DNA from: an uncultured Verrucomicrobiota bacterium
Lineage (GTDB): Bacteria; Verrucomicrobiota; Verrucomicrobiia; Limisphaerales; UBA9464
DNA length: 36,995 bases
Direction of reading: 5' to 3'
Assembly (NCBI GenBank): GCA_903907925.1
Contig: CAIVQB010000057.1
Coordinates: forward strand, 1-36,995
Made by a program: the position numbers and the translations under genes. This document shows, in pieces, positions 1 to 36,995 of this stretch; the stretch's first letter is position 1, and the number at the start of each line of letters is the position of its first letter. The notes beneath the pieces are model-generated. The model did not search any database. It had not been told where the DNA came from and saw only the letters and a program-made list of their open reading frames with translations.

Positions 1-58
1 GATTAAGATTAAGATTAAGATTAAGATTAAGATTAAGATTAAGATTAAGATTAAGATT
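1..58. repeat. (GATTAA)n hexanucleotide tandem repeat
   Basis: Nine perfect head-to-tail copies of GATTAA followed by a partial copy (GATT). The array begins at the first base of the window, so its true length is unknown. It lies beyond the 3' end of dnaE2 and has far lower GC than its surroundings. No coding or promoter function is visible. Arrays like this can change length by slipped-strand pairing. Confidence 0.97.
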
Positions 59-95
59 GGGATGAAGAGAGAGGCGGTGCGAAACCACTTGCAGC

Positions 96-142
96 CTCTT
101 CACTCTTCAACATTTCAACTCTTCAACCTCTCACGCTCTTCC
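96..142 (-). repeat. Purine-rich TTGAAGAG-type intergenic repeat, copy 1
   Basis: Read on the minus strand this stretch is made of variants of GTTGAAGAG / GTTGAAATG units just after the dnaE2 stop codon. Similar runs occur at 3299-3340, 4908-4945 and 19433-19482, always between genes. No hairpin with a T tract is present, so I do not call a terminator. Confidence 0.6.
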
Positions 143-3100
143 TCAGTGAAAATCATGCGACAGATTCATCGCGGCTTCGGGACACGATAGACGTTCAAAA
201 CGTTCCGCCTTCAAATGGATCGTTCCCTGGCGTACTTGGGCGATTCCTTCAACGATCAAAAAAGGTTCCTGGGTAATCTGGAGGCGTTCCTTCTCGAACA
301 GCGGTCCGGCGATGATCACGTTGCTGATCCCGGTCTCGTCTTCCAGGCTCAAGAACACCACTCCCCGGGCCGTTCCGGGGCGCTGACGGCAAATCACCTG
401 CCCGCCCACCCGGATCCGCTGCCCGTGCCGGACCTGCTTGAGATCTTCGGCGGTCCACACGTCGGGCAGTTGATCCCGGATCAGCGCCATCGGATGCGGA
501 CCAGTCGTCAATCGCAGCACGGAATAATCCGCCGCCACCCGCTCGAAGGCTGTCATCGGGGCCAGCGGTGATTCCACGGCCGTCTGCGCCGTCGGTTCCC
601 CGGTGCCCTGCCACAAACCAGACGGCGCCATTCGCTCGGTTTCCCACAATGCCGACCGCCGGTCGGAAGCCAGACCGTTCAGCGCGCCGATTTCCGCCAG
701 GGACCGCAGTTCATCGCGGGTGAAGGTTGTTCGTTCCTTCAAATCGGCCACCGACACCAACGGACGGGCCGCGCGCGCGGACAGCAGGCTTTCGACCGGA
801 CCACGACGCATTCGTTGCACCTGCGCAAAGCCCAGACACAGACTTCCATCTGGTTCGATCCGGCATTCCCAATGGGAATTCTGCACCGACACCGGGCGGA
901 TCCGGACGCCGCGACGGCGGGCGTCCTTCACCAATGTCGCCGGCGAATAAAATCCCATCGGCTGATTATTCAGCAGGGCGCAGTAAAACTCCTGCGGCCG
1001 GTGGACCTTCAAATAAGCGCTGGCATAGGCGAGATGGGCGAAGCTGATCGCGTGGGATTCCGGGAATCCGTACAGCGCAAAGGAGCCCACGGCCTGAACA
1101 ATCTTCTCGCCGACGTCCGCCGCCACACCCGCGCGTTGCATGGCCTCGCGCAGGCGCCCCTGGGCGTGGCGCATGCGCTCGTCCGAACGATGAAAACTCA
1201 TCGCCCGCCGGAGATCCTCCGCCTCATCCCCGGTGAACCGCGCCATGGTCATCGCCATCTCCAGCATCTGCTCCTGAAACAATGGGATGCCAAGGGTCCG
1301 CTCCAGCACCGGCACCAATTCGGGCGAATAATAAGTCACCTTCTCTTCACCGGTGCGGCGCCGCAGATACGGATGCGCGAGATCGCCCTGGATCGGCCCG
1401 GGACGGATGATTGCCACTTCGATCACCACATCGTAAAAGCAACGCGGCTTCATGCGCGGCAGGGTCGCCATCTGCGCCCGGCTCTCGACCTGGAACACGC
1501 CGATCGTCTCCGCGCGCTGCATCAGTTCAAAGGTCGCCGCATCGTCCTGGGGCAATGCCGCGAGGTCCACGGGATGCCCGCGTTCCGCCGTCAGGGTCAC
1601 ACATTCCTGCAACGCGGCCATCATGCCGAGACCCAGCAGATCGACCTTGATGATGCCGAGATCGGCGCAGTCGTCCTTGTCCCATTGCGCCACCACCCGG
1701 CCGGGCATCGCGGCATTCTCCAGCGGGATGAACCGGTGAAGGCTGCCCTGGCAGATGATCATGCCCCCGGAATGTTGTCCCAGATGACGCGGCAGCCCTG
1801 ACATCCGGGAATATAGCGCGGCGAAGGCATTGGCCCGCGGATGAGAGCCCGGCAATCCCGCCTGTTCCATCTGCGTCAGCAATTCCAACGTGTGGGGAAA
1901 ATCGCCGCTGGCATACTGGTTGGAAAAACGGTCCAAAACATCCACCGGCAATCCCAGCACCTTGCCCAATTCGCGAGCCACGCTCCGACCGCGATAGGTA
2001 ATCACCGTGCCGGTCATCGCCGCGCCGTGCGGACCATAACGCCGGTACACTTCCTGAATCACCCGTTCCCGTCGGTCACCGCTCGGCAGATCAATGTCGA
2101 TGTCCGGCCAGCCCTTGCGGCCCTCGCTCAGGAACCGTTCGAACAGCACGTTGAACCGCACTGGATCGACCGCCGTGACGCCCAAGCAAAAACACACCGC
2201 ACTGTTGGCGGCACTGCCGCGGCCCTGCGCCAGGATGTCATTTTCCCGGCAGAACCGGACGAGATCCGCGACGATGAGGAAATATCCGGCAAACCCCAGC
2301 CGGCCGATCAGCGACAACTCCTTTCGCAACAGCGCCGACACCTTCGCCGGAACGCCGCCGAGATAACGGCCCCGTGCCCCGCGCCAGGCCAATGCCTCCA
2401 GCAATCCTTCCATGGTTTCGCCGGGCTCCAGTGGATACCGCGGGAATTCATAACCCAGATCGCGCAGTTCAAACCGCAGCCGTTCCCCCAACCGGACGGT
2501 TTCCTCCACCGCCTCCGGCAAATCGGCGAACAACGCCCGCATTTCCGTCGCTGATTTCAAATGCCGCTCGGCGTTGATCGAGAGCAGCGTCCCGGCGTCA
2601 TCCAGCGTGGTGTGATGGCGCAGACAGGTGAAGACGTCGGCCACCTGGCGTCCGTCGGGTGCCGCGTGATCCACGCCATTGGTGGCGAGCAGCGGCAGCC
2701 GCCGGTCGCGGGCCAGGTCCACGAGCGCCCGCAGACAACGTTCCTCACCGCGCACCCGATGACGCTGAAGTTCAACGAACACACCCGCCGATCCAAAGAC
2801 ATCGACCAATCGCGACACCACCCGGACCGGATCGGCGAGCGGCGAATCGGATCCACCGGTGATCGCACGCCACAACGGCCCCTCGCGATCCCCCGTCAAC
2901 GCCACCAGGCCACCCGCGAAGGCCGGCAATTCCTCCCAGCGGATCACCGCCTGTCCCTTGGCGGACCGCAGGTGCGCGGCGGTCAGCAACTGGCAGAGAT
3001 TCTGATATCCAGTCCGATTCTCCACCAGCACCGGCAGGACCGATCCGTCCTCCATCGCCAGTTCCGCGCCGTAGATCGGGCGCAGACCGGCCGCCGTCGC

Positions 3101-3268
3101 CGCGGCCTGCAGCTTGGGCGCACCGTACACTCCCATGCGGTCGCAGATCGCCAGGGCCGGCAGCCCGAGTCCCGCCGCGGCCTCCACCACCGGCCCGGGC
3201 AGAGTGGCGCCGCGCAGAAAACTAAAGGCGCTCCGGGCATGCAACTCCACGTAGCCGACACTACTCAT
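143..3268 (-). CDS. dnaE2: Error-prone DNA polymerase III alpha subunit DnaE2
   Basis: Catalytic polymerase of the ImuA-ImuB-DnaE2 translesion mutasome, which copies damaged DNA at the cost of mutations. The 1041-residue product starts with a PHP domain (YVELHARSAFSFLRGA, with the AICDRMGVYG block). The C-family polymerase core contains the catalytic aspartates in PDIDIDLPSGDR, and a C-terminal OB fold (IRVGGQVICRQRP, then VVFLSLEDETG) is visible. Length and the direct PHP start fit DnaE2 rather than replicative DnaE1. I chose ATG at 3268; an in-frame GTG at 3274 is possible, but a GGGGAGG Shine-Dalgarno-like run is better spaced for 3268. It is the last gene of a minus-strand set imuA (4951-5640), imuB (3365-4849), dnaE2, with gaps of about 100 bp. 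Confidence 0.96.
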   Translation of the reverse strand: MSSVGYVELHARSAFSFLRGATLPGPVVEAAAGLGLPALAICDRMGVYGAPKLQAAATAAGLRPIYGAELAMEDGSVLPVLVENRTGYQNLCQLLTAAHLRSAKGQAVIRWEELPAFAGGLVALTGDREGPLWRAITGGSDSPLADPVRVVSRLVDVFGSAGVFVELQRHRVRGEERCLRALVDLARDRRLPLLATNGVDHAAPDGRQVADVFTCLRHHTTLDDAGTLLSINAERHLKSATEMRALFADLPEAVEETVRLGERLRFELRDLGYEFPRYPLEPGETMEGLLEALAWRGARGRYLGGVPAKVSALLRKELSLIGRLGFAGYFLIVADLVRFCRENDILAQGRGSAANSAVCFCLGVTAVDPVRFNVLFERFLSEGRKGWPDIDIDLPSGDRRERVIQEVYRRYGPHGAAMTGTVITYRGRSVARELGKVLGLPVDVLDRFSNQYASGDFPHTLELLTQMEQAGLPGSHPRANAFAALYSRMSGLPRHLGQHSGGMIICQGSLHRFIPLENAAMPGRVVAQWDKDDCADLGIIKVDLLGLGMMAALQECVTLTAERGHPVDLAALPQDDAATFELMQRAETIGVFQVESRAQMATLPRMKPRCFYDVVIEVAIIRPGPIQGDLAHPYLRRRTGEEKVTYYSPELVPVLERTLGIPLFQEQMLEMAMTMARFTGDEAEDLRRAMSFHRSDERMRHAQGRLREAMQRAGVAADVGEKIVQAVGSFALYGFPESHAISFAHLAYASAYLKVHRPQEFYCALLNNQPMGFYSPATLVKDARRRGVRIRPVSVQNSHWECRIEPDGSLCLGFAQVQRMRRGPVESLLSARAARPLVSVADLKERTTFTRDELRSLAEIGALNGLASDRRSALWETERMAPSGLWQGTGEPTAQTAVESPLAPMTAFERVAADYSVLRLTTGPHPMALIRDQLPDVWTAEDLKQVRHGQRIRVGGQVICRQRPGTARGVVFLSLEDETGISNVIIAGPLFEKERLQITQEPFLIVEGIAQVRQGTIHLKAERFERLSCPEAAMNLSHDFH

Positions 3269-3298
3269 GGGCACCCGCCTCCCCGCGGTGGCGGAGGT

Positions 3299-3340
3299 GA
3301 AAAGGCAAAAGTAAAAAGGTGAAAGAGTTGAAGAGGAGAA
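3299..3340 (+). repeat. Purine-rich TTGAAGAG-type repeat, copy 2, in the dnaE2 leader
   Basis: The plus strand reads as A/G-rich units ending in GTGAAAGAGTTGAAGAGGAG. It fills much of the short gap between the imuB stop and the dnaE2 start, so the transcript of the minus-strand genes would carry a pyrimidine-rich stretch 30-70 nt upstream of the dnaE2 start codon. Confidence 0.55.
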
Positions 3341-3364
3341 CGCGGTTTACCGGCAGGGCGATGT

Positions 3365-4849
3365 TCAATCCAGCACGCCTTCCACGATCCAGCCCGTGGC
3401 ATCGCGATTCAGTCGCAGCACTTTTCCATCCTGCGTTTCCACGTCCCATTCCTCGCGTTCCCAGGCGGTGGGTTCCCACCAGCGGCCCGAGGATCGCGAC
3501 GGTCCCAGGACCACGCGGATGCGGGCACTGGCGACGGTAGAGCGCAGCGCGGAGGGTGGTGTTCCGGGCCCGGCGGACTCCACCGTGGCGGGAACACCGG
3601 GACGCAACCGGCGCACCGGCGTGGCGCGAAGAATCTCCGCGACCCGCCGTGAATCTGGAGCCCGCGCGGAATCGAACGAGGGCGGCACCATACGAAAGGC
3701 GTCGGGTTGATGGCTGCTGTTCCGGACCGGAGTTCCCACCCGATCCGATCCGACCAACGCGGCGAGTCGGGCCAGGGTTTCCTGAAACTGATGGGGATCC
3801 TTGAGGGCGGCCTCAAACAATCCGAACTGGCGTTGCGACGGACGCACCGGATCAAGGGTCAATTGCAACCCCGCCACTCGCGATTCCGTGCGCAACGGTT
3901 CCAAATCGGTCTGCAACATGCGGAACAACACGTCCGCCCGGCGGGTCGGTTCCGGCACCCGCAATTCGCGCCGGATCGGGGCGGCATCCTCCAATTGGAT
4001 GCGCAGCACCAGCCGTTCCGCGGCCTTACCCGCGGCTTCCAGGCGCCGCTCCAATTGATCCACAAAGCGGCGCAGCACGAAGAGCACCGGCTCCAGCGTC
4101 TCCACTTCGGTCGCGAATTCAAAGGCTTCCTCGAACCGTTCCTCGGGCCGCACCAGCCGCAACGGCCGCAGCGCCGTGGGCGACGCCGCGGCAAACAGGG
4201 CCAGCGCTTCCAATCCCAACCGGTCCGCCACCTCGGCCTGTCCGAGCGCCAACAGTTCGCCAACCCGTTGAATGCCCCATTTGTGGAGAATGTCCCGAAC
4301 ATCATCCGACGGATCCAACGCAGCGACCGGCAGCGACGCGATGAACGCCACCGGATCGGTCACCACGCGGACCGCATCACTCCAGCGGGCGGCGTGACAG
4401 GCCACGGTGGGCGTGGGACCCGTTCCAACGCGAACCCGCAGTTGCAATGCGGCGCAGGCCGCGGCCAGTCGACCCGCCCACGTTTCGAGGATTTCCGCGC
4501 CTGCATTTTTCAATGCAGCCAGGGCGCGACCATCGACGGTGATCGTCCCGGGCGCGGTGGTTTCCAGGTACGGCGAAAAGGCGGAAACGCATTGCAGCAC
4601 GGCGTCGGTAGCCGCGGCTTCCTGTTTCAGTGACCGGTGCCGGATGATGACCCCGCGGCACCGGGCCAACGCCTGAACCGGAGTCAGACCCTCGGTGACT
4701 CCCGCATCGCGCGCCGCACGGGTCATCTGCAACACCCGCGGCGTGGTCTGGGCCGGATCCACCATCACCACCGGCAGGTCCCAGGATTCCGGCTCATGAC
4801 GCAGCAGCGCCTGGAGTGCGAAGTCGGGAATGTGGAGGACGGCGAACAT
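3365..4849 (-). CDS. imuB: ImuB, inactive Y-family polymerase homologue of the mutasome
   Basis: A 494-residue Y-family-like protein that acts as the clamp-binding adaptor recruiting DnaE2. The N-terminus FAVLHIPDFALQ and the segment ETTAPGTITVDG (about residues 96-107) match ImuB. The acidic residues of an active DinB/UmuC polymerase (the D-E pair of the SxDE motif) are absent, so no polymerase activity of its own is expected. A QFGLF pentapeptide at residues 341-345 fits a beta-clamp binding motif. The C-terminal 140 residues match the less conserved ImuB tail (WWEPTAWEREEWDVET). Start ATG at 4849. It sits 101 bp downstream of imuA and 96 bp upstream of dnaE2, all minus strand. Confidence 0.93.
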   Translation of the reverse strand: MFAVLHIPDFALQALLRHEPESWDLPVVMVDPAQTTPRVLQMTRAARDAGVTEGLTPVQALARCRGVIIRHRSLKQEAAATDAVLQCVSAFSPYLETTAPGTITVDGRALAALKNAGAEILETWAGRLAAACAALQLRVRVGTGPTPTVACHAARWSDAVRVVTDPVAFIASLPVAALDPSDDVRDILHKWGIQRVGELLALGQAEVADRLGLEALALFAAASPTALRPLRLVRPEERFEEAFEFATEVETLEPVLFVLRRFVDQLERRLEAAGKAAERLVLRIQLEDAAPIRRELRVPEPTRRADVLFRMLQTDLEPLRTESRVAGLQLTLDPVRPSQRQFGLFEAALKDPHQFQETLARLAALVGSDRVGTPVRNSSHQPDAFRMVPPSFDSARAPDSRRVAEILRATPVRRLRPGVPATVESAGPGTPPSALRSTVASARIRVVLGPSRSSGRWWEPTAWEREEWDVETQDGKVLRLNRDATGWIVEGVLD

Positions 4850-4877
4850 GGATCAAACCTCGGCACGCGAGGAAGAG

Positions 4878-4945
4878 GACACGGATAGCACGGATTTCAC
4901 GGAGGGAGGTTGAAGGGTTGAATTGTTAAAGAGTTGAAGAGGGGA
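4878..4945 (+). repeat. Intergenic repeats between imuA and imuB (CACGGAT-type and purine-rich copy 3)
   Basis: Positions 4878-4903 contain ACGGATAGCACGGATTTCACGG, two imperfect GCACGGAT-like units. Positions 4908-4945 contain GGTTGAAGGGTTGAATTG followed by TTAAAGAGTTGAAGAGG, the third copy of the purine-rich intergenic repeat. No promoter or terminator is evident here. Confidence 0.5.
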
Positions 4946-4950
4946 CGGAG

Positions 4951-5640
4951 TTACGCGGTGCGGGCCAATGAATGGGCTTCCGGGTCCGACTGAATCTGGG
5001 TTGCCGGAGTACGCTCTACTTCGCAGCGGATGCGGAGGGACACTGCAGTCGGACCGTGGTGCAGCGCGTCGAGTGTCAGCCGGTTGCGGAGCCGGACCCG
5101 GCAGGCCGGACTGCCGACGAGCGGATGCGGCGCCACCACCAGCAGGGTCGCTCCATTGTGTTCGATCAATCGGCTGAACCGGTGCCAGACGGTGGAGGGA
5201 ATGCGGCGGAGCTGGGCGGCCGGATTCAGACCCAGGTCGAGCACCACCAGCGGAATGTTGCGATCGCGCAGAAGCAGATCGGCCGCTTTGATGGCCTGTC
5301 CGGAATCAGTGCAGCGCACCCAGAGCAGCCGTTCCAGGCTGGCGGGATCAGCGGCATCGACATCGAAACTGTCCGAGCCATCCACCCACGCGAGGAAGCC
5401 GCCGTCCGCAGCCACCCGTTCCAGCATGCGGTGCAGCACCTGCGTCGCCCCGGACCCGCGTTCACCGGTGACGAGTTCGCTGACCTGTCCCTTGGGCCAG
5501 CCGCCGCCCAGCAGGGAATCGATGGAGGCGATCCCCACTGGCACCCCGTCCCGTGCGATCGCGGAACGCCCGGCATGCGCCTTGGGAAAGCGTTCCGCCA
5601 GCACCCGGCGGAGGTCGATGATTTGAGCGGCGGCAGGCAT
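4951..5640 (-). CDS. imuA: ImuA-like RecA-fold protein of the translesion mutasome
   Basis: A 229-residue RecA/SulA-like protein, the accessory partner of ImuB and DnaE2. Features: [20 protein letters not shown] (about residues 33-52), which occupies the Walker A position of Rec[36 protein letters not shown]; and [10 protein letters not shown] at the Walker B position. The open frame runs further upstream into sequence opposite carA, but the protein family begins at [19 protein letters not shown], so the ATG at 5640 is chosen. It is first in the imuA-imuB-dnaE2 order and divergent from carA across 253 bp. Homologues are usually SOS-controlled; no recognisable LexA box was found by eye. Confidence 0.88.
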
Positions 5641-5893
5641 GCGGACTCCGGAATTCGACCCGGGACCGGGCAGGCTAACGCGCCGCGGCCCCCGGGAAAT
5701 CGGAATCTTCGGGGACAGCGTATCCCCCATCCCGGACACCCGTGGTCCGACCGTCAATGGTTCACAAAAGCGTGGCGGAAAAATTCGGCAGGTGCATTTT
5801 TCAAAACAGCCGTTCATTCCTGTTGCTTCGCCGTGTGTCGCACCTAACCTCCGCGCCAATTTGCGGTCGCCACCGGCCGCCAGTCGCCCCCAC
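5641..5893. other. Divergent intergenic region imuA/carA, no site recognised
   Basis: This 253-bp region must carry the 5' signals of imuA (minus) and probably carA (plus). I looked for a LexA palindrome of the TGTTC-N4-GAACA kind and for paired -35/-10 boxes. TTCAAAACAGCCGTTCATTC near 5800 is the only AT-richer part, and nothing reaches a convincing match. Confidence 0.4.
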
Positions 5894-7057
5894 ATGATGA
5901 AGGCCATTCTCGCCCTGGAAGACGGAACCACGTTCAGCGGAATCTCCTTTGGTGCCCGCGGCACCACGGAGGGCGAAGTGTGCTTCAACACCTCGATGAC
6001 CGGGTACCAGGAGATCCTCACCGACCCGTCCTACAAGGGACAGATCGTGACGATGACCTATCCGCTCATCGGAAATTACGGCGTCAACGATCAGGACGTT
6101 GAATCGTGGGCGCCGCACGTGGCCGGGTTCGTGATCCGCGAATTGTCGCCGGTGGTCAGCAACTGGCGCGCCGACCGCAGCCTGCACGAATACCTAGAGC
6201 AAAACGGCATCCCCGGCATCCAGGGCATCGACACCCGTGCTTTGACCCGCAAGCTCCGGGTCCGCGGCGCCATGGCCGGATGCCTGTCCACGATGGGTCT
6301 CACTGCGGAGGAGGCGGTCGCCCGTGCGAAAGCCTGGGGCGGCATGGAAGGCCGTGATTACGTCACCGCCGTCACCCACAAGGAACCGTTCGTCTGGGAT
6401 CCGGACGATCGTGATTCCGCCGCGTTTTCACTGACCCAGGCCCCGGTTGCGGCCAATCCGCGCCATGTCCGGCAAACGATGCCGGCGGCCGACATCCCGA
6501 TCGTCGCCTACGATTTCGGGATGAAATACAACATCCTCCGCCGGCTCCGGCAAAAAGGGTTCCGCGTCCAGGTCGTGCCGGCCCACACCCCCGCCGCCGA
6601 AGCCCTCAAGTTCAAGCCGGCCGGCATCTTTTTGTCCAACGGCCCTGGCGATCCGGCTGCGCTCGGCGGCATTGTTCGTGAAGTGAAAACCCTGGTGGAC
6701 ACCGGCATTCCGATCTTCGGCATCTGTCTCGGACACCAGATTCTCGGACAGGCCTTCGGCGGCCGCACCTTCAAGCTCAAGTTCGGCCATCGCGGGGGCA
6801 ATCAACCGGTGAAGGATTTCGAATCCGGCCGGGTGGAGATCACCTCGCAGAACCATGGCTTCGCCGTCGACGCCGCCTCGCTGCCGCCGGAGATCGCGGT
6901 GAACCGGATCAACCTGAACGACCAGACGGTCGAGGGATTGCGCCACCGGACCCGCCCCGTTTTTTGCGTCCAATACCATCCGGAAGCCTCGCCGGGACCG
7001 CACGATTCCACCCCACTGTTTGATGAGTTCCGCACACTGATCCAGTCCCGCGGTTGA
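5894..7057 (+). CDS. carA: Carbamoyl-phosphate synthase small (glutaminase) subunit
   Basis: Supplies ammonia from glutamine to CarB for carbamoyl phosphate, the precursor of arginine and pyrimidines. The 387-residue product has the CarA N-terminal domain ([14 protein letters not shown], then [24 protein letters not shown]) and a class I glutamine amidotransferase domain. That domain shows the nucleophile Cys in [15 protein letters not shown], the NGPGDP oxyanion block, and the His-Glu pair in [11 protein letters not shown]. The open frame continues upstream, but homology starts at MMKAIL; ATG 5894 or 5897 are both possible. carB is not next to it. The following gene is an unrelated FHA protein 77 bp downstream. 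Confidence 0.97.
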
Positions 7058-7134
7058 TCGGTCAGATCGTGTGACTTTCCGGGAAACCGTTTGACGGGCC
7101 GGTACGGTGGGGGCTAAACACTTGCACTCGATCT

Positions 7135-7632
7135 ATGCCTAAGCTGGTAGTCCTCACCGTTGGCTTCAATGAACGCTCTCTCGATGTGAAGCCCGAGAAG
7201 ACGACAATTGGTCGTCTGGACGACAACCAGTTTTGCCTTCCGGAGCCCAGCGTCTCCAGTCATCACTGCGAGATCTGGTCCAAGGGCGACGATATCGTCG
7301 TGAAGGATCTCGGCTCCACCAACGGCTCGTTCATCAACGAGAAACAATTGGAAGCCGGCAAGGAAGCCACCGTTCGTCCCGGCCAGACGCTGCGTCTCGG
7401 CCAGATCGAACTGCGCTACGAGACCGGCAAAAAACAGACGGAACAGGCCCGCTCCACGGTGAAGATCGGCGAATCCGGCGGCCAGACGATCGTCATGTCG
7501 AAGAACTCGGCCTTCGCCAAGAAGAGCAACAGCATCAACAAAATTTTCCTCGCCGTCGGTGCCGTCCTCGTCATTGCAATCATCGTGCTGCTGGTCATCG
7601 CCCTGACCAGTGTCGGCGGGCCGGCTCAGTAG
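7135..7632 (+). CDS. Tail-anchored FHA-domain protein
   Basis: A 165-residue protein with an N-terminal forkhead-associated domain that should bind phosphothreonine peptides. The diagnostic blocks are in order: TIGRLDDNQFCLPEPSVSSHHCEI (GR, SS and H residues, about 24-47), then VKDLGSTNGSFIN (about 55-67). A charged linker follows, and then a single hydrophobic helix (IFLAVGAVLVIAIIVLLVIAL, about 137-157) close to the C-terminus. There is no signal peptide, so the FHA domain is predicted to face the cytoplasm and be held at the membrane by its tail. No kinase or phosphatase lies next to it. ATG at 7135; no strong ribosome binding site is seen. Confidence 0.9.
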   Translation: MPKLVVLTVGFNERSLDVKPEKTTIGRLDDNQFCLPEPSVSSHHCEIWSKGDDIVVKDLGSTNGSFINEKQLEAGKEATVRPGQTLRLGQIELRYETGKKQTEQARSTVKIGESGGQTIVMSKNSAFAKKSNSINKIFLAVGAVLVIAIIVLLVIALTSVGGPAQ

Positions 7633-7730
7633 GCGGCCGGCTTCCTGTGCCGGCCCCACCACGCAGGTAGCGCTCGTCGCAGTCCCCGTTGGCATTCCCC
7701 GAAGCCGGAGGTAGGCTTCGCATCCGGGTC

Positions 7731-10691
7731 ATGTTCAAAGGTCTCGTCAGCTTCCTCGCCCTCCTCCCGCTGCTCGTCCGCGCCGCGGAACCGGATCCCG
7801 GCCTCTTCCAGCTCGATCCCGCCTACGAAATTGCCCTCTGGGCCGCGGAACCCAAAGTGGTCGACCCGGTCGCCCTGTGTTTCGACGCCGACGGCCGGGT
7901 CTATGTGGCGGAATGCCGCGACTATCCCAACGGCGTCGGACCCAACGGCAAGGTCGGCAGCACCATCCGCCTCCTCGAAGACACCGATGGTGACGGCAAG
8001 GCGGACCGTTCCACGATCTTCGCCAAGGATCTCAGCTTTGCCACCAGCGTGACTCCGTGGAACGGCGGCGTCCTCGTCACCGCTCCGCCCGACCTGCTGT
8101 TCCTCAAGGACACCAACGGCGATGGCGTGGCGGATGTCCGCGAGGTGATCCTGACCGGATTCAAGCGCGGCGTTTCCGACAGTCTCGCCAACGGCCTTCG
8201 TTACGGCCTCGACCATCGCATCCACGGTTGCAACGGCGGCAACGGCGGCCTGGTTCGTTCGCCGCGTGTCGCCGGAATGGAAACCGATCTCGGTGAGGAT
8301 GATTTTGCCTTCGACCCGGAATCCGGTGTGTTCGAACTCACCCATCACACCGGTGGAGGCTTCGGCCAGGTGTTCGACGACTTCGGCCGGACGTTCGTCA
8401 CCTACAACATCAATCATCTCCAGCACCCAATCCTGTCCCGCGCGCAAACGCGGCGCTACGGAGCCTTTCCCCCGGTCGCGACGACGATTTCGATTTCGGA
8501 TCACGACGAAATGAGCCGGATCTTCCCGGTGTCCGCACCCGCCACCCGCCCGAATCATCCCGAACAGGCCGGGCATTTCAGCGCCGCCGGCGGGATGGGT
8601 TTCGTCGGTTCCTCCGAGTTTCCCGCCGAACTCCAGGGTTCGGTGTTCGTCTGCGATGTCGTCGGCAACCTCGTCCATCGCGACAAGATCACTGCGAACA
8701 ACGACCAATTCGTCGCCTCCCGCGGCACCGGTGAGGAACAACGCGAATTTCTCGCCAGTCGCGATCCCGATTTCCGACCGGTGGCGGTCGAGACCGGACC
8801 TGACGGCGCCCTCTATGTCGTCGCCATGCAGCGCAAGGTGATCGAACATCCCGACTACATCGGCGAGAGCCTGAAGGCGAAACTGGATCTGCGCGCCGGA
8901 TCCGATCAGGGCCGGATCTGGCGGATCACGCCCAAGGGGGGATTGAAATCAGCGGCACCCCGGCTGACCCGGGCCACTGATGCGACGTTGGTGCAGCATC
9001 TCGGCAATCCCAACCAATGGTGGCGCCTCACCGCCCAACGCCTGTTGATTGAACGCCATTCCACCGCCGCCATTCCCGCGATCCGAAAACTCGCGCAGCA
9101 GTCGATGGAACCGCTCAGCCGGCTCCATGCTCTCTGGACGCTGCGCGGGCTCAAGGTCTTGACCGAAGATGACGTCCGCGCCGCCCTCGGTGATGCCAAT
9201 CCCGGCGTCCGCGAAAACGCACTCATCCTGGCGACGGATTTTGTCGAAGGCTCCGGCACCCTCCAGGCCGCGGTGATCGCGCTGGCCTCCGATTCTTCCC
9301 CGCGGGTCCGCTTCCAGTGCGCCCAAACGCTGGCCCTGGTTGCCGGTTCGGGTGCGGCCGGCGGGCTCTTCGACATCCTGATGGCCGGCGGCGGTTCGCA
9401 GTGGACCCGCCTCGCCGTCCTTTCGTCGCTGAAACCCTCCGACACCCGATTTCTCCTCACCCGGTTCCTGAATTTCGACAGCTTCCGGCGGGCGAACGAC
9501 GGCACCATGGTGGAGATCGGTCGAACTCTCTCCGAACTCGTCGGTGCGCGTGCCGGGGAGCTGGGTGAAGATGTCTCCTGGCTGCTGCAACACACCGACA
9601 GTCTTCTCTCCCGGACGATGCGGATCGCTTTTCTGGAGGGATTGGTCGATGGACTGGCCCGCGGTGGAACCTGGCCGAAGCTCAGTTCCGTCGCCGAACG
9701 ACATCTGCGGCAATTGACCGCCGGCAACGACTTCGCCGAACTCCGTCCCCTGCTCCGTCTGTCCCAGGGATGGAAACTCCCGATTTCCGAACGGGTCCAG
9801 AGAACGCTCGCCACCGCGGCAGACACCGCCACCAACAGCGCCAAACCGGTCGACATCCGCCTTTCCGCATTGGAACTGGTCGGCTTGGGCGACGGCACCA
9901 ACGCCCTCAGTCTCGCCCTGGAACTCGTCGATGGACAACAACCGGCCGAATTACAAACTGCCGCACTGCGGACGATGGATCGACTTCACATCGATTCCGC
10001 CGGCGAGAGTCTGGTCAAGCGCTGGCGTTCGCTGGCCCCGGGCGCGCGATCCGACGCGATCAGCCTCCTGCTCAATCATCGCCTCTATCACACCGCCCTG
10101 CTGTCCGCGATGGAATCCGGGCAGATCACCGTCGGCGAACTGAACCTCGACCTGGAACAACGCCGGCGTCTCCTGCGCGAAAGCACTCCGGAGAACCAAA
10201 CCCGCGCCGCAAAACTTCTGGGCGATGCCGAATACGCCAACCGGAAAACCCTGGTCGCCGAATGGCTGGCCAAACTGCCACCCGAAGGCGATGCCAAACG
10301 GGGGCGTGTCGTTTTCGAATCCACCTGTTCCCGCTGTCACCGGGCGGGCGGCATCGGGAGCCGCGTCGGTCCCGACCTGTCCGCCGTTGCTCATCGAAGC
10401 GTGGAGGATCTGGTGTCGAACATTCTCGATCCCAACATGGCGATCAATCCGGGCTTCATCGCCTACACCGTCGAAACCCGCGACGGCGAAAGCCAGATCG
10501 GCCTGCTCGGTGCCCAAACTCCGGAGAACGTCGTCCTCGTCCAAGCGCTCGAGAATCGGATCACCATTCCGCGCCAGCAGATCGTGAAGATGCAATCGGA
10601 AGGCCGTTCGTTGATGCCGGAAGGCCTGGAGGCGGGAAAGACGCCGCAGGATCTCCGCGACCTTGTCGCTTTCCTGCAGGCATCGCACTGA
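7731..10691 (+). CDS. Secreted dehydrogenase-like propeller/HEAT/cytochrome c protein of PVC type
   Basis: A 986-residue exported protein of the Planctomycetes/Verrucomicrobia family with a putative membrane-bound dehydrogenase N-terminal domain and a C-terminal haem-binding domain. The signal peptide is MFKGLVSFLALLPLLVRAA (cut near residue 19). The N-terminal half is a PQQ/NHL-like propeller with DTDGDGKAD and DTNGDGVADV calcium-type loops and the HRIHGCNGGNGG block. The middle part has HEAT-like helices (about 420-800). A single c-type haem site, CSRCH, is at residues 866-870. The probable role is periplasmic or surface oxidation of a sugar or alcohol with electron transfer to the haem; the substrate is unknown. 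The frame extends to a TTG at 7689, but ATG 7731 gives the signal peptide. Confidence 0.9.
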   Translation: MFKGLVSFLALLPLLVRAAEPDPGLFQLDPAYEIALWAAEPKVVDPVALCFDADGRVYVAECRDYPNGVGPNGKVGSTIRLLEDTDGDGKADRSTIFAKDLSFATSVTPWNGGVLVTAPPDLLFLKDTNGDGVADVREVILTGFKRGVSDSLANGLRYGLDHRIHGCNGGNGGLVRSPRVAGMETDLGEDDFAFDPESGVFELTHHTGGGFGQVFDDFGRTFVTYNINHLQHPILSRAQTRRYGAFPPVATTISISDHDEMSRIFPVSAPATRPNHPEQAGHFSAAGGMGFVGSSEFPAELQGSVFVCDVVGNLVHRDKITANNDQFVASRGTGEEQREFLASRDPDFRPVAVETGPDGALYVVAMQRKVIEHPDYIGESLKAKLDLRAGSDQGRIWRITPKGGLKSAAPRLTRATDATLVQHLGNPNQWWRLTAQRLLIERHSTAAIPAIRKLAQQSMEPLSRLHALWTLRGLKVLTEDDVRAALGDANPGVRENALILATDFVEGSGTLQAAVIALASDSSPRVRFQCAQTLALVAGSGAAGGLFDILMAGGGSQWTRLAVLSSLKPSDTRFLLTRFLNFDSFRRANDGTMVEIGRTLSELVGARAGELGEDVSWLLQHTDSLLSRTMRIAFLEGLVDGLARGGTWPKLSSVAERHLRQLTAGNDFAELRPLLRLSQGWKLPISERVQRTLATAADTATNSAKPVDIRLSALELVGLGDGTNALSLALELVDGQQPAELQTAALRTMDRLHIDSAGESLVKRWRSLAPGARSDAISLLLNHRLYHTALLSAMESGQITVGELNLDLEQRRRLLRESTPENQTRAAKLLGDAEYANRKTLVAEWLAKLPPEGDAKRGRVVFESTCSRCHRAGGIGSRVGPDLSAVAHRSVEDLVSNILDPNMAINPGFIAYTVETRDGESQIGLLGAQTPENVVLVQALENRITIPRQQIVKMQSEGRSLMPEGLEAGKTPQDLRDLVAFLQASH

Positions 10692-10743
10692 TGCCGAACG
10701 TTGACAAAGACCGTCGTCCTCACCATTTTCCGCCCCGCCAAAC

Positions 10744-10818
10744 GCCTCGGTAGCTCAATGGTAGAGCAGCTGACTCTTAATCAGTTTGTTGTCGGTTCAA
10801 GTCCGGCCCGGGGCACCA
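10744..10818 (+). tRNA. tRNA-Lys (anticodon CTT)
   Basis: A full cloverleaf can be drawn. The acceptor stem is GCCTCGG/CCGGGGC, the D arm GCTC-AATGGTA-GAGC, the anticodon arm GCTGA-CTCTTAA-TCAGT (CTT reads the Lys codon AAG), and the T arm GTCGG-TTCAAGT-CCGGC. Discriminator A and an encoded CCA complete the 3' end at 10818. It follows the cytochrome c gene by 52 bp. Confidence 0.97.
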
Positions 10819-10870
10819 TTTCTGTTCAAACCCTTCGTTAGGACGATTTTCCAGCGGTTCCTGCGCTGAA

Positions 10871-11923
10871 GTGTCCGTCGCTCCGCCGGGTTTTACCCCA
10901 TGGCAGGTCTTCGATGATCCGGCGAACCATGGCGGCGTGTACTCAGAAGATTCCGTCGTCGCGATCCATCCGTCCCACGTCGCGGCCGAGGAGGCCCTCC
11001 AGAAACTGCAACGCGCCGGCTTCAGCATCACGGAACGAACGCGCGATTCATCCTGCAGTCCGACCGACGAACTCGGAGCATCCCGTTCCAAACTCGGAGA
11101 CGCGCTGACCGAACCCAGCGCATTTGATTTTGGCACCTTCCAACGATTTGGACCCGTCGTATGGGCCGGCGCATTGGCAGTTCTTTTGACCCTCCGGGGT
11201 TCCGCAGAGGCGATCCGACCCGCGATTGATCCCAAAGCCGACGCCGTCCTCAAACGTATGGGAGCTTACCTGGCGCAGACCCCGTTCTTTTCGGTCACGG
11301 CCGACGTGTGGCAGGATTCCGACCTTGCCTCAGGCCAACGTATCCAATCCAACCGGACGGTTGACCTGCAGGTCCGTCGACCCGACCGGTTCCACGCCGA
11401 AGTTCACTCGGCCCGACGCAATCGTGGATTCTACTACGATGGCACGTCGCTGACCTTGATCAATCGGGCGCAGCATTTTCACGGCAGCGTGGACGCGCCA
11501 CCGACGTTGGACGCCGCCCTCGACCTGGCCAACGAGCGGTTCGGAATCGCCCTGCCTCTTGAGGATTTGTTTGTTTCGGATCCGTACCGGAGCGCCATGG
11601 GAAAAACGATCTCCGGAATCGATCTCGGACCGGTGACGGTCCAGGGAGTTCCCTGCGAACACCTGGCCTTTTCCCGCGGAATTGTGGATTGGCAGATCTG
11701 GGTCGAACTCGGTGCCACCCCGGTGCCGCGAAGGATGGTCATCACCTACCGGGACGAATCCGGCTCCCCCGAGTACACCGCCACACTCTCGGGTTGGGAT
11801 TTTCAAACCAAGCTGCCCGATTCGGTGTTCGTCTTTGAAGCTCCGGCGGGATCAACAAAAATCAGCGTCGCGGAAATCAGAAGCCGGTCCGAAGCCCGCA
11901 AGAACTCGAGGAGCTCGAAGTGA
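10871..11923 (+). CDS. DUF2092 family protein with an odd N-terminal extension
   Basis: Up to 350 residues. From about residue 117 (IDPKADAVLKRMGAYLAQTP) to about 335 it matches the DUF2092 family of exported proteins of unknown function: RRPDRFHAEVHSARRNRGFYYDG, LPLEDLFVSDPY, GVPCEHLAFS, DWQIWVELG, SGWDF. The first 110 residues are unusual. VYSEDSVVAIHPSHVAAEEA and LQKLQRAGFSITERT look like the start of a general-stress 17M-like domain, followed by a disordered stretch and a hydrophobic segment (FGPVVWAGALAVLLTL). No ATG lies between this region and the domain. The likely starts are GTG 10871 or GTG 10937, so the N-terminus is uncertain. It overlaps the next gene by 4 bp (GTGA), implying coupling. 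Confidence 0.78.
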   Translation: MSVAPPGFTPWQVFDDPANHGGVYSEDSVVAIHPSHVAAEEALQKLQRAGFSITERTRDSSCSPTDELGASRSKLGDALTEPSAFDFGTFQRFGPVVWAGALAVLLTLRGSAEAIRPAIDPKADAVLKRMGAYLAQTPFFSVTADVWQDSDLASGQRIQSNRTVDLQVRRPDRFHAEVHSARRNRGFYYDGTSLTLINRAQHFHGSVDAPPTLDAALDLANERFGIALPLEDLFVSDPYRSAMGKTISGIDLGPVTVQGVPCEHLAFSRGIVDWQIWVELGATPVPRRMVITYRDESGSPEYTATLSGWDFQTKLPDSVFVFEAPAGSTKISVAEIRSRSEARKNSRSSK

Positions 11924-12687
11924 ATTCTCATCGTCGCGGTGCGGGCGGCATCCTTCCGGTGGGCCTGCTCATCCTCATTCTTCTCCTTCCGTCAGCTCAG
12001 GCTCAACGGTCATCAGAAAAACCGGCTCAACGCAACGAACCCCCGGCGAAAAGCGGGACATCCCCGCGCCGTGGTCCGGCACCCCAACGCGCCCCCGTTC
12101 GGGCACCCGTGTCCCATCCCCAGCCTCCGGTGGACCGGGTGAATCATGGAACGTTGCGCCACGCCGACACCCAGGTCATCGAACGGCACGAACCGAAATA
12201 CCCCGGGCCGACGGATCGCACTCATGGATTTGAGCATCACGACGTCGATTCCGATTTCTCGCATCCCCACTTCTGGCACGGATTCAACTACGGCCATCAC
12301 GTCGGCGTCCTGCGGATCGGTTTTCATCCGTTCTTCCTGCTCGGCGTGCCGTATTTCTACGACGACGGGATCTACTATCAGCGGGCGGACGCAGGCTATC
12401 GTGAGGTTTATCCCCCGCTCGGCGCTGTCGTTCCGGATCTGCCCGATGGCGCGATTGAGATTCAAGTGGGGGCTCTCACGTATTACTACGGAGGTGGCGC
12501 GTTCTATCTCCGGCGCTACGACGGCTTCATCATCGTCGCCGCACCGATGGGAGTGACGGTTCCCGACCCACCGCCCGGAGCCGCACTGGTGACGGTCAAC
12601 GGGAGCGTGGCCTATCAATTCAACGGAATCTCCTTCCGGCCGATCTTCGTCAACGGTGTGACTCAATATGTGACGTACCGACCGTAA
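11920..12687 (+). CDS. Exported His/Tyr/Pro-rich protein, DUF6515-like
   Basis: A 255-residue secreted protein. The N-terminal hydrophobic segment (ILPVGLLILILLLPSAQAQ, about 11-29) is a signal peptide. It is followed by a Pro/Arg-rich linker (about 30-75), a His-rich stretch (FEHHDVDSDFSHPHFWHGFN, GHHVG), and a domain of repeated short units (GIYYQRADAGYREVYPPLGA, LTYYYGGGAFYLRR, GSVAYQFNGISFRPIF). That layout fits the DUF6515 family, which often accompanies DUF2092 genes. Start is GTG 11920, which overlaps the upstream stop codon. The 3' end overlaps the convergent phosphopantetheinyl transferase gene by 38 bp. Function is unknown; a cell-envelope role is inferred from export. Confidence 0.8.
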   Translation: MNSHRRGAGGILPVGLLILILLLPSAQAQRSSEKPAQRNEPPAKSGTSPRRGPAPQRAPVRAPVSHPQPPVDRVNHGTLRHADTQVIERHEPKYPGPTDRTHGFEHHDVDSDFSHPHFWHGFNYGHHVGVLRIGFHPFFLLGVPYFYDDGIYYQRADAGYREVYPPLGAVVPDLPDGAIEIQVGALTYYYGGGAFYLRRYDGFIIVAAPMGVTVPDPPPGAALVTVNGSVAYQFNGISFRPIFVNGVTQYVTYRP

Positions 12688-13378
12688 TCGACTGGATCTC
12701 CGCGCCGGTAACCACCGCGCCGACGAAGTTGGGATCCAACCCCTCGCGGGAACCGACGTCGAACAATCGCCACTTCCGGTTCGTTTCTTCGGGACAATCG
12801 ATCAGCAGGCCACCAGCCGGAAGGGTTCCAAGTGGAACCGTGAAGTTCGACAGGGGACACGACAGCCCGCGCCCCACGGCTTTGACCAGGGCCTCCTTTC
12901 GGGTCCACACCCGGAAAAACAACTGGTCCCGCTCGTTCCCGTCCGGCCTTGCTTCGAATCCACCCCGCTCGGTCTCGGAGAAGAAGCGGCGAACCACGGC
13001 CATCGTGTCCACCCGACGATGGAGTGATTCAACGTCGACCCCGACCTCCGTTGGCCCGATGGCGATCAACGCCAAGTCACCGGTGTGGCTCAGGTTGAAT
13101 TCCAACGCGAGTTTGGTGCAGTTGGTGTCTGCGACCAGGTGCGGCTTTCCGTGCGCGCCCTCCGCGAGTCGGATTGCAGCCGCGCCAATTCCGAGCCGTT
13201 CCGCCAGCAGTCGACGCAACATCGCCCGACCGACGACAAAACGACGACGCCCCTCTGGCATGGAAAACCGATCGGCCCGCACCCGTTCGTCCTCAGAAAG
13301 TTCACAGGCCAGGGCTGCCAAGGAAGATTCCTCAGCCCGCAACTCCACCACATGAAGAGCCACCACCGGCACGCGCAT
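12650..13378 (-). CDS. 4'-phosphopantetheinyl transferase, Sfp type
   Basis: Transfers the phosphopantetheine arm of CoA to acyl or peptidyl carrier proteins. The 242-residue product has the Sfp-superfamily motifs in order: RRRFVVGRAMLRRLLAERLG, HGKPHL, FNLSHTGDLALIAI, the Mg-binding GVDVES, and WTRKEALVKAVGRGL. Length fits Sfp rather than the short AcpS. The frame reaches a TTG at 13414, but ATG 13378 (MRVPVVALHVVEL) is preferred. No polyketide, peptide or fatty-acid synthase gene lies nearby, so the carrier substrate is unknown. Its start faces tetR across 110 bp that contain a TetR-type operator, so shared control is possible. Confidence 0.93.
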   Translation of the reverse strand: MRVPVVALHVVELRAEESSLAALACELSEDERVRADRFSMPEGRRRFVVGRAMLRRLLAERLGIGAAAIRLAEGAHGKPHLVADTNCTKLALEFNLSHTGDLALIAIGPTEVGVDVESLHRRVDTMAVVRRFFSETERGGFEARPDGNERDQLFFRVWTRKEALVKAVGRGLSCPLSNFTVPLGTLPAGGLLIDCPEETNRKWRLFDVGSREGLDPNFVGAVVTGAEIQSITVGTSHIESHR

Positions 13379-13472
13379 CGCCCTGACCTGACCCGACCGC
13401 AAGCCGCGGTTCAAGAACTCGAATCACCGCCGGCGACAAAATGGCCTTAACCGCGGAATTGGTTATCGTTAC

Positions 13473-13490
13473 ATACCAACCAGTCTGTAT
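13473..13490. promoter_or_regulatory. Probable TetR operator in front of tetR
   Basis: ATACCAACCAGTCTGTAT is an imperfect inverted repeat and shares its left half and centre with the site at 14191-14208. Its right end overlaps the ATG at 13489. Two copies at just these places, next to a TetR-family gene, argue for autoregulation. Binding is inferred. Confidence 0.75.
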
Positions 13491-14136
13491 GCAATCAACT
13501 GCTTCCATCTCTGAATGGCCGGAAACGAAACGAAACCTCGTGGACGCCGGCGTGAGGCTGATGCGCGCGCGGGGCTTCAATGCCACCACCGTGGACGACA
13601 TCTGTGCCGCCGCCGGTGTGACCAAAGGCGGTTTCTTTCACTACTTCAAAAGCAAGGAGGAGATCGCCAAAGCGGCGGTTTCCCGGTTCAGTGCCGGAAA
13701 ATCCGAAGATTTTCGAGAGGCACCTTTCCGAAAACTGGCGGATCCGCTGGACCGGGTTTTCGGACGGCTGGAGTTCGCCCGGAAGTCCACCGGCGGAACG
13801 ACCCATCTGACGAAGGGTTGCCTCGTTGGCATGCTGGCTCAGGAACTGTCGTTCACCCACCCTGAACTCCGGGGTGCCTGCGAGGATTCGTTCTCCCGGA
13901 TGGCGATCGATTTCGAAACGGATTTAGCCGAGGCCAAGGCGGCCCACGCACCGCAGGCGGAGTTCGATCCGAAAGAGGTCGCGATGCTCTATGTCACGAT
14001 CATCCAAGGGTCGTTGATGCTGGCCAAGACCTCGAAAAGCAACGCCGTGCTCCATCGGAACCTCGAGCAATTCCGCCAGTATCTCCACGCCCTGTTCGGC
14101 CGTTCGGACCGGTCGCACGGCAAGTCCCGCGCCTGA
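13489..14136 (+). CDS. TetR/AcrR family transcriptional regulator
   Basis: A 215-residue repressor. The N-terminal helix-turn-helix is clear: TKRNLVDAGVRLMRARGFNA, TTVDDICAAAGVTKGGFFHY, FKSKEEIAKAA. The ligand domain includes GCLVGMLAQELSFTHPELR, as in NemR/AcuR-like regulators. I chose ATG 13489 because homology starts just after it; an upstream ATG at 13441 would put the operator inside the gene. It is followed 112 bp later by the EmrA/EmrB-type pump genes, whose promoter region carries the same operator, so it most probably represses both itself and the pump. The inducer is unknown. Confidence 0.93.
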   Translation: MQSTASISEWPETKRNLVDAGVRLMRARGFNATTVDDICAAAGVTKGGFFHYFKSKEEIAKAAVSRFSAGKSEDFREAPFRKLADPLDRVFGRLEFARKSTGGTTHLTKGCLVGMLAQELSFTHPELRGACEDSFSRMAIDFETDLAEAKAAHAPQAEFDPKEVAMLYVTIIQGSLMLAKTSKSNAVLHRNLEQFRQYLHALFGRSDRSHGKSRA

Positions 14137-14190
14137 TTCCAGCCCCGCAGGATTCTGCAGAACCCGATCGCAATTCTTGTCATCCATCAC

Positions 14191-14208
14191 ATACCAACCG
14201 GTCGGTAT
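14191..14208. promoter_or_regulatory. Probable TetR operator in front of the efflux genes
   Basis: ATACCAACCGGTCGGTAT is an 18-bp palindrome with a single imperfect pair, 40 bp before the EmrA-like start codon. It matches the site at 13473-13490 at 16 of 18 positions. The ACCGGT centre is common in TetR-family operators. Confidence 0.82.
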
Positions 14209-14248
14209 TTAACGTTCAACACTCCGCAAAAACAAACCCAATCCAGCC

Positions 14249-15421
14249 ATGAATGCTCAAGCTCTCGCCCCGCTCCCGGAACTCACCGTCGCCCGGCGCG
14301 TGATGGAACCGTCGACCAGGGCTCGTCACCCGACCGGTGAAGACCGGGATGTCGCCGAGTCCCCCGCCGCCCCCCGCCGGCGCGGGTTATCTCCGAAACA
14401 ACTGGGCGTTTCCGGGTTGATCCTGATCGTCACCGTCGTCGCCGCCCGGCTTGCCTCTGACTGGTGGACGGTCGGACGTTTCATGGAAGACACCAACGAC
14501 GCCTACGTTGGCGGCAATATCACCGTGATCGCCCCCGAGGTGGCCGGACTCATCGCGCGGGTTGCGGTCCAGGACAACCAGCAGGTTCGCGCAGGTGATT
14601 TGCTGATCAAGCTCGACGACCGCGACTATCGGGCGGCGCTCTCCCGGGCCGATGCCGCGGTCGCGATGCAGCAGGCGGCGGCGATCCATCTCGACGCCAC
14701 GCGTCAGTTGCAGATGGCCGTCATCGCGCAGGCCCGGGCGGAAATCACCGCGGCGGAGGCCGAAACCGTCCGCACGCACGAGGATCGGGTTCGTTTTCAG
14801 AACCTCCTGGGAACCGGTGCGATCTCCATCCAAGATTTTCAGAAAGCGGACGCCGATTCCAAGCGGGCACTCGCCGCCAGTGCCAAGGCGCAGGCGATCC
14901 TGGAGGCCGCTCTGCTTCAGTTGGACGTGATCGACACCCAAAAGCAGCAGGTGCGAGCGGCTGAGCAACAAGCCGTCGCCCAGCGCGACACGGCGCAGCT
15001 CAACCTGGGATACACGGAATTGCGCGCGCCGACCGACGGCGTGGTCGGAAACCGCAGTGCCCAAACCGGCGGATATGCCACCACCGGCTCACAGCTCATC
15101 TCGCTCGTGCCGTCAAAGGGGCTTTGGATCGACGCAAACTTCAAGGAAAGCCAGCTCGCCCGGATGCGGCCCGGTTCGCCGGCAACCTTCCAGGTGGATT
15201 CGTTGCCCGGTAAAACCTTCGCGGGCCACGTGGTCAGTATCGCGCCGGCAACCGGTGCCCAGTTCAGCGTGTTGCCGCCTGAAAACGCCACCGGCAATTT
15301 CACAAAGATCGTGCAGCGCGTCACCGTGCGCATCGCGCTGGATGACGAGAAGGCGACGTCGGGTCAATTGCGCCCCGGACTCTCGGTGACGGCGACAGTG
15401 AATGGAAAGGACGGACGATGA
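14249..15421 (+). CDS. HlyD/EmrA-type periplasmic adaptor of a multidrug efflux pump
   Basis: A 390-residue membrane-fusion protein that links an inner-membrane transporter to the outer membrane. It has a cytoplasmic N-terminus of about 50 residues, one membrane helix (LGVSGLILIVTVVAARLASD, about 52-71), the EmrA-like block DTNDAYVGGNITVIAPEVAG, a biotinyl-lipoyl half (VAVQDNQQVRAGDLLIKLDD), a long coiled-coil hairpin (about 135-250), and the second lipoyl/beta-barrel part (LGYTELRAPTDGVVGNRSAQ, GLWIDANFKESQL). Its stop overlaps the transporter start (ATGA at 15418-15421), so the two are coupled. No outer-membrane factor gene is present in the window. Confidence 0.94.
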   Translation: MNAQALAPLPELTVARRVMEPSTRARHPTGEDRDVAESPAAPRRRGLSPKQLGVSGLILIVTVVAARLASDWWTVGRFMEDTNDAYVGGNITVIAPEVAGLIARVAVQDNQQVRAGDLLIKLDDRDYRAALSRADAAVAMQQAAAIHLDATRQLQMAVIAQARAEITAAEAETVRTHEDRVRFQNLLGTGAISIQDFQKADADSKRALAASAKAQAILEAALLQLDVIDTQKQQVRAAEQQAVAQRDTAQLNLGYTELRAPTDGVVGNRSAQTGGYATTGSQLISLVPSKGLWIDANFKESQLARMRPGSPATFQVDSLPGKTFAGHVVSIAPATGAQFSVLPPENATGNFTKIVQRVTVRIALDDEKATSGQLRPGLSVTATVNGKDGR

Positions 15422-17007
15422 ATCCCGGCACCGCTCCGTCTCCCGCCGTCCCTGGAGAACTCTCGACCGCCGCAAAGATTCTGGCGTTTGGGGTGATGTG
15501 TGTCGGTTTTTTCATCGCCCTGCTGGACATTCAGATCGTCTCCGCATCGCTGAAGGAGATCGGCGGCGGACTGTCCGCGAGTTCGGACGAAGTCGCATGG
15601 GTCCAGACGAGCTATCTGATCGCGGAGATCATCGTGATTCCGATCTCCGGCTGGCTGTCGCGGGTGACGTCCACCCGCTGGCTGTTCTGCTTCTCCGCCA
15701 TCGGCTTTACGGCGACCAGTCTGCTCTGCGGCTGGGCCTGGGACATCCGGAGCATGATTCTTTTTCGCGCGCTGCAGGGATTCCTCGGCGGTTCAATGAT
15801 TCCCACTGTCTACACCTCGGCGTTTCATTATTTCCAGGGCCACCAACGCGTGATCGCGGCCGCCGTCATCGGCGCGCTGGCATCGCTGGCACCCACCTTC
15901 GGACCGACCATCGGCGGCTGGATCACGGATCACTACTCCTGGCACTGGCTCTTTTTCATCAATCTCGTGCCCGGCGTTCTGGTCGCGGTGTTCGTGCCGG
16001 TGCTCGTCCGGATCGACAAGGCCGATTTGTCGATGCTGCGGGGCGCGGATTATCTGGGAATGATTCTGATGGCGGTCTGCCTCGGTTGCCTGGAATACAC
16101 GCTGGAGGAAGGCCCGCGTTGGAATTGGTTTGAGGATTCCCTGATTTCGGCCACCGCCTGGGTTTCACTGCTGACCGGCATGACCTTCATCTGGCGCAGC
16201 CTTGCGTTCAAGAATCCGTTCGTCGATCTGCGCGCCTTGAAGAATCCCAATTTTGCGCTCGGCTGCTTTTTCTCGTTCGTCACCGGCATTGGAATCTTTG
16301 CGACGATCTACCTGACACCGCTCTTCCTCGGACGCGTGCGCGGCTACAGCGCGCTGCAAACCGGCGAGGCGATTTTCTCCACCGGCATTTTTCAGATGCT
16401 CGCGATTCCATTTTACACGTACCTGGCGAAGCGAATCGACCTGCGCTGGCTGATGATGTTTGGACTCGCCTGTTTCACGCTGGGCCTGTGGGAATTCTCG
16501 GCCATCACCCACGATTGGGGCTGGCAACAATTGCTGCTGCCGCAGGCTCTGCGCGGCTTCGCCCAGCAATTCACCGTCGCGCCGATCGTGACGCTGACGC
16601 TCGGGGGCCTCGCTCCGTCACGGCTGAAGTCCGCCTCGGGTTTGTTCAATCTGATGCGCAATCTCGGCGGCGCCATCGGTATCGCGGCGTGCGGCACCAT
16701 CCTGAATGACCGCGCCAACCTGCATTTCCTCCGGCTCGCGGAACATCTCAACGCGACCAACACCACGCTGCGCCATATGCTTCACCAGGTCGGCGCCCGA
16801 TCGGCTGCCGCCCATGGTGGCGACCTCGTTCACGGTCAGGCGGAGGAGCTCAAACGGCTTTGGTCGCTGACCTGGCGTGAAGCCCAGGTGCAAACCTACG
16901 CCGATGCATTTCTGGCCATCGCCGTCTGCCTCGCCATCGCCACCGCAATGGTGCCTTTACTCCGCCGCGTCGCACCGTTGGCGGCACCGTCAGCGGAGGC
17001 GCATTGA
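15418..17007 (+). CDS. DHA2-family (EmrB/QacA) multidrug MFS transporter
   Basis: A 529-residue proton-driven drug exporter with about 14 membrane helices. The DHA2 signatures are visible: ALLDIQIVSASLKEIGGGLS (motif D1), LSRVTSTRWLF (loop 2-3), RALQGFLGGSMIPTVY (motif B), and APTFGPTIGGWITDHYSWHW (motif C). It forms an EmrAB-like pair with the adaptor gene it overlaps. Expression is likely governed by the TetR protein encoded upstream through the operator at 14191-14208. The substrate cannot be told from sequence. Confidence 0.95.
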   Translation: MNPGTAPSPAVPGELSTAAKILAFGVMCVGFFIALLDIQIVSASLKEIGGGLSASSDEVAWVQTSYLIAEIIVIPISGWLSRVTSTRWLFCFSAIGFTATSLLCGWAWDIRSMILFRALQGFLGGSMIPTVYTSAFHYFQGHQRVIAAAVIGALASLAPTFGPTIGGWITDHYSWHWLFFINLVPGVLVAVFVPVLVRIDKADLSMLRGADYLGMILMAVCLGCLEYTLEEGPRWNWFEDSLISATAWVSLLTGMTFIWRSLAFKNPFVDLRALKNPNFALGCFFSFVTGIGIFATIYLTPLFLGRVRGYSALQTGEAIFSTGIFQMLAIPFYTYLAKRIDLRWLMMFGLACFTLGLWEFSAITHDWGWQQLLLPQALRGFAQQFTVAPIVTLTLGGLAPSRLKSASGLFNLMRNLGGAIGIAACGTILNDRANLHFLRLAEHLNATNTTLRHMLHQVGARSAAAHGGDLVHGQAEELKRLWSLTWREAQVQTYADAFLAIAVCLAIATAMVPLLRRVAPLAAPSAEAH

Positions 17008-17193
17008 GAGAACTCCATCGGCCCGCGGGCCGCGGCGGGAAGACTTGAAAACGGGAAGACGGGTGGGAGGGAAAACGAGCGGACGACCGGGCGAGTGAGT
17101 TGGCGATTCCGAGGGCCAAAGGTCCGACCCATACCCTCCTTGGGCATCGCCCAAGGGGGCAAGAGTGGGACCCATCTTCGCAGCTGATAATTG

Positions 17194-17213
17194 CCCAGGC
17201 GTTCACGCCTGGG
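17194..17213. repeat. Palindrome module A, copy 1
   Basis: CCCAGGCGT-TC-ACGCCTGGG, a perfect 9-bp inverted repeat. The copy at 34408-34427 keeps the outer arms and the TC centre, but its inner pairs differ in a compensating way (CCT..AGG instead of CGT..ACG). Confidence 0.85.
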
Positions 17214-17236
17214 TTGGGCGTTTTCTGCGATTGCGA

Positions 17237-17277
17237 GTCCCGTTGGGGACGGCAGATTCTGTCGTCCCCAACGGGAC
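17237..17277. repeat. Palindrome module B, copy 1
   Basis: A perfect 15-bp inverted repeat: left arm GTCCCGTTGGGGACG (17237-17251), loop GCAGATTCTGT, right arm CGTCCCCAACGGGAC (17263-17277). The GGGACG-CAGATTCT part recurs in the module at 34449-34500. Confidence 0.9.
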
Positions 17278-17300
17278 TTGCGTCATTTCTCTCACCACAC

Positions 17301-17326
17301 CCCGGACCGAAGTCCGGGCTGTTTTC
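17301..17326. repeat. Palindrome module C, copy 1
   Basis: A 7-bp stem CCCGGAC-CGAA-GTCCGGG followed by CTGTTTTC. The counterpart at 34514-34541 has a different stem (GGCCTGAAGGCC) but the same flank pattern (CTATTTTC). The T run could act as a weak terminator on the plus strand for the efflux operon, which ends 300 bp earlier. Confidence 0.7.
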
Positions 17327-17376
17327 TCAACCGATACGGTTCGCGAACTATCGCTTTGAAAACATCTCCCGCACGG

Positions 17377-17415
17377 TTCGCGACTGATTGGGGCGCGGGT
17401 GGAACCGCGCCCTCC
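17377..17415. repeat. Palindrome module D, copy 1 (39 bp)
   Basis: Contains the hairpin GGCGCGG-GTGGAA-CCGCGCC followed by CTCC. Its reverse complement matches 34556-34594 at 37 of 39 positions, so the module is inverted relative to modules A-C between the two loci. Confidence 0.9.
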
Positions 17416-17430
17416 AATTCAGGTCGGGGG

Positions 17431-19425
17431 TCAAAACATCCGCGGTTCCAAACTCTTCACCGGTGACGGCCAGGACCAGTCCAGGTCGTCGCTTTGACTT
17501 TTTCCGTCCTTCTTCACCGTTCGGTACACACCGCCATCGTCCCTACCGTTCGGGCCAACGCTCCACAGGCGGAACCAGTCGTCCTCTGTTTTCTGATAGT
17601 GGAACGGATCATCGCTCATCCAATCGGTGGGAATCGAGGCCAGATAAGCTGGCTTCAACTCATCGAGAGTCTTCGGGTAATCGCCGTGGGCCAATCGGTG
17701 CCGTTCCAAGGCGCAGGCGATCACTCCCATCCGGACCAACGTCTGGACGCGATGGGCCTTCAGCGACGATTTCGAAAGAGCGGGGAGGAACATTCCCACG
17801 ATGAAATTCCGGGGGTTTGGATGAGCCCGAGCCTCCTGATAATAGTTATCGGCGTTGTTTTGGTTGCGGTGCACGAATTGCAGTGCGGTCGCCCGGTGGG
17901 TGGGTTCCACCTCCGCTCGAACCGAATTCAGCAGGATCTGGTAGCCCCGAAGGAGCCCCACCTGATTCTCCCGGAACCAGCCGTCGGGCATGAGAATCGC
18001 AACAAGGCCCATGAAATCGGTGAGGCTCGATTCCTGGCCGTTGTCGTTGCCTCCCAGCCTGTCCAATTCCGTCAGCCGCTGCCTCCGATTCCCCGATATT
18101 CGACTCATCTCCATGTTGCCGACCGCACGTTCCGATTCGAGGGAGTGGAGCATTCCCCGGGTGTAGTCCCGGGCTCCGAGCAGTTCCTGGAATCCGGCAA
18201 GTTGACCCTCGGTCCAACGATGATCCACCAAACCTTCCCACAGAGCATGCAGTGCGATCTCGTCGCAGGCGTAGCGGACAAACTGGGAAATGATGAAGGG
18301 ATCCTCGTTCAGTGCCTCGCCCAGGCGGAAGGCGAGGCGGACATCGGCGGCCGCACCGTCAATATCGCCGGTGGCCAGGCGGGCGACCGCCCGCATCTGG
18401 CAGATCCGGCTGCCTGACTTTATCGTCGCAAGATTGGGAAGGAGGGTACTGAACCCATCCTCGTAGTGAGTGGGATAACGATTGCGCGGACGGGACGCGG
18501 CATCCGCAAACTCAGAGAGGATGGGATCAAACTTCGAGAGCGCGAGGAGCACGTCCTCAGCGGGTTTTCCCGGAGTTGGCGCGAGCGGGAATCTCGGTTC
18601 GCTCCAATCTCCGTTGCGTGTCGAAACCCGGTTGGTGGTGGACCAACGAAACCGCTCAGCCCATGCCATCAAATCTAGTCGACCGTTTTTGTGAGTTCCC
18701 TCCGACTGAGCCACCGAGGGTGGGTCCTTGGGCAGCGAGAACGCATGGTAAATCTCCTCGTGATTGGTGTAGTCCCAGCGAATCGAACTTTCATTCGGAT
18801 TGCTGGGAACGACGCGGTGATAGGCGAATCGCTTCCAAAACGGTGTCGCGAAGAAATTCTCGTCGTCGCTCACCGGGGGCGGGATGATGCAGGCCAGTTC
18901 GTAGCATTCACCGGCGGCCTTGAGTTGGGCCTTCATCTGGTGCCACGCCCAAGCGCCGCGGGCATTTTCAATCGCATGAAAGAGGAGCATCGGCGTGGCG
19001 AATCCGATGAGCAGGCGATAGAGAAGACGCGGTGCGGCTCCCTTCCAAAAACCCAACTTCGGCCACGGCGCAGTCACCTCGGGACCTTGCGGCGCGGCAT
19101 TCAGCCGGTTCGCCCTTTGATTCCAACACATCCGCGATAACACGCCCCAGCAGAGTCCCGCGAACGCTCCAAATTCTGCGCCGGCATCGGTCATCCATGG
19201 GCGCATCCGCATCATGTTTTCCGATCCCTCTCCCAACAACCACCCGCTGAAGAGGAACCAGAAGCCGCACCAAAACAGCAGCGCACACAGGCTGGCCGAT
19301 CGGACGGTGACCAACGCCACGCGCAGCCAGGAATAGCGCTCGGTTCGGGATGGAATCCAACCGCGGACGAACCACCAGGTGATGGGCCGTTCGTTGCGGC
19401 GGAGCATGTAGTCGGAGAGAGTCAT
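17431..19425 (-). CDS. Large membrane protein of unknown function in a sigma-factor gene set
   Basis: A 664-residue protein I do not recognise by name. Two N-terminal hydrophobic segments (about 38-66, SLCALLFWCGFWFLFSGWLL; and about 132-152, LLYRLLIGFATPMLLFHAIE) anchor it in the membrane. The long remainder is probably extracytoplasmic and helical, with ATGDIDGAAADVRLAFRLGE (TPR-like). Near the C-terminus the block ALERHRLAHGDYPKTLDEL ... LASIPTDWMSDDPFHY ... LWSVGPNGRDDGG is the tail found in many planctomycetal and verrucomicrobial proteins and resembles GspG-type pseudopilin C-termini. It lies downstream of an ECF sigma and a probable anti-sigma gene on the same strand, with a 135-bp gap holding a purine-rich repeat. 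Confidence 0.75.
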   Translation of the reverse strand: MTLSDYMLRRNERPITWWFVRGWIPSRTERYSWLRVALVTVRSASLCALLFWCGFWFLFSGWLLGEGSENMMRMRPWMTDAGAEFGAFAGLCWGVLSRMCWNQRANRLNAAPQGPEVTAPWPKLGFWKGAAPRLLYRLLIGFATPMLLFHAIENARGAWAWHQMKAQLKAAGECYELACIIPPPVSDDENFFATPFWKRFAYHRVVPSNPNESSIRWDYTNHEEIYHAFSLPKDPPSVAQSEGTHKNGRLDLMAWAERFRWSTTNRVSTRNGDWSEPRFPLAPTPGKPAEDVLLALSKFDPILSEFADAASRPRNRYPTHYEDGFSTLLPNLATIKSGSRICQMRAVARLATGDIDGAAADVRLAFRLGEALNEDPFIISQFVRYACDEIALHALWEGLVDHRWTEGQLAGFQELLGARDYTRGMLHSLESERAVGNMEMSRISGNRRQRLTELDRLGGNDNGQESSLTDFMGLVAILMPDGWFRENQVGLLRGYQILLNSVRAEVEPTHRATALQFVHRNQNNADNYYQEARAHPNPRNFIVGMFLPALSKSSLKAHRVQTLVRMGVIACALERHRLAHGDYPKTLDELKPAYLASIPTDWMSDDPFHYQKTEDDWFRLWSVGPNGRDDGGVYRTVKKDGKSQSDDLDWSWPSPVKSLEPRMF

Positions 19426-19432
19426 GGGGGCG

Positions 19433-19482
19433 GGAGGTTGAAGAGTTTAAAAGTTAAAAGAGTTGAAGGGTTGAAGAGGCGG
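19433..19482 (+). repeat. Purine-rich TTGAAGAG-type repeat, copy 4
   Basis: Plus strand: GGTTGAAGAGTTTAAAAG, then TTAAAAGAGTTGAAGGGTTG and AAGAGGCGG. It sits directly upstream of the start of the 664-residue gene, the same relative place as the copies ahead of dnaE2 and imuB. Confidence 0.6.
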
Positions 19483-19560
19483 AGACCGGGTGACTGCTGT
19501 GTTGTGGGACTGGATTCCGCTCCTGCTTTCCTGCTTTCCAGATTCTCTCCTTCCCGGGTT

Positions 19561-19992
19561 TCAGCCGAAGTTGGGGCGATTCGTCAGCGGCAGGCTGCTG
19601 CGGGGTCTGGGTGGCACGACGTGAGGGCGTTCGGCGGGTTCAGGTTCCGGTTCGCGGAGGCCCGCCAACACCAGCAGTTCGGCACGTTCCGCGCGGGCGG
19701 CGGCCACCTGTTCCGGCACTAGTCGAATGCTTCCCGGAGATCCGGCATCGTGGGCATCGGTGCTGAAATGATTGACCGCAAGCCCGACCGCCCACACCGC
19801 GGCGAGAGACCGCCACACGGGCGAGATTCCGCTCAACCAGATCCGAATCTGTTCCACCCAGCCGACCGGAACCGCCGGCGAACGAGCATTCGCCAACTGC
19901 GGCCGGATGGCGGCGAGCAGGGTCTCGGAAAGGTTCTCCGGCGCCGGACGCAGGCGGCAGTTCGCCATCTGTTGTTCGAAGTCATCATTCAT
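19561..19992 (-). CDS. Probable anti-sigma factor-like membrane protein
   Basis: A 143-residue protein directly after an ECF sigma gene (39-bp gap). The N-terminal MNDDFEQQMANCRLRPAPEN resembles the start of the short verrucomicrobial anti-sigma-like proteins. A weakly hydrophobic segment (PVWRSLAAVWAVGLAVNHF, about 58-76) may span the membrane. The C-terminal part is rich in Ala, Glu and Pro (EPEPEPAERPHVVPPRPRSS). No zinc-binding HxxxCxxC motif is seen, so the assignment rests mainly on position and layout. Confidence 0.6.
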   Translation of the reverse strand: MNDDFEQQMANCRLRPAPENLSETLLAAIRPQLANARSPAVPVGWVEQIRIWLSGISPVWRSLAAVWAVGLAVNHFSTDAHDAGSPGSIRLVPEQVAAARAERAELLVLAGLREPEPEPAERPHVVPPRPRSSLPLTNRPNFG

Positions 19993-20031
19993 GGAGTGCG
20001 GGGGTTGGCGGCAATACGGACGAAAAAGGGT

Positions 20032-20541
20032 TCAACGGATCTCCTCGTAAAGCGGGCGCAAGCGTTGGCGGAGCTTGTCGACGCCGTACCGATAGCGACT
20101 GGCGGCGGTGTTGAGCGGGATCTCCAGCAGCTCGGCGATGGCCTCGAAGGTCAGACCTTCCCAAAGCTTGAGATGAACCACCGCCCGCTGGTCGGGTGGC
20201 AGTTCACCCAGCGCCGCCGCGAGTTCCCGTCGATAGGCCGACTCGTCCGGACTGGCGACCGGTTCGAACAGTTCCACCGTCTCCTGCCCGACCGCCGCGT
20301 GCGCCCGGGTTCGGGACTCGCGCCGGCGGATGAGGTCGATGGCCAGGTTGTGGGCCAGTCGGAACAGGAACTCGCGCTCGTTGCGGACCGGCGCCAGCAA
20401 TTCCGGCCGCCGGGCCAGGGAAATGAACAGCTCCTGGAGAATGTCGAGGGTGTCGGCCTCGTTGCGGGTGAGGTTGATCAGGAACGGAAACAATGCCGCC
20501 GAGTGGCGCGTGCAAAGTAGTTCAAGATCCCGGGGTAACAT
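20032..20541 (-). CDS. ECF-type RNA polymerase sigma factor
   Basis: A 169-residue sigma-70 family member. Region 2 is seen as TLDILQELFISLARRPELLA and EFLFRLAHNLAIDLIRRRES. Region 4 is ELPPDQRAVVHLKLWEGLTF followed by EAIAELLEIPLNTAASRYRY, ending GVDKLRQRL. Length and the lack of regions 1 and 3 fit the extracytoplasmic-function class. ATG 20541 is chosen over a TTG at 20556. It heads a minus-strand set with the anti-sigma-like gene and the 664-residue membrane protein, and probably controls its own operon. Confidence 0.93.
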   Translation of the reverse strand: MLPRDLELLCTRHSAALFPFLINLTRNEADTLDILQELFISLARRPELLAPVRNEREFLFRLAHNLAIDLIRRRESRTRAHAAVGQETVELFEPVASPDESAYRRELAAALGELPPDQRAVVHLKLWEGLTFEAIAELLEIPLNTAASRYRYGVDKLRQRLRPLYEEIR

Positions 20542-20668
20542 GGAAGGTTTCCCCAAAGACGCACGCCGGAGACAGATTTGTCTACGAGCCTCTCCGAAAA
20601 ATCAAAAACTGCGCCGCCTCGCGGAGTCGCCGCCCCACAACCACGGCCATTTCCCGCCCTTGTTGTCA

Positions 20669-22312
20669 TCAGGTGGGCGACGGTGAAAGAGTAGGAGAAG
20701 GGATCGGTTTGCGGACCGGTGCCGGTCCGAACAGCACCGTCAGCGGAGTCCGACGAATGAAGAATTCAAAGGTGATCAACGCGATGCCAACCGTGATGGC
20801 CACCGTCACGAACGCCTGCGGCAGGGGTTGCAGTTTCATCGGCCGGACCCAGCTCAGAACCGGGCCCTGGATCAAATCCTGGTGCACCAGGTAGATCCAG
20901 AAAGCAGTGTCCGCCAGGTATCGGGTGAGCCGGGTAGGTCGATTCACATAGCGCTGGAAGAGACCAATCAAGCCCACGCCAAGGTGGGAAGCAGCGACTG
21001 CAAACAGGAGGAAGCCACCCAATCGCGCCACGCCCTGCAATGGATTGGCCCCGCCACCGAACGGTCCGCTCTCGGGAAGGAACCGAAGGCAGGAATAGGC
21101 AATGAATCCGATCGCCAGCGTTGGAATCCAAAGGCGGCCCAGGGCGGGAAGCCCGTTTCGGAGCCGAAACAGCAACCAACCCCACATGAAATAGGTGAAG
21201 AAATAGGGCCAGTCGGTATCCCACCGAAACAGGGTGTCGGGAAACACTCCCATGATGGTGCGAAAGCCCGATGGAGGTTGTCCCGGCGAGGTTCCCGACA
21301 GGTAAAGCCCCCCGAGGCTGAGGATCGCCAGTGAGAGCGGTCCGAGCCCCCAACCGAGAATCCTGGAACCGACGGCATCAATGGCCTCCGCGCCGGAGGC
21401 TGAGAGACGCCCGAGCAGCAAGGACACCGGTAACGCTGCTGAGGCGAACACCAGCAGGTACCAAAGGAACCAAAGGTGCGCGAAATTGAAGTTCCGGGAC
21501 GCAGAGCCAAACCACTTCTCGGAAATCGGGTTGTTCATCCCGACTCCAGGGAAACCGCCGGGGCCACCCGGGCCACCCCCACCGCGAGGTCCACCGGGTC
21601 TGCCCGCGTTGCGGCCCATTTCTTCAAGGAACGCCTTGGCTTCCTTCCATTCTTCGGGGCTCAGGGACCCGTCCTTGTCCTTGTCGAAACGGGCCAGGAA
21701 CGGCGGCACGAAACCCGACGGGGGAGCGGGCGTTTCGCCGTTGAATCCCGGGCTGGCTCCATCGCCACGCGGTCCGGCTCCCGGACCCGGGAATCCACCG
21801 GCGCCCGGGCCCCTACCAGCCATTCCTGGAGGTCCCCCAAATCCGGGCCCCTCAGGACCACCGGGTCCACCCGGGCCGCCCGGACCCTCGCCGCGGTCGG
21901 GTCCCGGCCCGCCGCCGCCGAAGGGAAAATTGTTTTGCGGCCCGTAGGTGCGAATCGCGGCAAGAACAAAGAGAACCATGAGGAACGGGATGCCAATCCG
22001 GGTCCAACGGCGGGCCAGATATTTCCAGGCTCCATATTTCTCCAGCATCATGTGACTGAAGAATCCTGAGATCAGGAAAAACAACGGCATCCGGAAGCTG
22101 TGGATCCAGTTCATAATCACCGGAGCGGCCCCACCGTCGCCTCCGGGTCCCATCATCACGCCCCCACCAAACATGATGGCGTGAAACAGGACCCCCAAGA
22201 GCATCGCGGTGGCGCGAACGGCATCCAAACCGAAGAATCGAATGGAGGCTGATGGCACCGGTGAGGGGACGGATGTCGGTGTTCGAAGAGATTCCGTGTC
22301 AGACAGGGACAT
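20669..22312 (-). CDS. Acyltransferase-3 family membrane protein with an inserted Gly/Pro-rich EF-hand segment
   Basis: A 547-residue polytopic protein of the acyltransferase-3/OpgC-like superfamily, which moves acyl groups onto cell-surface sugars. Family marks: RFFGLDAVRATAMLLGVLFH with the catalytic-type His at 44, SFRMPLFFLISGFFSHMML, ARRWTRIGIPFLMVL, FAHLWFLWYLLVF, and the late helices through FWIYLVHQDLIQGP. Between the third and fourth helices, residues about 124-265 are an insert of GGP/GPG repeats containing one canonical EF-hand loop DKDKDGSLSPEE (residues 210-221). Such an insert is unusual for the family. By topology it should lie outside the cytoplasmic membrane. The gene stands alone between the sigma operon and the phosphatase operon, both on the same strand. 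Confidence 0.9.
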   Translation of the reverse strand: MSLSDTESLRTPTSVPSPVPSASIRFFGLDAVRATAMLLGVLFHAIMFGGGVMMGPGGDGGAAPVIMNWIHSFRMPLFFLISGFFSHMMLEKYGAWKYLARRWTRIGIPFLMVLFVLAAIRTYGPQNNFPFGGGGPGPDRGEGPGGPGGPGGPEGPGFGGPPGMAGRGPGAGGFPGPGAGPRGDGASPGFNGETPAPPSGFVPPFLARFDKDKDGSLSPEEWKEAKAFLEEMGRNAGRPGGPRGGGGPGGPGGFPGVGMNNPISEKWFGSASRNFNFAHLWFLWYLLVFASAALPVSLLLGRLSASGAEAIDAVGSRILGWGLGPLSLAILSLGGLYLSGTSPGQPPSGFRTIMGVFPDTLFRWDTDWPYFFTYFMWGWLLFRLRNGLPALGRLWIPTLAIGFIAYSCLRFLPESGPFGGGANPLQGVARLGGFLLFAVAASHLGVGLIGLFQRYVNRPTRLTRYLADTAFWIYLVHQDLIQGPVLSWVRPMKLQPLPQAFVTVAITVGIALITFEFFIRRTPLTVLFGPAPVRKPIPSPTLSPSPT

Positions 22313-22521
22313 GTTTGTGTGGGATTCCGGAGGGCGATCGAAGGGTAACGCCGTACGGACTCTTCCCGTGCCGATACCCTTTTCGATTTCCCATCACAAC
22401 GACCCGGGTCGGGACTTTCAGTTACCGTTCGTGACCGCTTCTACGGTTACGATGAAGTGACGGTTCGGGCGGTGCCAAACCGGGGTGGGAATCGCGAGTC
22501 CCGCGTCCCTGGTCCAAAAGG

Positions 22522-22553
22522 AAAAACACCGCCCGTTACCAGGCGGTGTTTTG
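22522..22553 (-). terminator. Intrinsic terminator of the alkaline phosphatase operon
   Basis: Inverted repeat AAACACCGCC (22524-22533) / GGCGGTGTTT (22542-22551) with an 8-nt loop. On the minus strand the stem is followed by a T run. It lies 31 bp after the stop codon of the CTERM protein gene and separates the operon from the acyltransferase gene. Confidence 0.9.
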
Positions 22554-22583
22554 GAATGGATGCGGAATTTCAGCGGCCCGGTC

Positions 22584-23231
22584 TTAACGCTTGAAACGGC
22601 GGTAAACAACCGCGCCGACGAACAGCACACCCGCCACGAGTGAACGGGCGTCCACTTCGGGAACATCGGTGATGGTCGTCGTGCTGATCTGGCGATAGAA
22701 TTTGCCAGCCGGCAGCACCACTTTGGAGGCCTTCGCGATCGCACCACTGGTAATATCCGCATTGGCTGATGCCAGATTCACCTGCAGGGATCCGATCAAT
22801 TGATCCTGGGCGTTGTAGAACAGGACCGGTTGAATCGGGTTTGCATTTCCGCTCAGCGTGCTGCTTTCCAGTTTGAAACCCAGGCCGGTGAGGAACGTGG
22901 ATGGCGGAAGGAGCACGAGGACCGGCTGGAACAGGGCGTTCATCTCGGTCTCGGTGGTGCTGGCACGGCCGTAGTCGAACGGCTTTTCAACGGTCACCGG
23001 GCCGACGCCGGTATCCACCTGCCATCGTTCGGTTCCGGGGATGTCGCTGCCGACGGAGTCGGTGAGCGGAGCATAGACTCCGTAGGAAAAGGTGACGCCG
23101 TCCTTCGCATAGCTGTTGGCAATGGCCGGGTTACCGGAGGACGGGGGGATGTCGAAGGAATAGACTCCCGCCTGCGCCGCCGTCCCCAAGGAGACGATGA
23201 GCATCAGGAGGTTCGAAAATTGAGTTTTCAT
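22584..23231 (-). CDS. Secreted protein with a PEP-CTERM-like C-terminal anchor
   Basis: A 215-residue exported protein. Signal peptide MKTQFSNLLMLIVSLGTAAQA, then a beta-rich domain without a name (VYSFDIPPSSGNPAIANSYA, TFLTGLGFKLESSTLSG, VLFYNAQDQLIGSLQVNL). At the C-terminus VPEVDARS is followed by a hydrophobic helix (LVAGVLFVGAVVY) and RRFKR. This is the plan of exosortase-sorted PEP-CTERM proteins, with VPE in place of the usual PEP. The frame extends upstream into the phosphatase gene, but ATG 23231 gives the signal peptide. It starts 25 bp after the alkaline phosphatase stop and ends just before the terminator, so it is the last gene of that operon. Confidence 0.82.
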   Translation of the reverse strand: MKTQFSNLLMLIVSLGTAAQAGVYSFDIPPSSGNPAIANSYAKDGVTFSYGVYAPLTDSVGSDIPGTERWQVDTGVGPVTVEKPFDYGRASTTETEMNALFQPVLVLLPPSTFLTGLGFKLESSTLSGNANPIQPVLFYNAQDQLIGSLQVNLASANADITSGAIAKASKVVLPAGKFYRQISTTTITDVPEVDARSLVAGVLFVGAVVYRRFKR

Positions 23232-23256
23232 GGAGATGAATTCGTCGGACAGGTTT

Positions 23257-25314
23257 TTAGCGGACGCCACCGAGGACCGCCTGCATCGCCTTGAAGAACA
23301 CGTCGGTGTTGTCCATGACACCGGTGAACTGGGCCGATCCGCGCCCGTAGGCGGAGATGGGAATGTCCGAGGCAGTGTGAACCGCCTGGTCACCCGGAAC
23401 CTGGCCGTAGAGGAAGAATCCGTTGGCCGCATTGCGATTCGTTCCTGCAATGGGATATCCGCTCAGCGGGGCGGCCTTGATCAACGGCTGCTGGCTGTCC
23501 TGATCGGGCGTCGCCGCGGTGAGGTAGTTCTCGAAACGATCGGCACCGCCGGCGTAGCCGATGATGACCTTGTGGTCCGGGTCGGTGGTGACCGGATAGC
23601 CATCGGCGGAGAAGTTGTAGCTCGGGAATCCCGCGGCATCGTAGGTGCCCACAACCGCATCGCGCATGGTGTTGGCGATATTGACGGTCTGGACGTACGG
23701 GACTCCCGCGATGTTGTTGGAGTAGATCTGTGTCGTCGGGACGGGGTTGGCGACCAGGGCGGCCAGCTGCGGCGCGGTCTTGGTGGACGCACCGATGATG
23801 TTGATGCCACCGCATTCATGATCCGCCGTCACCAGGACCAGGGTGTCCGGGTTGTTGGCGGCAAACGCCTGGGCGCGGGCGATCGCCTTGTCGAACTCGA
23901 TCGTTTCCAGAATCCAGCGGTCGCTGTCCATGAGGTGGGCCTGCTTGTCGATGCTGGCACCCTCGATCATGAGGAAGAAACCGTTCGGGTTCTGGCTGAG
24001 CACCTGGAGTGCTTTGTCGGTCATTTCATCCAGCATCGGCTGGTCGGGGAGCAGATAATCGTTCACGACCGGTTGTCCATTCGGGCCGTTGACGCCGCGA
24101 CGACCATCGATCTTGTCCTTCGCCACGTTCATGTTGGAGTAGGAGAACAGGCCGAGCAGCTTCTTGGTGCCGGCGGGAACCGCGTTCAACGAGGTGCGGT
24201 CGGAGGCATAGGTCCAGCCGGCGGTTTTGAAGTCACCGATCAGATCGCGGTTGGAGTCGAGGGTGCCGGCGGGAACTCCCCATCCGGTGGTCAATTCCGC
24301 GGGAAGAACATAGTCGGTGCTGTCTTTTCGCGCCGAAGTCGCCTGGGTGACGTTGTTGGTCTTTGCCGGCAGGAACCATTTGCGTCCGCCGCCCATCAAC
24401 ACCGCGAGGCCGTTGTTGGCGCTCTCGTCCAGGTACTGGTCGCAAATTCCGGTGCCGTTGGCACGGTTGGAGGTGTGGACCGCCATCGCCGCTGGAGTCG
24501 CGTCGAACACGTCGGCCGTGGTGATCATGCCGAGCGACTTGCCCTGGGTGCGCTTCAGGTATTCACCGGCGTACTCAATGCGGGGGTTGTCAAAGGAGTC
24601 GGTGGTGTCGTCCGGGAAGACGCCTTCCTGGCTGTTGTTGGCCTTGTTGCCCGTGGAGTAGCAGTGGGCACCGGGGGCGGAATCGGTGACGATGGAGTTC
24701 AACGAACTGGTCATCACAATCCCGGTGACCGGGAAGGTGTCCATGGCCATGGGGCTGTTCGCCTTGCCCTGCTGGTAACCTTGGGAAACGATTCGAGCCG
24801 CCGTACGGTGGGCGATGCCCATGCCGTCTCCGATGCAGAGGATGACGTTCTTGGCCCGCCGCCCGGTCTGGGTGATTCCGACCACCTCAAAGTTTCCGGT
24901 CCCCCAGGTGGAGGTGCCGTCGTCCTGGGTTGCGAGAACGTAGAGCTTGTGAACGCCCGGATTCAGATTGGAGTAGGCTCGGGTGGTGGCAACGGTTGCC
25001 CCTGTGGGGAGCCCGGAAACCAGTCCGGTGGTCACGCGGGTGGTGGTCTTGTCGACCAGCACTCCGTCAACGAAGAAACGGACGTCGGAGATGGACTGGC
25101 CAGTCGAAGGGGCGACGGTTGCCTGGATGTCGAATCGTTGTCCGGGCAGGAAGCGGGAGGTCACCGGATTCCCATCGTCATTGAACGAGAACAACATGCT
25201 CGGCGGGGTGAGCCGAAGAATGCTGGGATTGGCATGGGCAACGGTGGCGGTAACGACGGCGGCGGCGACGGCGGTGATCGCCGCCCGAATGTGAGGATGA
25301 GTTTGGTGTGTCAT
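23257..25314 (-). CDS. Secreted alkaline phosphatase with an N-terminal beta domain
   Basis: Hydrolyses phosphate monoesters outside the cytoplasm. The 684-residue product has a signal peptide (about 1-28, ending VAHA) and an Ig-like domain (about 29-145: FFVDGVLVDKTTTRVTTG, LNPGVHKLYVLATQDDG). The PhoA-type catalytic domain follows: NVILCIGDGMG with metal ligand Asp163; TDSAPGAHCYSTGNKANNSQ with probable nucleophile Ser212; FLMIEGASIDKQAHLMD; and LVLVTADHECGG with the late Asp and His ligands. I chose ATG 25314 because it gives the signal peptide. It is the middle gene of an operon with the 210-residue secreted protein upstream and the CTERM protein downstream. Phosphate-starvation control is likely but no Pho box was recognised. 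Confidence 0.94.
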   Translation of the reverse strand: MTHQTHPHIRAAITAVAAAVVTATVAHANPSILRLTPPSMLFSFNDDGNPVTSRFLPGQRFDIQATVAPSTGQSISDVRFFVDGVLVDKTTTRVTTGLVSGLPTGATVATTRAYSNLNPGVHKLYVLATQDDGTSTWGTGNFEVVGITQTGRRAKNVILCIGDGMGIAHRTAARIVSQGYQQGKANSPMAMDTFPVTGIVMTSSLNSIVTDSAPGAHCYSTGNKANNSQEGVFPDDTTDSFDNPRIEYAGEYLKRTQGKSLGMITTADVFDATPAAMAVHTSNRANGTGICDQYLDESANNGLAVLMGGGRKWFLPAKTNNVTQATSARKDSTDYVLPAELTTGWGVPAGTLDSNRDLIGDFKTAGWTYASDRTSLNAVPAGTKKLLGLFSYSNMNVAKDKIDGRRGVNGPNGQPVVNDYLLPDQPMLDEMTDKALQVLSQNPNGFFLMIEGASIDKQAHLMDSDRWILETIEFDKAIARAQAFAANNPDTLVLVTADHECGGINIIGASTKTAPQLAALVANPVPTTQIYSNNIAGVPYVQTVNIANTMRDAVVGTYDAAGFPSYNFSADGYPVTTDPDHKVIIGYAGGADRFENYLTAATPDQDSQQPLIKAAPLSGYPIAGTNRNAANGFFLYGQVPGDQAVHTASDIPISAYGRGSAQFTGVMDNTDVFFKAMQAVLGGVR

Positions 25315-25366
25315 GTATTGGAGTGGGTTGAACAGGAAGCGACCACTGAAAAACGGAAACGGGGTC

Positions 25367-25999
25367 CTACCGGCGAACCGCCATGTTGGCACGAGCGTCG
25401 ACCGGGACAATGCCATCGGCGACGGAACCGAGAACCCGGATGCGGGCTGTCGAAACCCGGCCGTCAGCCTCCTCGTGTCCCCCCAGCTCCAACACGCCGG
25501 TGACGGTCACCGGCCCATTCAAATGCGGCACCATGGGCTGGGAATTCCGCGGCACGAAGACGTGGATTGCCGTCATCGGGAGGTCGTCGCACAAGCCATA
25601 CTCCCGCTCGTGCAGGCTTTGCGGGACAGGCGACAAGATGAAGGCCCAGGGAATCGGCTGCGCCTGCCGGACCATGTACCCGGTGATTCTCACCTTTTTT
25701 CCGGCCAATGTTAACGCAGACTCCGTGTATTCCAGCCCGGCAGGTCCGGCGGGAAAGCGAAACAATCCCTTGAACGGAAGGTCGGTCACGCCGTCCGGAG
25801 AGACCGGTGCCTCTGCTGGAACGGTGGGAGAGGCCGTCGACGCCGTCGCGGTGACCGGCGGATCGGCAGTGATCGCAGGAGCGACATGGCGGCGCCGCGG
25901 CTGCGGTTCCTGACTGATCCCGGCGATCGGAAACCCGATCGCCAAGGCTAAGAAAAACGTTGAACGAACCTGACCCGCGCGGAATCGGAAGTGACGCAC
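25367..25999 (-). CDS. Secreted protein with a small OB/DUF3299-like domain
   Basis: A 210-residue protein with a signal peptide (VRSTFFLALAIGFPIAGISQ, about 11-30), an Ala/Pro/Thr-rich linker (about 31-75), and a compact domain: LAGKKVRITGYMVRQAQPIP, WAFILSPVPQSLHEREYGLC, MTAIHVFVPR, GPVTVTGVLELG. The pattern is close to DUF3299-type OB-like domains; I am only moderately sure. Start is GTG 25999; no in-frame ATG lies upstream of the signal peptide. It stands 52 bp ahead of the alkaline phosphatase gene on the same strand and so is probably the first gene of that operon. Role unknown. Confidence 0.7.
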   Translation of the reverse strand: MRHFRFRAGQVRSTFFLALAIGFPIAGISQEPQPRRRHVAPAITADPPVTATASTASPTVPAEAPVSPDGVTDLPFKGLFRFPAGPAGLEYTESALTLAGKKVRITGYMVRQAQPIPWAFILSPVPQSLHEREYGLCDDLPMTAIHVFVPRNSQPMVPHLNGPVTVTGVLELGGHEEADGRVSTARIRVLGSVADGIVPVDARANMAVRR

Positions 26000-26545
26000 C
26001 CGTTCATTCTTCGGAAGACAGGTAACGCCAGTAGGGCGCTAGGGTCACGATTGGGGGAACGAAGATCGACAATTCAATGGCGAAGTTACGCTTCTGTTTC
26101 GCCGACCCGAAATCTGCCGACCACACCCTCACCCGAGACTCCGGTGTAATGGCCCAAGCTGGAACATTTCAGAAGAAAACCCGCACGGTTCACGGGGCGA
26201 GGCTCCCGCCGAGCCGGGTGCTAGGCAGGGCGAGGGACGCCGCGCTGCGAGGTGAAATCGGTCCGTCCACTACGGCTCACCGGGAGTTTCGTCCCGGGGG
26301 GGAAGGGAACTCTGGCACCGAATCCGCAAGGATCTGTGTCCATCGTTGTGAATCTGTGGTGAATGCCCAGTTCAACTGCATCGATCCGGATCAACTGCCC
26401 GTTGAAGCAAACCGTAAATTGGTCCCGGCGTCGAATCGGCGGCGGCGTGGCAAAGTTTGGGTGACGGAGGGTATTCCGGCTTGGAAAACGAACCCGTCAG
26501 CACTAGCGAAGGTGCGCGCACAACGCACCGCTGCCCGCGGTCAGG
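26000..26545. other. Gene-free 546-bp region with hairpins between divergent operons
   Basis: Separates the phosphatase operon (minus) from the lipid gene set (plus) and should contain both promoters. Visible structures are GGCTC-CCGCC-GAGCC (26201-26215), CCGGGA-GTTTCG-TCCCGG (26280-26297), and a run ATCTGTGTCCATCGTTGTGA near 26333-26352 that resembles common dispersed repeats. I found no clear Pho box or paired promoter boxes. An open frame through this region is not credible as a gene. Confidence 0.6.
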
Positions 26546-27427
26546 ATGAAGTACCACGCCATCTGGATCTCCGATGTTCACCTGGGAAGCCGCCATTCCC
26601 AGTCGGACCTGCTTCTCAACTTCCTTCACGAAGCCGAGTGCCGTCACCTGTATCTGGTGGGCGACATCATCGACGGCTGGGAGTTGAAGCGCCGCTGGCT
26701 CTGGGACACCGACGCCAACACGGTCATCCAGAAAATCCTCCGCATGAACCGGAAGGAAACCCGGGTGACCTATCTCTTCGGCAACCACGACGAATTCCTC
26801 GAGGACTTCGTTGGACTCAATCTGGGTGGAGTCCGGCTCGCGGAACGGGTGATCCACCAGGGCGCGGATGGACGGCGGTTTCTCGTCATGCACGGGCATC
26901 AACTGGACGGACTCGTTTATTTCAACCGGGCACTGGAACGCGTCGGCTCCCGTATCTATGACTGGATCCTTGAGTTCAATCTCCAGTTCAACCGGGTCCG
27001 GAGGCGCATGGGCTTCGGCTACTGGTCGGTCGCGGCGCATCTGAAATTCCAGGCAAAATCGGCGGTCCGATACGTCACCCGCTTTGAGGAGGGAATGGTT
27101 CACATGGCGCGTCAGGCCAGGGTTCACGGGGTCATTTGCGGCCATATTCACCGCGCCGAGATTCGCACGGTCCAGGGGTTCGAGTACCTCAATTGCGGGG
27201 ACTGGGTGGAAAGCTGCACCGCCCTCGCCGAGGATTTTGAGGGTAACATCCATCTGTTGAAACTGCATGAATCTGCTGCTCGCGGTGCAAGGCGAGGGCC
27301 GGGGCCACATGACCCAGGCGTTGGCGTTCCAACAATGGTGCCGGCGGAACGGTCACCAGGTCGTCCGGGTTCTCGCCGGCCACAACCCCAGCCGGAACTG
27401 GCCGGACTTTTTCAGCCAGGGCTTTGA
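26546..27427 (+). CDS. Metallophosphoesterase of the PlcP/LpxH-like family
   Basis: A calcineurin-fold phosphoesterase of up to 293 residues. Metal-site blocks in order: ISDVHLGSRHSQSDLLLNFL, YLVGDIIDGWELKRRW, LFGNHDEFLEDFVG, VMHGHQLDG, VICGHIHRAEIR, NCGDWVESCTAL. These match the branch that includes PlcP, the phosphate-starvation phospholipase C that turns phospholipid into diacylglycerol; automated tools often call it UDP-2,3-diacylglucosamine diphosphatase. Homology ends near LLKLHES (about residue 242). The last 50 residues are Pro/Arg/Gly-rich and overlap the next gene's start by 161 bp in another frame, so the real stop may have been lost or a sequencing error is present. The neighbouring glycosyltransferase and btaA genes favour the PlcP reading. 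Confidence 0.85.
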   Translation: MKYHAIWISDVHLGSRHSQSDLLLNFLHEAECRHLYLVGDIIDGWELKRRWLWDTDANTVIQKILRMNRKETRVTYLFGNHDEFLEDFVGLNLGGVRLAERVIHQGADGRRFLVMHGHQLDGLVYFNRALERVGSRIYDWILEFNLQFNRVRRRMGFGYWSVAAHLKFQAKSAVRYVTRFEEGMVHMARQARVHGVICGHIHRAEIRTVQGFEYLNCGDWVESCTALAEDFEGNIHLLKLHESAARGARRGPGPHDPGVGVPTMVPAERSPGRPGSRRPQPQPELAGLFQPGL

Positions 27428-28385
27428 CGTCCCGGTCGAACCGATCGCCAGCCCCGGTCTCTCCTACCGCAACGGCCGCCGGATGGATCTCGCCGGAACC
27501 CTCTGGCAGGCCTGCCGGCGGAGTCGCGCCTTCCTCGCTTCTTTTCGGGCCTTCGACGCCGCACTCGCCGGCAGCCGACCGGATGGCATCGTCAACTTCC
27601 TCGAACCCCTGGCAGGGATTCACCATTGGTTGAGACGCCCCGACGTGCCGCAACTGTCCATCGGACACCAGTTCATGTTGAACCATCCGGACTATCCAAC
27701 GGCTCCCGGCCTTCAACTCGCGTCCGCCGGAGTCCGCGCCTTCTCCCAGGTGGCGGCGGGGAGGGATGGCTGCTATGCCCTGTCGTTCTACTCCGCCCGG
27801 AATCTTCCAGATCGAAGGATCCGTGTCGGTCCACCCCTCCTTCGTGAGGAAGTCACCCAACTCCCCTGCTCCGACCAGGGATACCTCCTTATCTACCTGC
27901 TGAACGCCGGATACCGACCCGAGATCGAGCGTTGGCATTGGCGGAATCCCGGGATTCCCATCCATTGCTTCTACGACCGCCCCGCGGCCGACGGAACAGA
28001 GTCGATGGATCCCAACCTGCATTTCCATCCGCTTCACGGCGGCCGGTTTCTGCAACGCATGGCGGAATGCCGCGGCGTGGTCTGTTCCGCGGGATTTGAA
28101 TCGATCGCTGAAGCAGCCAGCATGGGAAAGCCGATACTGGCCGTGCCGGTGGAGGGGCATTTCGAGCAACAGCTCAACGGCATCGACGCCTCGCGATCCG
28201 GCCTTGCGGTCACCTCCACCACCTTTGATCTCGACCGGTTGCTGCAGGCGGAGTCGCGCCCCCCCAACGAGCGGTTCCGGGAGTGGCTGATGGAATCGGA
28301 CCGACGTTTGGACTCGGCCCTCAGAGACGCAGTGAGTCGCCGTTTTCAACCTGCCCGCGGTTCCTTTCAAGCGGCACCAGGTTGA
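27267..28385 (+). CDS. MurG-like glycosyltransferase
   Basis: A 372-residue GT-B fold enzyme. The N-terminal NLLLAVQGEGRGHMTQALAF is the Gly-rich acceptor-side loop of MurG/GT28-like proteins. The C-terminal donor half shows YLLIYLLNAG, FHPLHGGRFLQRMAECRGVV, SAGFESIAEAASMGKPILAV and PVEGHFEQQLNG. No signal peptide or long helix; membrane-associated action is inferred. It overlaps the PlcP-like gene, which suggests that diacylglycerol released by that enzyme could be its acceptor, giving a glycolipid as in known phosphate-sparing lipid pathways. The known Agt enzymes are of a different GT family, so this remains inference. The 3' end overlaps the opposite-strand methyltransferase gene by 65 bp. 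Confidence 0.83.
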   Translation: MNLLLAVQGEGRGHMTQALAFQQWCRRNGHQVVRVLAGHNPSRNWPDFFSQGFDVPVEPIASPGLSYRNGRRMDLAGTLWQACRRSRAFLASFRAFDAALAGSRPDGIVNFLEPLAGIHHWLRRPDVPQLSIGHQFMLNHPDYPTAPGLQLASAGVRAFSQVAAGRDGCYALSFYSARNLPDRRIRVGPPLLREEVTQLPCSDQGYLLIYLLNAGYRPEIERWHWRNPGIPIHCFYDRPAADGTESMDPNLHFHPLHGGRFLQRMAECRGVVCSAGFESIAEAASMGKPILAVPVEGHFEQQLNGIDASRSGLAVTSTTFDLDRLLQAESRPPNERFREWLMESDRRLDSALRDAVSRRFQPARGSFQAAPG

Positions 28386-29061
28386 CCCCAACCAGGTGTC
28401 CGCCTTCCCGCGAGGCGGATGAAACAGTGAAGCCGCCGTCCATAAACCGGCTCAATCCCATCGGATTGATATAGACAACCCACACCGGGTGATATTCCGA
28501 GTGCTGGCGCAGTCGGGCCACCACCCGCTCCAGTGTCTCGCCGAGAAACGGATTATACAGGAAGGCCACCAACGGGCCTGCGGGCGGTCGAAATTCAACC
28601 GCATCGGCCACCCGCACATCGGCGATGATTCCGGAATGACGATGGCGTGTTCGGCGCAGATTACGGTCGCAGATCGCCGCGAGAACCGGTGAGATTTCAA
28701 TACCGATCAGCCGCCGGAATCCCGCCACGGCACCGAGTGCCAGTCCCCTTCCCTTGCCGCATCCATAGTCCACAAACGTGGCCTCCAACGCCGTCGCGGG
28801 AAGCCGCCCCAACGCCTCACCGGCGATCCGCGGATCCACCCCCTGGTATTGGACCGCGTCCCCCGCGCGCTCTGGCGGGATTCCGTCGACATCCGTCTCG
28901 CGCGGCAGAGCGGCCCACAGACCATGGCGGAAATCAAAGACGACCTCGGAGATGACACTGTTGAGAACCCTGATCCATCCACGCTGACGGAGGTTGCCGC
29001 GGGCGAACGCCGTGTATTTGCGCGCGACGTGAAGTGCCCGGACGGATCGTTGCCGATTCAT
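28321..29061 (-). CDS. Class I SAM-dependent methyltransferase
   Basis: A 246-residue Rossmann-fold methyltransferase. Motif I is TFVDYGCGKGRGLALGAVAG (about residues 94-113), followed by RLIGIEISPVLAAICDRNLR. The acidic motif II region is IIADVRVADAVEFRP. The later LVAFLYNPFLGETL occupies the motif IV position with N-P-F. The N-terminal 80 residues are helical with FDFRHGLWAALPRETDVDGI. Unlike BtaB it has no resemblance to the phosphatidylethanolamine N-methyltransferase type I recognise, so the substrate is open. It lies between the glycosyltransferase and btaA but on the opposite strand, divergent from btaA over 170 bp. Confidence 0.82.
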   Translation of the reverse strand: MNRQRSVRALHVARKYTAFARGNLRQRGWIRVLNSVISEVVFDFRHGLWAALPRETDVDGIPPERAGDAVQYQGVDPRIAGEALGRLPATALEATFVDYGCGKGRGLALGAVAGFRRLIGIEISPVLAAICDRNLRRTRHRHSGIIADVRVADAVEFRPPAGPLVAFLYNPFLGETLERVVARLRQHSEYHPVWVVYINPMGLSRFMDGGFTVSSASREGGHLVGVNLVPLERNRGQVENGDSLRL

Positions 29062-29231
29062 ACGCTACATTCTGCGCCCCGCGATCACCCGCAATGCGTC
29101 GGCACCGTTACAATATCGCATCGGAACGGTCAGCCGGTTGAAACCCCCGCTCCATCCGGTGACTCTGCACGCATCGGACTCTGGAACTCCCGGGTGCTCA
29201 CCTTCGAAGGACCGTTCAAATCAAACCGACC

Positions 29232-30428
29232 ATGAATGCACTGGCAAACTGGACCACCGAACGAATCTTCAGCTACGTCCACGGAAATCACCTCGTCTAC
29301 AACACCTGCTGGGAGGATCCCCGGCTCGACCGCGAAGTGATGGAGCTCGGGCCCGACGACGAGGTGGTGCTCATCACCTCCGCCGGCTGCAACGCCCTGG
29401 ACTACGCCCTCGACGGTCCTCGGAAAATTCATTCCGTCGATATGAACTTCCGGCAGAACGCGCTGCTGGAGTTGAAGCTCGCCGGCATCCGCCATCTGGA
29501 CCACGAACAGTTCTTTTCCGTGTTCGGCGAGGGCGGCACACCGGCGTTTCGCGAGTGGTATCCGCAACGTCTGCGGCGCGATCTGTCACCGGTCTCACGT
29601 GCCTATTGGGATCGCCGAATCCATTTTTTCAACCGGCCCACACCGGCCTCCTCGTTCTATCACCGCGGGACCACCGGATTGTTTGCGCGATGCATGATCC
29701 GCTATTTCAAAATGGCGGGCGTCTTTCCTGATATGCTGCGGATCTTCACCGCCGGCTCGCTCGAAGAACAGCGCGAGCTCTACTATTCCAAGGTCCGGGC
29801 ACGCTTCTGGCGTCCGGCAGTCAAGCGCGCCTTGCGAACCGACATCGCCCTCAGTCTTCTGGGCGTTCCCGCCGCCCAGAAGGAACATCTCGAACGCACC
29901 TGCGGACAGGATGTCGCTGATTTCATGGAGGATTGCGTCGAGGCGGTCTGCACCCGGCTGCCGGCGACCGACAACTACTTCTGGCGATTGTACCTCTTCG
30001 GCCGGTACTCGCACGAATGCTGCCCCGGCTATCTGAAAGCCGACTCCTTCGAACGGTTGAAGGCCGGCCTCGCCGACCGCATCGAGGTTCACACCGGTGA
30101 TCTCACCTCATTTCTCCGGTCGCATACCGGCGGCTTGTCGCGGTTCGTTCTGCTGGATCACATGGACTGGCTGAGCCATCGCCATCCCGAAGCGCTTGCT
30201 CAGGAGTGGCAGGCGATCGTCGACCGCGCCCGCCGGGGTGCCCGCATTCTCTGGCGTTCGGGTGGATTCACGGTCGATTTCGTCGACCCGCTGCAGGTCC
30301 GCTGGAACGGCGACTCCTGCCGCGTCGGCGAACTGCTCCGGTACGATCGTGAACGAGCGGACGCCTGCCATCAGCGGGACCGGGTCCACACTTATGGCAG
30401 CTTTCACGTTGCCCATTTCGCCGCCTGA
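29232..30428 (+). CDS. btaA: BtaA-like SAM:diacylglycerol 3-amino-3-carboxypropyl transferase (DUF3419)
   Basis: A 398-residue protein of the DUF3419/BtaA family. BtaA moves the aminocarboxypropyl group of SAM onto diacylglycerol to form diacylglyceryl-homoserine, the first step of betaine-lipid synthesis. Family blocks: YNTCWEDPRLDREVMELG, VLITSAGCNALDYAL, IHSVDMNFRQNALLELKLAG, FFSVFGEGG, FGRYSHECCPGYL, FVLLDHMDWLSHRHPEALAQ, ILWRSGG. ATG 29232 has a possible TACAAT -10 box at 29109-29114 upstream. No BtaB N-methyltransferase of known type is adjacent. The gene overlaps the downstream GNAT-like gene by 35 bp, so the two are probably made together. Confidence 0.9.
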   Translation: MNALANWTTERIFSYVHGNHLVYNTCWEDPRLDREVMELGPDDEVVLITSAGCNALDYALDGPRKIHSVDMNFRQNALLELKLAGIRHLDHEQFFSVFGEGGTPAFREWYPQRLRRDLSPVSRAYWDRRIHFFNRPTPASSFYHRGTTGLFARCMIRYFKMAGVFPDMLRIFTAGSLEEQRELYYSKVRARFWRPAVKRALRTDIALSLLGVPAAQKEHLERTCGQDVADFMEDCVEAVCTRLPATDNYFWRLYLFGRYSHECCPGYLKADSFERLKAGLADRIEVHTGDLTSFLRSHTGGLSRFVLLDHMDWLSHRHPEALAQEWQAIVDRARRGARILWRSGGFTVDFVDPLQVRWNGDSCRVGELLRYDRERADACHQRDRVHTYGSFHVAHFAA

Positions 30429-31584
30429 ACTGGCGACACCGGTCCATGCGGGTGTTGGCGTCCTGTTTCAGGAACGGGCGCTGGCCTCCCTCCGCAGTGC
30501 GCCCTGCGAGAATGGCGCCTATTGGAAGGCCGTGCTGACTGAAGGGTCCAAGGCATTCGCTCCCAACCTCCGCTCCCGGCCGGGCTGGATCTCCAACGGC
30601 GATCACGGCTGGCCCGTCACGGTTCACGACGGTCCGGAGGGCAATTCATTCCCCGGATCGATGTTGACCCAGTACGTGGCCTATCCACGCGCCGAGATCG
30701 AAGTCATTCCCGCGGGAGTTCAACGCCTCGCGGCACGACTCGGATTGCACGGTTTTAATACTCTTCTCCATATCGCGCAGGCCGATCGCGTGGTTCAATG
30801 GAACAGTTGGCTGCTGTCAACCAACCTCCACTCCGCCGGGCTCGCGCAATCCGTCGATGCGATCACCGGGATCCTCCGCGACGAATTCCCCGACCACGCC
30901 ATTCTGCTAAAGAACGTCGACCCGATGGGGGATCCGGCATTGATTCCAAATCTGGAACGCGCGGGCTATGATCTGATGACCAGCCGGCAGGTCTTCTTCT
31001 TCGACGGCCGCACGGCGGAGTTCTGGGGAAAGTCGACGGTCAAGCGGGAGGTGAAGGAGTTCGCAGGGGATGCCCGCTATCGGTGGGTGGAACCCGAAGA
31101 GTTCACGCCGGCGGACGCACCTCGAATCGTTCAACTCTACCATCAACTGTATCTGGAAAAGCATTCCCGCCTCAATCCACAGTACACCGCACGATTCGTC
31201 GAACGGGCCCTGACGGAACGCTGGCTCGAGTTCCACGGATTGCGTGACGCGCAAGGAACGATCGTGGGCGTCTTCGGATTTTTCACCAATGACGGTGTCG
31301 CCTCGGTTCCGTTCATCGGATACGACACCCGTCTCCCACAGGAAGCCGGATTGTATCGCCGGTTGTTCACCGGAATTCTCAAGACCATCGCCGAACGCAG
31401 ACAGTTGCTGAACTACAGTTCGGGGGCCGGTGATTTCAAGCGGCGGCGCGGTGGAATTCCGGTGATCGAATTCAACGCCGTATATTCCCGGCATCTCTCA
31501 CCGGTGCGCCAAGCCGCGTTCCGCCTCGCCGGGAAGCTGTTGAACCATTATGCGCGTCCGTGGTTGGAGGAGCATTCCCACTAA
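30394..31584 (+). CDS. GNAT-fold acyl/acetyltransferase-like protein linked to btaA
   Basis: A 396-residue protein. The C-terminal half has GNAT/BioF2-like features: ADAPRIVQLYHQLYLEKHSR, DAQGTIVGVFGFFTNDGVA, SVPFIGYDTRLPQEAGLYRR, LLNYSSGAGDFKRRRGG. The N-terminal half (SMLTQYVAYPRAEIEVIP, LLHIAQADRVVQWNSWLLST) may be a second GNAT-like lobe. The start is taken as ATG 30394, inside the end of btaA; the frame extends further upstream only as a shadow of btaA. The overlap suggests coupled translation and a shared product, for example acylation of the homoserine lipid amine, but that is a guess from position. Confidence 0.75.
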   Translation: MAAFTLPISPPELATPVHAGVGVLFQERALASLRSAPCENGAYWKAVLTEGSKAFAPNLRSRPGWISNGDHGWPVTVHDGPEGNSFPGSMLTQYVAYPRAEIEVIPAGVQRLAARLGLHGFNTLLHIAQADRVVQWNSWLLSTNLHSAGLAQSVDAITGILRDEFPDHAILLKNVDPMGDPALIPNLERAGYDLMTSRQVFFFDGRTAEFWGKSTVKREVKEFAGDARYRWVEPEEFTPADAPRIVQLYHQLYLEKHSRLNPQYTARFVERALTERWLEFHGLRDAQGTIVGVFGFFTNDGVASVPFIGYDTRLPQEAGLYRRLFTGILKTIAERRQLLNYSSGAGDFKRRRGGIPVIEFNAVYSRHLSPVRQAAFRLAGKLLNHYARPWLEEHSH

Positions 31585-31608
31585 ACGCAGAGACCGCCGG
31601 AGCTGTGT

Positions 31609-32313
31609 TCAATGCGGGGCCGGACCGGACGGGGACGCCGGTGCTGTCACGCGCAACGCAGCACGGATCGGGCTCTGGGAAAGATGAAACGCCAGGCCGA
31701 GTCCGGCGCCAAAACCGATTCCGTAACCGACCCCCCAGAGCGATCTGGCGATCGTCAACTGCGTCGCCCGGCTGAGGGGAAGGCCGGTGGCCGCCGCAAA
31801 GTACGTCTCGAGCCAGCCACCACCGAAATACCCGGCGGCGTTCAATCCGAACAAAACTCCGATCACCGTCAGCGTCCCTCCGCGTACGCCAAACGCGCGG
31901 CTCAAGATCCATCCCATCATTGCGGTTCCCGCCAGCAAGCCCAACCAGCTTCCGGCATTCCCATGAAGCACCATCCAACCGCCAATCCACGCGGCCGCGT
32001 ATGCACCAAAGGCTATGGAAAACAGTTTGTAGAATCGACTCAACGAACCCGGCCCGAGGATGAGCCGGTGCATCAGCGGGCCGCTCAGTCCGATGAAGAC
32101 AATCGCGCAGACCGCATATAAACCCGCCTCGCCCAGCAAAAGGTACAAGGGATGTCCGAACACGGCCCACGGCGTAAAGCCGGCCACGCTGACGACGGTG
32201 AAACCCACGATCCCGCGGTTCACCGAAGTACGGAGGGTTGGAATTTCGGAACGTCCACCCGCGGCGGCGACCCGACGAACCACGCTTTCGGGATCCAGTT
32301 GAAACCAGCTCAT
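31609..32313 (-). CDS. Polytopic membrane protein of unknown function
   Basis: A 234-residue protein with about six hydrophobic helices: GIVGFTVVSVAGFTPWAVFG, LYLLLGEAGLYAVCAIVFIG, FYKLFSIAFGAYAAAWIGGW, LGLLAGTAMMGWILSRAFGV, LTVIGVLFGLNAAGYFGGGW and SLWGVGYGIGFGAGLGLAFH. The N-terminus MSWFQLDPESVVRRVAAAGG is soluble. The frame runs upstream to 32502, but ATG 32313 fits better. It converges with the GNAT gene (24-bp gap) and diverges from the REC-PAS-PP2C gene over 167 bp. No family name can be given. Confidence 0.75.
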   Translation of the reverse strand: MSWFQLDPESVVRRVAAAGGRSEIPTLRTSVNRGIVGFTVVSVAGFTPWAVFGHPLYLLLGEAGLYAVCAIVFIGLSGPLMHRLILGPGSLSRFYKLFSIAFGAYAAAWIGGWMVLHGNAGSWLGLLAGTAMMGWILSRAFGVRGGTLTVIGVLFGLNAAGYFGGGWLETYFAAATGLPLSRATQLTIARSLWGVGYGIGFGAGLGLAFHLSQSPIRAALRVTAPASPSGPAPH

Positions 32314-32480
32314 GTGCTCATCGGTGCAGGTTCCGAATTCCCCGGCAAGTCCGCACTGTTCGTCCTCCGCTGCGCGATCGGATCCGTGCCGCGACGTCCG
32401 GGCCGATTCCATCCGGAGATTGCACCCTGAAACCGCCGGGTCTAGAAAAGCGGTTCCGGCCGGCGGCTCAACCCAACGCA

Positions 32481-34025
32481 ATGCAACCCCAAACCGTTCC
32501 ACCGAAGACCACGACGCGACCGCTGTTGCGGGTGATCGTCGTTGAGGATTCGGAGCCTGATGCTTTTGTCCTCGTCGCCCTGTTGCGGGCGGGCGGCTGG
32601 CAGGTGGTTCATCGCCGGGTGGCCAACGCCGCCGACCTGCGCTCGACGCTCCTCGGCGAACCCTGGGACCTGATTCTCAGCGATCACACCATGCCCGGCT
32701 TCAGTGCGCCCGAAGCGCTGGCCCTGGTTCAATCCACCGGAATCGACATCCCCTTCATCATCATCTCCGGCGGCATTGAGGAAGGCGTGGCGATTGAGGC
32801 GATGACGGCCGGCGCGCACGATTTTCTGATGAAGGGATCGCTGGGCCGCCTGGTTCCCGCCGTTCAACGTGAACTGCGCGAAGCCGCCGTACGGAAGGCC
32901 CGACGCGATGCGGAGGCGTCGTTGCGGGAAAGCGAATTGCGCTATCGCTCGGTCTGGGAGAATTCGACCGACGCCGTTCTTCTCATTGATCTCGACGGCA
33001 CGATCCGCTTCGCAAATCCCGCCGTGAATTCGGTCTTCGGCTGGACGCCGGACGATGTGGTTGGAAAACGGCTGGACCTCCTCCAACCCGATGGACTCCC
33101 GGCCGGGACCTGGTGGGCCATGACCCGATCGGCCCACGGACCCAAGGCACTCGAAACCGCCGGACGCCGACGGGACCACACGGCCATCGAAGTCGACATC
33201 GCCTTCACGGAAATGCGGATGGGGGATCAACTCTGGATGGTGGCCTTCTTCCGCGATGTCACCGAACGGCGGCGTGCGGAGGCGGAACTGCGCCGCAGCC
33301 GTCAGGAATTCGCCGCCGCCCGGGAAATCCAGCAACGCCTGTTTCCAAAATCCGCACCCGTGCTTCCCGGATTCGACATCGCCGGAGCGTCGCATCCCGC
33401 CGACGCCGCCGGAGGGGATTATTTCGACTGGCTGCCGATGACCGATGGCGCGTTGGGCCTGGTGGTGGCCGACGTCAGCGGACACGGCGTCGGACCGTCG
33501 CTGCTGATGGCGGAAGCGCGCGCCTATCTTCGGCCACTGGCGCGGCGGCATTCCGATCCGGCCGAAATTTTGACCCGGGCCAACGAGCTGCTCGCCGATG
33601 ATCTGGGAGATGAACGCTACATCACCCTGCTGCTGGTCCGCCTCGACCCCATCCGCCGCACCCTGACCTATGCCAGCGCCGGTCATCCTCCCGGACAACT
33701 CGTTGGCGCCGATGGAACATTGCGGCAGACATTGAACCGGACCGGCCGCCCGCTGGGACGACAGGGATCGAAGCCGTTCACGGCGTCCCCGGAGATTCAA
33801 TTGGAAGCCGGCGATCGGCTGCTGTTGACCACCGATGGCATCGATGAGGCGATGCGCGACGATGGGGAATGTTTCGGATTCGACCGCGCCGTTACCGTGG
33901 TGCAATCGCTTCCGACGGCCACCGCAGCGGAACTGGTGGAACGCCTCTGCGAATCCGCCCGCGCCTTCACCGCGCCGGAACCCCAGGCCGACGATCTGAC
34001 GGTGGTGGTTCTGCGTGCGCTTTGA
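32481..34025 (+). CDS. Response regulator with PAS and SpoIIE-type PP2C phosphatase domains
   Basis: A 514-residue cytoplasmic signalling protein. The receiver domain covers about 15-130: acidic pair E22-D23, phospho-acceptor Asp68 in ILSDHTMPG, FIIISGG, Lys118. The PAS domain is about 150-265 (RYRSVWENSTDAVLLIDLDG, IRFANPAVNSVFGWTPDDVV). A short coiled linker leads to a SpoIIE/RsbU phosphatase (about 285-514) with EIQQRLFPKSAP, ADAAGGDYFDW, VVADVSGHGVGPSLLMAEAR, LLLTTDGIDEAM and ADDLTVVVL. The metal-binding aspartates of the PP2C fold are present. It should dephosphorylate an anti-sigma-antagonist-like protein upon phosphorylation by a histidine kinase. Neither partner is encoded nearby. ATG 32481 chosen over upstream extension. 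Confidence 0.94.
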   Translation: MQPQTVPPKTTTRPLLRVIVVEDSEPDAFVLVALLRAGGWQVVHRRVANAADLRSTLLGEPWDLILSDHTMPGFSAPEALALVQSTGIDIPFIIISGGIEEGVAIEAMTAGAHDFLMKGSLGRLVPAVQRELREAAVRKARRDAEASLRESELRYRSVWENSTDAVLLIDLDGTIRFANPAVNSVFGWTPDDVVGKRLDLLQPDGLPAGTWWAMTRSAHGPKALETAGRRRDHTAIEVDIAFTEMRMGDQLWMVAFFRDVTERRRAEAELRRSRQEFAAAREIQQRLFPKSAPVLPGFDIAGASHPADAAGGDYFDWLPMTDGALGLVVADVSGHGVGPSLLMAEARAYLRPLARRHSDPAEILTRANELLADDLGDERYITLLLVRLDPIRRTLTYASAGHPPGQLVGADGTLRQTLNRTGRPLGRQGSKPFTASPEIQLEAGDRLLLTTDGIDEAMRDDGECFGFDRAVTVVQSLPTATAAELVERLCESARAFTAPEPQADDLTVVVLRAL

Positions 34026-34176
34026 AGGCGCTCCGAATGATTGGAACCGGATTGCAGAGGTTGGAATGACCTGGGGCAACGGATTCCCCCCTTGATCGAG
34101 TTGGTGAGAAATCGGGAAAAAACGTTGAACCGAAGGCATCGCCGCCTAGTATCCGCCCGCCTTCAAGGCGACCGGT

Positions 34177-34253
34177 CGGGGCGTAGCGTAGCTTGGTAGC
34201 GCGTCTGAATGGGGTTCAGAAGGTCGTGAGTTCAAATCTCACCGCCCCGACCA
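34177..34253 (+). tRNA. tRNA-Pro (anticodon GGG)
   Basis: Acceptor stem CGGGGCG/CGCCCCG, D arm GCGTAGCTTGGTAGCGC, anticodon arm TCTGA-ATGGGGT-TCAGA (GGG reads the Pro codon CCC), T arm GTGAG-TTCAAAT-CTCAC, discriminator A and encoded CCA ending at 34253. The C1-G72 pair is typical of bacterial tRNA-Pro. Confidence 0.97.
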
Positions 34254-34317
34254 TCTTCTTCCCCAAGGGCTTGCTTCATCCGGGAATCGCATGTGGCGAC
34301 ATCGGCCCACGTCTCGG

Positions 34318-34340
34318 CCCTCACCCTCGAGGAGAGGGAG
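34318..34340. repeat. Module E, copy 1 (CCCTC..GAGGAGAGGGAG)
   Basis: A 23-bp imperfect palindrome with CCCTC at the left and CGAGGAGAGGGAG at the right. The copy at 34729-34751 matches at 21 of 23 positions. Confidence 0.8.
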
Positions 34341-34407
34341 GCATTTGCTCCGCGCCACTGAAACACGCACCCGCTTGCTTCGAACCCTGTTCGTTCGGCG
34401 ACAATAG

Positions 34408-34427
34408 CCCAGGCCTTCAGGCCTGGG
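34408..34427. repeat. Palindrome module A, copy 2
   Basis: CCCAGGCCT-TC-AGGCCTGGG, a perfect 9-bp inverted repeat preceded by ACAATAG. Compared with 17194-17213 the changes are paired, keeping the stem intact. Confidence 0.85.
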
Positions 34428-34448
34428 TTTTAACCTCCGCCTCACCCT

Positions 34449-34500
34449 AGACCCGGCAGGGACGACAGATTCTTCCGCCCCTCCCGGGGCTGGTCGGGTT
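34449..34500. repeat. Palindrome module B, copy 2 (degenerate)
   Basis: Shares the GGGACGACAGATTCT core with 17246-17260. Outer arms ACCCG/CGGGT and an inner CCCCTCCCGGGG pair are present, but the long perfect stem of copy 1 is not. Confidence 0.6.
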
Positions 34501-34513
34501 TGTGGCAAGTTTA

Positions 34514-34541
34514 CCCCGGCCTGAAGGCCAAGGCTATTTTC
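34514..34541. repeat. Palindrome module C, copy 2
   Basis: CCCCGGCCTGAAGGCC followed by AAGGCTATTTTC. The stem GGCC-TGAA-GGCC replaces the GGAC-CGAA-GTCC of copy 1, while the CCCC start and the CTRTTTTC tail are kept. Confidence 0.7.
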
Positions 34542-34555
34542 CGGGATCGAGCCTC

Positions 34556-34594
34556 GGAGGGCGCGGTTCCACCCGCGCCCAAATCAATCGCGAA
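34556..34594. repeat. Palindrome module D, copy 2 (39 bp, inverted)
   Basis: Matches the reverse complement of 17377-17415 at 37 of 39 positions. Contains the hairpin GGCGCGG-TTCCAC-CCGCGCC. Confidence 0.9.
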
Positions 34595-34666
34595 CCGAGC
34601 GTGAGTCTTTCACCGGTTTGCGGCCCACGAACATCGGCCACCTTCCGCGCAACGCAGACGTGAATA

Positions 34667-34691
34667 GGGCTCGCGTGGAAGCGAGCCCTCC
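34667..34691. repeat. Module D-related hairpin
   Basis: GGGCTCGC-GTGGAA-GCGAGCCC then TCC. It keeps the GTGGAA loop and the GCCCTCC flank of module D copy 1 but has an entirely different, still perfectly paired, inner stem. Confidence 0.8.
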
Positions 34692-34728
34692 AAGGGCGCG
34701 AAGTACCGGCGGTTCGATTCCACGTCCG

Positions 34729-34751
34729 CCCTCTCCCCCGAGGAGAGGGAG
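34729..34751. repeat. Module E, copy 2
   Basis: CCCTCTCCCCCGAGGAGAGG then GAG; 21 of 23 positions match 34318-34340. Confidence 0.8.
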
Positions 34752-34838
34752 CCGATCTGTGGAGGAATCGCTCTACGTCGATGATCGGCCCGACAACCGG
34801 GGTTTCACATCGAAGTCCATCGCCCGAACAATCCCACG

Positions 34839-34875
34839 GTTGCGGGTAGTTCAACGGATATACATTCCGCCAAAA
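34839..34875 (+). pseudogene. Possible 5' fragment of a tRNA (tRNA-Arg-like)
   Basis: GTAGTTCAACGGATA at 34846-34860 is close to the U8-to-D-loop part of bacterial tRNA-Arg (GTAGCTCAACGGATA), and the following TACATTCCGCC could be the decayed D-stem and anticodon stem. The closing half of the D stem is missing one base, and no T arm or CCA end follows. If real it is a remnant, such as is left at integration sites. Confidence 0.3.
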
Positions 34876-34911
34876 TCCGAACAACGGAACTCAAATGCCG
34901 AATGATTGGAT

Positions 34912-35469
34912 ATGACCCTATTGCCCCCTTTTCCATTGCCCTCTTTTGGCAGGGTAGGTGACTTTCGGGCGTTAGGCGGCAGCGCGGATCCCGTGACACC
35001 CACATTCAGTCATCCACTATGGAAGCGACTTGTAACCGTCGACGACGCCAGCATTCACGAGCATCGCCGTGGTGGTCTTTACGCCTCCATCCGCTGTGAT
35101 GAGCTTGATTCGTTGAGCCGGGACGGTGCTCGCAGCCATCTAGGCACGCGGATTTCACTCCGCCTGTCACACAACCGACGCCGTGAGTTCGAAGAGTGCG
35201 CCTCTGCCATTTGGAGACAAAGACATCCTGATAGGTGGCAGCGGAACCGGGAGCGCACTAAGCGAGCTGCAGACTGGGCTGCTTACTTTTGGTTTCCGCT
35301 GTTGACCATTGGCCCGTGCATCGCCACCTACATTTTGTTCGGTATTTTAGGTTGGCCGGAAAGTCTTCGTCCTGAACTTCAAAAGATCCATCGCCTCACT
35401 GCGCTCGGGGTCGTTTGTGTTTTCGGTTTCGTGATATGGTATGGTTACAAGACACGAAAAACTGCCTGA
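34912..35469 (+). CDS. Small membrane protein of unknown function
   Basis: A 185-residue product not recognised. The N-terminal 110 residues are polar with no known motif (LLPPFPLPSFGRVGDFRALG, RRREFEECASAIWRQRHPDR). They are followed by two hydrophobic segments, AADWAAYFWFPLLTIGPCIA running into TYILFGILGW (about 119-148) and LTALGVVCVFGFVIWYGY (about 162-179). Start ATG 34912; the frame also opens at TTG 34906. Base composition looks less GC-rich than the neighbours, and it follows repeat-rich DNA, so it may be acquired. The coding call rests on length and the paired C-terminal helices only. Confidence 0.55.
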   Translation: MTLLPPFPLPSFGRVGDFRALGGSADPVTPTFSHPLWKRLVTVDDASIHEHRRGGLYASIRCDELDSLSRDGARSHLGTRISLRLSHNRRREFEECASAIWRQRHPDRWQRNRERTKRAADWAAYFWFPLLTIGPCIATYILFGILGWPESLRPELQKIHRLTALGVVCVFGFVIWYGYKTRKTA

Positions 35470-35531
35470 CCACGCGATCCGGCGAACTTAGCCTGCGTGC
35501 CCCTTTGCGCACCACGCCACCCGGCCAGCCC

Positions 35532-35822
35532 ATGACCACCGCCCTGCCGTCAAAGTCTTCCCTGTTGCGCCGGACACTCCTGACCTCCGGTCTTTTCATC
35601 GGGTACCTCATCACATTCGGCATCGGCAGCGCAATCCAGCGCCACATTATTGCTGGTGGCCGACTTCTGTGGATTGGATCCATCCCGGGTGTGTCGCTGC
35701 TGCTGAATGTGTACCTCGCACCGGCAATGTTGTTGGCATGCATCCCGGGATTGAACGCGATCCTGGAACTTTCGGAATCGTTCTGGTGGCCGCTATTCGA
35801 TCCACCTGACACCACCGCATGA
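35532..35822 (+). CDS. Small two-helix membrane protein of unknown function
   Basis: A 96-residue product: MTTALPSKSSLLRRTLLTSG, a helix TSGLFIGYLITFGIGSAIQ (about 18-36), a second hydrophobic region IPGVSLLLNVYLAPAMLLAC (about 50-69) and a short tail ending DPPDTTA. The frame is open upstream into the previous gene, but ATG 35532 is the natural start after the hydrophilic run. It lies 62 bp after the 185-residue gene on the same strand. No family known to me. Confidence 0.55.
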   Translation: MTTALPSKSSLLRRTLLTSGLFIGYLITFGIGSAIQRHIIAGGRLLWIGSIPGVSLLLNVYLAPAMLLACIPGLNAILELSESFWWPLFDPPDTTA

Positions 35823-35869
35823 ACGGTCACCGCCGCCGGGAAAGCCGGACCCGGATCCGATCGGTCGGA

Positions 35870-36934
35870 TCAGGAGACTGAATCGGCCCCGTTTTCCGAG
35901 GCGTCTCGGCGGCTGCGCCAAAAGTGGGTCAGTACGGCGATGATGCCCAGGAGCAGGGCGATCGCGTAGAGCCACCAAAACGTTTGCTCCACCCACTCTT
36001 CGTGCAGGGCGCGGCGTGTCCGTTTCGGTCCTGTCGGATTGGCGGGAGGTGATGGATCCATCGCCACGTCCGACCGGGCGGCCACCCCGGCGGCCGGGAT
36101 TGATCCTGTGTCCGTTCCCGCGGCCGGCGAGGATTTCGGCAGAGTTGAGCGTTGAGCGATGTTTAATCCCCCAGCCGATACTCCCGATCGCTGCAACCCC
36201 GATCCCGGACTGACAACCCCAGGATCAGCACCAAGGCCCGCGGAACCGGCTCCCAGCCGACCACCGACGCTCGGATCAGAGACAGGCGTGGGCGAAGGTC
36301 TGCCCGTCGGCGTTGCGGTGGCTGGCATGGCCAGGCTTTTGTGTCCCTCCACATGGGCATCGGCATAGAGCAGATTTCCGCGGAACTCGTGGCGGTCGCG
36401 AGTCCATGAATAATCGGGTCGACCGGCCGCGGAACGGGAGGGCGTGAGGGGACGGGGATCGAAGTTATTGTCACCGGAGACCAGTGAGAGCGGTTGGTCC
36501 GGCGAACTACTCAACCCCAGGAAATAGGTGGTTTCCGCCGCACGCAGCGTGGCGAAATTCGTCGCCACATGCCGCACCGCGGGGCAAAACGCGACGCGAA
36601 CATTGCCCAATTCATTGGAGAGCACGCGAAAGACCTCGGGCTTCAGCCACAAGTCGCCAAGTCTCGGCTGACCCGATATCGCCCACTCACGAATGCCCCC
36701 TTGGGCTATTGGAACCGCCTGGGGAAAACTGCTCGCGTGATCGTGGGAGAAGGACTGAAACGCGATTCCGATCTGTCGAAGATTGCTGGCACACCACGTC
36801 TGGCGGGCCTTGACGATGGACTTCTGAATTGCCGGAAGGAGGATCGCAGCGAGGATCCCGATGATGGCGATGACCACCAACAACTCAATCAGGGTGAATC
36901 CCCGCCGCCCGCGCCGTTGATACCTCCGGGTCAT
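35870..36934 (-). CDS. Prepilin-type N-terminal cleavage/methylation protein with a second, C-terminal membrane helix
   Basis: A 354-residue type II pseudopilin-like protein. The leader [12 protein letters not shown] ends in Gly12 and is followed by [20 protein letters not shown], with Glu at position +5 of the mature protein, the prepilin-peptidase signature. Residues about 50-200 match the verrucomicrobial DUF1559/pilin type ([54 protein letters not shown]). It then differs from its relatives: a Gly/Ser/Pro-rich linker (about 210-305) leads to a second hydrophobic helix ([20 protein letters not shown], about 318-337) and a charged tail. ATG 36934 is used; the frame extends upstream to a TTG at 36985. 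The upstream flank is cut by the window edge. Confidence 0.87.
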
Positions 36935-36995
36935 ACGCTTCTTAAGCAATGACAATGCCAGTTGGAGTCGCGGATTCCAAGTCAAGAACCCGAGC

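Follow-up and report, generated by a model that had tools for sequence, protein, structure and literature searches.

An EF-hand-type loop in the Gly/Pro-rich TMH3-4 insert of an acyltransferase-3 protein from an uncultured Verrucomicrobiota bacterium

The acyltransferase-3 gene and its surroundings

The DNA analyzed here (the window, 36,995 nucleotides in all) comes from an uncultured bacterium of the Verrucomicrobiota and carries on its minus strand an open reading frame of 547 aa, which starts at 22312 and stops at 20669; the plus strand of 20669-22312, translated in frame, is interrupted by stops. The encoded protein belongs to the acyltransferase-3 (AT3) family by its match to PF01757 (Acyl_transf_3; 101.5 bits against a gathering cut-off of 31, E 6.4e-29), and this match is divided into two stretches, the better of which covers residues 28-128. 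Residues 123-262 contain 47 Gly and 28 Pro in 140 positions, bearing out the original prediction of an AT3 protein interrupted by a Gly/Pro insert. Both motifs given for AT3 proteins in PMC9833829 are present, R-x10-H in TMH1 (R33/H44) and RxxR in TMH3 (R102/R105). The gene is made up as follows (all coordinates within the window).

20669..22312, minus strand: AT3 gene, 547 aa plus stop (open reading frame; PF01757, 101.5 bits; model resembling HGSNAT, VIA Z 15.2)
21947..22249, minus strand: residues 22-122, TMH1-3 with R33-x10-H44 and R102xxR105 (invariant columns of the alignment and motif check; meaning of the motifs as given in PMC9833829)
21716..21946, minus strand: residues 123-199, first Gly/Pro-rich linker, mostly predicted disordered (pLDDT <50 for 128-193; 33% of columns gapped on average, five members)
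21617..21715, minus strand: residues 200-232, EF-hand unit of short E helix, loop and F helix (block pLDDT 78-86 over 201-230; helices 204-207 and 219-236; mean pairwise identity 0.70, 4% gapped)
21650..21685, minus strand: residues 210-221, 12-residue EF loop DKDKDGSLSPEE (PS00018 match; ligands at positions 1, 3, 5 and 12 kept in 5/5 single-EF members)
21527..21616, minus strand: residues 233-262, second Gly/Pro-rich linker (pLDDT <50 for 237-258; 45% of columns gapped on average)
20693..21526, minus strand: residues 263-540, TMH4-10, starting near HLWFLWYL (second PF01757 stretch at 20771-21511 in a search of the organism's own genome; model helices)

AT3 proteins acylate extracytoplasmic sugars with groups that they move across the membrane (PMC9558356). 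By its sequence the window protein is an AT3/TmAT-type membrane acyltransferase that probably acylates sugars. Its predicted structure (mean pLDDT 75.7, from an alignment of 13 sequences) has a mostly confident membrane core and, as a predicted model only, the 10-TMH TmAT fold. VIA alignment of the model returned nine HGSNAT-type rows (Z 14.0-15.2, rmsd 5.0-5.6, 280-296 residues), the next row falling to Z 4.0; seven of the nine are titled HGSNAT and two only 'membrane proteins' (8jl4 and 8jkv), the latter being cited for HGSNAT in PMC12423673. Foldseek alone also ranked HGSNAT first for this model, weakly (E 0.51), with no match at E <=0.001. The predicted core aligned with HGSNAT over 290 residues (Z 15.2, rmsd 5.5), although identity is only 13% and HGSNAT carries other additional fused parts according to PMC12423673.

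Among better-known AT3 enzymes, MdoC and OpgC, which succinylate periplasmic glucans (PMC9558356), share the AT3 motifs with the window protein, and their model NF003014 was its only NCBIfam match. The score of 124 bits lies far below the equivalog cut-off of 338, and membership of this glucan succinyltransferase family was rejected; the window protein also differs from MdoC/OpgC in the insert of about 140 residues with its EF-hand between TMH3 and TMH4. Its likeness to OafB and Oac lies in the long periplasmic TMH3-4 loop and in the R-x10-H and RxxR motifs (PMC9833829). OafB, however, has a C-terminal SGNH domain, whereas the window protein has no SGNH match in Pfam.

The AT3 gene stands in a minus-strand series consisting of an alkaline phosphatase, a 288-aa ORF, the AT3 gene itself, an ECF sigma factor, a 143-aa ORF and a 664-aa protein. 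None of the ORFs of 143, 664 and 288 aa has a Pfam match; the first of them lies next to the ECF sigma factor and, at a guess, may be an anti-sigma factor. No neighbouring ORF was common to the window and the other orthologue loci (3.9 to 14 kb each; ORFs of at least 90 aa, E 1e-8), so that the context names no substrate. Another genome of the same genus (G007) keeps the surrounding gene order and has a different ORF of 505 aa, on the other strand, at the position of the AT3 gene (window 20669-22587 against L143:3931-5751), and a tblastn search of that spot with the AT3 protein gave no match at E 1e-5; occupation of the spot by the AT3 gene is thus variable. Contamination of the bin was also considered and is not supported, since, among matches outside the window, the five closest to the 664-aa neighbour come from the same genus (51-56% identity, followed narrowly by three genomes of another genus at 51-52%) and G007 keeps the surrounding gene order.

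The EF-hand unit and its conservation

The segment from D210 to E221 (DKDKDGSLSPEE), followed by W222, fits PS00018, the pattern of the 12-residue EF-hand loop, and no match arose in 20,000 shuffles of the loop (0/20,000); one perfect EF-hand loop at 210-221, as originally predicted, is therefore what we find. It is also the only PS00018 match in the window's loop, which means that a second, paired EF-hand is absent. Pfam EF-hand models match residues 207-225 at E 6e-4 to 0.03, all under their gathering scores (EF-hand_5, 19.5 against 25.9 bits; EF-hand_1, 17.8 against 25.4; EF-hand_6, 14.6 against 25), and an orthologue (L013) passes those of EF-hand_6 and EF-hand_1. A phmmer search with the window's EF peptide returned weak matches, including two lanmodulins (E 0.008 and 0.01) and calmodulin-type and calcineurin B chains. 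Structure prediction, proposed at the outset as a check, gave low confidence for the linkers (pLDDT <50) and good confidence, within the insert, for the EF unit at residues 201-230 only.

One EF-hand set in Gly/Pro linkers occurs in five genomes, the window's own (G000) and G008, G015, G021 and G619, whose proteins are 53-62% identical to that of the window. In all five, window included, the ligands are kept (D at position 1, D or N at 3, D at 5 and E at 12), Gly6 and Leu8 of the EF loop are constant and the preceding VPPFL is common to them, so the proposed tie between an EF-hand-type loop and a sugar-acylation-type membrane enzyme stands. Homologues with a common variable loop and no conserved EF-hand residues had been named as the result that would overturn the original prediction; the loop did prove variable, but with the ligands kept in 5/5 the EF-hand is not unconserved, and only half of that result was obtained.

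Mean pairwise identity among the single-EF members is 0.76 for the N part, 0.70 for the EF unit and 0.62 for the C part; for the linkers it is 0.52 and 0.65, values inflated by their Gly/Pro composition, with 33% and 45% of columns gapped. Of six pairs compared for dN/dS in the EF unit, three were saturated and three gave 0.022 (G021-G008), 0.028 (G015-G008) and 0.312 (G000-G619). In the last pair the EF unit does not fall below the core (0.248 and 0.250), and its loop taken by itself reaches 1.55 on about 7 synonymous sites, with the ligands kept. In the linkers, too, dN/dS is <1 in every comparison that yielded a ratio (0.065-0.429), and purifying selection is therefore not confined to the EF unit. 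What distinguishes the EF unit from the linkers is its few gaps and kept ligands.

Loop contents in related proteins

A survey of the bacterial family with a C-part profile (E 4.3e-107 or better) found orthologues of the window's clade in 7/50 genomes, namely the five single-EF genomes, the window's own included, together with G014 and G017. None of seven other genomes of the window's genus has one (one of these being only 54% complete). Wider samples, with at most 6 (class) and 9 (phylum) candidates scored per genome, gave at least 2/384 genomes of the class with a match reaching E 1e-40, namely that of the window and G008, and at least 3/288 of the phylum reaching E 1e-20, where the window's genome was joined by two with remote short-loop proteins. 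Two clade members lie outside the family, in G049 of the same order and in Aquisphaera insulae. The orthologues of G014 and G017 carry a four-EF module at the same loop, so that EF modules in the TMH3-4 loop recur. The loop of the Aquisphaera insulae protein (L041) is Gly/Pro without an EF-hand, and that of G049 (L015), of 83 residues, has neither an EF-hand nor a Gly/Pro stretch; the EF-hand is accordingly dispensable for the core enzyme. In a tree built without the loop, which carries long-branch warnings, the nine clade members join (100/100), as do the five single-EF proteins (100/99) and the four-EF pair (100/98), and G049 is sister to the latter (100/96). On this tree the EF label must have changed at least twice, for example by being gained twice, or gained once and lost in G049.

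The insert falls between TMH3 and TMH4; by AT3 topology the insert is predicted to be periplasmic. A long periplasmic loop at this place has been described for OafB and Oac, and in OafB this loop helps to bound the acetyl-CoA pore (PMC9833829). The insertion site is therefore a known variable loop and not unprecedented, and its contents are what is unusual. Searches with the window protein or its C part yielded 52 AT3 proteins (N-part score >=90, duplicates removed), a biased sample in which the loop holds ankyrin repeats in 28 cases, a short stretch in 14, EF-hands in 7, Gly/Pro only in 1 and other contents in 2. Loops of at least 100 residues occur in 36/51 proteins of this biased sample (L038, whose C part was wrongly mapped, was excluded from both this count and the tree), and the expectation that the AT3 family would have no insert at this point had to be given up.

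The ankyrin repeats occupy the same loop in a separate AT3 clade (28/52; L019, L020, L026, L037 and 24 others), whose rows form one side of the starred tree branch (100/99) and which includes one protein each of Aquisphaera insulae (L075) and a different family of the order (L037). They were identified with a profile that we built from four of the loops later matched by it, and Pfam found Ank in 4/4 of the ankyrin-loop proteins scanned. With ankyrin, four-EF and one-EF contents at the same place, the TMH3-4 loop is a recurrent insertion site for small domains, and the window protein, having relatives with other small domains in that loop, is an unusual variant of a familiar enzyme. Proteins of a short-loop AT3 clade (L024, L025 and L085) measure 550-563 aa, and L024, the only one of them aligned, has a long insertion in a later loop (alignment columns about 588-725).

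Within this bacterial family EF modules are not confined to AT3 proteins. At E 1e-6 or better the four-EF module of G014 was matched in 32/50 family genomes (G014 counted), with many matches spanning only about half of it. The four best of those outside AT3 proteins show 48-54% identity and include L101, a CotH protein by Pfam. The hosts assigned by Pfam, none of them AT3 proteins, are CotH (L101 and L112), PSCyt1 (L106) and PQQ_2 (L135): the CotH and PSCyt1 types share EF loops and GGP linkers with the AT3 inserts, and the PQQ_2 type shares EF-hands. The window's 42-residue EF segment finds the five members of its own clade and, weakly, EF-hands in L135 and L136 (E 1.8e-4 and 5.4e-4), the latter a propeller-type protein like L135 as judged by eye. 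Compact four-EF modules were located in AT3, CotH and PSCyt1 proteins (L013:1075-1488, L014:1363-1764, L101-L104 and L106-L111), and two proteins of the window's genome (L096 and L097) look, by likeness, like the PQQ_2-type L135, with EF-hands, propeller-type proteins of this kind occurring both there and in relatives.

The sister four-EF module has some likeness to lanmodulin (LanM). In 12/12 aligned modules 12 residues separate the two loops of each pair, a spacing that matches the 12-13 residues between adjacent EF loops of LanM (PMC11845868), and the best Foldseek match was 8fns (E 2.6e-3, none at <=0.001). Pro at loop position 2, however, occurs in only 3/48 loops of the 12 aligned modules, and the identification as LanM was rejected on scores of 21.8 (L013) and 31.3 bits (L101) against an NCBIfam cut-off of 135. 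The window protein differs further from lanmodulin in having one EF-hand only; lanthanide binding by this EF-hand, which has Lys, not Pro, at position 2 and is single, finds no support.

A possible Ca2+-stabilised module beside the acyl-transfer pore

The reading we favour, to which we give roughly even odds (about 0.5), is a Ca2+-stabilised periplasmic module, one EF-hand between disordered Gly/Pro linkers, that tunes or tethers acceptor access beside the acyl-transfer pore. The periplasmic TMH3-4 loop of an AT3 enzyme would have acquired a small one-EF module with two flexible linkers, and periplasmic Ca2+ bound by the EF loop would order this small unit. We infer both Ca2+ binding and its effect. 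Because the TMH3-4 loop borders the pore that brings acyl-CoA to the periplasmic side, the ordered unit, acting as a flexible lid or tether, could tune or position the sugar acceptor (or a partner protein); we envisage no Ca2+ switch of the cytoplasmic style. The single EF-hand would probably require a partner, by dimerisation or in another EF-hand protein, for full stability. Several findings speak against this explanation: the EF-hand is single and below the Pfam gathering scores, two clade members are EF-less, low dN/dS is shared by the linkers, the gene is patchy and its neighbours name no substrate.

Alternatively, the loop may simply tolerate insertions, the EF-hand being a passenger acquired with its Gly/Pro linkers from other proteins, which may bind Ca2+ and has no catalytic role. 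The wide variation of loop contents in the kin, from ankyrin, four-EF and one-EF to Gly/Pro only and short, agrees with such a passive spacer, as do the freely changing linker lengths and the two clade members without an EF-hand, but ligands kept in 5/5 single-EF proteins that share 53-62% identity with that of the window, and an EF unit that is predicted ordered and about as conserved as the core, argue the other way, and we regard the spacer as a tentative second choice. Ankyrin repeats are a typical interaction domain, and their presence in the same loop of another AT3 clade suggests a docking element, in which the EF unit and GGP linkers would pair with putatively exterior EF-hand proteins (CotH, PSCyt1 and PQQ-propeller types) and bring the enzyme to its acceptor or into a complex. 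EF-hands with GGP linkers do occur in other proteins of the family, the four-EF module being matched, partly at half length, in the 32/50 genomes mentioned (G014 counted), and the window's EF unit weakly resembles EF-hands in the two propeller-type proteins; against this, the genome neighbourhood offers no linked partner and shares no ORF with the other orthologue loci, and docking seems to us unlikely.

The insert had also been described as collagen-like and possibly surface-adhesive, a description suggested by Gly and Pro making up about half of it and by eight GGP tripeptides in the 152-residue loop. A collagen-like sequence is marked by a long uninterrupted Gly-X-Y tract, and such tracts reach no more than 6 triplets in the window protein and 8 in any of the nine clade members, so the first half of the description fails. 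Surface adhesion fares no better: we found no evidence for it, the linkers are predicted disordered and the loop is predicted to be periplasmic by the AT3 topology set out in PMC9833829, all of which leaves an adhesive role very improbable.

Returning to the Ca2+-stabilised module, the long variable periplasmic AT3 loop is known and its EF-hand content is what is unusual. Among the matches listed, our literature searches gave no report of AT3 proteins with EF-hand or ankyrin inserts, and the listings on EF-hands in Verrucomicrobia/Planctomycetes and on CotH with EF-hands gave no title on such proteins; the words EF-hand and ankyrin are absent from the main text of PMC9833829, PMC9558356 and PMC2824669, the last a paper on a 10TM acyltransferase. 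The AT3 review (PMC9558356) raises as an open question how transport and transfer are accomplished by AT3 proteins that lack SGNH, and whether these depend on a partner. It is conceivable, though we consider it doubtful, that in this AT3 subgroup the TMH3-4 loop works as a plug-in socket beside the acyl pore, whose interchangeable, lineage-specific modules (one EF-hand, four EF-hands, ankyrin or bare Gly/Pro) set acceptor choice or metal dependence, in which case acylation of outer sugars in the window organism would be dependent on external Ca2+. The EF-hand form of the loop may represent a Ca2+-dependent AT3 variant, and the natural variants at the mouth of the pore (EF-hand, four EF-hands, ankyrin and short) would provide ready-made chimeras for a role of this loop in acceptor choice or regulation.
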